From Ascidia mentula (Eukaryota > Chordata > Ascidiacea > Phlebobranchia > Ascidiidae): DNA of 64,000 nucleotides. Numbering within the stretch: position 1 is the stretch's first letter; every line of letters begins with the position of its first letter. Below the pieces are notes generated by a model. That model made no database searches. It saw only the letters and a list, made by a program, of their open reading frames with translations, and was not told the DNA's origin. The translations under genes were made by a program, and so were the position numbers. Below, piece by piece: positions 1 through 64,000 of the stretch. The DNA lies in NCBI GenBank assembly GCA_947561715.1, contig OX387197.1:10475001-10539000 (forward strand). The letters run 5' to 3'.

Positions 1-3000
1 TCCCTCTCCCCCACTTAGAACCGCGTGAACAGAGAATGTGCGATCGCCGACAGAAAACGAGTCCAGGTTTTCCCTTTTTCCTGTTTTGTGAAATGAACTT
101 TTGTCACTTACAACAACATATTTTCCAGATCACGCACAAAAATTAGTATTGTTAATATGATTTTTAAAAACAAAAAAAATTTAAATCATGCTGAAGTGTG
201 ACTAAAGGAAATGTAACTTGAATATCGACCGCAAGTTAACGTTTTTTTTAATCATACATTCCGCTGGTTTGTCTTTCAGCGTTTTGCTCGGAAGACATTT
301 CACATTAGGATAATCTTTTATTCTTTTGCCTCGTAAGTATTCTTATTATCGACATTTTCTACTCATCGACAGTTTTTACTTTAGTATAGAGATGTGTAAA
401 ATCGCTGTAATCCTTCTTTTTTTGATTTGAACTTGTTCGCAAGTGTAAGAAGATTGAGAACCACTGGTTTTGAAAATTTGTAAAAAAAATTAAAAATTTG
501 TCCGACATTTTGTTCAGGCAAGTCAAGTTTCGATCCATAGACACCCAAGCAAGCGGGCAAACTCACCGGTTTCAATCTTGCGAGTTTGCTTGCCGGTCGT
601 AACAAGCCAGGCGACGTTTCCACTGTCGAAAGTTGTGCTTTCTACTCTCACGGCTGCTCTGACGTATCGAAAGCCCGAAGGAAGTCGGACTTTCCACGTG
701 ACGTAGGCGCGGTCAGTTCCCTCCTCCCGACACAAGTATGACTGCGCGAACATAAGTTGGAACGAAAACACAAACATAGAATCATATTTTTTACATCCGC
801 ATAAGCCAAAAAATGTTTTCTTCTGTCAATGCAAAAAAAGCTTTCACTGATGTCACTGCAGAGGCACAACACATTTATATGCATGAAAAGTAAATAGTTG
901 AGAATTTAGATCTATTTTTATTGTAGCGATCGATCGAAAAGGAACAAACCATCTTCCAATCAAGTTCCTCCTTATGCTGGATGTTCTGAGCGACGAACAC
1001 AAGCGAACTCCAATCGTATGTCTTTTCGTCGTTACTTGACGGGCGGTTATACCTAAATAAGACATGGGCGTGATTTAGTGAATACCAAACACAACCCTTT
1101 AAAAAGGTGACAACACAATATCGAGGTATATTTATATTACATTTTCGCATCCCTAAGCAAAGTTGATGAGCCAAAGTTTGCTTAAAACTCTGTTTTGTGC
1201 CAGGATTTACTCCAGTTCGCTGTTTTACACATACAAAAATGCACGAAAGATGTCTTGCTTAAAAGTAGCTTTTGTGCTTGAATTTACTGTAGTTCGCTGG
1301 TTTGGTTTCTTTAAAATGAAACAAAATTGGTCGTACGATTGTGATCGCGTAGCGAGCCTCAGCAAAATCTCAACGCAGTAAATTCAAGCACAAAAGCTAC
1401 TTTTAAGCAAGACATCTTTCGTGCATTTTTGTTTGTGTCCCTGATGATACCAAAATGCTCTACGATAAAAATGTATTTCGTCATGAGGGAAAAAAAAGAC
1501 ATTCCCACTTACTCATTTGTGTGGGAAAAGTAATTAATTTTAATGACGCCCTTTTGAAGTTCGGATTTCGATGGCTCGATGACGTAATCATGTTTTGGGG
1601 GTGCAGACCCTCCTGGGGCATTACTCGTTTCACCCCTGGCCAATCGCCAAGCGAGTGAACCCGAAGTACGGCCACCGTACTCTTCGCTCATCCGCTTTTC
1701 GGATGAGAGCTCCTGTTTTTCCACTTCCCAACGACGCCGTAGCTCTTTCTGTAAACGCAAAACTCAGTTGCTTTCGTGGTAAGATTTTGCCGCATTCCTT
1801 AGAGATGAAGTAGAAATTAGTGATGCACCGAAACAGCAATTTTTTTATTCGGCCGAAACCGAATATTTGGTAACTTTTCCCGAATAACCGAAACTAATTT
1901 TGGTATCCATCTCTTTAAACGCAACAAAATTAAACAAAGCATTTGTTGGATTGGATCCATCCTACCATACAGCCTTTTTTGGGCACTTAAAGAATGACCT
2001 CGACTGCTATACAAACTGCTCAAAGTTGATTTTCATCATTTCGGTGACAAAAAAAACAAATAAAACGAACACATTCGTACAGTTTAAACAATAATTCCAA
2101 TCTGCACCAAACTTTGCATATCAGCGTTACATGCAGTAAAAAGGTTTCCTTTTCAAAAAAGGCCAATACAGAATAATTATAAAAACCTTAGTTTCGGCCG
2201 AATAAATTCGGCAAACCGAACTTTCGGTGCATCCCTAGTAGAAATAACCTTATGGCAGAGTTTTAGTGTGTGTACAGTTTATGCCAGAAACTAAAAAGTT
2301 CCGCAAATTTTGGAACATACCCCGTATCTACAAAAGCCCTAAGTATCGAAAGCAGTTCGTGGTTCCCATTTTCGTTGAAAATGTTACAACCCAAAATTCC
2401 GATATAAGATTCTACTAAGTCGAAATTGTTCATGTGGTGGACATAATAAAATAAGCAATGTGGAGCCAATAATATGAATTTGTGTATAAGCTGCAGACAG
2501 ATGGCCACTGTTTCGACCTAAAAGGTCTCATCAGTGCAGCTGGTGTGACTATCAGACGACTTTGCTAACCAAACGGCCAAGCAAAGACTTCCACTTTGTC
2601 GACATAATAAAAGTTATCAAACTTAGAGGATATGGCGTGGATACGGGACCAAAATACAACCAGTGTCTGAGTAATCCCATGTCCTCGTTCGCGTTTTTCC
2701 GTTTGACCGACGAATAACATGAATGTTTTTGCGTGTACTGACCACAAGGCATGTTTGCCAGACTTCGTTTCGAAACTCTCTGAAAACTTATTCCTGGTCG
2801 GAACGCTGAACAGTGACGTAGGGCTAATTTGAATATTAGGCGTTTTAAGTATTTTTGATGGTAATTTTTTTGCGTTTTGTTATTCAACACAGCCTAATAC
2901 AGCATTATAGTTCTTATATTCAAATTTAGACACTGCACTCACAAGCGTAGTTGCAGGTGGATATATTTGTCTATTTGAATCGGTCAACTTTTACTGTTAA

Positions 3001-5564
3001 CTTTGTTTTGTTGTTTGACGTACTTTTTATTAAAATTACTTTTATTAAAAAACAGTAAAATAGTTAGTCACAAGGTGATTATATTAATAACCACTAGGTG
3101 GTGATAAAGTGGCTACATAAAGTTTGTCTATGACCCGCCCAATTTTTCTCAATTCTATTTATACACCACTGAAACTGACTGCCTTAGTCGCTTTTGTCAT
3201 TTCTGTTACGGTGTATGTTCCACATAATGCACAAAAATGCAACAAACAATGAGACAAAGTTTGCGTCATTACTTGTAAAACAAACGAGCGCCAGCTCCGG
3301 TGGTAGACATGTACGCCAAATACAAATACAGTTACTAAGAACTAACAACTCACCAAACGTTCAGGTCTAATAGAGGAGCTATTCGATGCGTTGAGAAGTT
3401 TGATTTTCTCTTCCAACCAATCAGAGTTAAACATCAGTGCGCGCCGATGCATGACAGCTTTTCGATCGACGGTGTATCGCATCGTGACGTCAATCACCTG
3501 CTCCGAGTTAACGGCAACCACCAGGGAGAGCTTCTTCTTCCAACCAACCTCGTAGAGAAGTGGTTTGTCACAGGCGTTCTCACACGGGTCACAATGCACC
3601 CAACGATCCCACGAGGGAATAAAAACCTTGGAAGCAAATTTGGTTTTGGTCAATCACGTGGTGTTGCCAATTTTCATTTGAAACAAAAATATTAAATTAG
3701 TATTCAATTGAACTTGCAAGAAGTATACGATGATCGAAGTGCTTATTAATGTCAAATAATATCTTATTACACAATGTTCAAGCAATTAGCATTATTGTAA
3801 GTGTTCGACGACCGTTTGTTTATTGTCTCCACTGTGTAAATGTGCTATGGTGTAAACATGTTGTTTTGGCTGAGGAATTTGAATTGTAACCACAACCGTA
3901 CAAGCGCTCGTCTTATACAACAATACATGCAAAGATCATTAGATAAAACAGGTGTCACTGTCATGCAGCTAAATTACCTCAGTCCAGACATGGTCTGACC
4001 AGTCATTAGCATGCCTTGCTTCAAAGTTGAGGGCCCTGCACATCAGAGTGAAGCAATTGGCCCACTCCCCACATCGACCTGCACAAAAACAGTTGTCATG
4101 CACAAGTTAATTTAACTGCAACTCCTATCATAAAATTACCACTGCGAGTCTCGAGAAGTTTTTCAGGATGATTGTATCTGGGAAAACGAATCACTCTGTC
4201 ACAGTTTTTGCACATATAAGCTTCAACAGTAGATGCTTGCCATATAATATCTTCATTAGAAGGTGAAACAGACCCTACCACACAAAACATAAACATTAAA
4301 CAGATGTTACCTGCATACCAAATTATGACATGTAATTACCAGTATTCTGCACATCACTGTTGGTATTACAGTTTGGACATTTGGGTTTGTCCATCCATTT
4401 GAAAAAGTCTTTTTTAAACCAAGCAAGAAGTTCTAGAAGAAGCAAATGTTCCACACTTGATGATGCTAGGAAAAACACAAAATGTAAACAAATCAAAACA
4501 CACAATTGTACATGTTCCACAAAACCTACATGGTTCCTTCATCCGAGACATTTTTACATCTGCTTGCCTCTTGAGTTTATCAAATGGTATAAGTGCCTTG
4601 GCTTTCAGTTGCAGAGACTTATTTTCATATATAAAAGAATGTTGAAAGTGGCCAACAATTCTAAAGTGGGAAATCACATTATTGAAAACAAAAATACACA
4701 TTTAACTCTTACCTTTTATAAACTGTCTCTTGGGAAGCCATCACTAGAGGGGAGGTTTGTTTGTTTTTTGTTTGTGCAGCAACTTGTAATTGTTGCAGTA
4801 TTTCTCGAAGGTCTGCAAGACTGTTGGTCATTGTCAAGGTAAATCTATCACCATCCTCCTGAAAAACAACCAGTTGTGGTTTAATTGGTCGCAAAAAAAT
4901 AGTTTAGAATATATTTTTAGAAGCATTATTTTACAATGCCATACAAGTTTATCAGCATGATGACCATGGAATTTTGATAATGGTTTTATCGTTATTTATG
5001 TCATTTCACTTATTTGTTGTTCCTACACGTTGAAGCTGTTTTTGTACAAAAATTAAATTGAACTGAACTGAAGTAAAACATTACATAAATAAAAAAATGC
5101 ATTTGAATAATGTATGCTGGGGGCTTTGTGGCAAAAATGCTTCTTATCAAAATGAGTGTTTACCATGAAGCCCATTTCCAGAAGGCATTGAACAGCTCCA
5201 TCAAAGGGCAGAATTTTCTCGATAAATGCTTTGCTGTCAATTCTAATTGACCGAAACTTTTCCTCCTTGCTTGATCTTAAAATTAGAAGCATTATAGATT
5301 ACAGGTTTTCCACCAACCACCACTTTATTTTGGCAAGTAAAAACATGTTTTAAAAATAAACGTGCGTTTAATTGGCTGCATGTTTAGTGAGTAGTTTACT
5401 TGGGCCCCTATAAAGGATGGATAGGTAGGTAGCCTAATAATTTAAATAATAAGTCCTGTAACTTACTTTATTATATTGCTTGCAATTCGGATAAGAGTTT
5501 TTGATGCAACGTTGAACTCGGCATCGTCGATTTTTGACAACTGTTTTACTGCAGGACTAAACAT
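1..5564 (-). CDS. NGLY1: Peptide:N-glycanase (3' end outside window)
   Basis: Cytosolic amidase that removes N-glycans from misfolded glycoproteins during ER-associated degradation. Exons, in phase: 5564-5467, 5275-5164, 4858-4713, 4660-4530, 4465-4340, 4274-4140, 4078-3978, 3626-3354, 1748-1513, 1052-950, 741-567 and 80-1 (continues beyond base 1); 572 codons are present. Start is the ATG at 5564. Domain order matches vertebrate NGLY1: PUB domain ([20 protein letters not shown]), two zinc Cys pairs (CPNC, CKNC), transglutaminase core, then PAW domain ([21 protein letters not shown]). The catalytic Cys (CGEWANC), His (SDHVWTE) and Asp ([13 protein letters not shown]) are all present, so the enzyme looks active. 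Exons 1-7 are AT-rich; exons 8-12 are clearly GC-richer. The 1.6-kb intron 3353-1749 carries a MITE and another repeat. It lies head to head with HS2ST1, now separated from it by two foldback elements. Confidence 0.95.
1818..2237. mobile_element. hAT-type MITE in an NGLY1 intron
   Basis: A 420-bp element bounded by the 8-bp direct repeat GTAGAAAT (1810-1817 and 2238-2245). Its ends are inverted: TAGTGATGCACCGAAA at the left and TTTCGGTGCATCCCTA at the right, followed inward by TTCGGCCGAA-type palindromes. The 8-bp target duplication and TAG-type termini fit the hAT superfamily. No transposase reading frame is visible, so it is non-autonomous. Confidence 0.85.
2480..2592. repeat. Dispersed repeat copy (GACCTA..GGTCTCATCAGTG core)
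   Basis: This stretch in the large NGLY1 intron closely matches 22771-22898 (shared CTGCAnACAGATGGCCACT, then CATCAGTGCAG, GGTGTGACTATCAGA and CAAGCAAAGACTT). The same core recurs in shorter form at 26286, 41233 and 48840. It is an interspersed repeat of unassigned class. Confidence 0.7.
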
Positions 5565-5881
5565 ATTGAGTATCTAGCTAAATATTATTTGTCAACATTA
5601 ATTAAATATCCTGTTGCAATCCACGTAGTCAAGCGTGTCAAGAAATTCAAGCCGGCAATATCTTGCTATATTTTAATATTGTTTGTCACCAAAATTACAA
5701 TAAACGTATTAAATTTATTAGAGAGTGATTTAGTTATATGTTGCTAAGATGGTATTATCAAAATTTCCACCAAGAACGTCTATTCGCGGGCAAAAGTGTA
5801 AAAACATAGAACTAAAAAACACAGTGTTGTGAAAAAAACAGAACGCATGAATGAACCCAGCGCTCAGTTACTTATTGAAGG
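5565..5881. promoter_or_regulatory. NGLY1 upstream region, half of a split divergent spacer
   Basis: 317 bp between the NGLY1 start codon and the left border of element E1; no gene seen. On the minus strand a pyrimidine/AT-rich tract ends in TTTAG about 15 nt before the ATG, a possible spliced-leader or 5' UTR acceptor. Together with 20844-21015 it would form an uninterrupted NGLY1-HS2ST1 spacer of about 0.5 kb. Confidence 0.4.
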
Positions 5882-5889
5882 CATTCCTG
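5882..5889. repeat. Target-site duplication CATTCCTG, left copy
   Basis: CATTCCTG directly precedes the ACCACC terminus of E1. The same 8 bp occurs at 15408-15415 between E1 and E2 and at 20836-20843 after E2. Confidence 0.75.
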
Positions 5890-6155
5890 ACCACCCTCAT
5901 TCTGGCAGAATTCTGGCAGAATAATTTTGCAAATTTGCCACATTCTACAAGGTACAACAGGCATTTACTCAAAAATTGTTTTTTTTTGGATTAGAATCAA
6001 ATTACAGAGATGAGCAAGCAGATCAAACCTCAAAAAACATTTAAACAACATTTTCCGCAGCTGTATCAATCGAAAAAATCGCGAATTAAAAAAATCGCCT
6101 GGTTTTGCGAATCAGCATAATGGCGGCATGCGAAAAACCAGTCTAAGACAAAGAA
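5890..6155 (+). repeat. E1 outer terminal inverted repeat, left
   Basis: Single-copy outer part of the left arm, matched in reverse complement at 15142-15407 with very few differences. Landmarks include the TTCTGGCAGAATTCTGGCAG end, a long T run near 5980, and a diverged partial array unit (GAATCAGCATAATGG) just before the array proper. Confidence 0.85.
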
Positions 6156-8686
6156 TTCTGCTCGACGTTCTTGCAATAGGTGCCAATATTGACCAATATC
6201 AAGGGAACGGAAATTTAATGCTGTACAACATGCAATTAACAAATTTGAAATTAAGGTGCCGGATGACCTTCAAATCGCCCATCGAAGACGACCCGCTTTG
6301 AGCGAATCAGCAGCGTAATGGCGTAATGTCGGCATGCGAAAAACTTCCCTATTAAAACAATTCTGCTCGGCGTTCTGGCAATAGGTGCCAATATTGACCA
6401 ATATCAAGAGAACGGAAATTTAATTCTCTACAACATGCAATTAACAAATTTGAAATTAAGGTGCCGGATGACCTTCAAATCGCCCATTGAAGACGACCCG
6501 CTTTGAGCGAATCAGCAGCATAATGGCGTAATGTCGGCATGCGAAAAACTTCCCTATTAAAACAATTCTGCTCGGCGTTCTAGCAATAGGTGCCAATATT
6601 GACCAATATCAAGAGAACGGAAATTTAATTCTCTACAACATGCAATTAACAAATTTGAAATTAAGGTGCCGGATGACCTTCAAATCGCCCATCGAAGACG
6701 ACCCGCTTTGAGCGAATCAGCAGCATAATGGCGTAATGTCGGCATGCGAAAAACTTCCCTATTAAAACAATTCTGCTCGGCGTTCTAGCAATAGGTGCCA
6801 ATATTGACCAATATCAAGAGAACGGAAATTTAATTCTCTACAACATGCAATTAACAAATTTGAAATTAAGGTGCCGGATGACCTTCAAATCGCCCATCGA
6901 AGACGACCCGCTTTGAGCGAATCAGCAGCGTAATGGCGTAATGTCGGCATGCGAAAAACTTCCCTATTAAAACAATTCTGCTCGGCGTTCTAGCAATAGG
7001 TGCCAATATTGACCAATATCAAGGGAACGGAAATTTAATTCTCTACAATATGCAATTAACAAATTTGAAATTAAGGTGCCGGATGACCTTCAAATCGCCC
7101 ATCGAAGACGACCCGCTTTGAGCGAATCAGCAGCATAATGGCGTAATGTCGGCATGCGAAAAACTTCCCTATTAAAACAATTCTGCTCGGCGTTCTAGCA
7201 ATAGGTGCCAATATTGACCAATATCAAGAGAACGGAAATTTAATTCTCTACAACATGCAATTAACAAATTTGAAATTAAGGTGCCGGATGACCTTCAAAT
7301 CGCCCATCGAAGACGACCCGCTTTGAGCGAATCAGCAGCATAATGGCGTAATGTCGGCATGCGAAAAACTTCCCTATTAAAACAATTCTGCTCGGCGTTC
7401 TAGCAATAGGTGCCAATATTGACCAATATCAAGAGAACGGAAATTTAATTCTCTACAACATGCAATTAACAAATTTGAAATTAAGGTGCCGGATGACCTT
7501 CAAATCGCCCATCGAAAAAGACCCGCTTTGAGCGAATCAGCAGCGTAATGGCGTAATGTCGGCATGCGAAAAACTTCCCTATTAAAACAATTCTGCTCGG
7601 CGTTCTAGCAATAGGTGCCAATATTGACCAATATCAAGGGAACGGAAATTTAATTCTCTACAACATGCAATTAACAAATTTGAAATTAAGGTGCCGGATG
7701 ACCTTCAAATCGCCCATCGAAGACGACCCGCTTTGAGCGAATCAGCAGCATAATGGCGTAATGTCGGCATGCGAAAAACTTCCCTATTAAAACAATTCTG
7801 CTCGGCGTTCTAGCAATAGGTGCCAATATTGACCAATATCAAGAGAACGGAAATTTAATTCTCTACAACATGCAATTAACAAATTTGAAATTAAGGTGCC
7901 GGATGACCTTCAAATCGCCCATCGAAGACGACCCGCTTTGAGCGAATCAGCAGCGTAATGGCGTAATGTCGGCATGCGAAAAACTTCCCTATTAAAACAA
8001 TTCTGCTCGGCGTTCTAGCAATAGGTGCCAATATTGACCAATATCAAGGGAACGGAAATTTAATTCTCTACAATATGCAATTAACAAATTTGAAATTAAG
8101 GTGCCGGATGACCTTCAAATCGCCCATCGAAGACGACCCGCTTTGAGCGAATCAGCAGCATAATGGCGTAATGTCGGCATGCGAAAAACGTCCCTATTAA
8201 AACAATTCTGCTCGGCGTTCTAGCAATAGGTGCCAATATTGACCAATATCAAGAGAACGGAAATTTAATTCTCTACAACATGCAATTAACAAATTTGAAA
8301 TTAAGGTGCCGGATAACCTTCAAATCGCCCATCGAAGACAACCCGCTTTGAGCGAATCAGCAGCGTAATGGCGTAATGTCGGCATGCGAAAAACTTCCCT
8401 ATTAAAACAATTCTGCTCGGCGTTCTAGCAATAGGTGCCAATATTGACCAATATCAAGAGAACGGAAATTTAATTCTCTACAACATGCAATTAACAAATT
8501 TGAAATTAAGGTGCCGGATGACCTTCAAATCGCCCATCGAAGACGACCCGCTTTGAGCGAATCAGCAGCGTAATGGCGTAATGTCGGCATGCGAAAAACT
8601 TCCCTATTAAAACAATTCTGCTCGGCGTTCTGGCAATAGGTGCCAATATTGACCAATATCAAGGAAACGGAAATTTAATTCTCTAC
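6156..8686 (+). repeat. 205-bp tandem array, E1 left arm
   Basis: Unit starts (TTCTGCTCG) fall at 6156, 6361, 6566, 6771, 6976, 7181, 7386, 7591, 7796, 8001, 8206, 8411 and 8616, a constant 205-bp step. Units are near-identical. Linked variants (AGCGTAATGG versus AGCATAATGG; AAGGGAAC versus AAGAGAAC) recur in two- and three-unit patterns, showing higher-order repeats of about 410 and 615 bp. Stops occur in all frames; no coding function. Confidence 0.95.
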
Positions 8687-8712
8687 TAACAGGTAATTAA
8701 AACCTTTGTAAT

Positions 8713-8889
8713 TCACTGACGAATAACGCTTATATGATTTTTGTCAGAAATGCCACAGTTTGGAGACGAGGTTATTAACTTAGAGTCAGGGCGGTCGTTT
8801 GTAATTATTGTTGCACAACGTTTGGCTTGTCCTTTTGTACGTGGAAAACAGGTCACAAATATAAACAATGCCAATATTACATATTTCAT
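8713..8889 (-). CDS. Hypothetical small secreted protein, or captured first exon
   Basis: A 58-codon frame starting at the ATG at 8889. The N-terminus (MKYVILALFIFVTC) is a good signal peptide with likely cleavage near the TKG/QAKRC region. The remaining 38 residues are polar with two cysteines. The frame stays open upstream for about 145 more codons of low-quality sequence, so the ATG choice rests on the signal peptide. I do not recognise a family. It could be a host first exon picked up by the element, a passenger gene, or chance. Confidence 0.25.
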   Translation of the reverse strand: MKYVILALFIFVTCFPRTKGQAKRCATIITNDRPDSKLITSSPNCGISDKNHISVIRQ

Positions 8890-9479
8890 ATTAATATACA
8901 CGGTGTTCTCTGCAACAGCCTTCAACAGCCAAAAGGAAAGGTCAAGCGATAACCGTTGTTGGTATTGCATCTTGTACGGGTCAGTTTGTGGAGTCATGTA
9001 TCGTCGCGAATCAAAGATTGTGATAAGACATGCATGTTTCGGTGTGATTACATGTGGGACCTTTGGTCTATTCTTTTTTATTATTGAAGAAAGAGGGAAA
9101 AAACTGTAGCGGTGAATAATTAAAGAAAAAGGGGGCATAGGGGCAAAAAACAAACACAATGGCGCAAAAATACAAATTACTTGGGTACACGACAAACAGC
9201 TTAAACATGTTTTCATAAGATATTCAATTGTTTTATTTTGACCACCGATGTTCAATTCAATAGTTCTTGTCGATTGAAATACGAATAATTGTTGGTCGCC
9301 TATTAGCGTGTTGCATCTGTACATTACATGCCAACAACAACAAAGTGCACAGTCAAAAAAACATTACAAAATAGTATGAAATTTCAGTACTGTTTTACAA
9401 TATCACAATATGACTATAGTAAGAATTAAAACCGTTTCATAGGCAAAAGACGCACGATACAGTTTTGCTAGCTTAAATT

Positions 9480-10742
9480 CCTTTAATTGTTTGTTGGTCA
9501 TGATAGCCATGGGGTTCGGTTTAAATTGGGAGCTTATTAGTTTCCTCTCCACTGCAGCTTTTTTTGGAGATTAGCCTCCAGGGTAACCTATCCGCTAATA
9601 AGTAGTCCCATAAACCTTGTGCTTTGGCTGGATTTGTATTACCATTCTGCTGTAACCAAGTATAGAAGGTCTTTGTGTACCCAAAGTGTTGTAAGATATT
9701 TTAGACACGTATGTTGGCTTTTTTTGTTTGCGAAGGAACTGTGTCCCACTCCTCATGTAGACTTGCTACAAGCTGCAGAAACTTGACGAAAAATGTTTGA
9801 TTTGGCTCAAAACCAAACTCTGTAACGAATATACCAACAGGTCAACAAGAGCAAATACTCACTCTTCGTGAAAACTTTCTAAAAAATGGTTTACTGCGCT
9901 TTTTTATAATTTTGTCCAAGCTGTTGCGCATGTGGTTGGATTTTTGGCTGAGAATTGACATCGCCATACTTTTGACACAATGTAAGGTTTTCAAAGAAAT
10001 AAGAGTCTTCAATATTTTGCTATGGAACAACCGACGAATTTAAGAGCACCTCAAATCTGTTTTGGTGCAGAAATCGTGTTTGGAGATTGGATTTGTTTGG
10101 TTAAAAGGTTTGGATAACAGCGTTTTAAATTAAGAGGCAACATATGATTCTCATTATCTATCATACCCCCGCCCATGCAAAATTTAAGATATGGTAACGC
10201 TTTTATTTCTTTCCTATTATGGCTATAGTTATCTTCCCGATAAGGGTTATTCCTCTGGTCGCCCAAAGGTTCATAACTATGTTGGCTTTTTCAGGGAAGG
10301 GAGAAAGTTTAATTCAATTATTTTTTTAAGATTTTTGAGAAATCAGTATCCGAACCTTTTGTAAAAACAATGCAAACAGGGATGATTTTTATTCATGCAG
10401 ACCACGAACAAAGTTAAGGAGAGTGGGTCATCTTGTCTGAGGCCACGTTCTATGTCAAACGATTCCAAGAAATATGGTGTCGAAAATTTGCATGTAGGCC
10501 TATGTGGAAACATGGTAATGGTCCCTAATGTCAATAATGTCGAACAGCAACCGGATATTTGACCCTATATATCGGTGCGGTTGGAAGCCGTGTCGTTCCT
10601 TCGATAGAAAACCACGTATCTTGCGTTGACGACTTTTAAGGAGATCTTGTAGTCCATGTTTAGCAAAGGTATCGGGCGATAATTTGGGAATATAGAAAAC
10701 CTTTCCCACTATTAGGAAACAGGGTGACAACTCCTTTACATT
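9480..10742 (-). pseudogene. Degenerate LINE reverse-transcriptase fragment
   Basis: Pieces of a non-LTR retrotransposon ORF2 read on the minus strand in family order. Near 10590-10530 is GFQPHRYIGSNIRLLFDII (RT finger region; L1/Tx1-type proteins have GF..GRYIGENIRL). Near 10444-10406 is GLRQDDPLSLTLF (RT motif RG.RQGDPLSP.LF, with G changed to D). Near 10265-10200 is WATRGITLIGKITI (the post-RT GLTL.GKI segment). Frames shift and stops intervene between blocks, and no YADD box was found. It is a dead, 5'-truncated copy inside the E1 loop; L1/Tx1 clade is a best guess. Confidence 0.75.
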
Positions 10743-10770
10743 GTGAATAGATATTCAACCTGATTAAGTT

Positions 10771-13700
10771 TCCGTTCTCTTGATATTGGTCAATATTGCC
10801 ACCTACTACAAGAAATTGCCAGAACGCCGAGCAGAATTGTTTTAATAGGGAAGTTTTTCGCATGCCGACATTACGCCATTACGCTGCTGATTCGCTCAAA
10901 GCGGGTCGTCTTCGATGGGCGATTTAAAGGTCATCCGGCACCTTAATTTCAAATTTGTTAATTGCATGTTGTAGAGAATTAAATTTCCGTTCTCTTGATA
11001 TTGGTCAATATTGGCACCTATTGCTAGAACGCCGAGCAGAATTGTTTTAATAGGGAAGTTTTTCGCATGCCGACATTACGCCATTATGCTGCTGATTCGC
11101 TCAAAGCGGGTCGTCTTCGATGGGCGATTTGAAGGTCATCCGGCACCTTAATTTCAAATTTGTTAATTGCATGTTGTAGAGAATTAAATTTCCGTTCTCT
11201 TGATATTGGTCAATATTGGCACCTATTGCTAGAACGCCGAGCAGAATTGTTTTAATAGGGAAGTTTTTTGCATGCCGACATTACGCCATTATGCTGCTGA
11301 TTCGCTCAAAGCGGGTCGTCTTCGATGGGCGATTTGAAGGTCATCTGGCACCTTAATTTCAAATTTGTTAATTGCATGTGGTAGAGCATTAAATTTCCGT
11401 TCTCGTGAGATTGGTCAATATTGGCACCTATTGCCAGAACGCCGAGCAGAATTGTTTTAATAGGGAAGTTTTTTGCATGCCGACATTACGCCATTATGCT
11501 GCTGATTCGCTCAAAGCGGGTCGTCTTCGATGGGCGATTTGAAGGTCATCCGGCACCTTAATTTCAAATTTGTTAATTGCATGTGGTAGAGCATTAAATT
11601 TCCGTTCTCGTGATATTAGTCAATATTGGCACCTATTGCAAGAACGCCGAGCAGAATTGTTTTAATAGGGAAGTTTTTCGCATGCCGACATTACGCCATT
11701 ATGCTGCTGATTCGCAAAAAGCGGGTCGTCTTCGATGGGCGATTTGAAGGTCATCCGGCACCTTAATTTCAAATTTGTTAATTGCATGTGGTAGAGCATT
11801 AAATTTCCGTTCTCGTGATATTAGTCAATATTGGCACCTATTGCAAGAACGCCGAGCAGAATTGTTTTAATAGGGAAGTTTTTCGCATGCCGACATTACG
11901 CCATTATGCTGCTGATTCGCAAAAAGCGGGTCGTCTTCGATGGGCGATTTGAAGGTCATCCGGCACCTTAATTTCAAATTTGTTAATTGCATGTGGTAGA
12001 GCATTAAATTTCCGTTCTCGTGAGATTGGTCAATATTGGCACCTATTGCAAGAACGCCGAGCAGAATTGTTTTAATAGGGAAGTTTTTCGCATGCCGACA
12101 TTACGCCATTATGCTGCTGATTCGCAAAAAGCGGGTCTTTTTCGATGGGCGATTTGAAGGTCATCCGGCACCTTAATTTCAAATTTGTTAATTGCATGTG
12201 GTAGAGCATTAAATTTCCGTTCTCGTGATATTAGTCAATATTGGCACCTATTGCAAGAACGCCGAGCAGAATTGTTTTAATAGGGAAGTTTTTCGCATGC
12301 CGACATTACGCCATTACGCTGCTGATTCGCTCAAAGCGGGTCGTCTTCGATGGGCGATTTGAAGGTCATCCGGCACCTTAATTTCAAATTTGTTAATTGC
12401 ATGTTGTAGAGAATTAAATTTCCGTTCTCTTGATATTGGTCAATATTGGCACCTATTGCTAGAACGCCGAGCAGAATTGTTTTAATAGGGAAGTTTTTCG
12501 CATGCCGACATTACGCCATTATGCTGCTGATTCGCTCAAAGCGGGTCGTCTTCGATGGGCGATTTGAAGGTCATCCGGCACCTTAATTTCAAATTTGTTA
12601 ATTGCATGTTGTAGAGAATTAAATTTCCGTTCTCTTGATATTGGTCAATATTGGCACCTATTGCTAGAACGCCGAGCAGAATTGTTTTAATAGGGAAGTT
12701 TTTTGCATGCCGACATTACGCCATTATGCTGCTGATTCGCTCAAAGCGGGTCGTCTTCGATGGGCGATTTGAAGGTCATCTGGCACCTTAATTTCAAATT
12801 TGTTAATTGCATGTGGTAGAGCATTAAATTTCCGTTCTCGTGAGATTGGTCAATATTGGCACCTATTGCCAGAACGCCGAGCAGAATTGTTTTAATAGGG
12901 AAGTTTTTTGCATGCCGACATTACGCCATTATGCTGCTGATTCGCTCAAAGCGGGTCGTCTTCGATGGGCGATTTGAAGGTCATCCGGCACCTTAATTTC
13001 AAATTTGTTAATTGCATGTGGTAGAGCATTAAATTTCCGTTCTCGTGATATTAGTCAATATTGGCACCTATTGCAAGAACGCCGAGCAGAATTGTTTTAA
13101 TAGGGAAGTTTTTCGCATGCCGACATTACGCCATTATGCTGCTGATTCGCAAAAAGCGGGTCGTCTTCGATGGGCGATTTGAAGGTCATCCGGCACCTTA
13201 ATTTCAAATTTGTTAATTGCATGTGGTAGAGCATTAAATTTCCGTTCTCGTGATATTAGTCAATATTGGCACCTATTGCAAGAACGCCGAGCAGAATTGT
13301 TTTAATAGGGAAGTTTTTCGCATGCCGACATTACGCCATTATGCTGCTGATTCGCAAAAAGCGGGTCGTCTTCGATGGGCGATTTGAAGGTCATCCGGCA
13401 CCTTAATTTCAAATTTGTTAATTGCATGTGGTAGAGCATTAAATTTCCGTTCTCGTGAGATTGGTCAATATTGGCACCTATTGCAAGAACGCCGAGCAGA
13501 ATTGTTTTAATAGGGAAGTTTTTCGCATGCCGACATTACGCCATTATGCTGGTGATTCGCAAAAAGAGGGTCTTTTTCGATGGGCGATTTGAAGGTCATC
13601 CGGCACCTTAATTTCAAATTTGTTAATTGCATGTGATAGAGCATTAAATTTCCGTTCTCGTGATATTAGTCAATATTGGCACCTATTGCAAGAACGCCGA

Positions 13701-15141
13701 GCAGAATTGTTTTAATAGGGAAGTTTTTCGCATGCCGACATTACGCCATTACGCTGCTGATTCGCAAAAAGCGGGTCGTCTTCGATGGGCGATTTGAAGG
13801 TCATCCGGCACCTTAATTTCAAATTTGTTAATTGCATGTTGTAGAGAATTAAATTTCCGTTCTCGTGAAATTAGTCAATATTGGCACCTATTGCAAGAAC
13901 GCCGAGCAGAATTGTTTTAATAGGGAAGTTTTTCGCTTGTCGACATTACGCCATTATGCTGCTGATTCGCTCAAAGCGGGTCCTCTTCTATGGGCGATTT
14001 GAAGGTCATCCGGCACCTTAATTTCAAATTTGTTAATTGCATGTTGTAGAGAATTAAATTTCCGTTCTCTTGATATTGGTCAATATTGGCACCTATTGCC
14101 AGAACGCCGAGCAGAATTGTTTTAATAGGGAAGTTTTTCGCATGCCGACATTACGCCATTACGCTGCTGATTCGCTCAAAGCGGGTCGTCTTCGATGGGC
14201 GATTTGAAGGTCATCCGGCACCTTAATTTCAAATTTGTTAATTGCATGTTGTAGAGAATTAAATTTCCGTTCTCTTGATATTGGTCAATATTGGCACCTA
14301 TTGCTAGAACGCCAAGCAGAATTGTTTTAATAGGGAAGTTTTTCGCATGCCGACATTACGCCATTATGCTGCTGATTCGCTCAAAGCGGGTCGTCTTCAA
14401 TGGGCGATTTGAAGGTCATCCGGCACCTTAATTTCAAATTTGTTAATTGCATGTTGTAGAGAATTAAATTTCCGTTCTCTTGATATTGGTCAATATTGGC
14501 ACCTATTGCCAGAACGCCGAGCAGAATTGTTTTAATAGGGAAGTTTTTCGCATGCCGACATTACGCCATTACGCTGCTGATTCGCTCAAAGCGGGTCGTC
14601 TTCGATGGGCGATTTGAAGGTCATCCGGCACCTTAATTTCAAATTTGTTAATTGCATGTTGTAGAGAATTAAATTTCCGTTCTCTTGATATTGGTCAATA
14701 TTGGCACCTATTGCTAGAACGCCAAGCAGAATTGTTTTAATAGGGAAGTTTTTCGCATGCCGACATTACGCCATTATGCTGCTGATTCGCTCAAAGCGGG
14801 TCGTCTTCAATGGGCGATTTGAAGGTCATCCGGCACCTTAATTTCAAATTTGTTAATTGCATGTTGTTGAGAATTAAATTTCCGTTCTCTTGATATTGGT
14901 CAATATTGGCACCTATTGCCAGAACGCCGAGCAGAATTGTTTTAATAGGGAAGTTTTTCGCATGCCGACATTACGCCATTACGCTGCTGATTCGCTCAAA
15001 GCGGGTCGTCTTCGATGGGCGATTTGTTGGTCATCCGGCACCTTAATTTCAAATTTGTTAATTGCATGTTGTACAGCATTAAATTTCCGTTCCCTTGATA
15101 TTGGTCAATATTGGCACCTATTGCAAGAACGTCGAGCAGAA
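10771..15141 (-). repeat. 205-bp tandem array, E1 right arm
   Basis: Reverse-complement copies of the left-arm unit. GCAGAATTGT recurs from 10831 to 15136 at 205-bp steps (21 full steps). Two variant haplotypes are mixed: AGAGAATTAAATT with CTCTTGATATT, and AGAGCATTAAATT with CTCGTGATATT. A block of about seven units (1,435 bp) is repeated, as shown by the rare CATCTGGCACC at 11344 and 12779 and GGGTCTTTTTCG near 12135 and 13570. A two-unit repeat is marked by GCCAAGCAG near 14311 and 14721. Confidence 0.93.
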
Positions 15142-15407
15142 TTCTTTGTCTTAGACTGGTTTTTCGCATGCCGCCATTATGCTGATTCGCAAAACCAGGC
15201 GATTTTTTTAATTCGCGATTTTTTCGATTGATACAGCTGCGGAAAATGTTGTTTAAATGTTTTTTGAGGTTTGATCTGCTTGCTCATCTCTGTAATTTGA
15301 TTCTAATCCAAAAAAAAACAATTTTTGAGTAAATGCCTGTTGTACCTTGTAGAATGTGGCAAATTTGCAAAATTATTCTGCCAGAATTCTGCCAGAATGA
15401 GGGTGGT
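15142..15407 (-). repeat. E1 outer terminal inverted repeat, right
   Basis: Reverse complement of 5890-6155, ending GGGTGGT directly before CATTCCTG. Confidence 0.85.
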
Positions 15408-15415
15408 CATTCCTG
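15408..15415. repeat. Shared target-site duplication CATTCCTG between E1 and E2
   Basis: One copy of the 8-bp repeat serves as the right border of E1 and the left border of E2. This is the pattern left when one element inserts into the target duplication of another. Confidence 0.75.
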
Positions 15416-15629
15416 ACCACCGTCATTTCGGCGAAATGGAATTTGGTTAAAACCGAAATTATTTCACGCATGAATGAACACGGCTTCAAACAATTGTGTT
15501 CACACAAAATAAGCATTAACTCACGAAAAAAACAAAAATTAGTTGTAATAACAAACATTTCAATCAGCAAGGTGTCCAATATTTGCAAAACAATATCTAC
15601 ACTTTAAAATTGCAATTTTTGAACACCTA
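15416..15629 (+). repeat. E2 outer terminal inverted repeat, left
   Basis: Matched in reverse complement by about 20622-20835. Contains internal small palindromes near the end (TCATTTCGGCGAAATGGA) and the shared CAAACAATTGTGTTCACAC segment. Not tandemly repeated. Confidence 0.85.
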
Positions 15630-16903
15630 TAAAGTATATAACAACGAAATGGGTTTGACTGCGGTGTCGCTGTGTGAATCCCAGCATTCGCGTATTTTCG
15701 GCGCTGCATACAAGTGCCAATTTAATGATGTTCCGGGCCATAGGATTTTTCAAAAATTGGTGTAGAATAGGCTCAGAACATGTAGATCACATTACAATAG
15801 CGTTTTTTGAACACCTATAAAGTATATCGCAACGAAATGGGTTTGACTGCGGTCACGCTGTGTGAATCCCAGCGATCACGTATTTTCGGCGCTGCATACA
15901 AGTGCCAATTTAATGATGTTCCGGGCCATAGGATTTTTTAAAAATTGGTGTAGAATAGGCTCAGAACATGTAGATCACATTACAAAAGCGTTTTTTGAAC
16001 ACCTAAAAAGTATATCGCAACGAAATGGGTTTGACTGCGGTCACGCTGTGTGAATCCCAGCGATCGCGTATTTTCGGCGCTGCATACAAGTGCTAATTTA
16101 ATGATGTTCCGGGCCATAGGATTTTTTAAAAATTGGTGTAGAATAGGCTCAGAACATGTAGATCACATTACAAAAGCGTTTTTTGAACACCTAAAAAGTA
16201 TATCGCAACGAAATGGGTTTGACTGCGGTCACGCTGTGTGAATCCCAGCGATCACGTATTTTCGGCGCTGCATACAAGTGCCAATTTAATGATGTTCCGG
16301 GCCATAGGATTTTTTAAAAATTGGTGTAGAATAGGCTCAGAACATGTAGATCACATTACAAAAGCGTTTTTTGAACACCTAAAAAGTATATCGCAACGAA
16401 ATGGGTTTGACTGCGGTCACGCTGTGTGAATCCCAGCGATCGCGTATTTTCGGCGCTGCATACAAGTGCTAATTTAATAATGTTCCGGGTCATAGGATTT
16501 TTTAAAAATTGGTGTAGAATAGGCTCAGAGCATGTAGATCACATTACAATAGCGTTTTTTGAACACCTATAAAGTATATCGCAACGAAATGGGTTTGACT
16601 GCGGTCACGCTGTGTGAATCCCAGTATTAGCGTATTTTCGGCGCTGCATACAAGTGCCAATTTAATAATGTTCCGGGCCATAGGATTTTTTTAAAATTGG
16701 TGTAGAATAGGCTCAGAGCATGTAGATCACATTACAATAGCGTTTTTTGAACACCTATAAAGTATATCGCAACGAAATGGGTTTGACTGCGGTCACGCTG
16801 TGTGAATCCCAGCATGCATGCGCATTGTTCGTCAAAGGCTTTGACTCAAACAGAAGGCAGTGAGCATTTGCGGCGCTGCATACAAGTGCCAATTTAATAA
16901 TGT
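15630..16903 (+). repeat. 188-bp tandem array, E2 left arm
   Basis: AACGAAATGGG recurs at 15643, 15831, 16019, 16207, 16395, 16583 and 16771, a 188-bp step. The last unit carries the longer 232-bp variant, with an extra segment containing GAGCATTTGC and TGCATGCGCATTGTTCG near 16812-16870. Overlapping short open frames in this array are by-products of the repeat. Confidence 0.93.
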
Positions 16904-19900
16904 TGCGATATACTTTATAGGTGTTGAAAAAACGCTATTGTAATGTGATCTACATGTTCTGAGCCTATTCTACACCAATTTTTAAAAAATCCTATGGCCC
17001 GGAACATCATTAAATTGGCACTTGTATGCAGCGCCGAAAATACGCGATCGCTGGGATTCACACAGCGTGACCGCAGTCAAACCCATTTCGTTGCGATATA
17101 CTTTATAGGTGTTCAAAAAACGCTATTGTAATGTGATCTACATGCTCTGAGCCTATTCTACACCAATTTTTAAAAAATCCTATGGCCCGGAACATTATTA
17201 AATTGGCACTTGTATGCAGCGCCGAAAATACGCTAATACTGGGATTCACACAGCGTGACCGCAGTCAAACACATTTCGTTGCGATATACTTTATAGGTGT
17301 TCAAAAAACGCTATTGTAATGTGATCTACATGCTCTGAGCCTATTCTACACCAATTTTTAAAAAATCCTATGGCCCGGAACATTATTAAATTGGCACTTG
17401 TATGCAGCGCCGCAAATGCTCACTGCCTTCTGTTTGAGTCAAAGCCTTTGACGAACAATGCGCATGCATGCTGGGATTCACACAGCGTGACCGCAGTCAA
17501 ACCCATTTCGTTGCGATATACTTTATAGGTGTTCAAAAAACGCTATTGTAATGTGATCTACATGCTCTGAGCCTATTCTACACCAATTTTAAAAAAATCC
17601 TATGGCCCGGAACATTATTAAATTGGCACTTGTATGCAGCGCCGAAAATACGCTAATACTGGGATTCACACAGCGTGACCGCAGTCAAACACATTTCGTT
17701 GCGATATACTTTATAGGTGTTCAAAAAACGCTATTGTAATGTGATCTACATGCTCTGAGCCTATTCTACACCAATTTTTAAAAAATCCTATGGCCCGGAA
17801 CATTATTAAATTGGCACTTGTATGCAGCGCCGAAAATACGCTAATACTGGGATTCACACAGCGTGACCGCAGTCAAACACATTTCGTTGCGATATACTTT
17901 ATAGGTGTTCAAAAAACGCTATTGTAATGTGATCTACATGCTCTGAGCCTATTCTACACCAATTTTTAAAAAATCCTATGGCCCGGAACATTATTAAATT
18001 GGCACTTGTATGCAGCGCCGAAAATACGCTAATACTGGGATTCACACAGCGTGACCGCAGTCAAACACATTTCGTTGCGATATACTTTATAGGTGTTCAA
18101 AAAACGCTATTGTAATGTGATCTACATGCTCTGAGCCTATTCTACACCAATTTTTAAAAAATCCTATGGCCCGGAACATTATTAAATTGGCACTTGTATG
18201 CAGCGCCGCAAATGCTCACTGCCTTCTGTTTGAGTCAAAGCCTTTGACGAACAATGCGCATGCATGCTGGGATTCACACAGCGTGACCGCAGTCAAACCC
18301 ATTTCGTTGCGATATACTTTATAGGTGTTCAAAAAACGCTATTGTAATGTGATCTACATGCTCTGAGCCTATTCTACACCAATTTTAAAAAAATCCTATG
18401 GCCCGGAACATTATTAAATTGGCACTTGTATGCAGCGCCGAAAATACGCTAATACTGGGATTCACACAGCGTGACCGCAGTCAAACACATTTCGTTGCGA
18501 TATACTTTATAGGTGTTCAAAAAACGCTATTGTAATGTGATCTACATGCTCTGAGCCTATTCTACACCAATTTTTAAAAAATCCTATGGCCCGGAACATT
18601 ATTAAATTGGCACTTGTATGCAGCGCCGAAAATACGCTAATACTGGGATTCACACAGCGTGACCGCAGTCAAACACATTTCGTTGCGATATACTTTATAG
18701 GTGTTCAAAAAACGCTATTGTAATGTGATCTACATGCTCTGAGCCTATTCTACACCAATTTTTAAAAAATCCTATGGCCCGGAACATTATTAAATTGGCA
18801 CTTGTATGCAGCGCCGAAAATACGCTAATACTGGGATTCACACAGCGTGACCGCAGTCAAACACATTTCGTTGCGATATACTTTATAGGTGTTCAAAAAA
18901 CGCTATTGTAATGTGATCTACATGCTCTGAGCCTATTCTACACCAATTTTCAAAAAATCCTATGGCCCGGAACATTATTAAATTGGCACTTGTATGCAGC
19001 GCCGAAAATACGCTAATACTGGGATTCACACAGCGTGACCGCAGTCAAACACATTTCGTTGCGATATACTTTATAGGTGTTCAAAAAACGCTATTGTAAT
19101 GTGATCTACATGCTCTGAGCCTATTCTACACCAATTTTTAAAAAATCCTATGGCCCGGAACATTATTAAATTGGCACTTGTATGCAGCGCCGAAAATACG
19201 CTAATACTGGGATTCACACAGCGTGACCGCAGTCAAACACATTTCGTTGCGATATACTTTATAGGTGTTCAAAAAACGCTATTGTAATGTGATCTACATG
19301 CTCTGAGCCTATTCTACACCAATTTTTAAAAAATCCTATGGCCCGGAACATTATTAAATTGGCACTTGTATGCAGCGCCGAAAATACGCTAATACTGGGA
19401 TTCACACAGCGTGACCGCAGTCAAACACATTTCGTTGCGATATACTTTATAGGTGTTCAAAAAACGCTATTGTAATGTGATCTACATGCTCTGAGCCTAT
19501 TCTACACCAATTTTCAAAAAATCCTATGGCCCGGAACATTATTAAATTGGCACTTGTATGCAGCGCCGAAAATACGCTAATACTGGGATTCACACAGCGT
19601 GACCGCAGTCAAACACATTTCGTTGCGATATACTTTATAGGTGTTCAAAAAACGCTATTGTAATGTGATCTACATGCTCTGAGCCTATTCTACACCAATT
19701 TTTAAAAAATTCTATGGCCCGGAACATTATTAAATTGGCACTTGTATGCAGCGCCGCAAATGCTCACTGCCTTCTGTTTGAGTCAAAGCCTTTGACGAAC
19801 AATGCGCATGCATGCTGGGATTCACACAGCGTGACCGCAGTCAAACCCATTTCGTTGCGATATACTTTATAGGTGTTCCAAAAACGCTATTGTAATGTGA

Positions 19901-20621
19901 TCTACATGCTCTGAGCCTATTCTACACCAATTTTTAAAAAATCCTATGGCCCGGAACATTATTAAATTGGCACTTGTATGCAGCGCCGAAAATACGCTAA
20001 TACTGGGATTCACACAGCGTGACCGCAGTCAAACCCATTTCGTTGCGATATACTTTATAGGTGTTCAAAAAACGCTATTGTAATGTGATCTACATGTTCT
20101 AAGCCTATTCTACACCAATTTTTATAAAATCCTATGGCCCGGAACATCATTAAATTAGCACTTGTATGCAGCGCCGAAAATACGCGATCGCTGGGATTCA
20201 CACAGCGTGACCGCAGTCAAACCCATTTCGTTGCGATATACTTTATAGGTGTTCAAAAAACGCTTTTGTAATGTGATCTACATGTTCTGAGCCTATTCTA
20301 CACCAATTTTTAAAAAATCCTATGGCCCGGAACATCATTAAATTGGCACTTGTATGCAGCGCCGAAAATACGTGATCGCTGGGATTCACACAGCGTGACC
20401 GCAGTCAAACCCATTTCGTTGCGATATACTTTATAGGTGTTCAAAAAACGCTATTGTAATGTGATCTACATGTTCTGAGCCTATTCTACACCAATTTTTG
20501 AAAAATCCTATGGCCCGGAACATCATTAAATTGGCACTTGTATGCAGCGCCGAAAATACGCGAATGCTGGGATTCACACAGCGACACCGCAGTCAAACCC
20601 ATTTCGTTGTTATATACTTTA
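16904..20621 (-). repeat. 188/232-bp tandem array, E2 right arm
   Basis: TTGCGATATAC recurs from 17091 to 20419 in steps of 188 bp, with 232-bp steps ending at 17511, 18307 and 19855 where a 44-bp-longer variant sits; the outermost unit reads TTGTTATATAC at 20607. Blocks of one long plus several short units repeat, and the inner units are nearly identical, a sign of recent unequal exchange or amplification. The outer units (after about 20040) carry older variants (CGATCGCTGGG) shared with the left arm. Confidence 0.93.
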
Positions 20622-20835
20622 TAGGTGTTCAAAAATTGCAATTTTAAAGTGTAGATATTGTTTTGCAAATATTGGACACCTTGCTGATTGAAATGTTTGT
20701 TATTACAACTAATTTTTGTTTTTTTCGTGAGTTAATGCTTATTTTGTGTGAACACAATTGTTTGAAGCCGTGTTCATTCATGCGTGAAATAATTTCGGTT
20801 TTAACCAAATTTCATTTCGCCGAAATGACGGTGGT
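20622..20835 (-). repeat. E2 outer terminal inverted repeat, right
   Basis: Reverse complement of the left outer segment, ending GACGGTGGT before CATTCCTG (20836-20843). Confidence 0.85.
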
Positions 20836-20843
20836 CATTCCTG
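20836..20843. repeat. Target-site duplication CATTCCTG, right copy
   Basis: Third copy of the border repeat, followed by host sequence CTTGGAG that leads into the HS2ST1 upstream region. Confidence 0.75.
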
Positions 20844-21015
20844 CTTGGAGTTAAACAAAGGTTTTGAACTAGACCCAAGGTTTGGCGTGGTATGTTTTTA
20901 CGTTTAATTTCTTTTAAGTCTTTAGTTAATTTTCCTCAATGGGTCATAGAGTGTGAACCTTGGAGTGCACAATGTATGTTTGATGTGTGCTTAAACTTTC
21001 ACAGGGTTTCCGATC
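20844..21015 (+). promoter_or_regulatory. HS2ST1 upstream region with acceptor before the ATG
   Basis: 172 bp between E2 and the HS2ST1 start. A pyrimidine-rich tract ends in CTTTCACAG at about 21004, twelve bases before the ATG. With no upstream coding exon visible, this fits a spliced-leader trans-splicing acceptor as used by many tunicate genes, or the end of a 5' UTR intron. Inference only. Confidence 0.4.
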
Positions 21016-23197
21016 ATGGGTCCAATCAGATTACTCAAATCAAACAAACACCTGTCGCTGGTGTTAGGAGCAATCGTTTTCGTTTTCCTGTTTGTTGAAT
21101 GGCAATTTTCCACGCTACAAACTCAGAAAACAGGTTACACACAACATTCCAAATTTTCTGAATATTTTCTTGTCATGTTTTTAATGTGTGTTTTTATGGT
21201 AAACTTGAATGTATGCATATGCTTTGCTAATAAACTTTGGCTTTAAGTGTATAAGAATTGTATGAAAATATCCCAAAGTTGTAGAAGTTTATTCAACCTG
21301 ATGACTGATTAAATTTATATTTATTGCTCATACATGTTGTTGTAAATAATTTGCAATGCTCTTTCTTTTTAGATTTAATTGTGAAAAATGATGCTTCTGC
21401 TGTAATTGCACATGAAGCCACTAAACAGGTTGGTTAAGTTTTACTTGGACTGGATCTTCTTATAACAATCATTGGTATTGTTTGTTTTTCAAAGTTTCTT
21501 CCTGTTGTGCTTTACAACCGAATTCCAAAAAGTGGCAGCACAACTTTTACCCACCTTCTCTATGATGTGGCAAAGTTGAATCAAATTTATGTGTTACACA
21601 TAAACACCAGTGGCAATAGTTTGAAAATCTCCCTTTCTGATCAAGTAAGATGTAGCCTATATACTTGCTGCTCTGATGTTTGTTTGGATTTTGAATGTGT
21701 TTTATCTATTAAACCTTGTTCGTTCAAACCAAAGACATTGACATTTACACGTTTAATGCATCCGTTCCTCATTGATTAGCAAAGAAATGATTCGTTTCTG
21801 CTCATTTTCTATAGACCACCAAGATTTTTTGTCCATCATTGTGTTGCAAGTGGTCAAGTCAAGAATGCTGTGTTTAAAAAAGTCTAAAATGTGCAAATAC
21901 CATGAACAACTTGAATTGGATGTGTGTGTTTTATAGATATCCCTAGCATGGAACATGACCCACTGGGATGCCATGAAACCTGCTTTTTACCACGGCCACT
22001 TCTGCTACTATTCTTTTAGTCGCTTTGGTCTGCAAAATCCCTATTACATTAACATGCTTCGTGAACCACTGGATCGTCTGGTATCCCATTATTACTTCCT
22101 TCGTTATGGAGACGACTACAGAAAGGGCTTGAAGAGGATGCGACAAGGGGATACCACAGTATGGATATTTAAAATATGTGTTAATGATGTTTTGACCGAT
22201 TTAATGAGTGGTCTCTTCATAGACATTCGATGAATGTTTGGACCAAGGTGGACGTGAGTGCCAACCAAAACAATTGTGGCTACAGATACCCTTGTTATGT
22301 GGACAAACAGCTGAATGCTGGTAAAATAAAAGTTTGGGATGACATGTTTCAGATTAAAATCTATGACTAGGTTAAATATAAAACTGTGAAAAGAATACAT
22401 GACATTTGTTTGTTGCAATTGAAGTATACGAAGGTTTTTTTTTGACTTCATTATTTCTGAAGATTAATAATATAACACACCTCAGGAAAATTGGAAGCAC
22501 TTGGGCTCTGGAGGAAGCCAAACACAATGTGATGTCAAGTTACACACTGGTTGGTGTAACAGAAAGAATGGATGAATTTGTGGATGTTCTAGAAAAAATA
22601 TTACCTCAAATGTTTCATGGCATAGCAGATAAATATAAAGAAGGTATTTGCACTGAAGAGCAATTTCTTGACCGTTGTATCAAATGACCTTATGGTTTAT
22701 TCTGAAGTTACAGTTTCAGGATACAATATACCTTATCAGTATTTTAATTAGTATGCAGATTAATAGGATAAATTGTGTAAGCTGCATACAGATGGCCACT
22801 GTTTCTACTTATAAGGTGTCATCAGTGCAGTTGGTGTGACTATCAGATGACTTTGCTGATCAAACGGTCAAGCAAAGACTTCTATAATAATTACACAAAG
22901 TTTCGCAAAATTTATTTTCCAGTCATTTTGATAAAAGTAAAAAAATTATGATTCTTTGCAGGTACGCAATCGCACATAAGAAAAACTTTACACAAAGAGC
23001 CCTTGTCAGAAAAATCCTTGGCGCATATGAAAAACAGCAAGATTTACAAGATGGAGCGGGAGTTGTATGACTTCACTGTAAAACATTTTGATTACTTGAA
23101 GAAGCAGCTAAGTGACTCCAATGGCAAACTTTTTCCAACAGGAAAACGCTTCCGATACGAGAAGGTTTATGGTCCGAAGGGTGCCATAATAAAGTAA
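21016..23197 (+). CDS. HS2ST1: Heparan sulfate 2-O-sulfotransferase
   Basis: Golgi enzyme that moves sulfate from PAPS to the 2-O position of iduronic acid in heparan sulfate. Exons 21016-21133, 21373-21428, 21495-21644, 21937-22158, 22223-22320, 22486-22643 and 22962-23197 join in phase to 345 aa (human 356). Type II membrane layout: short basic head, signal-anchor at about residues 14-31 (LVLGAIVFVFLFVEW), then the catalytic domain. Visible motifs: 5'-phosphosulfate loop NRIPKSGSTTF, catalytic His region YHGHFCYYSF, 3'-phosphate motif REPLDRLVSHYYFLRYGDD, Cys-bearing ECQPKQLWLQIPLLCG, and C-terminal RFRYEKVYG. All key parts are present, so it looks functional. An AATAAA lies three bases after the stop codon. 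Confidence 0.96.
22771..22898. repeat. Dispersed repeat copy in HS2ST1 intron 6
   Basis: Same family as 2480-2592. Here it is flanked by AATTGTGTAA and TTACACAA, a short inverted pair that may mark its ends. It lies between exons 6 and 7 and does not disturb splicing. Confidence 0.65.
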
Positions 23198-23199
23198 AC

Positions 23200-23205
23200 A
23201 ATAAA
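23200..23205 (+). promoter_or_regulatory. Poly(A) signal of HS2ST1
   Basis: AATAAA three bases after the stop codon, implying a very short 3' UTR. Later signals could also be used. Confidence 0.5.
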
Positions 23206-24642
23206 AATTCAGTGCATAATTACCCAAAAAGGTGTTATTTTTTCTTTGTGTGAAAAATGTCGGTTGCCTAAATCTTTGCTACAATTTCTGGTTGAAAAGC
23301 TTTGGTACAACAAAATTAACTCCCCATATCAAAGTTGCATTATACTGTCATAAGAGAAAACTGGAAACTGCTTTTTTTTGTCTTGGTGCTTTGGGGTATC
23401 AATTTTTTTATGTATTTTGCATTATTGCTAACTGCTGTCCACTGAAAATATGGTTGGGTAAGTTTAAGTCCATTAAACTTCTTAACAAAATTAAAAAATA
23501 AGGTTTCTAGTATGTATTTGTAAACTTTTACTTTGTCTTTTGATTGTAATGCGTATTCATTTTTTTAAGTATGTTGTGTCTGTTTTACATGTGCACTACA
23601 TGGTTATTATTTTTGTTTTGCCAGTATCTGGTGGATAGTTGTTTATCTGTGTATATTTCCTATGAGCACAACAACTTGTTATAGTTGACAGTTGGTAAAT
23701 TCATGTGAAAGCGAATAGGGTGAAGGTTCTTCTCAAACTAAACATGGCAGCTTGTTTATTAAGATGACTGATAACTATTCAAATCTAATGATGAGAAGCT
23801 GGATACTTTTGCTTTTTGTATTTAGGCTCCCTATCAAGGTATTGCATTTAAGAATAGATACCATGTGTTTTATCGAAACCCTGCCTTCCATATCGTTGCA
23901 CTTTTGGCATGCACCATGATTCATTTTTTTTATAAACAAGTTTTCATAAAATTGTGATCATTTTTATGGGTTGCAAAAAGAGTAAGGCAATGTCATACTA
24001 AATACAACACCATTTCAATTTGCCATGTCCGTCTCTGGTTTATGCCTATAAATACAACACATAACTGTACTAGTTTCACCACTCCCACAGACTCGTATGT
24101 TTGGTTACCATGGTCCTGTGAAGTTGATCAGTCACTGTAGTAAAATTACTGTACACAAATTATTTTAAAATCAAAGGACTGTCAAACACAAAGGGTTTCA
24201 GAAATTTTTGATTAATTGAATGGGGGTCTTAAAGAAAAAGTTTGGGAAGACTCGGTGTAAGGTGTTGCAGTATAGAGCTAAGTCAAACATGCATCACAAC
24301 CTTAATATTTTATGGTCCAGTTTAGGTTTCTCATAAAAATATACTACTGATTTGTGCAAAAATGAAACACCACAATATACACTTTGTGTAATTACTTCAT
24401 GAAAAAACTGTTAGTGCACAGACTGAAGAATTGAAACAGCCTTCGCTACAAATACATACATTAAAATCAAAATGTGCAACCGTGTACGCATAATTAAGAC
24501 AATAAAAAATCAAGTGTTTCACACAATTTACTGATAATGTTAATTAAAATAAACTGGCACCATTTATTTCTCATAAGTGTTGCTATGCAACATACTTAAT
24601 AAAAAAATAATCATATTTTAGCCACTGCAGATAATAAGTAAT
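23206..24642. other. Intergenic, HS2ST1 to kelch-like gene
   Basis: AT-rich convergent spacer between the 3' ends of HS2ST1 and the kelch-like gene. No coding exon, RNA gene or clear transposon seen. A minus-strand AATAAA (24564-24569) about 75 nt past the kelch gene stop is its likely poly(A) signal. Confidence 0.6.
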
Positions 24643-27600
24643 TTAAACAGATAGGACAGTGTGTCCACAGATAGGTACGTCCAAATCAAAAGATGATGTC
24701 CATGAATCAAGTGTTGGATCATAAACCTCCACACAACTTAACGGTTGTGATCTGCATTATTTGTTAGTACTTAAAATATCTCTCAATAGAACAAAAAAAA
24801 ATGACAACCTGAAAAATTGTTTTACAATGCAATGTTGTCACAACATGTTTAACAAGTTGCAAACAACATGTTTATCAAAAAAAATGCCATACCGGGATAT
24901 GAGCCCAAGTAACTTTAAACACCTTTTTATTTAAGTAAGGTGCCTTTGCTGACAAAATTGCAGAAAATCTCTGATAAAATTGATCTGATGCTTACCCAAA
25001 AAGATCCTTGCTTCCACCAACGACATAAATATTTTTACCCAAAACACATGCTCCTGCATTGCATCGGACAGTCTTCATTGATTTGACTTTTCTCCATTTC
25101 GCAGCCACAGGACAATAGCACTCCACTGTTGATTTGCCCCACCCACCTACATGCAAAAAATGTACAACAATCATGTTCTAGTGTCCAACAATTTTTTTTA
25201 ATATAACTGCAGCTTTTTGGTCATGTGCACCATTGTGGGAATTATAAACAAGAAGTAGAGATTCACCAATCGCATATATCTTTTCATCAAATTCAATGCA
25301 CACCACTTGGGACCTTCCTTCATTTAGTTTTGGCATCAAGCTCCATTTTTCTGTTCTTACATCCGTTTGTTCACAGGACTTCCCATCTCCATCAGAACCA
25401 CCAATACAGTAAATTGAATCTGTTTAAGTTTGCATACCGTTGCTTTTATATGCACATTTTGTGCAAGTTATAAAAACACAAAAATATTTGACATACAAAT
25501 GCAAGCAAATGAACTGCCACCTACTGCCAATTGAGCACATGCCGTGTCCCATGCGCTTATGTATCATATTACCAACTTCCTTCCACATGTTTCTATAAGT
25601 TCCGAATACTTCACACATCGAAAGTTTTCCACTGTTGTTAACTCCTCCAGAAACATAAATATTGTCTAAAAGTGAAAATAACTTATATTTTTAACCTGGA
25701 AATAAATGTTTCATATAGTTAAATATGAACAGGGGGACAAGACTCATTGTGGAATCACACTATACATTAATAATTATTTATTTTCAATTTTAGAAATGCA
25801 CACTGCAATAAAAAGAAATATAGTGTTCAAAATTGACTATCAGTTTTATTTATTTGAGTTTGGAAATTAGATGTGGCAAGAGCAATAAAATTCCTGATTG
25901 TGCCATCAGGCCAAATCAACTAACTAGGCTGCAGCTAAAATATGTCAAAATAAAACAAACAATTTGCCATCAAGCACATACAAGTATTTAAATTACACTG
26001 CGTAAAAAACCCTGCAAACAGACTGCACACTATTTTCTATATTCTCAAAATGTCATTATGTAGTACGTACCACCGACAACAGCAGATGCAGGAAAATTAC
26101 GGGGAACTGACATATGAGGTTGTATCGTCCACTTGTCATTTTTTTCAAGGTCAAGCTTTTCACAAGAACTCAGTGCTGAAAAATTTGAGCCACCAATCAC
26201 AAAAACATTCCTTCCAACTAAAGCTGATGTTGGCCAACGTCTTTCATCATTTAGTTTCTGATAAACCAGAAAAAATACTTCCTGAGCTGCAGACAGTGTA
26301 TACTGTTTTGATTTAATAGGTCTCATCAGTGACTGAGGACATTGTTGGCAGATTTTCTGTCAGGTTATTGTTGTTATTTTGAAATAAAACTATTTGAAAA
26401 TAAAACTACTTAAAATGAAACTAAAGAATAAGACAAACATTCAAATCTACAATAAAATCAAAGCTCTTTTGGCAAAATCAAAATCAGTTTGTAGCGGATT
26501 ATTCCTGGTAGCGTCAGCAACAAATAATTCAAGTCTACAAACCATTCTTTATGCAAGTTTGGCCAATTTTTTATAATTTCTAAAATTTAGATGTAGAGTC
26601 AATTTATTTCTTTTGGGAATATTTCTATACTGTAATGTGGACATCATTGGATTTCATACTTGCAACTGCTTCACTTTTCTGGTATTTACATCATGTTTTG
26701 TACAGTCTCTCTCAGAATTCTCTCCTCCAATTATTAAGAAGTTGCTAAACTCTAGCAGTGAAAAGTTACATTGACGGAAGCAATTTTCAACAAATTGCAG
26801 TTTGTACCTTCTTCACTTACCTATGCTAGGAACAGATTTAACTCTGTTGAGTGCAGAATCCATTACAGCATTGCTGCATTCCAGATGATTTCTTACCAGT
26901 TTCTTTACAAAATATAACAGACAATTGTATTTCCATTTGTTATTCTGCTGTATGTGTGAACCAACCTCATTCTTAATGGTTGATGTAAGAAATTCAGTTG
27001 ACATACAAGTAAGATCAAGTTGTGAAAAGAGATCAACAAAAAGTTCCTCCCGGCTTGATTGGTTGTGGTTAATCCACTCAACTACACCATTAAATGCTGC
27101 ATGTTCGACACCCTAAAACATATTTCATCGATGCTTGTTTTCTTTGGTTTGGCATAGGATTAAGAAAACAAGAAAATGATTACTGTTCTGCTAAAAGTTG
27201 ATGCCAGCAAGCTTGGTCATCATAAAATTAAAAAAATGCAAATAATTAACCTAACAAACACATTAAAGTAGAGAAATATACATAGTGGAAACCATTTCAT
27301 TCTCACAGTCAATTTTCTTTCCTTCAGGATTGCTTTCATATCTTCAACATCTAGTTTCATAAAATCACTGTGTTGCACGACTGTTGCAAAATCACCATTG
27401 ATTATTTCATTTGCTTTGTTTTCTACTTCAGACAGATTATATCGGCGAGCATATGCACGCAAACTCAAGCAGTTGTCAGCAGTTAGAATATCGATAATGA
27501 ATAGGTTGCAATATTGCTTTAAACCTAAAACAAAACATAAAAAAAGAGGGGCATTTCAAAGGTTTACCAATTAATACACATACAATTTAGTTGTGTATAT

Positions 27601-28057
27601 TCTGCATCTTCCAAAATATCCAGTACATTTTCTTCTGTGATTTCAATGTCACCAGTGTAAATATAATCTATAACATTGCCTAATCTTTCTGATGGTATAT
27701 TTTCAAGATCAATTAAACCAGCATATTTTTCCTTCATCTGGAACACAACACTAAAACATTGAGACATATGTATATACCAGGTTAAACACTTATTAAACAT
27801 GTAGGCATACCTCCACATCAAACAGCGCCCCAAAAAAGCTGGATATTGACCCAACAACATTATCATGGACTGGATAATTATTTCCTTCTGAGCAAAGAAT
27901 CTTGTTGCAAAATCGTTTTGGTCCCTTTCTGTCTCTGGTTTAAACATTTAAAGTAAGGCAGACTCCCAAATCAACCAAAAACTCAAAGTACACACAAGTT
28001 TAGATAGTCAATGACTTTTTTCTTGTGCAACCTTTTTTCTTCTGCAGTTGGTCTCAT
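24643..28057 (-). CDS. Kelch-like protein (BTB-BACK-kelch), probable Cullin-3 adaptor
   Basis: Eleven exons in phase: 28057-27996, 27934-27811, 27737-27584, 27524-27307, 27112-26821, 26751-26660, 26257-26071, 25665-25525, 25419-25267, 25146-24996 and 24751-24643, giving 560 aa, a usual KLHL length. BTB domain at residues about 25-115 (NNYPVHDNVVGSISSFFGALF; YIYTGDIEITEENVLDILEDA), BACK domain about 115-280 (NCLSLRAYARRYNL), then about six kelch blades with GG pairs (FLIIGGENS, VFVIGGSN, IYVSGGVN, IYCIGGSDGDG, IYVVGGSK) and a C-terminal blade ending GHTVLSV. Proteins of this layout usually bring substrates to Cul3 ubiquitin ligase. The first exon is the least certain: it depends on a weak GTGTGT donor. 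I cannot assign a specific KLHL number. Confidence 0.9.
26286..26346. repeat. Dispersed repeat fragment in kelch gene intron
   Basis: GCTGCAGACAG, then ACTGTTTTGA, then AATAGGTCTCATCAGTGAC. Short copy of the family seen at 2480, 22771, 41233 and 48840. Confidence 0.55.
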
Positions 28058-29028
28058 TGTGAAGTTTGTGTGTAAAACCTCAATAAAGAAAAACATATGT
28101 AAAATAAAATAACAGAATCATCTCATGTACACAGTGGAAATGGTAAGTTTGAATAATATGGTAAAGCAAAAACCAAACGCCCATTAAAAACGTTCGGAAT
28201 TGTATAATTCTAGATAACCATGTTGTTTTGGTTTACTTGCTAATTCAATGTTCTTTCTATACATTCGCCAATTGTAAACAACCATTTTTGAGGAACTACC
28301 TTGCACATTTCGAAAGTAGCAAGACAAAAGAGAAGGTTTACCTTTAGGTAGTTTCCCAAAATTATGTGCAACGTTATGGTTGACTGATATTGTAACTTAA
28401 TTTCTGGGCGCAAATTCACGTAATTTTAAGTAATTGGTTGCTGGAATTTTTTATGCAATTTGTTTGAAGTTTATCTAAATTAAAAAAATAATTGATGTGT
28501 CGTTACACGCAAAAAAAGTTCCACAGATAGTATTTTCTTGAAGCATTATTTCTTCATAGAGTAATAACTTTTGTGGGACTGCTTATAAAACCCAGGCAAG
28601 GTTAACTGATTAACTGATCTTAAATCCGTGATCGTTTTTTTTTACTAAATACCACCACCCTTGAGTGATCCTGTGTTACTCTGCTTTTGCCTTTCCACTA
28701 TCATCGATTTTACCTTTGATCGACCAATAATTCCTATCACACAGAATTCAAACAGTTTTAATTGACACTTTGTAAATGTTAAAAACACTTAATTGCGGCA
28801 AGGCTGTTTGTGTGATTTAACCGACAAATAGCATTAAATTTGCAATCAATAGGCCGTAAAAAAATAATTGTAATACTGTCAAATATTGTGCGTATAAGTT
28901 TTTCAGCCAATGTGTTTTCAAAGTTGGGATTCTCGCGTTGCTTTGACGTTTACGAAGAAATTGTGATAATTAAGGAGATCTGTTTTTTGTAGTCTGCTGA
29001 ATATAACAGATTAACCACCTAGTCCAAA
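28058..29028. promoter_or_regulatory. Divergent spacer between kelch-like gene and ISY1
   Basis: About 970 bp between two head-to-head start codons, so it should hold both promoters. On the plus strand TGTTTTTTGTAG ends at 28992, 37 nt before the ISY1 ATG, a good acceptor for a spliced leader or 5' UTR intron. No open frame, RNA gene or transposon recognised. Confidence 0.45.
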
Positions 29029-30171
29029 ATGGTAAGTTTGTCATGCGTTTTGTTGACTCAATTGGTTTTAAATTATTTCAATAATTTGTATTTTCAGGCA
29101 AGAAGTGCGGAGAAAGCTGTGTAAGTTTATTTTTTTTTATTTGAATGTTACATTTTGTTTGGCAATTATATTAAATAATAATGAATATACTGTGGCAGTA
29201 CATGTCTCATAAAAAACTATTGAACACTTAATACAAACATTATTTGTCAAATTGAATATATTGTGCATATCCATGTCATCTGTGGGGTGCATTTGCAGAA
29301 CTGCGTTGGCTCGTTTTCGGAAAATGAAATTGGAAGAAGGCAAGTTTGTCGAAAGAAGGCCTTACCTTGCTACTCACTGCAATAATTTGAGAAAATGTGA
29401 AAAATGGAGAAGACAAATCATTGGGGAAATTTCGCGCAAAGTTTCACAAATACAAAACGCTGGCTTACCAGACTTTCAGTAAGTTATATATATATTTTTT
29501 TAATGATTTGAAGTTTAGCTAAAAGCAAAATGAAACTGGTTGTTTCTGACACAATGGAACAGTGGCCTGCTATACTCATCATTGTAATGGTGTTTTTTTA
29601 GATTACGAGATTTAAATGATGAAATTAACAAACTGATGAGAGAAAAGCTTCATTGGGAAGAAAGGATAGTTGAGCTTGGTGGTCCTAACTATAAGAAAAT
29701 AGGACCGAAGATGCTTGATCATGATGGAAAAGAAGTGCCTGGCAACAGAGGCTACAAGTAATTTTGTCACTGTATCATAAAAATTGATAATTGCATGTAT
29801 TGGAAAAATATGGATTATAATGCATGTATTTCACAGATATTTTGGGGCTGCCAAAGACTTGCCAGGAGTGCGAGAGTTGTTTCAGAAAGATGGTGAGGAA
29901 TTTTGATGTTATATTTTAGTAATTGCTGGTGCACTGTTTTGGACAGACTGACGTTTAAAAACATAATTCATGTGAGCTTCCATGAGAAGATCAAAAATTT
30001 TGCAAAAGGTCGTGCTCGTAAGGTTTTTTAACAGTCAGTTTGTCCAAAACAGTGCACCAGCAATTACTGAAACTTATAGACCTGATACTGACATGGCGAA
30101 TTGAAGAAATTCAATTATATATGTTATATTTGTAACACATGTGTAAACCTAGTTTAATAGGCGCATCAGCA

Positions 30172-30212
<41 letters not shown>

Positions 30213-31031
30213 TGTAGATAGTGTGTCTACAGAGACTATATAGCAACACAACCAATGAAACACAACACAAAACACCTTGCTGTTTGTGTAATAATGCTTG
30301 ACATTTTTTGTTTGTTTAAGCACCAACGAAAACACAGAAAACAAGGGGGCAGTTGATGAAATTCATCGATGCAGATTATTATGGATATAGAGATGAGGAT
30401 GATGGAGTGATTGTTCCTCTTGAATCTGAACTGGAAGAAACTGGTTGGTGACTTTGTAATATAATGTATATGATACTTCTGACACAGTTTACCAAAATGT
30501 GTATCTGATTGACAAGATGTACTGTTTCAGGGTATTTTTGAATTCATTTCCATTAAATCAAACTTACTTTTATATCAGTGATTGCGGAAGCAGTCAGGGC
30601 TTGGAAGGAAGCAGAACTTGAGAAAGAAGATGAGGACACTGATATATACAGTAATGTAAAAACTGAAATTACTGAGGATGGGGAAGAATTGTTTCAGGTT
30701 GGTTTCAGTCGATTGGTAGTGATGTGTTTTTGTTAAGCATTTTTACACAGTTGTTCCTGTATTTTCGAACATGCTGTTTGAAATTAACATTAGATAGCAC
30801 CAACTTACAACAATTTGGTATGCTTTAAACTAGCTTTTTTGATTTTAATAGTTCCGCGAGGTCGAGACCCAAGAAGGCGCCCGTCCATTTGTGGCCCATG
30901 TTGACGTCCCGTCGCAACAAGAAGTGGAGGACGCGTTGCTAAGGCGCAAGAAGCGAGAGTTGCTCGAACAATACGCTAGCGAGTCCTTGCAGGCACAAAG
31001 CGCCGAAGCGAAAACCTTGATGGGATTGTGA
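29029..31031 (+). CDS. ISY1: Pre-mRNA splicing factor ISY1
   Basis: Spliceosome component (NineTeen/XAB2 complex) that acts around the catalytic steps. Exons 29029-29031 (ATG only), 29098-29120, 29299-29478, 29602-29757, 29837-29892, 30321-30443, 30579-30697 and 30852-31031 join in phase to 279 aa; human ISY1 is about the same. Conserved blocks: MARSAEKAVTALARFRKMK, EKWRRQIIGEISRKVSQIQN, LRDLNDEINKLMREK, GPKMLDHDGKEVPGNRGYKY, GAAKDLPGVRELF and DEDDGVIVPLE. A start codon alone on the first exon is unusual but the splice sites are clean. The last exon is strikingly GC-richer in codon choice than the seven before it. A 151-bp inverted-repeat MITE and a TA microsatellite lie in intron 5. Confidence 0.96.
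29918..30068. mobile_element. Small inverted-repeat MITE in ISY1 intron 5
   Basis: AGTAATTGCTGGTGCACTG at the left and its reverse complement at the right. The inverted pairing extends about 45 bp per side with a few mismatches and leaves a 60-bp centre. No clear target duplication, so superfamily is open. Confidence 0.7.
30173..30210. repeat. TA microsatellite
   Basis: About 19 TA dinucleotides in a row in intron 5 of ISY1. Confidence 0.95.
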
Positions 31032-34000
31032 TGGCGGTCGAAGGCGTGTTCGTTTAACTTTTCAAGGCGATCCTCTCGCAGTTGTGCGAGAATATGGAGG
31101 AACACGGGGAGTTTGACCACATCTGGCCATACGAAGACTTTTGTATACGCTTTCGCAAATATCTATGTGATACTTTGTGCTGTTGACGGCTATTTGTTTG
31201 GAAAAAATAGCCGTTAAAATATCTTGTACATATTGAAGCGCATGTGATGACTCGTCTTTGTTTAGTGCGATGCTACTTTTTCCTGCCAATTTGGTTTTGA
31301 TAGAAATCATTTCGATACTTTTTTCGCAAAACCCATAATTTTCTGTGTTTCTTTCAGTGGACCGGTTCGGAACCATCAGTAGGGACACGTTAGTTAAGGT
31401 TCTCGTACGGCCTATTTTAAATAAAAATCTTCACTAGAATTAGTTCAACTGCTTGCACCACAAGCACAAATACCGGCTGTGTATAATTCGGTCTTGCGTT
31501 CGTATCCCTGGGCTCGTAAATAATTAAGAGACAGCAATAGGTGGACGTAAGTCATTAATATGCATTTAAAGGTGACTGCAAAAGGCAAGTTAATTTCGCA
31601 GAGATTTAAAAGTTAGATGTGAGTTATTTCAAAGGGCACTAGCGCAACGGATAACCCATTAGTCGTGCTATAGAAGTAATAACAAAAGACATGGGTACGT
31701 GTTAGTCATTTTCTGTACAGGTGAAGCTAATGCGCAAGTTTAAATATAATTCCTACTTTGTTTAAAATACTGACATAAAACAAATCGAAACGAACACAAA
31801 TTTTCGTTTTACGAATCGCAACGAGGGAATCCTCAGAAATTAAATAGCATCAATAACTGTTGCCTTGGTGATATCGCGCCTCAAATATATATTATCAAGA
31901 CAAGGTACAACTTATGGCGCCATTAGCGAAAGACTAACCATAAACTTCAGGGTGTGACATAAAATAACAAAGATCACATAGAATGTTGACAAGGTCGACC
32001 TGATTTGTGCTGGTGTCACTGTGGGTGCGAAACCAGTTTTAATCACCTCAAAGCCTGGCACTAATTGGCAGGTAGTAGATGTCTAGGGGTTGAAAATGAA
32101 CAGTAATGTGGTTCCACATATTGATCCAAAAATACAGCAAACAAAGCAACCTGTTTGCAGTTATCTTAAAATTTACATTTCCGTGCGCAAAATGTAATCG
32201 TTGCTTGCAATATTGTATTTGAATGTGATGATTGTAATTTTTTCAAGAGCAACCTCAATAAACACGCTCCTTAAGCGGAAAACTCGCTCTAATAGTTTTT
32301 AAACATACCTTGTTTAACCTCCAGTTTTCACAGCTCTTTATATTACTCCGTATATACATGTTTTATCTCATGCAACCAGTTTTGCGTAAGACAGCATCTG
32401 ATGTGAGAGATACAAAAAAAATAGATGAATTCATTACATTTGGGTAGAGTCAGAAGACCTATTCAGAAACGTCGAAATATTCTTTGCACCCTTTGTTGGT
32501 TTGTGTTACAGAACAATAGGTCGATTTATACCTAACAGGTTAGTTCTTGGAAGCGAATTTACGTGAATTTCATACAAATTAGCGTTGGGATCAAGCATGT
32601 CGCTAAGGGCAATGGGTTGCGCAATTAATCCCAACACGAGCACTGATTACTGCAGTACATGGTCTCTGCGGACCTTGTTAGACAAGATTGATTGGGTCTG
32701 GCGACGAACTGAATTCAAAAGCAATGGCACCAGATTATGCGTTAAATTGGAGTCGACTGGTTCCTACGCAAATATTTCAGCGATCGCGTGCTGACGAAAG
32801 GAAAACTGGCAAGAGTGCTACGCCAATAAAGGGTGTGTAGAAATTATGCAGCTAAAGCAGATTTGTTGATAAAGAGGTTTTAGGCCCTTATTAAACTTTA
32901 TTGTTTGAAACATCTGCCTGAAAATAGTTAAAACAAGTTGTTGATCGGTTGTGTTAATTTTTTTGTTTCTGACTTCGCGTACACGATGGGTCTGACGTCG
33001 CAGTGATGCAGGTAAAGATTGTCCGTAAATGCATTGGTTTAGATAGGAGTTCTTCAATACAACGCGTACAGCGCATCTTAAAAACATAAGGCAAGAAAAT
33101 TTTACGTTTAGGCAAAGCAGAAATTTTCAAAAAATATAAGTATCCTGCACCAAAAGGAAATTAGGCAAAGAAAAATGTCTGGAATTAACGGCAACTAGCG
33201 CGTCTGGGAGCTGCTTGGATTTGGTGTTCACGACACTTTCTGCTTTGCCTAAACGTGATTTTTTTTAAGAGTTACCGCCGCGCTACACGCGTTTTATTGA
33301 AAAACTCTTGTCCAAACCAATGCATTTTCAGCCAATCTTTACCTGTAGCACTGTAACGTCAGGTTCATGTGATTGTTCATGCGAAGTCGGGACCTTCATG
33401 TCCATCAAGTTTAGACAATTTGTAGTGCTCCTTATGTTGAATGTTAAATATAGATTTTCGAATCACCTCACACTAGACATGGTTGTTGGTATCTTATCTT
33501 ATCTGATGTCATATGACGTTCACCTTTGATTTTTCGAACCTTGCACTAATAGCTCTGTGACAAATAAGTTTTTGATTGAAAAGTGACATTTTTTATCCAT
33601 TTAAACAATTTTCCGACTGAATTTCATTGTTGTATAATGGCGCCCACAGGATTTTCGTGTTGTAGTTAATACAGGCCACGCGTTTGTTTGCGCTTGACAC
33701 TAGAAATGCATTAGGGTCGGTAGAATTTCTACCGTATAAAGGAAAAGTCGTCGGCCTCATATTGCGCCCCTTTTAGTCGTTTTAAAGCTTATCACGCTCT
33801 CAGAAGACTTCAAACGATAACCTTTGACGCGCGCAATGACAATATACATGAAACGATTTTGTTTAGTCTGAGGATATTGTCCAGATTCAAGGCAGCCCCG
33901 GACTGCAAGTTTTAATGCATTACCAAAATGGGACTTTAAAGGTTCCCTCATCGTTAAACCTTGCGAAAACGTCATGTTTATCCAAGCTAATACAATTACA

Positions 34001-34846
34001 TCGACCCAACGCTGGCTATCAGGGAGTCGTTATGTTTGTCGAAGCCAATGTCGCTCTAGTCGATAAAATCAAAATGTGCTATCGCCAGGACACGCTGAAA
34101 CCCACAGATTGCACAAAAGGGTTGTTAAGGGACCCTAAATTGCAGCGAAGCAAAATTACAGAATTGGTTGCATTCGACCATACTGGGAAATTAAAGGTAA
34201 ATCGTTTGGACGTGTTCGGTAGCATTTGTGACTGCACTGGAAAAGCCTTTGGTTACGTTTAAAGCATGTGCAATTTTACAAAAACGTAAAAAAACTGAAT
34301 GTAAGTTGTTTGTTTAACGTTTTCTATTATTTTAACAATAGTTTAAGAGAAAAAGTGTCAAGCGACTTTAACAGAACAAAACTTTACCAACACGACGAAG
34401 GAGCTTCTGCTTTTTTTTCATTTTAAGATGGTGTTTTAGTATGGAACGCGAAAGTTAAATTGGGCAAGTACCAGACCAATTGGTTTGACGTGGAATATCT
34501 CCGCTGCTCGGTAACAATAATTAAGACTGTTATGAGCGGTTTCCAATGGCACTTCCCCGGTAACTTAACCGTCGCTGAGGGGCTATTGTGCTGTGCTGTT
34601 GGAAATTGAATTCCATGACACCGCACGTTACCAAGCTTAAATAGCCCAAGTTATTTGTTATCGCAGCTTTCGAGCGTCTGCCAGTTAAGACATGCCACAA
34701 CATAAGAGTCTAGAAGTGCGTACCCCTTGCACTTGAAGTTGACGCATGTTCTTAACTTGCTTGCAGGTGCAGATAAGAACATTCCCCGGGCACCAAAGCC
34801 TGGGATCGTGTACGATTAAGAGCACATTTATCAGTTGTCGGGTCGA
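31032..34846. other. Intergenic, ISY1 to unrecognised gene
   Basis: 3.8 kb with no supportable gene. An AATAAA at 31420-31425 may end ISY1. A hairpin lies at about 33096-33266. A pyrimidine tract ending TTGCTTGCAG at about 34766 sits 80 nt before the start codon of the next gene, with an in-frame stop in between; it could be a spliced-leader or 5' UTR acceptor. Open frames at 32585, 33308 and 33915 (plus) resemble no family I know. Confidence 0.5.
33096..33266. repeat. Inverted repeat (possible MITE)
   Basis: TTTTACGTTTAGGCAAAGCAG near 33098 pairs with CTGCTTTGCCTAAACGTGAT near 33240. The spacer is about 115 bp and no target duplication was found. Confidence 0.4.
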
Positions 34847-37800
34847 ATGTCTGCACACGACCGAGACGCCTCTGGTGATAGACACTGCAGGGAGCACAGA
34901 GCAACAGCAAACGCGAGACCAACTCGTACAGAAAGTCACAGTTTCCCGGAGACTAGCAAAAGACTATTAAAACAAACAGCAGGTGGTAATAAACCTCTGG
35001 CGGTCCGCATTAACATTGCAAAGCAGGCAGGTTACAACGCAGATACGAGACAACGCCTGGCGGCGCTCAATGACCCAAGAAATGCGGAGAAGTTGCGCTT
35101 TTGTCCTCACCTGTATCGTACGTTGCTCGAACGACGAGGTTCGGGCGGCCATCGACCGATTCCTGCCAATATCGTAGCGTTCAAGCGCGATGAAAGCAGG
35201 CGCTCCGACAGCGGGCAAAGCAAGGCGGTGGACAACGGACGTAAGAAGCCGTGTCTACTCACAGTGCAGGAGTGGGAACAACTTCGAATGGCTTATAACA
35301 GAAACATAAATGCAAAAGAGGACAAATCAGAAAGGTAGGTGAAAATGGTTTGTTATTATTTGTTTATATATTTCGTCACGTACGTGTAACAAGGATTATT
35401 ACTTTCGTTGCCAGCGTTATGCACGAAAACAGGTTAGTTATAGTCACTGTCTTACGAGGTTTTCAATGTAAAAAACTGTACATAGTTTAAAATGTACTTA
35501 AGCAATACGCGTTTATATTGGTTTGCTTTTGCAACGATTCTTTAAAAGCTTACTAAAAGCGTTTTAATTAAATGTTAGTACAATGTGCGTGCAACTCACA
35601 ACGTTCACACAATACCTTTGCTATATCATCGTTCGTCTACTGTAATTCGTTTTATAGTTTGCTCTCAAGTCAATCAGAAATACCCTTTCGATCAATCTCA
35701 ATTTGGCATTGCAAAAGCATATTAAACGGAAGAAACACGACGGGGTGACATGATTATCTGACAAGGCGGCGCCACGATACCTCCGCTTGGCACCATTTTC
35801 AATTGTGCAAAACGAATTGCAATCTACTCGACAAGTGCAGTTAGTTAAGTTATACAAACAATAAATAATTCAGGCAAGGAGAACAGCTTGTGTTTTCGGG
35901 GCAATGCAAATCTCGCCGGACTTCGAGGATCGATTAATTCAGCACCGCGTGGTCCCAGCTATCGTTATTCGATCGACATTCAATGAGGTCTGGGGCGTCC
36001 CAAGCGTGTTTTTTGTGTCAACTACAGCTCGTTGCATTGACTTATGTGAGTTTGCAGGTTGCAAGTGGAAAGGTGTGCTCACATATTTGATATCGTCGCT
36101 GAAATTACTTTCTATTTCTGTTTCCGTGGGTTTATGTCAGTCCAAACACTTGCAGGAATGAGTTTAGGCAAAGGCACAGTTGTCCACAAAACACAAACTT
36201 TGTAACTTTACAGGATATTGATCAAGGACAGAAAATGACACTGTTGTGTTGATATCAGCAAAAATATTCTCGTACATTTCTTGTTGGTTGTGGCAAATGT
36301 TTTTTCGTCATATTTTTGTACATGGGACCACGCGAACACGTCATAAATAATGCATTGGTTGGTTATGAACTATAACTCGTATCTTCGTAGTTCTTTCGAG
36401 GTACATCTTGTCCAAACTCTTAACAACAGGTATCAGTTCAAAATTACAAATATGTTACATTGTGGGTCAATGCAAAATGTAAGGAACCAATTGCAATTTA
36501 AGGAAGATATGGGCTTGGAGTTTTTCCGTTGGAATTAACAGATCGAAGCAGAACAATGGAGACAGTGTTCTGCTTTTGTTTGTTGAAGTTTTGTGTAGGG
36601 GTTTTCTCTAAATCGTCACGAAGTAAGATGACTGGCGCTTACTGTTAAGTTTTAGGTTCTCTTTTGTGAAGTTAATCTAGCTTCGAAATCATTCGCCCAA
36701 CTTGTGAACCAATTCACACCAGCCTTTACAGTGTGCTATGGTCGGGCATTTTTTAAATGTGTTTTTTTGTCAGGTCGATTATATACGAAAAATCTGACAA
36801 AGCACTTCCGTCAGAGTCATCCGCACAAGACGCATGCCCACTCATTGGACCGGAAAGATCCCGTCGCCCGCCCACCCGCCGGGAACGCCAGAAACAAAGA
36901 GAGTATCGCCTCAAACGATGGACCGAGAGCACTGACAATTATTCGTCTTCGGAAGACGAGGCATTTATTTCACCACATTCCAACTCTTCCCAGACCTGCG
37001 CACCTCAACGTCGGCGGCATTCGCAGCTTTGCATTCCGCACAGGAAGAGCGAAGTCCATTCGAGAGCGATGAGCAACATGACAAAGATTCTCGCCGCTGT
37101 GCGCGCTACCTCACCTGCCGAACAACCATCGGTGCGAAACACTAAATCAAATGACAAGCGCTCGAATCTGAAGACCACTGACAGCGGGATATGGTGCGAA
37201 GGAGCGCTTGATACAGAAGCATCAGTGCGTTTGGGACAGTTAAGTGTCCCTGGAAAGGGTTTCATCAAACAAGAAGGGACAACTAATCTTCCACGAAAAC
37301 AAGCTCATCATTCCGAAAGAAATTGTGAAGAAGTAACTAAAAGGCACCGACAGCCAACTCAAGAACCATACATTCCAAAGTCGGAAACCTATCAGCAGAG
37401 TATGAACTGCTAATACATTTTACATCGCCAAGTAACGTTTACATTAAGTTGTATTTCATTACAGGGTCAAACCTTCAGACGGTTTATCAAACAAGCAAAA
37501 TCGACCAAGAGAATTCAAGTACTGCGAGAAGTTTAGCATCCAGTCTCCCGACAGGTTGTGAGATCTCCAACGAAAGCGAACATGGGGATGAAAAAAACGT
37601 CGTCGAACAAAGATTGCCATCGGTTGAATGCAACTGCGTGTCTTCCACGTTGACTTCCTACCACAAAAGCCTAAATAAGACGGTTATAAACCAGTGTGGC
37701 CAGCGGGAACAATATAGGAACCGTGGCGAGGTTTTGGAAGATTGTGATTCGATCTGTCTTTGCTGCGATGAGAAAACGTGCTCATCGTTATACTCAGAAC

Positions 37801-40800
37801 CCTCTCAGCCTTCCAAACAGCCAAGACCTTCTATACTTAAACGCCCGCGGCCAGAAGTGGCGTACGTGCTCTCAGATTCAACCAATCCCCTGATAAATAA
37901 TCAATCATCCGGCACATGGACTTACATGTGCGGGTGCTGCGAACCTCCACAGCAGCAAACTCTGTTGCTTGGTGACCGGGACAGTCTAAAAGGCGCATAT
38001 GCGCCATTGCCTGTGATATACGAATGCGTATGCGCCGATTGTACGCGACAAGGCACGAACTCGGCTCCGCGCTATTACCAATTAACACCACAGGTTCCCG
38101 TTGAACAGAGACGGTTTGCCGAACCAGCGCCTGTTCCACCAAGATACACCGCTCACCAACGAAAAAGATCTCGCGTCAACAAAAAGGGCAAGCGCCAGTC
38201 AGACTCGCGAAGTATAGGAAGCAATTACAGCACAACGTCAAGGTAAATTATGAAGTGTTTTGTTATATAACGGAACGATTATTTGAGAGTACACTGAATG
38301 ACAAATTTGTTGCAACATAATTAACTCTATCCAGATATTGTTACACTGTTACATCGTGACATTAAACAATTTCGCAAATGTCTTTTGTTTACCGTTTCTA
38401 TTTGGATTGTTAATTAACTTTATACAAAAAGTCGATCTAATTTCCATGAAAACACTTGCCTAACTGAAGACAATTAGCATGTCTTAGTAACTAGTTTATT
38501 GCAAACCTCCAATTTTGTGGGAAGCAAATTATAATTTCAACGCCAGTAACGAAATTGGGCGACCTTTTAATCTCACCATCATGGAGTTCTCAATGCGTCT
38601 CCAAGGAGCGGAACGTTGTTATCAATAGTGAACAGTTGCAGGTAATGAAAAGCGACAGTTGAAATAGACTGGGCGACGTCCTTAAATTGAAAATGTCGCA
38701 GCCAATTAGGCCAATACGCTCCATCAAAATCACCAAGCTACTTCCACACAGTAGCTTCCTAGAACACTTTCCTTCAGATTCTCGGCTTGTGTAAATACCA
38801 TTTCTGCACCTCAACACTCAAAACATAAATTGGCTTAAAAATGGAATTGACTACCTCTGATTTATTTAACAAAATTAAAACAAAGGTGAATGTTATCGAA
38901 CACTGTTTCTACATTTTCCAGCAAAATGACCTAAATTTTTGTCCTGATATGATTTACCATAGGATGTCACGTAGGATATAGTATGTAGTTACGAGCGACT
39001 ACCTTGTTTAGAGCTCTGTTGCTCCATTCACAATGGAAACAAGTGCTTGAGCCTGGTACCAGATTGATGTCCTATTAATTTGGTCATAGCTGAAGTGCGT
39101 CAACTATTCCATCCTTTAATGGGATTATTGTGGACTTTAATTTCCGCAAGACCGACAACGTCACTGTAGTCGATTTGGCGATCGATAAAGAAAACTGTGT
39201 TGTTTTTGCCGTAATCCCGAATTTTCGACATCCAAGAAGTCAATAGTGATTTAAAACGCACCACTTGGATAGTATAACTGCAAAAATTTTTATTTGTTTT
39301 TACTTTCTCAGATCACTTTTAGTTTTGTGGTCACAACTGCACGTACGAGACTCTCTGTCGAATATTTAACCAAACAATGCCATTTGCAGATTTGCCGCAA
39401 TGTTTTTGGAATGCTTTCATTGTTTTGATGACGACAGCGATTCGCTAAGTTCTGCTGGTTCGGACAGCGACAACGACGATGGAAATGATGGCGGCGACGA
39501 GAGCGGTAAATGTTTGACCATATAACCTGAAAGTAACGGTAAAATGTTTTTAAGATTTGTTTCAAAATCGTGTTTCCACAATAGTTTGTCAAAAAAATGG
39601 TACCTAATTGGGACGTTCTTGGTGTACGCTTCCTGACTTAAAAAAGGAGAAAATGAAATATTTCATTAGAAAGTTTATGAAGTCATAGTTTATTTTCATT
39701 TTACCGCTACGCATAAACGTACGGAAATTAATTAAAAGATACAAAATGTCACGGCCACGGCCCCTTGGTCTCTACGGAATCGGCATTTGGGAAACAATTT
39801 CCGAATAACCTGTCGCGTTCGTGACAAAAAAATTCGAGATTTAGCCGTGACTAAATGTGAAATTGTCGTGATGAGATTAATTTACTGGGGTAGGTACCAT
39901 GGCAGCTGTATTGCTCCTGCCAATAATGTTCCAGGTTTGTTTTCAGGGCCAGTCACAAAATCGTTACGCAGCAGCCACGGATAAATTATTTATACTTCGG
40001 TGTCGTTTAAAAATGTCTATCAGTTATTACAAAAGATCTCACGTTGAGCCTCTTAAGTCGAACAAGAGCCGATAAGAATTGGCAGCTATCCCCTGATATC
40101 GCGGTAATGAAATAAAAAATAGTTTTTCTTCGCATCCAAGAGTGTTTTTCATCGCGGATTAACCAGAACTGAAATTACAAACTGCTGCTCAAATCCTTTA
40201 AGTAAGGGTACGCTTTGAAGCACGTGGTGCTGCGATAAAAAACTTCTTGCAGTTTGATAAACAATATATATAGTGTTAGTTATATTCAATTTGTCGGTAA
40301 AAACGAATTTCAATATTTCGAGGTATTGTTTGGCCGCGAAGATTGTATAAAACCGCTTAATAATGACCCCTGTTTCCACTAAAAGCTTTAATATACACTT
40401 TTGTTTATATTGTTTATCACATTGGAACAATAGTAAATCCGCATGTGCAAAATTCCTTTGCCTCGAAGAACTCTATATTGCAGGTGACGCGAATTCAGTA
40501 AATTATTTTATTGGCTTGGTTTTCCGCGTATTCTGTTTTGATCGACATATTGTGCATTCAATTTACCAGCAATGTTTCCTAATGTTTGGCGGTTGCAAGC
40601 ATGCACCGCAATATAATTTGCGTATGCACAACAACCGTTTTCATGTAGTAACTTTCGTAAAATGTAACTTGGTAGCTTTCCTTATAGCTACCCTGGGGTA
40701 GCCTAGCTGTAAGCAACAGCAGGTGAAACGTCGGTCAACAAAGGTTACGTTTAATTGTGACCGAAGGACAGAATATTAAAATATATTATTTGGAATTAAA

Positions 40801-41781
40801 GCCTATAAAAAAAGTCGGATGCTCTCTGATTGGAAGCCTTTCAAAATTGTCATTTATTGCAGACGGTTATGAAGAACACGGAGAAGGAGTGAGCGTTGAT
40901 GATGACTCTGATGGAGGAGATTCCGGAAGCGAATCAGGGGGAGACGTGAGTTTGAACAGCGCTGAACTCTTCGACGACCAAAACAACATGTTCGATATAA
41001 AGTAAGAGTTGACTACATGTTTATAAATTATGGCTTAAGACGCCTTTTCGCTGGTGGACGGGTGGTGATCAGTAATGACGAAATAATGTAATGAGTTTTC
41101 CTTTTTTAAATGTTTGGATTTTTTCACCGAAACTTTCCAGCTTGTTGTAATGTTAGCTCCCTTTCCTTTAACTAATAAATGACGAAAGTTCCCCCCAAAA
41201 TACAAAGTTTTTATTTAAATATTACGCTGTTTGCTGCAGACAGTTTTGCACACTATTTCGACCTATCGGGTCTACTAATTTGCTACTTTGGATCACCACA
41301 AAGTGAAATAGAATCTGTCTGGTAAGTTAGCCAACAAGACCGCTGTCTGTCACAAGCTGCGATGACGAGACCTGGTAGGTCGAAACAGTGAGCATTACTA
41401 TCTGCAGCTAACTGATTATGATTGGCTTATTAGTTGTGCATTATGTTGTGTATATTTGTACATTTACACAACAACGAAATGCATAGTAGGGCAACTGTCT
41501 GTATCGTTTGTACAATCAAACTTAATATAATTAAAAGCATAGATTGCAAACACAATTACGAAAAATTGCAACATTGCAGAAATGCAATGGGGGAGGGAGA
41601 GGAATCGGACGGAGCTCCGAACACGGGTGGATCCGATTCCGATTCTCTCACTGAGCTCCGATCCCGCTCAAAGAAAGGTTCCGGGACATCCGATGATGAG
41701 GAAAACAGTGACGACTTCGATATGGACGATGGAGAATTTGACGATTCGCTCGATTCCATCGCTATTTACGAGAGGGAGTAG
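34847..41781 (+). CDS. Unrecognised charge-polarised, mostly disordered protein
   Basis: Six exons (34847-35334, 36774-37399, 37465-38242, 39390-39505, 40863-41001, 41580-41781) join through GT-AG sites with every phase matching, giving 782 aa. The start is the first ATG after an in-frame stop; a longer 5' end is possible. I do not recognise the family. Residues 1-370 are rich in Arg, Lys, Ser and Gln (RRPPTRRERQKQREYRLKRW). A Cys-rich stretch follows in exon 3 (CLCCDEKTC, CGCC, CVCADC) with a proline segment (PRPSILKRPRP) and a basic patch (QRKRSRVNKKGKR). Exons 4-6 encode about 150 residues dominated by Asp, Glu, Ser and Gly. No signal peptide or membrane segment. An AATAAA at 41825 follows the stop. 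It might be a lineage-specific nuclear or scaffold protein; that is only a guess from composition. Confidence 0.75.
41233..41408. mobile_element. Foldback repeat in intron 5 of the unrecognised gene
   Basis: Starts GCTGCAGACAG and ends CTATCTGCAGC, with inner inverted arms CGACCTATCGGGTCT and AGACCTGGTAGGTCG. It is 176 bp and probably the complete palindromic form of the family whose partial copies lie at 2480, 22771, 26286 and 48840. Non-coding. Confidence 0.65.
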
Positions 41782-41974
41782 TATAACATCACACCGGTTG
41801 GTGTGCTTGTTGATGCAGTTTCGCAATAAAAATCATCCATAGCTGTGATTTCGCTTGCAGCAATTAAGTGCGATGGTTCGTTGTATTTGAAACGCCTACG
41901 GGCGATGTCGGCAAAATTGCTTTCGGACCACATGGGTTAAAAAAATATATATATAAAAAGGGGTGCCTTGTGTT

Positions 41975-44900
41975 TCAATGGTTGGAACTTACAGCTCGTC
42001 GCAAAGCCATGAAAATCAAAATAGATACGCAGATCACAGAATAAAAACGCCGCCACAAAATCGCATGAAAATAATATTCAAGAGAAAAAGCGCACATTTG
42101 ATATGTGCCATGCAAAAATTCAAATGATTTTGGTGGTTTCAAACAAACCGCGTCCTCTCTTTCGTACCAAAATTCGCGCAAGGAATGAACGCGGTGTGAT
42201 GGCCTGATTCCTGTCGTAACTTCAAGATGTTCATCTGCGTGAAGCATCAAGCACAACTGACAGAAGCCGGTTGGAGGTCGCGGTATTTCTTTGTCATTTC
42301 GCCATGCTATAAGCTTTGCATACTCATTATCAGCTTTATCAAGACGCTGCAGTTCCCTCACTAAGTCCGCAGGACTAGAATAGTCCTCAACAAAAAGAAA
42401 AGAATTTTTAGGTAGGACTGCTTCCACGTCACTCCGCTTCGGTCCCCATATTACCGGCACCGCTCCAGAGTGCAGAGCATTCCACCACGTCTTTTCAGTG
42501 ATGTAATCTCGACAGTGCAGGGCGTTCTCGAACGAGAGGTAAAACTTGTATTGAGACAAATGTTCCGCCAAATCCGGCCAACCTCCCGGTATATGACGGA
42601 AAACACAAGTTCCGAAAATGTCGATCTCGAGACCATGTTGAAGCAGTTTTTTAACAATTGTCAAGCGATGTAACGCGCCTAAGCCAATAAATTTACAAGG
42701 TATTAGAATAAACAAAAAACACACGTCCGAAATGCAAACCTGTCGTGTAAACACAGTTCCCAGCCACCCAGGCCACAAGCTTCCTTTTCGAATCAACGCT
42801 GTTGTCGATAGGCGTGAACAATCCTTGCTCAATGTTCGGTGTGGAGAAGTAGGGAAAGTATATGTCCGAATCTCGCCTAATCAACGCAGATGTGTTCATG
42901 TTATTGCACAAAAAGGTCGGATCGCCACTGTGGAGACCGTTACTTAGCTATTGAATATCGATCATCAGGTTCACTGGCATTACAACCAATGCATTGCAGC
43001 CAAGCTGGATCAGACCCTTTTTATCGCTTTGAAAACAAATCAGTTTCATATATTCACTTAAGCTATTGGCTTTGCTACTTCAACTTGTATGTGTTGTCTT
43101 GGAAGTGGTACATGGAATTTTGTAAATCATTACCCGTTTGAGCATTTTGGCTGATGATTTAGGTCTTAAAAATTAACGCGCAACATTGACATTTGTTGTA
43201 TCGGAAAGACTTCAAGCGATATTGTACCTGTATGTCATGGTAAGGTTAAATTTTTCATCGTAAGCTTCCAGGTTTGGTCTACGTAAGTAAAATGTGGTCC
43301 ATGGGTTTTCCTGATTCATCCACACCAATAGTTGACCTTGGAAGCTAAAACAACTCAAATCCGTTAAATTCTAATCAATAAATTCGTAACTTGTATGCAA
43401 ATGACATTGTTTTCATAGATGACTTGAACCAACGCGTATTTTGAGTTTCAGGGATTTGAAACTCGAACTTTGTTAAGAAATAAAACTTTTATTGTTTATA
43501 TGAACGCTTGGTTTCTTGCACTATTTTCGTACTGACGGCAAAAGCGAAAGTTGTAAAATCTATTCAGTGGTTCTGTAAGTATTAGAATTGTTCACAAGAT
43601 CGGGACTCCCGTCGGGATTTTCAGCAAACGGGACTCCAGACACGCAGTGACGTTATTTAAGTGAACCATTCGCAGACTTTAATAGATATTAGTTATTGTA
43701 AGTTTTGCAAACTTCAAAACTACGGCCTGTTGATAGATAAGCAGCAAACAGCGCAACTTTATGTAAAAGTTCTGATCATTGAAACGGATGTAGTCCCGGG
43801 ACATTAACGTCCCGACACTAATAAGTCCCGATCATGTAAACAGGCCTAATGTAACAATTGTAGTGCCCAGCACCTTCTGCGAAGGTTTTCCTCCACGTCC
43901 CCAGCAAAATGATAAATAACCGCATCTGCCTTGTCTCGTAGGCTGGCGTTGTAGGAAATATCGCACTGACCGCATCCGCTTTCGTTCACGTAGTACGGTA
44001 CGAATTCACCAAACGCCGGGTATTCGAATACGATTAATTTTTTGCGCTGATCAGTCCTTGGCTGCAACAATAATGTTGAATATATAAGTTCTAATAGCAA
44101 TTAAGGTCCATCCAGACACCTTTTTGGCTAGTTGAGGTGTGTTGTATTGCAATAATAGGCCCACGACCAGTTTGTTTTTGTACTATAGCCTGGCCCTACG
44201 AAGGGGGTGCAGTCGGCGCATCAGGACGCATACCAGTTTAAAGGGAGCACGAACACCCGCTTTAAAACTAGGTATTTCTATCGTAAAAGCTGGAATCCAG
44301 CAATAATTTCATTTCATCTCCACAAAAGGTTCTCGTATCAACACATTCTTGCCCCTCAAGAGCAAAACTAGGTCTACAACCAAGGGAAATCTCTATGTGT
44401 TGGTGTTCTCCTGTGCAGGAGAATTTGAGCCGGTTATAGCTGGTGACAAACGCTCAAATGTTGATGGCAAATAATGCAGCGAAACGTATGTCGACCAGTT
44501 TGCGAAAAAGTAAAGCAGCCTCAACTATGTATCAAATGATTGCACTGCTTTTGATTTTAAAAGTTCAAGCTTTTCAATTTAGTTTCTTTTAAACGCTACT
44601 TTTATTTTCAATTTGATCAAGGCTTTTATAAATACAGAGTATGAAGCGTTGTTGTACTCCGGATTTAGCGAAAATCGTTTATGAATTTTAACAAAACGTT
44701 TAAATCCACCAGGGTTGGAACAATACGACGCAGCGCTAAAATAACACACAACGCATTTTTGTCCCAAATCTCAGCGACGTATTGTCCAAAACACGTTACG
44801 CTCGCTTTACATTTGTAAAGAGCTGTTTTATTAGCGGTTGAATTTGTTTCACGGGTCAGGCGCCCAACGTATACCCTCAAAGAAAATGTTGTTTGCTAGT

Positions 44901-46109
44901 CCCAATGTTTGTTTCACAAATCGGTTTTAACAGTGGGTCTTGTGGGTAAATACAAGAAAGTACAGTAAACTTTTTGCCGCCTTAATTCATGTAATGGTAA
45001 ATAACACTGATACAATGACATTGTAATTGCCAGAAACTTGGGTGTAATTTTTATTTTCGAATTCGTAGATAACCCGCATTTTAAAACTTTGTCCAATCTA
45101 CCATCGCACCAACACTAATATGTAAGCGCTCATATGTAATATTGCACATGTTGAAACGTTATTTCATAAAATGCGTGAACTGTGAAATGTATACAATCAT
45201 TGGTTTCTCTGCTCGATTGATTTAAAAACAGCACGCGGGAAATTCTTCGCTTTGTAATAGCGCGGATCGATGGCTACGTCCGTTTATTGTTTTAAACTAA
45301 TTGTCATCTTCCTGTGAGTAAAGTGTTTTCCGGTGAATGCAAACAGCACATGCCAAGCTTTTTAAACATTGGGTTTTAAAATGCAACCAATAATTTCCTA
45401 AACACAGTTTAGTACAGGATTTTTTGATGATATGAAATACTTTGGCACGCATCCCCGTGTGCGCTCCAGTGCACAACTTTTACGACCAACCGGGCGCGTA
45501 TTTGACGTTGCTTTTTAAGTTCAAGACCCAATTGGCACGTTCGTTTCACATGAAGGCCTTGTAAACAGAGTTTACACAGAGCCGCTGGAGCTCTGATTTA
45601 CAAGATTGGTTTACTACACCTATTCCTGCGCTTGGGTGTGATCGCTTTTATCACGTTATACTTGGTTAAGCTGTGGTAAGCTCCTACATCAACGATTTAT
45701 CATAGAACAGTTGTAATACGCTATTTTTGTCCAAGTTGTAGTGTTGATAAATATTCATTTTGAGGTGGGAAATAAAATTTTTCTATTTCAAAATTTCTTT
45801 GTGGGCAAATCTTATAATAATGCAGCGTACAAACAAAAGTTAGTTTTTAATAACTGCTACCTGAATTGTGAGGCCGGATGTCTTCCTTTTCTTCGTTAAG
45901 ACCTCAAAATTGTGGTTGAAGAGAACCTTTTCATCGAAAGGAGCTTTTGGGTAATCCCACCACTTGCCGTTTCTATCAGGCTTGGTATCGTCGTTGAGCA
46001 ACTGCGCGAGTGCAAATAGTAAGAGGCAGGCTATAGCTAGTTGGATATGTTTGCGACAAATTCGAATGGCTGCCCAGAGCATCTTTGTCTTGTAAAATGT
46101 ACATTTCAT
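41975..46109 (-). CDS. GT10 alpha-fucosyltransferase-like protein A
   Basis: Likely Golgi enzyme moving fucose from GDP-fucose to glycan N-acetylglucosamine (alpha-1,3 type by family). Exons 46109-45861, 44061-43874, 43344-43228, 42876-42740 and 42678-41975 join in phase to 464 aa. Signal-anchor near residues 22-38 (LAIACLLLFALAQLL). N-terminal GT10 half: KADAVIYHF, GQLLVWMNQENPW, NLTMTYRRDSDIYFPY. Catalytic half: KLVAWVAGNC and the donor motif FENALHCRDYITEK at about 280-294, intact. Unlike textbook fucosyltransferases it ends in a second hydrophobic segment (FYSVICVSILIFMAL) with a short basic tail. Exons 2, 3 and 4 (188, 117 and 137 nt) are the same length as in gene B, so the two are tandem duplicates. 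Its 3' end faces the unrecognised gene about 190 bp away. Linkage specificity cannot be read from sequence. Confidence 0.92.
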
Positions 46110-47362
46110 TGTTTTAATTGAACATAGGTTCCAATAAAGGCTACCAGCAACAAAACTTTCCGGATGGACCTAAAAACAACTTTCCTTCAGTTTGATTGTG
46201 ACTGTACCTTATAACTAACTGACTGCAGCAAAACGCAGGGGTAGTCTCGTCGCATGACAACACCACAAACCTTTGTGAAATACAATCTACGTTATATGTG
46301 TGCCAAGCCAACTAAAATGTAAGATTGATTGAATGTTTTCAGAGTAAAACGACATTAGGTAGTCCACGTACAAGTTCTGTACTTGCTGCTGGTTCCATGA
46401 CTATGATGATACTTCAAATGGCTAATTGCCTAAAAGTCTATTGGTGCTGTACAAAAATCCAAGCACAATCACCTTGTTCATTTTTACGCATGTCAAACTT
46501 ATCCGATTTTCGTGTTTTTCTCTTTCTCGTCTGTCCTAACACGACACGAGGCTGTGTTCAGAATAACCTTTGCCGTTAACCGCGCGCAAACAACTCTAGC
46601 GCCAAACAAATTCAAAGTATAGAAAGGCATTTTGTCACATAAACGAGGTCGTTGCATTTTTCAACAAAATGGACACGATACAATTTTGGATCTGATCTGC
46701 TGATTATTAGCAACTTTTAGATAATGCAATTGAAATATCCTTACGGTAACAGTTGGATTGTAACTTGGCATCAAACACAAAGTAAATCATACTTAACATT
46801 TTAAACATTCTAACGAAAAAAGTTTCCTATTATACTTTGCGCAATTCGTATTCGATTGCATCACTTCCACATAGGTACAAAGAGCACAGCTTCACGGCGA
46901 AGGCTGACTTTTACATATAGTTACACATTGATAATTAGGCCTCTGCTTTGGAATTGAATACACTAGTGAAGTTTATCGGTTCGTAACATAAGATTCATAT
47001 TTTTTGTAATTTCATTCGTTTCAATAGTATGGAATTCCTAATCCTAGTTAGTACTGAAGTTTGTCATTTCTGCTCTAGTCTAATTGTGAAAAAACGCCAT
47101 TTCGCGCTTCTGTTGTTTTAAAACTTTTCGGTACATCTGGACATGGATCTCTATCGCCCTTTAACGGTTATAATTATTAAAAATGTTTTGTTTGATTTCG
47201 TGATAATCTGTTATAAGTTTTTTGTGCACAGGAAGCTTTGAGCGTCCATTGCTGCCATACATGCTGTAATTTACGTAAATAACTAAGTTAGTTTTTGCAA
47301 GAAGATCAGTTCTGAAGTAAAAACCACAGGATGTCCCCTGTTGAAACGTTATATTCTTTATT
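46110..47362. other. Spacer between fucosyltransferase genes A and B
   Basis: 1.25 kb containing the promoter side of gene A (minus) and the 3' end of gene B. No further exon, RNA gene or clear repeat seen; a short open frame at 46325-46579 (plus) has no recognisable feature. Confidence 0.5.
47357..47362 (-). promoter_or_regulatory. Poly(A) signal touching the gene B stop codon
   Basis: On the minus strand the TAG stop (47365-47363) is followed immediately by AATAAAG. If used, the 3' UTR is only about 15-30 nt. Confidence 0.5.
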
Positions 47363-50105
47363 CTATTTGGACGACTTTAAACGTCGCCAGATGATGAAAG
47401 TCAAAACAAAAATAAATATAACAGCATAAAATCGCCGCCACAAAATCGCATGAAAATAATATTCCAGAAAAAAAGCGCACCATTGGTATACAGCATGGGG
47501 AATTTCAAAAGGTTTAGGTGTCGTCATACAAACCGCGTCCTCTCTTTCATACCAGACTTCGCGCAAGGATTCAACGCGGTGTGATGGCCTGATTCCTTTT
47601 GTTAATTTGATATGTTCGTCTGCGTGTAGCATTAAACATAGCTGACAATACCCGGTTAGCTGCTGTGGTTTTGCCTTGGCGGGCACTTTTTGCCAGTCAA
47701 AAAACTTCGAGTACTCTTTGGGCGAAGTATCTAGGCTCTGGAGCTTTTCTACCAAGTCTTTCGGGTGCAAAAAATCCTCAACGAAAAGAAATGAATTTTT
47801 GGGTAGGACTGCTTCCACGTCACTCCGCTTCGGTCCCCATATTACCGGCACCGCTCCAGAGTGCAGAGCATTCCACCACGTCTTTTCAGTGATGTAATCT
47901 CGACAGTGCAGGGCGTTCTCAAACGAGAGGTAAAACTTGTATTGAGACAAATGTTCCGCCAAATCCAACCAATCACCTGGGATTGTGTGCAGAACACAAG
48001 TTCCGGAAATATCGATGTCCAATCCGAGTTGCAGAAGTTTCTTTACCATTTCCAGTCGTTGGCGCGCACCTTACGTAAAAAAGTGTTTTTGTAAGGTTAT
48101 TTAAATAATCTGATCCAATAAGCAAGACGACACATTTGACGGATGACAACTGTGCTTAGAAAGGGTGGCAAGGCGTGCATTCAAAAAGTTCACTGCGAAG
48201 ACAAAGAAAGGGTCACATCCCTGAACAATGTTTACGAAAATTGCGATGGCCATTTTATAGGGCTATCTATAACGCCTTTTTTATGGACCGTCGAGGGGTA
48301 AAACCCACCTTTTGTGAAAAGACAATCTCCCACCACCCAGGCAACAAGTTTCGTTTTCGAAACCGGAGAATTTCCCTCAGACTTCGGTTTTGTCTTTTCG
48401 ATGTCGGCAATATACGAGTAAGGAAAGTAAATGTCAGCATCTCGCCTGTCCAAAAAAACTGGTTTAGGTTTAAAACAAAACAAACTCAAAATTGCATCGA
48501 CATATTTTTACCTGTAGGTCATAGTCAAATTAAATTGATCATCGTAACCTTCGAAGTCACGTTTATAGTTGTTTAAGGTGGTCCACGGTGTCTCGATGCT
48601 CATCCAGATTAGCAGTTGATCTTCAAAGCTGTTATTTTTCAAAGAAACGATTGTTTACGTGAGGAATTTATCCTTTTTGGCTTTTGTATTTACATGCACT
48701 TGTTCGTTTTTTGAGTTGCAAACTTGTCCTCGACATTTATTATAAACCTGTCCAAATGGATATTAGATAGAAATGCACCTTTTATGATTAACAATGTGTT
48801 ATACTTCTATGTACAAAAAAGCCTTAATAATCATTGAGCGCTGCAGTCAGGTGTGTACACTGTTTTGACTTATATGGTCTCATCATACTTCTATATATAA
48901 TCTAAATATTTTGAACGGTTTACCTCCTGTACACGCGGTTCCTGTCGATAATGTTGAAATCATATATCACTGCATCGGCAGTATCGCGTAGACTGATATT
49001 GTATGACACCTCGCACCGGCCACATATCTTCTCGTTTACTTCAGCAAGACGGTGCATCTGGTAAGGATTTTCCTGCCACACAATCAGCTTTCTGGTTTGT
49101 TCGTGGTGGAGCTGTAACGTTTGAAAATTTCATTTAATCCAGTGTTCCCCAAAGTTGGGTCATCTAAAAGTTTATTTGGGTCGCTTGTTGCCGAGAGCGG
49201 CAAAAAATACTAATTATTATTTGTTAATATCGGTGTTTTGTAGTTCTCTGCATGACTTTTATGCTTGCGTCGCGAGAATTTTTTAATAGAATTTAAAAAT
49301 ATGGAGTTTTCTTTTTAAAGGTTAGGAACAGTTGATTTATTCAACTTTTGAGGCTATAACACAGTTGTTTGTAAAGAATGTTGAGCAGAAAACAGACCTG
49401 GCCCTTGATATAATACACATAATATCAAATAAACACAGTTCCTATATATTCCAAGTTAATTTAGATACGTGGCTGATTTACAATCAGTGGTTTTCAACCG
49501 GGAGACCGTGAAAACTTGCTGATTTGTAGAATTTCGATATATTCACGCAATTACCACAATATAGACCAGAACATATGTTAATAACAGAAGCACTTTTTAC
49601 AACCTTGTTACATTACAAACAAAAACATATTGTAACTTGGGGTGCCGGACTTCAGTCTTAGCGGAAACAACGTGCCTTTTTTCTACCCCGAATTTGCGCC
49701 TGTTTTTTGTGTCACTTTGTGTCATTTACACTTGATGAAGCGAGGGTTACCCGCGAAAGCTCGTGTACGTTATAATGTAAAAGTCGGTTTACCCAACGAG
49801 TACCAAGGCAGGACAACTGAATAAATAAACTTGCATGTACTTACCTTGATTGAGTGACTTGATTCCTTTAATTTTTTTGCAACGGCATTTTCGAAATTAC
49901 CAGAGTTGACGCTTTTTTGGGTATCAGGGTAAGCCCACCACATATTGCTTCCCGCATCGTTCAGTTTGTGTAGGTCGTAACGCAAATACTGCGCTAGGGC
50001 AAACACCAGAAGGCTCGCCACAACCGACAAAAAATGTCTTCCACAAACCCGATGAATTGCACTGGTCGGTTTAAAACAGCAACTATGGTGAATGTTGCGG
50101 ACCAT
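47363..50105 (-). CDS. GT10 alpha-fucosyltransferase-like protein B
   Basis: Tandem paralogue of gene A. Exons 50105-49845, 49111-48924, 48628-48512, 48445-48309 and 48069-47363 join in phase to 469 aa; exon order, phases and the 188/117/137-nt inner exons equal those of A. Signal-anchor near residues 25-40 (FLSVVASLLVFALAQYL), then ADAVIYDF, DQLLIWMSIETPW, NLTMTYRRDADIYFPY, KLVAWVVGDC and an intact donor motif FENALHCRDYITEK. It also ends in a second hydrophobic segment (FYAVIFIFVLTFIIW) plus RRLKSSK. A 165-bp stretch of the last exon is almost identical to gene A while its surroundings are diverged, which suggests gene conversion. Presumed Golgi fucosyltransferase; exact linkage unknown. 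Confidence 0.92.
48840..48888. repeat. Dispersed repeat fragment in gene B intron
   Basis: GCTGCAGTCAG, ACTGTTTTGACTTA, then GGTCTCATCA. Short copy of the family at 2480 and 41233. Confidence 0.5.
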
Positions 50106-52036
50106 TTTACAGACATTACTTTGTTAGTCTGTCCTCAAATTGCTGTTGAGCCAATTGTTAAATCTACAATGCGTCCACAAAGCCGTTAGTGTACAATTGA
50201 TTATCGCATATATTCAATCAAAAGACAAAGTCAAGTAGCCTACTAGCTGGGCAAATGTCGACTGTTTTATAGTACTTTCACAACCACATTTGTTATATGT
50301 TTTAAATAACACGCAAATGTGTGGCTAAATGTTTAAACTAACAAGTAGAACAAAACCTTTCAACAAATCCTTCAAATATCTGTAAACCACTACACATCGC
50401 TTGTTGCTATTTCCATAGTATGGAAGCGGGATGCATAAACTGCTGCTTGACGCCGTTTCTCACAAATGATAGCCAACTCGACAGGAAAGTTCATCAATCA
50501 CAAAAGTCGTGAGACAGTTAAATAAAAATCGGTGCTTGTCAATTGAAGCCTCGCTGAATGCATCCGCGACTGGTTGTAGCTCATATTGGTTTCTGCCAAT
50601 TAACGAGAACTTAATGCGGGGTTAAATCTGCCCGCGTATACAAATATACAACAAGACGCAACCACCTTCCATGCAACCACCGTATTGTAACTGACATTTC
50701 CGAAGTCAATATACTGTAAACTCTGTAGAGCTACCAACGTACATATGGTTTCTGTTCTTTAACCAACGGGAAGGGAGCGGCAAATAACGCACGGTTTTCA
50801 GCATGCGTCATATCATTGCACGATTGGCTCCATACGACGCTCGAAAACATATCTTAATTTTTATATTTGAAGGGGACCCTGGGCCCTTATGCATTCCCTG
50901 GATACGTCAATTTATAAGTATAGGGCGTTAAATGCACAAATTTATGACATATAGGGGCGTTCATAATCGACAGTCTGACTTGCTGACAAACAATAACTTT
51001 CCATGAATGCGGCATTTTTGGGGCAATAATAAAGTTAATTAAAGGTGCTTAATAAATTCGTAAAAACCGTTGTAAGCCAACCATAACTGGAGGATATTGC
51101 TACAATCTGCACAGACTTTTAGTAAACTGCATTTGCCATCATAACATGTAAAAATGTGTGTAAGGTGGAACACAATATCGCAAGTTAATCCTATAAACAG
51201 GAAGATTGAACAATTGCAGTCATGGCCACAGGATTGTGAAATGAGAACATTGCAACCCCAACACGCATTACATCCTCCACGCAGTGCTCGTGTAATGCGC
51301 TGCTGGCCGTAAAGCAAGTTAGTGGCACATATATTGCCGTCACCAAGAAAAAGGGTAAATATTAAAGAACACAACTCATTTTACAATTTATTGTTAATTA
51401 TAAGCTTGTGAAGGAATTAACTTTTAGTGCAAGGCATTGTTGACCTCGTACTTAATGAACTTACAATAAATTGTTTTACTACATGAAATCTACCTAACCA
51501 GCAGCATCTAACCATGTCTTTCCTGTTTATGTTATTTGTAGAACTGAAGCTGCTTTAATAAAAAGCGAAACATGTTTTCTAAAACCAGAAGCGTGGACAC
51601 AAAGTTGTTCTGGTGACATTTAAAATTAATGAACTTACGTTATAAAGTTATTTAGGAGGCCGGGAAGTTCGGCCAGCGCTAAAGCATACGTCTTGTTTGG
51701 AAACGAAACATAACATTTATTGACGCGCATGATAAATATTTGTTCGACAAGCACATTGCGCGATCATTTGAATTTGTACACATGAATGTGGTAATACTTT
51801 GTAAATGCGTGCTTTTTGTAGCGTAATTGTTGTTGGGTATACTCTGGAAAAAGATTTATTAATAAACGTCGGCCTGTACAGCTTGGGAAGTTCCCATTAA
51901 ACAATACTGTACGTCTTTCATTGTACCGAAATTCAATGGGACACAAAGACTTCGCTTCGTACGGACGCTCGACTTATTGTGCTTCGAGTTTTCTAGTTCA
52001 TCTTGAGGTGGTCCGTATTAGAGTAAACAGTATAAG
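50106..52036. other. Intergenic between gene B and the oxidase-like gene
   Basis: 1.9 kb head-to-head spacer between gene B (minus) and the oxidase-like gene (plus), so both promoters should be here. A 111-codon Cys-rich minus frame at 51039-51374 lacks splice or family support and is not called. No transposon recognised. Confidence 0.5.
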
Positions 52037-55000
52037 ATGGAAATGGCATTGGTGCCTATGATTGTTTTAATAGTTTTATTTGTAACGCCAACAATTAAAG
52101 CCAGCTGTCAACTGAAAGGTAAAACTATATGCAGTACTTAGGTATTAAAGCTTTACTTTAAAAGTGGTGTTTGTGAATGCATTTAGGAGGTGATGAATTC
52201 GAACAACCTGTACAGTTCTTCAAATCCCACGGGCAGTTGCAGGTGCGTGAAAACCGATTTAACGTAGGAGGAATGGACATCACCCGGGTTGTCATAGGGA
52301 ACAGCGATAAGGCGGATGGAAACACAGCACTGGCGGGACCCACTGTCAGAGTGCCAGCAAATGCCAAAAACACACGACTTATTCTGGTATGTGTGCAAAT
52401 TTCTAGCAAGCATTCTTTGTATTTTTCTGATTTCCAACACGTATGACCACCAATTGCAGCACATACAAACCACGGATAGATCATGGTGCCGCCATTTCTG
52501 TCAATCGAACATATGCGAAGATGTACCTGCAAATTTTTCCTGCATGCGTCTCCAGCTCTTTCCTGGACCAAGGATCAGCTCTTTTGTCCAGCATGTATGT
52601 GTTTTCAACTAATCCATTGCGACTTGTTCGGCTCCATGTTATCAAAAAGTTTGAGGTTGCTACAACAGCAAACTCAACACAACGATTTTTATGCAGGAAA
52701 ACTACAGTTCATGTTATTATATTAACTTGTGGTGTTGCGTGGTTTTACAGAACCAGCAGGATTTTAGTATTGCTGAAGTAACTTGGTATTCCGCTAATGA
52801 GTGGCAAAATCATATTGCCGGAACGTTCATGTACCGAAGCATGGCGCAGGGTTTCGCGACAAAGCAAGTATGCCTATTTCATATTTTACAGTAGATTTTG
52901 TTTTTTATTTCTATGGAAAATAGTTCTTATCGACGGCCGAACTTAATGTAGGCAGATAGTGGAATGAACGGAATGATAATAATTGAGGACACTGGGAGAA
53001 CGTCATCAAATGCCAACAATCATGTGACGATACCAGACGAGCTGTACAACGTTTCATGCCCTGATAATTGCGGCCATGATGTCCAGTTCCTCTTTCAATC
53101 CACTTTGCAGTATTCTGCCAACGCAACATCACGCGAAATGCCCGATCTACAGTGAGTAACTTGTGTTAGTTGAAAACGAGCAAGGAAAAGGCTGTACACA
53201 CACTGTACCAACCAAATGCAACAAATCAATGGAAACGGCTTGTGCATAGCAAAAGCAACAAAACCAACGCTTGTTTGTGTTATATTTGGTTCAATGGGGG
53301 AGTTCTTGTTACAGAAATTCGATCAACGTTTCCTGTTTGCGTGATCCAGAAAACGGAATCAATTACTTCACAACCAACGGCCTTCTCCACCCAAAGCTGG
53401 AACTCGCCACCGGTCAGATCAAGCGTTTCAGGTAGGAAAGTCAAATGTAGGCAAGGTTGGCGCGTTCCGGTGAGTCACCAAATAAACCTTGGTACCTGTT
53501 TTTGTTTTAAGGTTCGCCAACGGAGGCTCAAACAATACGCTGCAGATAACTATTGAAAACAATGGATGTGAAATAGGGGAAGTCGCCATCGACGGAATAT
53601 ACTTGTCGTCAACTCGCAGTTTGAGGAGCAAACGAACTGTACTTTTTCCGAGTTCAACAGCTGATTGGATCGTAGTTTGCAATACACCGGGCATATATCA
53701 GGTCCAATTTTGTTATACCGTATTTTACGGACCATAAGGCGCAACTTAAATCCTTTTTTTCCTCATAAATTGATCGTGCGCCTTATAAGCCGGTGCGCCT
53801 TATGTATGGATCAAGTAGTGCTTTATTGCCTACACTCAAAACCAGTACCGATACTATTATAAATAAACCACCGTCTTACACAATAAACTACGGTAAAAGC
53901 AACTAGCAACTGTGATATACATACTATTGTGACTTGCTTACATTTGTTACGTAACAAGTTTTTGTTTAATGAGCTTTATACGGTAACCCATACTCCTTAA
54001 AATACGTTGCGTTCTATAGCCCGGTGCGCCTTATGTATGAACAAAAAACTAATCAAAGCAATTTATTGACAGTGCGCCTTATAATCGGGTGCGCTTTATG
54101 GTCCGTAAAATACGGTAATATGAAAAAACGTGATTTCTATGCCACCACGTTTTGAACAGGTTAAATTCTACACGAGGATTAACATCTTCTTATAAAAGGA
54201 ATTTTATGAGTTATTTAACAGGTCTATTTTACTACATTTTCACACCCAATGTCTCACTTCACCTTGCAATAATCAAAGCACATGAAAACACAATATCAAT
54301 TTTAAGGTTTTCGAGCAACTTAAACCTGCATCGCCGCTGTATTTTCATGTGCAGACAAAGAGTATTGTTTTTGAATTCTTTCGTACACAGAACAAACAGA
54401 ACTTATATTAACTTTGCCAGCTGGTGTCCAGAGCAGGCAAAAACGACGATCTGCAAACGTTTGATGGATTGCTCGCTACACTGCGCGTGGTCGGCAACGA
54501 AACAGTCACCAATCTACCACCACTGAACGATTTAAACCTAGTAGATCGGTTAGATAACATTGTGGAGGAATCCCCCAGCTTCGTTGTAGAAACCGGCGTG
54601 AGTGGTCGATTAAATAGGAAAGAGTTCGTCGAAGGACAAGCAGTAAGGTAACGTGAGCTTCAAACATATTTAATTTCATTAGTATGTTATTCGCATTGTT
54701 TAAAGCCTGTGTTTGTCAGACAACATTTTATCCGGAATTTTTGAGTTGGTGTAGTTTTGTTTGGGCGAACACACGCAAAGGTATCAAATTATTGTAGGTT
54801 TACTTGTTTTTGCGCAGTCACATCACAGCAGTCGGAAATATCTCTTGGCTCTTCTATAATACCAACCCAGCGGAAACTTCCATTTTATTTCTGAAAAGGT
54901 TTCCCGTAAAAGTAAGTCGTTATTTCAAGACAGAAAACACGGTTCAATGTTTACTGATGCAGATTACTTTGTGTAACAATTATTCCGGACCGATATCTGT

Positions 55001-56847
55001 ACAAAAAGGATCGAAATGGCAACTGTGCTACAACACATCAGAACACGTAGCCTTACAGCCTTGTTGCAACACTTCAACCGGTTCGCAAAACTTTCGACCA
55101 GGGTGTTTTTATGGCCTGTAAATTTACTATTAATTTTTATGTGATATCAAGAACTGTGCAATGACGTCATTTCATTCAGCGGAGGTTCAACAAAAGCTGG
55201 TGAACAGTTTTTAAATGACGTCAGGTCGGTTGTGGCAATTCCTCCTCTTGGAAATATAACAGTAAGCGTGGAATTTTGGCAAATTTGTTTAGTGCAAAAA
55301 ATTTTAAATTGTATTCATAGTTTTGTGTGGATGTCTAAACCCAATTATTACTGTATGAAAATATTGGACATATTTTAAAAATTATACCAATATTTTGACG
55401 CAAAAACTGCCACGAATTTGGGTACCCAATCAAACGATACATGTTACTGGCCACCATCAGTTATCTAATGTATACAGTATACTGTGAGAACGATTAGAAA
55501 TAAAGTGTACTCTTTGACAAATATAATGTGCACTGTGACCGCCTATATCAATAACTAACTCACAATATCTTATGACATTGTTTTCTAGATTACCTTTAGC
55601 GCTACATATGACGCCACTCAAGTAGAGGTAGGCAGTGTAATACTGCCGGTATGGGATCAAGGCGTTCGTTTAAAGTATTCTGTTCAGTCAAACCCACAAC
55701 ATACTTTGGAGCAAAAAACATGCGAACTGTCATGTTGTTCACCTTGCCAATTGCCTTTTATTTCGCCAATCTTGCTTCCCTGTATACCCTCGACCAAAAC
55801 AGCAACAACAACTACCACAACCACAACAACAACAACTACCACAACCACAACAACAACAACACCTACCACAACAACAACAACACCTACCACAACCACAACA
55901 ACACCCACCACCACAACAGCAGCAGCAACAACAACTACCACTATAATTGATTTGGCCGTGGGGTAAGTTCTACAACAATTGACGCTGAACTCTTTTATCC
56001 CTCGTTTGTTTTGTGTCATTTTTTTGATTGTGTGCCCGACAGAACTTCGCGATTCCCGCAATGTCGCTCATATACAACCCACAACTTTCTCTGAGGTTAA
56101 CTTTCCTATTTTGTGACTATAAAAGGCACGAAGGCTTGATAGCATTTTCTGGCGACTTTTGTTGGCAAAATATTGAACAGTGATAAGTCTGGCATTACAT
56201 TAACTACCCCTGTTGTAATTTATCACAATTACATTCACGTTTCACTAATTTGGCTACGCAATAATGTTGAGAACAACAAGACTATGTCCCATAATGCAGA
56301 ACATGCGTTATATTTAATTTAAGAAGTTTCGGCAGTAACTTGTGGCAGAGCAACGAATTAATAATTGCCAATTTTATTAGTGCAAAACGTTCACGTTGTT
56401 ATGTCACTGAAACTAAGTTGACACCCGTGTTGTCTGAAATTTTGAGGACAAAGTCTGACTTACCTTTACACATTAACATTTTCACGGAACCATGTTAATT
56501 TTGTTTCCAGAATTGTCACAAATATTTGTAGGAAAATATTTTTATTTGGTCTACTTGTGCACAAATGAGGAACTAGTTTGTAAAATATTTTTGCTCTTGC
56601 TTCGTCTAGAATTCCGGGGGGTATACTTGGTGCTGCTGTTCTTGCTGTGATCGGAATATTGATTTGGTACAAAAAGAATCACACTAGCTCAACAAATTCC
56701 AACAACGAGTTGCTGAGAACAAATCACGAAGGGCCAAGTGGGGAAACCCCTGTGAGCAGAAGGTCTGTTGAAACCCGAGAAATGTATCCCATCCATCCCC
56801 AACCACCCAGACGTCTTGAACCGATTCATAAACCCGAAAATTCGTGA
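52037..56847 (+). CDS. Copper-site-less multicopper-oxidase-like type I membrane protein
   Basis: Thirteen exons in phase: 52037-52118, 52187-52386, 52460-52594, 52751-52867, 52952-53151, 53315-53431, 53512-53701, 54421-54647, 54818-54911, 54963-55102, 55180-55261, 55589-55962 and 56610-56847; 731 aa. Signal peptide (MEMALVPMIVLIVLFVTP); three cupredoxin-like domains about 30-205, 210-370 and 370-570; Thr-rich mucin-like stalk about 600-647; membrane segment about 654-674 (GILGAAVLAVIGILIWY); cytoplasmic tail of about 55 residues. The fold call rests on NGLLHPKLELATGQIKRFRF and AIDGIYLSS (domain 2) and IAGTFMYRSMAQ followed by GMNGMIIIEDTG (domain 1). Where oxidases have H-S-H this protein has R-S-M (168-170). 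Where they have H-C-H it has G-S-V (543-545), judged by alignment with the gene at 63226. It should not bind catalytic copper, so it is more likely a receptor, adhesion or scaffold protein. The weak GTCCAA donor after exon 7 is the least certain junction. Confidence 0.75.
53718..54115. mobile_element. MITE with TA target site in oxidase-like gene intron 7
   Basis: A 398-bp element with ends CCGTATTTTACGGACCATAA and its reverse complement, flanked by TA on both sides (53716-53717 and 54116-54117). GTGCGCCTTAT motifs repeat inside in both orientations. No coding frame. The TA flanks fit a Tc1/mariner-like or another TA-targeting family. Confidence 0.75.
55797..55943 (+). repeat. ACA/ACC-rich low-complexity tract coding the Thr stalk
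   Basis: About 49 codons nearly all ACA, ACC or ACT with a few CCT/CCC and GCA, inside exon 12 of the oxidase-like gene. It encodes a Thr stretch likely to carry O-glycans. Length is probably polymorphic. Confidence 0.9.
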
Positions 56848-57769
56848 CGGATGTAAAAATGCCTTTTTTATGCTCAACAAAAGGATATGTTTGAATTGTC
56901 GTGGAAGACATAAGTAGAGCAGAGAGGTTTTGCAACGAAACCGCAAATTGCTATATCGGTTTTTCTTCATGTTTTGATTATCGTTCGCTTTACAACGTAG
57001 TAAAGGACAGAAACTTTATATGCACCACCACCTACCAAGTGTTCTTGTCTTGCCCTCCCGTTATACGCGTATTTTACTAACGCGCAATCGCATTGAACTT
57101 GTAAAAATCTGCGTGGATGTGTTTTTTTATATTACCTATTTCTGTACGCGTTGACAATGTGATCACATATTACGTTATTCTATGCTCACAGAATTTGTAT
57201 GTGTTGTATGTTTGTGTATGTTCCTGCCTATCTACATATATAACACAGGATGATTGGCTAATTAGTAGGACTTCCTTTATATACGCGTTGTATGATGGAC
57301 TTCGTAGCTGTGTTCGCCATAAAATCCGGAAATGCGTCAGATCTATAAACTTTGATTTATGCGAATATAGGCAGTGACAAGTTCAGCTTTTGAAAATGAA
57401 ATGAAAGAAACTATAATTGAACAAGACTTTAAATACAACTGAAACTGATAATACAGAAGTGATACCATGCTTTCGCATAGCAAGGTAGGATCGCCCCATG
57501 CACTGCGCAGGCCCTTTATACTTGGCGATCGCAGCTCTAATGTTCTGATCATAAGGTTCACAGGCTTCGCAGCCAAGGCATTGCAGCCAAGCTAGATCAG
57601 CCTGTGAACTTTATGAAACTGATAATATCAGTAGGCGAAATTAATATTTCTGTTCGTCAAATTAAAAGCTTGTGACGCTGATCGTCTGTCACTCTCTTCG
57701 AGTGTTTTGGACGAAAAAAACTAATAGTTGCTAAACACTAACCTGTTGGGTTGTGATGCCAAGGTTGTG
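56848..57769. other. Intergenic before fucosyltransferase-like gene C
   Basis: 0.9 kb between tandem plus-strand genes. It holds an inverted repeat near 57550-57625 (AAGGTTCACAGGCT against AGCCTGTGAACTTT) whose centre GCATTGCAGCCAAGC also occurs at about 42995 in an intron of gene A, so it is a dispersed repeat. No other feature seen. Confidence 0.5.
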
Positions 57770-59722
57770 ATGAGGTGCACTTCACTTTGTCTCTTGCTGA
57801 GCGTTTTTATCCTATCAAATTACGGGTTCTACTTCATCACACTGTCGCCGCTGGTACGCAACAGGATGGGTGGCGAGGTACCGTGGTGGATGTGGAACAC
57901 CTACAACGACTGGGTATCAAAGATTGTTCCTGGTGGAGGTCATGATGGTATTCCGAGTGACAGTGGGGAAAACCTAAACGGAGATGAATTAAGAAGTTTA
58001 CTAAAAGGTGAAAGTAGGAATGTCCCAACAAAAGTAAGTTTCGGGCATACGTGACTGTAAAGTCATATATCGTTTATGTATACAACTAAGTTTATTGATT
58101 TAGTTTATTGCTTCCACTGAAGGCTCACGATTTAATAAAAAAGGCAGGGAAAACGAAAGTTTTGTCATCATTGCTAAATACAGCTATGTTCGCGAAATAA
58201 CTAAATAAATTTCAAATAAACTAAATAACTGATAACTGAAATAAGTGACAAAACCCCTCGACATTACAAGATCGGACAACGCTTTGGGCTTAAATGACGG
58301 TACATGGATTTATGTTACGTTTAAATTGTTTTAGCCGAGAGTTTTTCGCAAGCATGTCATCTTCTTAGCGTTTGATGGAGGCAAAACTACGAGTGATGCC
58401 TTCAGCCACACGCGCACATGTCCTGTAACCTGCCAAGTTACGTCCGAAAGACTGTTTATGCAATCTGCCACAGCTGTTGTTCACCGGATTACTGTCAAGC
58501 AACGGCTAAAAAGAAGGTACTTTTTGGCAATTATTTATGCTTAAAACAATTAACATTTGGTCGCACTTGATCCACATTCAGTCATCCAGATCAACTTTTT
58601 GTTTGGATGAGTGACGTCAGTCCGTCGGAAACCTTAAGTCATGCGGAACAAATTCGTAAAAATTACAACGACTATTTCAACCTCACTATGTCGTATCGGT
58701 AGTAAAAAGTGTTGAATTTGTTCTTCAAAATATGTGCTGATATTTTATGTTTTTAAGCAGAAAAGATTCAGATATTACTCTTTCTCCGTTTGTCCCGACA
58801 CCTACGTGGTCACAAGAGAAAGAACGAAGTGCCACAGATAAAATATATGCTCAAAAATACAGACTGGCAACGTGGTTTGTTGATCTGTGGCAAGTTTCCA
58901 AAGGTATCACTGTACAGAAAAAAGACGTGAAAATTTCCCCACGCACGAATATTTTTTGTAGCGAAAGGAATCCACATTCAAATGGCCTTGAGTCTCATTG
59001 AAATCGGTTTACAACTTGACATCATGGAAACAGAGGTCTGCTCACACACTATTCAAAGCCACCTAGCTGGTTACAAGTTCTACCTGGCATTTGAAAATAC
59101 CTTGCATTGCCAAGATCACCCCTTCAGCCTTTCGGTGTGGCAGGCCTTGCAGGCTGGAGTAGTGCCGATTATATGGGGTCCTAAACAAGAGGATGTCGAA
59201 GCTCTTCTGCCAAAGAACTCCTACATCTTTGTGGAAGACTTCGGCACCTCGGAACAACTTGCAAATTACTTGGATTACCTTGACCACGATTATATTGCTT
59301 ACATGGGATTTTTCGCCTGGCGTACGAATAACGATTATCTGCAGAAAATACCAAGCGCGGTAGAAACTGGTTTATGTCAACTATGCAAGCGGCTTCATGA
59401 CGATGATCGGTTTGAAGATGCTTACGGTTTCCGCCCTGAGCATAAAGTTTCCTCTGTATTTACGTGGTGGTATCTCGGAGAGTCTCGCATTTGTCTTTCC
59501 CCTCAAGTGTGGATGGAATACTGTGGAAACCTGTGGCTTAACATTTTACTTTACGCAGAAGTTCGTTTCCGAGCCTTCACCCACTTTCGACTGTATGTGT
59601 GGTGTTGTTTAACTTATGTAATAGCGACATGCTTGATTGCCTTGACTGGCACAAGGCGTCGACGCACGCGTTGGATCTTGCGAAACTCTATTAGGTTTAA
59701 AGCAAGTCAGTGGTTGCCATAA
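57770..59722 (+). CDS. GT10 fucosyltransferase-like protein C, donor motif lost
   Basis: Exons 57770-58033, 58335-58516, 58582-58698, 58758-58903 and 58962-59722 join in phase to 489 aa. Start is the ATG at 57770, which opens the signal-anchor (LCLLLSVFILSNYGFYFITL). Exon 3 has the same 117-nt length and phase as in A and B, and it aligns with them over its length: TCPVTCQV, DQLFVWMSD, NLTMSYRRKDSDI, KFYLAFENTLHCQD, VVPIIWGPKQEDVEALLPKN. Key differences: after FENTLHCQD it has HPFSLS where A and B have YITEK, so the conserved Glu and Lys of the donor motif are missing; and TWFVDLW replaces AWV(A/V)G(N/D)C. It also has a C-terminal hydrophobic segment (YVWCCLTYVIATCLIAL) followed by TRRRRTR. 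The frame is clean, so the gene is kept but probably lacks standard fucosyltransferase activity. Confidence 0.85.
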
Positions 59723-59986
59723 AAAATTATATATATATTTGCAAGTTCTAGATTTGGTCCCGCTGCTATATTCTCTTTGCTCCCATTGAATTCAGTACAA
59801 TGATGGTTTTTCGTAGTATGTTTTTGTTAGTAAGCAAACAAGTGCCCTCGAAAATTGTTAATTCGCCGTAAACAATAACTTGCGTAGCAAAATAAACCCA
59901 CTGGAAAATAGAGCTATTGAACAACGAAGAACGGGGAATAAAGAGGACGATGTAGCTACACGCATTTTTGTACAATATATTTAGAT

Positions 59987-61819
59987 TTACAAGATCATGT
60001 TTCGCAAGCATAACGCAACTACAGTGCAAAAGTACATCATGTGCAGATGTGGCAGCTTTCGATCGGCGTCGTTGCGATTGCACAGTTTTCCAACACAGCA
60101 CTGTGTGCATCTTTCCACGCCGCTTCTACAAACACATATTATGACATAACGTTGGATTTTCCCAAAATGTCAATAGATTGGATGATCACTAAACTCGCTC
60201 TTCGACTGAGTTTAATCGCATAACGACCGAAACGTCGACAAAGTAATTTTTTTGCCAGAAGAGCTTGTAAGTTTATCGAACATTATGTCTGGTTAGCGAC
60301 AACAACAAACTGTTTATAAATTGGATGCGTTTACACTTCTTCGCATGTTTCTTCCAATCCCTCGTTCTCACAGGTAAGCAACTGGCAGCCTCTGGTGTAC
60401 ACGCCGTGACCGTTTCTTTGTGTCTAAAGCAAAGGTTAGGAAATCAAGTATAAAGGTTTGAAGAATCGATATTGCTGTAATTCACCCAACAGTCGGATCC
60501 AGGGAGCAGGCACTGTTCGACGTGCGTGCTGTTTTCCTCAGATACTAACAACTTTCTGTTGCAAACTTCTTGCTCGTTGCCATCACACGCAAAACAGGTC
60601 TGAAGTGACGGGTCGGGAATATTCTGTGTGACAGAGGACCCGGTCAGAGACACTATTACGTAGTGCAGGGTTTCCCAAACCTTTTCGCTCGCGATTTCTT
60701 TGATTAAAATTGTCCGCGCCCCTTGCATTAGGCAATAGTAATTTTTAAATGTTTTTACTGAAAAGTAATGAATGACTGAAATACTTCTTCGACTCAGAAT
60801 CATACAACAACCCACTAATTTTATTGACGTTTTCATTGGCGCTGGTGTAGCAGTGGCATGGCCGTATAAGTGCTTGCGTGTGGTTTGCGATATATTTCAG
60901 TTAAAAACGCATTTTGTGTGGCAATGGTTTTCTCTTTACGACCCATAACATTAATCTTGTGACTCCCACAGAGTCATGGCGCCCAGATTGGGAATCCTAA
61001 GGTGGGTATCTCTTATTATTTCACGTATTATCATAGGCATTAATTTTACATTCTACCATGACATTTTGCAAAATTCACCTGAAGCGAACCAGAGTTGCAG
61101 CCATCAGTTAGACAGCATTTGGCGCAAATCCGAACCCTGCCCTGGTCCGTGTCGCGACCGAAGCAGAACTCTTTACCCTCCATGTGACGATTGCAAAAGA
61201 CGCCCTGACGAATAAAGTCGGGATGACCGCACTGTCGCGAATAACTTGCAGTGGCGCCGTTTCTCACCGTCTGAAATCACAATGAAAAACTTTTCTTACA
61301 CCACGCATTCCTAAAGACATCACTAAGGTGTATATACCATGCAGTATTTCGACCAAAACACCGTTAGAATAAGCATATGTTGATCATTTACCCTAACAGT
61401 AAATTAAAGTCATACCCAGCATGCGATTCTAGAACCAGTGCATGTTGTTTCCATATGTGTGCCAGCCACCCTACGTTGGTCGCAATCTGCACCGTCACAT
61501 TCAAAACAATTAAACTGCAAAACAATTGATTTCCTTTTCAAACTCAATTAACACCATCTTGCTTGCGACAAACTTACTGTGACATCAGTCGGAGGGTTGT
61601 CATCAACCGGATACAGGAATTGAGCGTCTGCAAGCAATGGTTGGGTTATTTGAAGAAAAGTTTAACTGAAATAGGATACATTTAGTCCAATAGACTGAAA
61701 GTTATGGTTCACGGGTAGAAACAAACACGCAAAACTGACGTGACGTAATAAAGAGAACTTTACTACTTACGCGACACTGATATCAGAAACACTAGTACGA
61801 ACTTCATCGTTAATGGCAT
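59987..61819 (-). CDS. Double Ly6/uPAR (three-finger) protein, probable GPI anchor
   Basis: Seven exons in phase: 61819-61771, 61627-61578, 61514-61416, 61270-61079, 60623-60486, 60423-60335 and 60125-59987; 251 aa. The N-terminal signal peptide is MPLTMKFVLVFLISVS; translation could also start at the second Met. Domain 1 runs from CFECDGADCD to ICAKCCLTDGCN and domain 2 from CFACDGNEQEVC to CTQCCVGKLCN; both have the Ly6 CC....CN ending. Each domain is split by a phase-0 intron right after CW (ACW/TVRNG and DCW/TQRNG), evidence of exon duplication. The tail (LPHLHMMYFCTVVALCL) is hydrophobic and ends the protein, as in GPI-anchored Ly6 proteins. Such proteins are usually surface modulators of receptors or complement; no partner can be read here. 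The junction to the last exon uses a GT/GTAAAC donor whose alternative is a stop three bases further on, which would give a protein without the end of domain 2. Confidence 0.82.
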
Positions 61820-63225
61820 TGCAGCCTTGCTGCTTATCCTGATGTGAAGCTAACTGAACGTAATGTTGTGACCTTCACTACTTGGTCTGGTCACAAAAAC
61901 GGCACAAGATCAACTCTCCGACTGAATTTAAGCGAATGCGTCACGGTTCTGGACTTCTTTGTATTTGAATTGTCTTGTCGTACTAACTCACGCCTAAAAT
62001 CACTGGTTTGGAGGAGCTTCCGCTGCTGCGGTGAACACAATGACTTGCGTTTTATAGCTGGAACGCAATGGAGACCGCTTGAATTCTTTAAATCGGTCAT
62101 TTATTGTTCACGTCTGAACGGGAAAATGCGACAAGCAACGTTTATATGGAAAAAGTGTAGCTTTCTAACATATAATAAAAGTTCGTGTGACAAATACGAT
62201 TATGCGCATTACAATAGAAATTGTCGCAAAAAAACTGCATAAATTCAGACTGCGCAGGTCGGTGTTGATCGAAGGATCTGTCCATTTGAATAAAGACAGG
62301 AATGCTAGTTGTCTGTGACCCTTTTTTGAGCTCGCTGACTTAGGCGCATTATTCATCTTTTCTCATACATGTCTCCTCGCGTTAAATAAGTTCGGCCAAC
62401 TGGAACCACGTTCCAGATAAAGTTGTTTCAGAGTTTTCTCTACAGATATAAGTATTGGTTCATGCATTTTTTTTAAAAACAGAATTCATTGGCGGTGTCA
62501 GGTGCATAAAACTATTCGGTTCCCCTTTACAGTTGGCTGACCAACCCTATCCCTATACAAGCAGACAAACGCCGCCCGAGTTATTTTGATACAGACCTAA
62601 CAAGTTTCGTTACGAAGTTACATCAAAAATATGAAATCCCAGCATTTAGTTATTAAACTTTCAAGTTCTTTCAAATCGATTGAAGTCAAAAAACTCCAGC
62701 CGCAAACAAGCAATTGTTTGACAACCAAATTACTATTTTCGAATTACCCCGTACCTGGCGTTGGTGGGATCAGAGAATATTAAAAATCAGCCATGCATGA
62801 CCCGTATATTAAACACGCATCTCTCATCCGCCAAACCAGGCCTCGCGTGAAAAATTCATTACAGCAATGCGCGATCTTCACTGCTGATAAGTTATTGTGT
62901 TGTTTACATATTCTTGTGTAAACATTAAATTGACGAAAATCAAATTTTTCTACTGTGCTATTAAAAAGCATAAATTTTTACACAAAAGCGTTTACACGAA
63001 ATTAAGTTCAAACATTCCACTAATAAGAGAAGCGAAAAAAGGTACAAGTCTCAAAATAAACAAGCAGCAACAATGTAAATGCAACAATGCGTAACAAGAA
63101 AGTCGATCAAAGCGCACAAACATATAAAGATCAACTGTTTTCACATTGGGTGAGTGTCACCATGTGACTATAAGTGCCCGTTACGCAGAAAGAACAGCAA
63201 AGCAAACGTATTTTTTGTCAGAAAA
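61820..63225. other. Intergenic between Ly6-like gene and second oxidase gene
   Basis: 1.4 kb. The first part is the promoter side of the Ly6-like gene. A 132-codon plus frame at 61844-62242 starts only from a GTG and shows no domain, so it is not called. No clear repeat or RNA gene. Confidence 0.5.
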
Positions 63226-64000
63226 TTAGGAATTTTTATAAAACGTTCCAAGCAACAGACAGGCGACCAGCAGAAATGAACTGAAAAGGCAAAACAAAAG
63301 TTACTCATTTTTTTGAAATATTAAGTTACAAATAAAATGTTTATCACCTATATTTAATCTTCTGGTTGCCATTTTCACACTTACGCTCGTCCACTGGATT
63401 ATTTTCCATGCAGGAACATTGATAGGCACCACCTGATGTGCTGCTGGCTTCCAAACTCTCCCCTATGCGGACAAGAGTTTCATGCAAAGCTTGTACACAA
63501 GTATTTATTTCGTCACAAACACATGTACCTTCGCCTACGATTTCTGCCAACAAAGTCATGCCTTGTTCTGCATCTGCCAGCAAGTGGCAATGAACCAACA
63601 CAATGCCAGTATATGTGTCGGTTCGGAAGCGAATCTGGAAACAGTGTTAAGGTAAACTGCTGATAACAAAACTTTTAAGTTAACCAGTTGGATAAATAAA
63701 TTTCCCCCGAATGGTATTTTAGGGCAGAGCTTCCCAAACAGGGCTTGGTTGATGGGATTCCTAAATACCCAAACAATCTCACTGTAATATTGGAGAGGGG
63801 TGGAACCAGGATCGTGTCCATCCAATCTCCAATCTGTGCGTATCCAATCGTTCCCGAACCTCCCGTTGCCTGGTATTGATCATGCCCTAAATGCTCTAGG
63901 GCATCTGCCGGGGGCTGGATATCAATCGTTGCTGCAAAGCGTATTGCTATGTTTTATAATCAAACTTACTGGGTAGAACCACGCTTGGCCCAAAAATTTT
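63226..64000 (-). CDS. Multicopper oxidase, 3' part, with C-terminal membrane anchor
   Basis: Exons 64000-63970 (continues upstream), 63931-63783, 63634-63348 and 63280-63226. The reading is the last cupredoxin domain of a multicopper oxidase: IGDWMDTILVPPLSNIT, IRFRTDTYTG, then the copper motif VLVHCHLLADAEQGM. The two type 3 His and the type 1 Cys (HCH) and the axial Met are present, but the position that normally holds the second type 1 His (H-C-H-x3-H) is Asp. After the fold come a Cys-rich spacer (CVCDEINTC, CSCMENNP) and a hydrophobic end (SSFLLVACLLLGTFYKNS) suited to a GPI signal or tail anchor. The intron after PPLSNIT matches in position and phase that after PPLGNIT in the gene at 52037, so the two share ancestry. 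Substrate unknown. Confidence 0.82.

Follow-up and report, generated by a model that had tools for sequence, protein, structure and literature searches.

The window analysed here, 64,000 nucleotides of Ascidia mentula DNA, carries on its forward strand a 13-exon gene related to the multicopper oxidases (MCOs), the window gene, and on its reverse strand the 3' end of a neighbouring oxidase gene, N1.

52037-56847, forward strand: coding span of the window gene, 13 exons, GT-AG introns, open for 736 amino acids, with a spliced-aligner check
52037-52118, 52187-52386, 52460-52594, 52751-52867 and 52952-53151, forward strand: exons 1 to 5
53315-53431, 53512-53701, 54421-54647 and 54818-54911, forward strand: exons 6 to 9
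54963-55117, 55180-55261, 55589-55962 and 56610-56847, forward strand: exons 10 to 13
52037-52102, forward strand: N-terminal hydrophobic segment (hydropathy 2.21 over residues 2-20), a putative signal peptide
63226-63931, reverse strand: 3' exons of N1 inside the window (63783-63931; 63348-63634; likely last exon 63226-63280), which include HCHLLADAEQGM

All exons of the window gene are in frame, and its TGA occupies 56845-56847. A purpose-written spliced aligner, given the assembled protein, placed identical exons; this run is a check of the splice sites only and no independent test of the model. Intron 7 contains a MITE-like insertion, which looks young because its copies are 98-99% alike. 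The remainder of N1 extends past the window, to 69368.

The first-pass annotation had assigned the gene the three-domain layout of an MCO, and comparison with paralogs from the same genome bears this relationship out. A hidden Markov model (HMM) of 19 paralogs matched the window protein with 232 bits (E 6.4e-73 for one target), and hhalign aligned it to the paralogs with a probability of 100% (E 1.3e-52) over 503 columns and residues 23-562. These residues match a three-domain MCO, the whole region before the stalk (see below) being ~578 residues long. Ten of the 11 core introns have the same phase as in N1, seven of them in the identical alignment column. Pfam alone gives a weak signal for the window protein (PF00394, E 0.0038), whose 17.8 bits fall below the cut-off of 21. 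PF07732 and PF07731 are present in two scanned paralogs, and a profile from six paralogs matches the Thermus laccase, CueO and CotA in the PDB. Such comparisons support an MCO homologue from end to end, in all three domains, and predict a three-cupredoxin fold. Domain 3 of the window protein matched no other genome locus at E<=1, and it is thus the most eroded part of the protein. In total 21 paralog models (4 partial) were assembled; alignment, profile and tree omit C70_13639, which has one stop, and C70_13685. Bacterial and archaeal MCO loci were also sampled: 46 of 80 were tried, 43 gave clean translations, 39 were carried forward and 4 bacterial MCOs were placed in the tree. Against these the window gene groups with the MCOs of this genome, in a tree that has no MCORP row (for MCORP, see below). 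Its end branch, at 2.81 changes per column, far exceeds the median of 0.14; this length fits relaxed constraint too, and the tree program flags the placement of the gene as unsure. Close kinship with N1 and a second neighbour, N2, as location might suggest, is not supported: those two form their own clade (100/99) with the window gene outside, subject to the same unsure placement.

The copper ligands of an MCO enzyme number ten His and one Cys. At most 1 of the 11 is left in the window protein, which thus lacks the ligand set of the enzymes; the sole candidate, H106, depends on the alignment. The motifs concerned lie as follows.

52460-52594, forward strand: exon 3, with four Cys and the first HxH ligand pair lost; it ends QLFPGPRISSFVQH, where its N1 counterpart ends HTHGLHISSQ
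52835-52843, forward strand: R-S-M in place of the domain-1 H-P-H ligand motif (paralogs YHPHLHG, window protein YRSMAQG)
54818-54911, forward strand: exon 9, with ETSILFLKRF in place of HPIHIHxNxF, the T1, T2 and T3 His being S, F and K
55631-55639, forward strand: G-S-V in place of the domain-3 H-C-H motif (paralogs VHCHLL, window protein VGSVIL)

The alignments agree with the first-pass reading of a copperless protein, with R-S-M at the domain-1 motif (there called H-S-H) and G-S-V at H-C-H. The gapless alignment to N1 claimed for the latter was likewise recovered, from PPL(G/S)NIT through G-S-V; the two genes also share the column of a phase-0 intron (610/0). Two further ligand clusters had been left out of that annotation, HPIHIH (here ETSILFLK) and the first HxHG. 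The latter is deleted in one alignment (QLFP--------GPRISSF) and replaced by RHFC in another.

Loss was selective. Of the invariant columns, the window protein keeps 1 of 11 ligands (the axial Met counted) against 55 of 82 others (Fisher p 3e-4, although the 19 paralogs contain nine close tandem copies, so that columns are less independent than the test assumes), and all five of the non-ligand invariant Cys are kept. Because the ligands were lost while these other residues were retained, the sequence points to a pseudoenzyme and not to gene decay. An outright pseudogene was rejected on the intact frame, the splice sites and the preferential retention of scaffold residues. That the gene is a degenerating paralogue, a pseudogene-to-be which is open by chance, would fit its long branch, its strongly diverged third domain and the young-looking insertion in intron 7. 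We consider this very improbable, however: the insertion is intronic, no damage is seen in the 12 introns or the 736-codon frame, scaffold residues were retained in preference to ligands, and three paralogs drifted at random to 56% identity (100 runs each) acquired a mean of 13-14 stops and at least 4 in every run. New Cys and His might instead form another metal site in a non-classical enzyme. The protein has 20 Cys in total, four of them in exon 3, and the authors of a study of MCORP leave copper sensing or transport open for that protein (PMC4203857, Discussion). Such a site is nevertheless improbable, as the ligand positions now carry C, R, M, S, F, K, G, S, V and V (plus the one alignment-dependent H), core His have fallen by half (11, where the paralogs average 23.5), and disulphides are a simpler account of the extra Cys.

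Downstream of the pseudoenzyme core, the following features complete the protein.

55721-55783, forward strand: Cys linker CELSCCSPCQLPFISPILLPC, resembling the CxxC(x1-4)PF...C of six paralogs
55790-55942, forward strand: Thr-rich stalk, residues 601-651, 42 of 51 Thr, overlapping a 24-bp tandem repeat at 55799-55941
56611-56676, forward strand: membrane span and stop-transfer basic residues, IPGGILGAAVLAVIGILIWYKK, hydropathy 2.32
56677-56847, forward strand: 56-amino-acid cytoplasmic tail and stop, used in a genome search for relatives

The C-terminal hydrophobic segment, at residues about 659-677, is the single strong one in that region, and eleven N-X-S/T sequons lie outside the membrane. 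The stalk is most likely heavily O-glycosylated and displayed at the cell surface. A search for relatives of the tail elsewhere in the genome found none (next best E 0.55). The first-pass annotation had described stalk, span and tail as gained by this gene; all three are present, but a gain of stalk and membrane attachment is not supported as stated, since paralogs have the linker, sometimes a Ser/Thr stretch and likely hydrophobic last exons. The linker occurs in 6 of 17 scanned paralogs (L023, L024, L025, L042, L041a and L041b), being followed by a clearly Ser/Thr-rich stretch in L023, L024 and L025, and is absent from N2 and from all ten C70-array genes scanned. A hydrophobic last exon behind a phase-2 intron reads through cleanly in N1 and L042, as in the window gene; that of N1 (likely last exon, 63226-63280, reverse strand) encodes the end SSFLLVACLLLGTFYKNS. 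Candidate hydrophobic last exons were also seen in L041a, L041b, L025 and perhaps L023, and the scan gave no convincing last exon for L024. N1 could alternatively end unspliced at a stop (KYR*), and for L042 a second candidate, with a longer span and tail, lies further downstream. A short hydrophobic last exon of GPI type is thus the likely end of several motif-intact paralogs, and a GPI-type ancestor is drawn from few such exons, some with alternative ends. By these sequence comparisons, what is new in the window gene relative to the paralogs is its lost ligands and the 56-amino-acid tail. The model might join MCO-like exons 1-12 to a span-and-tail exon from a different transcript, given the 647-bp length of intron 12 and the failure to find a homologue of the tail exon. 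This is most improbable: the exon 12/13 join has GT-AG borders, keeps the frame open and is in phase 2, as are the introns that are probably the last ones in N1 and L042.

The laccase/CueO-like oxidase family in this genome comprises about 45 loci. All 21 paralog models have HPH and HxxHxH, 20 have HCH and 18 the second T1 His, which rules out that the whole family is copperless. The exception for HCH is C70_13685, which has no HCH exon at the expected place; a changed third domain may therefore not be confined to the window gene, with C70_13685 another candidate. The window gene is the only member seen without the other copper motifs (HPH and HxxHxH). This survey covers seven C70-array genes and several C69 loci in part only and omits at least six loci (C71 at 5.963, 5.970 and 5.977 Mb; C70 at 13.744, 13.776 and 19.246 Mb). 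At the other family loci, on C1, C2 and C52, W-Y-H-x-H was found in 9 of 9 and a near HCHxLx(H/D) in 8 of 9 among the matches listed; for the C52 locus at 14.336 Mb the nearest HCHxLx(H/D) match listed is ~17 kb downstream. Genome-wide the motif patterns are unspecific, with 241 matches for one (control 91) and 223 for the other (control 194); their meaning therefore comes from their place.

A family with intact motifs (HCH in 20 of 21 models), and the oxidases N1 and N2 within about 21 kb of the window gene, which each carry Asp in place of the second T1 His, are what one would want for a regulatory pseudo-oxidase, which would dimerise with active paralogs or compete against them, limiting oxidase or ferroxidase activity, and would be no receptor for an outside ligand. 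We regard this role as rather unlikely: it needs neither tail nor stalk, and the ectodomain is only 28-32% identical to the paralogs.

Hephaestin-type ferroxidases, catalytic MCOs of six cupredoxin domains, resemble the window protein in having one C-terminal span, but the region before its stalk is ~578 residues long, and residues 23-562 of it match a three-domain MCO. The first-pass annotation knew of no named family with its combination of features. Copperless, membrane-attached MCO relatives are in fact already named, insect MCORP (PMC4203857) and plant SKU5/SKS (PMC10315306); what stands is that our literature searches found none combining span, mucin stalk and tail. For ascidian MCO families, no paper appeared among the matches listed, open literature only; the ascidian phenol oxidase of PMC9395347 is haemocyanin-like and of another family. 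MCORP, reported only in insects, lacks most copper ligands and the His-Cys-His tripeptide, as does the window protein; that of Anopheles behaves as membrane-bound, and purified Tribolium MCORP had no laccase activity (PMC4203857). MCORP keeps two T2 His, however, whereas in the window protein the second is Phe and the first is H106 or deleted, and MCORP has an N-terminal signal anchor, the accessible text mentioning neither a mucin stalk nor a C-terminal span or cytoplasmic tail. SKU5/SKS are likewise MCO-like, ligand-losing and membrane-attached. These plant cell-surface proteins, of which SKU5 lacks the T1 and T3 ligands, have a C-terminal GPI motif for membrane attachment that is crucial to function (PMC10315306), and are GPI-anchored and similar to ascorbate oxidases according to a passage of PMC4203857. 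The excerpt of PMC10315306 describes no span or tail, while the window protein has its 56-amino-acid tail after a basic stop-transfer. Bacterial SufI/FtsP also has an MCO-like structure without metal and is a proposed scaffold; it keeps 2 of 12 canonical copper-binding residues, but it is water-soluble and periplasmic, with no stalk or span described in the available part of PMC2661564. Plant ENODL proteins are copperless cupredoxins, often with a glycosylated region rich in Pro/Ala/Ser/Thr and a GPI anchor; they have a single phytocyanin domain, and no transmembrane tail is described in the portion seen of PMC8955391. Ephrins, per PMC6485061, are surface signalling ligands with a cupredoxin fold that has lost copper, GPI-linked (A) or transmembrane (B). 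They share copper loss and membrane attachment with the window protein and set a precedent for gaining a transmembrane helix or GPI anchor; they are likened by description. Ephrins have one cupredoxin domain and bind Eph receptors, whereas the homology of the window protein spans a three-domain MCO.

Because the copper residues are lost and the product appears to be a membrane protein with stalk, span and tail, its role is probably binding or regulation and not catalysis. We favour as the probable history a copperless pseudoenzyme derived from a membrane-anchored MCO and now serving as a surface binder with span and tail. It would have started as a duplicated MCO of a tunicate family, probably GPI-type, and lost its T1, T2 and T3 sites while keeping the three-domain scaffold; the C-terminal hydrophobic exon would then have been extended into a true span and the 56-amino-acid tail. 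Held at the cell surface on an O-glycosylated stalk, the ectodomain may engage the extracellular matrix, a second cell or one of the active oxidase paralogues; the tail may couple binding to the cell interior, without oxidase chemistry. The sequence-level basis of this account is homology, shared introns, ligand loss, the scaffold residues, a linker in six paralogs and the unique tail. A receptor or adhesion role is plausible. More tentatively, the gene could represent a second, independent ephrin-like event, in which, as the gene family expanded, a GPI-anchored copper oxidase became a transmembrane receptor, its metal sites lost and its GPI-signal exon lengthened to encode a span and a tail that signals; its catalytic cousins would still be present in the same genome.

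The locus exposes a large laccase/CueO-like oxidase family in a tunicate, animals with cellulose and phenolic tunic chemistry. If the favoured history is true, an enzyme became a surface protein by stepwise edits, the active site removed, the scaffold kept and the anchor extended. Intermediate-like paralogs persist in the genome; most of those modelled have all motifs intact, and in two or three a single T1 ligand differs. The family would then offer a comparison, open to test, for the copper-protein origin of ephrins proposed in PMC6485061.

Features in and around the putative pseudo-oxidase gene (window coordinates, unless a locus is named)
52037-56847, + strand: pseudo-oxidase gene, 13 exons with GT-AG borders, a single open frame of 736 amino acids followed by TGA
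53716-54117: MITE-like element in intron 7 of this gene, bounded by terminal inverted repeats of 28 bp that are 96% complementary
47363-48070, - strand: fucosyltransferase (PF00852) open frame, on one side of the gene
58931-59722, + strand: fucosyltransferase (PF00852) open frame, on the other side
69368-63347, - strand: the neighbouring oxidase N1, a gene model built in this analysis
L009 (the locus of the neighbouring oxidases) 2147-3520, + strand: intronless 457-aa open frame, inside a large N1 intron and on the strand opposite to N1

A spliced aligner with the assembled protein as query recovered the same exons on the DNA, which is a check on the borders and not an independent check of the gene model. 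The predicted protein begins with a hydrophobic segment, and about 578 residues, bearing 11 N-glycosylation sequons, precede a stalk of 51 residues, 42 of them Thr. After the stalk come a hydrophobic segment about 19 residues long, WYKK and a C-terminal tail of 56 residues. In the DNA, the stalk region overlaps a tandem repeat of 24 bp; individuals may therefore differ in stalk length. A 111-bp probe from the MITE-like element gave 40 scored matches, itself included, at 98-100% identity.

Pfam hardly detects the relationship of this protein to multicopper oxidases (MCOs): PF00394 matched it at E 0.0038, below the cut-off, and its best match in a sequence search of the PDB reached only E 0.18. 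Homology was settled because the genome's own oxidases match. Paralog models were built for N1 and 20 others (4 of the 21 are partial), and the profile from 19 of them, two having been dropped, matched the protein with 232 bits (E 6.4e-73, single target). Aligned by hhalign to six paralogs, residues 23-562 gave a probability of 100% and E 1.3e-52 over 503 columns; identity to paralogs is 28-32%. N1 and the window gene each have 11 core introns, of which 7 fall in the same alignment column with the same phase, including the one after PPL(G/S)NIT that the first-pass annotation had reported as shared; 3 more share the phase but sit 2 to 24 columns apart, and the remaining one differs. By these comparisons the gene is an MCO homologue.

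Copper ligands were surveyed at 12 columns (11 ligands plus the axial Met) against 19 aligned paralogs. The expected residue occurs in all 19 at 9 columns; the two HxHG columns hold His in all 18 rows that are not gapped there, and the second T1 His column holds His in 17 and Asp in N1 and its neighbour N2. The window gene has H, C, R, M, S, F, K, G, S, V, V and V. Its sole His, H106, is present in the MAFFT alignment, and hhalign deletes that motif; 10 of 11 ligands are therefore lost and the eleventh is alignment-dependent, leaving 0 or 1 where the first-pass annotation had expected none. Outside the ligand set, 82 columns are invariant among the paralogs and the gene retains 55 of them; the 5 invariant Cys that are not ligands are all present. 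The difference between ligand loss and retention elsewhere (Fisher p 3e-4) is optimistic, as nine of the paralogs are close tandem copies. When three paralog coding sequences were randomly drifted to 56% identity, a guessed half of the divergence, the mean was 13-14 stops and every run had at least 4; the window gene has none. The scaffold is evidently maintained while the active site has been removed.

Exons 4-7 found 134 matches in the 196-Mb genome, 4 of them the gene itself and the others at about 45 other loci by our count; many lie in tandem arrays (C70:13.59-13.78 Mb, C69:7.64-7.66 Mb, C71:5.95-5.99 Mb and others). Exons 8-12 matched nothing in the genome but the gene itself at E<=1; the gene is therefore a singleton whose third domain has diverged strongly. 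In the tree its end branch is 2.81 vs a median of 0.14, and a split with support 100/100 sets the animal sequences apart from four bacterial MCOs. The window gene groups with 17 others against N1 and N2 (87/88), its exact place being flagged as unsure. A six-paralog profile matches structures of bacterial laccase, CueO and CotA, which these loci, a large oxidase family, resemble. In bacterial and archaeal genomes, at least 582 of 592 candidate stretches were confirmed among the matches listed; Pseudovibrio species (L093, L094), one named ascidiaceicola, are among bacteria with related MCOs. Among animals, glycosyl hydrolase family 6 is known from tunicates, and two weak matches to it (E 9e-6 and 1e-4) fit a tunicate.

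Asp replaces the second T1 His in N1 and N2 (C1:10.54-10.55 Mb; HCHLLADAEQGM, HCHLLGDADQGM), and HCHLLDD occurs at a third family locus, C1:9608552; all three are possibly T1-altered enzymes in an intermediate state. Two models of the C70 tandem array look damaged or changed, C70_13639 with an in-frame stop and C70_13685 with no HCH exon seen at the expected place. A family locus at C52:14.336 Mb has a W-Y-H-x-H match and no HCHxLx(H/D) match closer than about 17 kb downstream.

The linker of the window gene, CxxC-PF-C, recurs in 6 of 17 paralogs scanned (L023, L024, L025, L042, L041a and L041b), all outside the C70 array; it is absent from N2 and from the 10 C70-array genes scanned, and the Cys region of N1 does not match the pattern. 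A clear Ser/Thr-rich stretch follows the linker in L023, L024 and L025, and a short one in L042, L041a and L041b. N1 and L042 have an open phase-2 join to a last exon ending SSFLLVACLLLGTFYKNS and SFVLLCLLVIWAIWTS, directly before the stop; GPI signals have such a hydrophobic end. Candidate last exons of this kind occur in L041a, L041b, L025 and perhaps L023. N1 could alternatively use an unspliced stop, without a tail, the L042 scan also lists, about 1 kb further downstream, a stretch that is hydrophobic and has a basic tail, and for L024 no convincing last exon was seen; GPI anchoring of the paralogs is therefore likely but unproven. The downstream L042 stretch, open at about 5463 (C52), may serve as a different last exon or belong to a separate gene.

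The last intron of the window gene is likewise phase 2, and its last exon runs past the hydrophobic part into basic residues and 56 more residues, a tail that matches no other place in the genome (the next hit after its own reaches E 0.55). The first-pass annotation was right and careful in observing a copper-ligand-free MCO relative with stalk, span and tail, as the predicted product is. Its copperless, membrane-bound character stands; the proposed gain of stalk and anchor is probably wrong, since the linker and candidate last exons of the same kind recur in some paralogs. The linker is better read as inherited and the C-terminal anchor as probably so, with the cytoplasmic tail gained and copper lost.

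That no comparable family exists was over-stated. As precedents for such a protein, ephrins have lost copper and are anchored by GPI or a transmembrane segment (PMC6485061); insect MCORP is copperless and membrane-bound, with no activity detected, and is essential in Tribolium (PMC4203857); SKU5/SKS1 are copperless, GPI-anchored and proposed to limit a ferroxidase (PMC10315306). The main rival reading of the window protein is that it regulates active paralogs. A second ephrin-like event, in which a GPI-anchored oxidase became a transmembrane receptor by losing its metal sites and extending its last exon, seems rather unlikely. Confidence in it, and in the explanation we favour, is reduced by the GPI alternatives in paralogs and by C70_13685, which lacks a recognisable HCH exon. 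Taking the evidence jointly, we infer that the protein probably acts at the surface as a type I pseudoenzyme: its ectodomain would bind a partner, and its tail would provide the connection to the cell.
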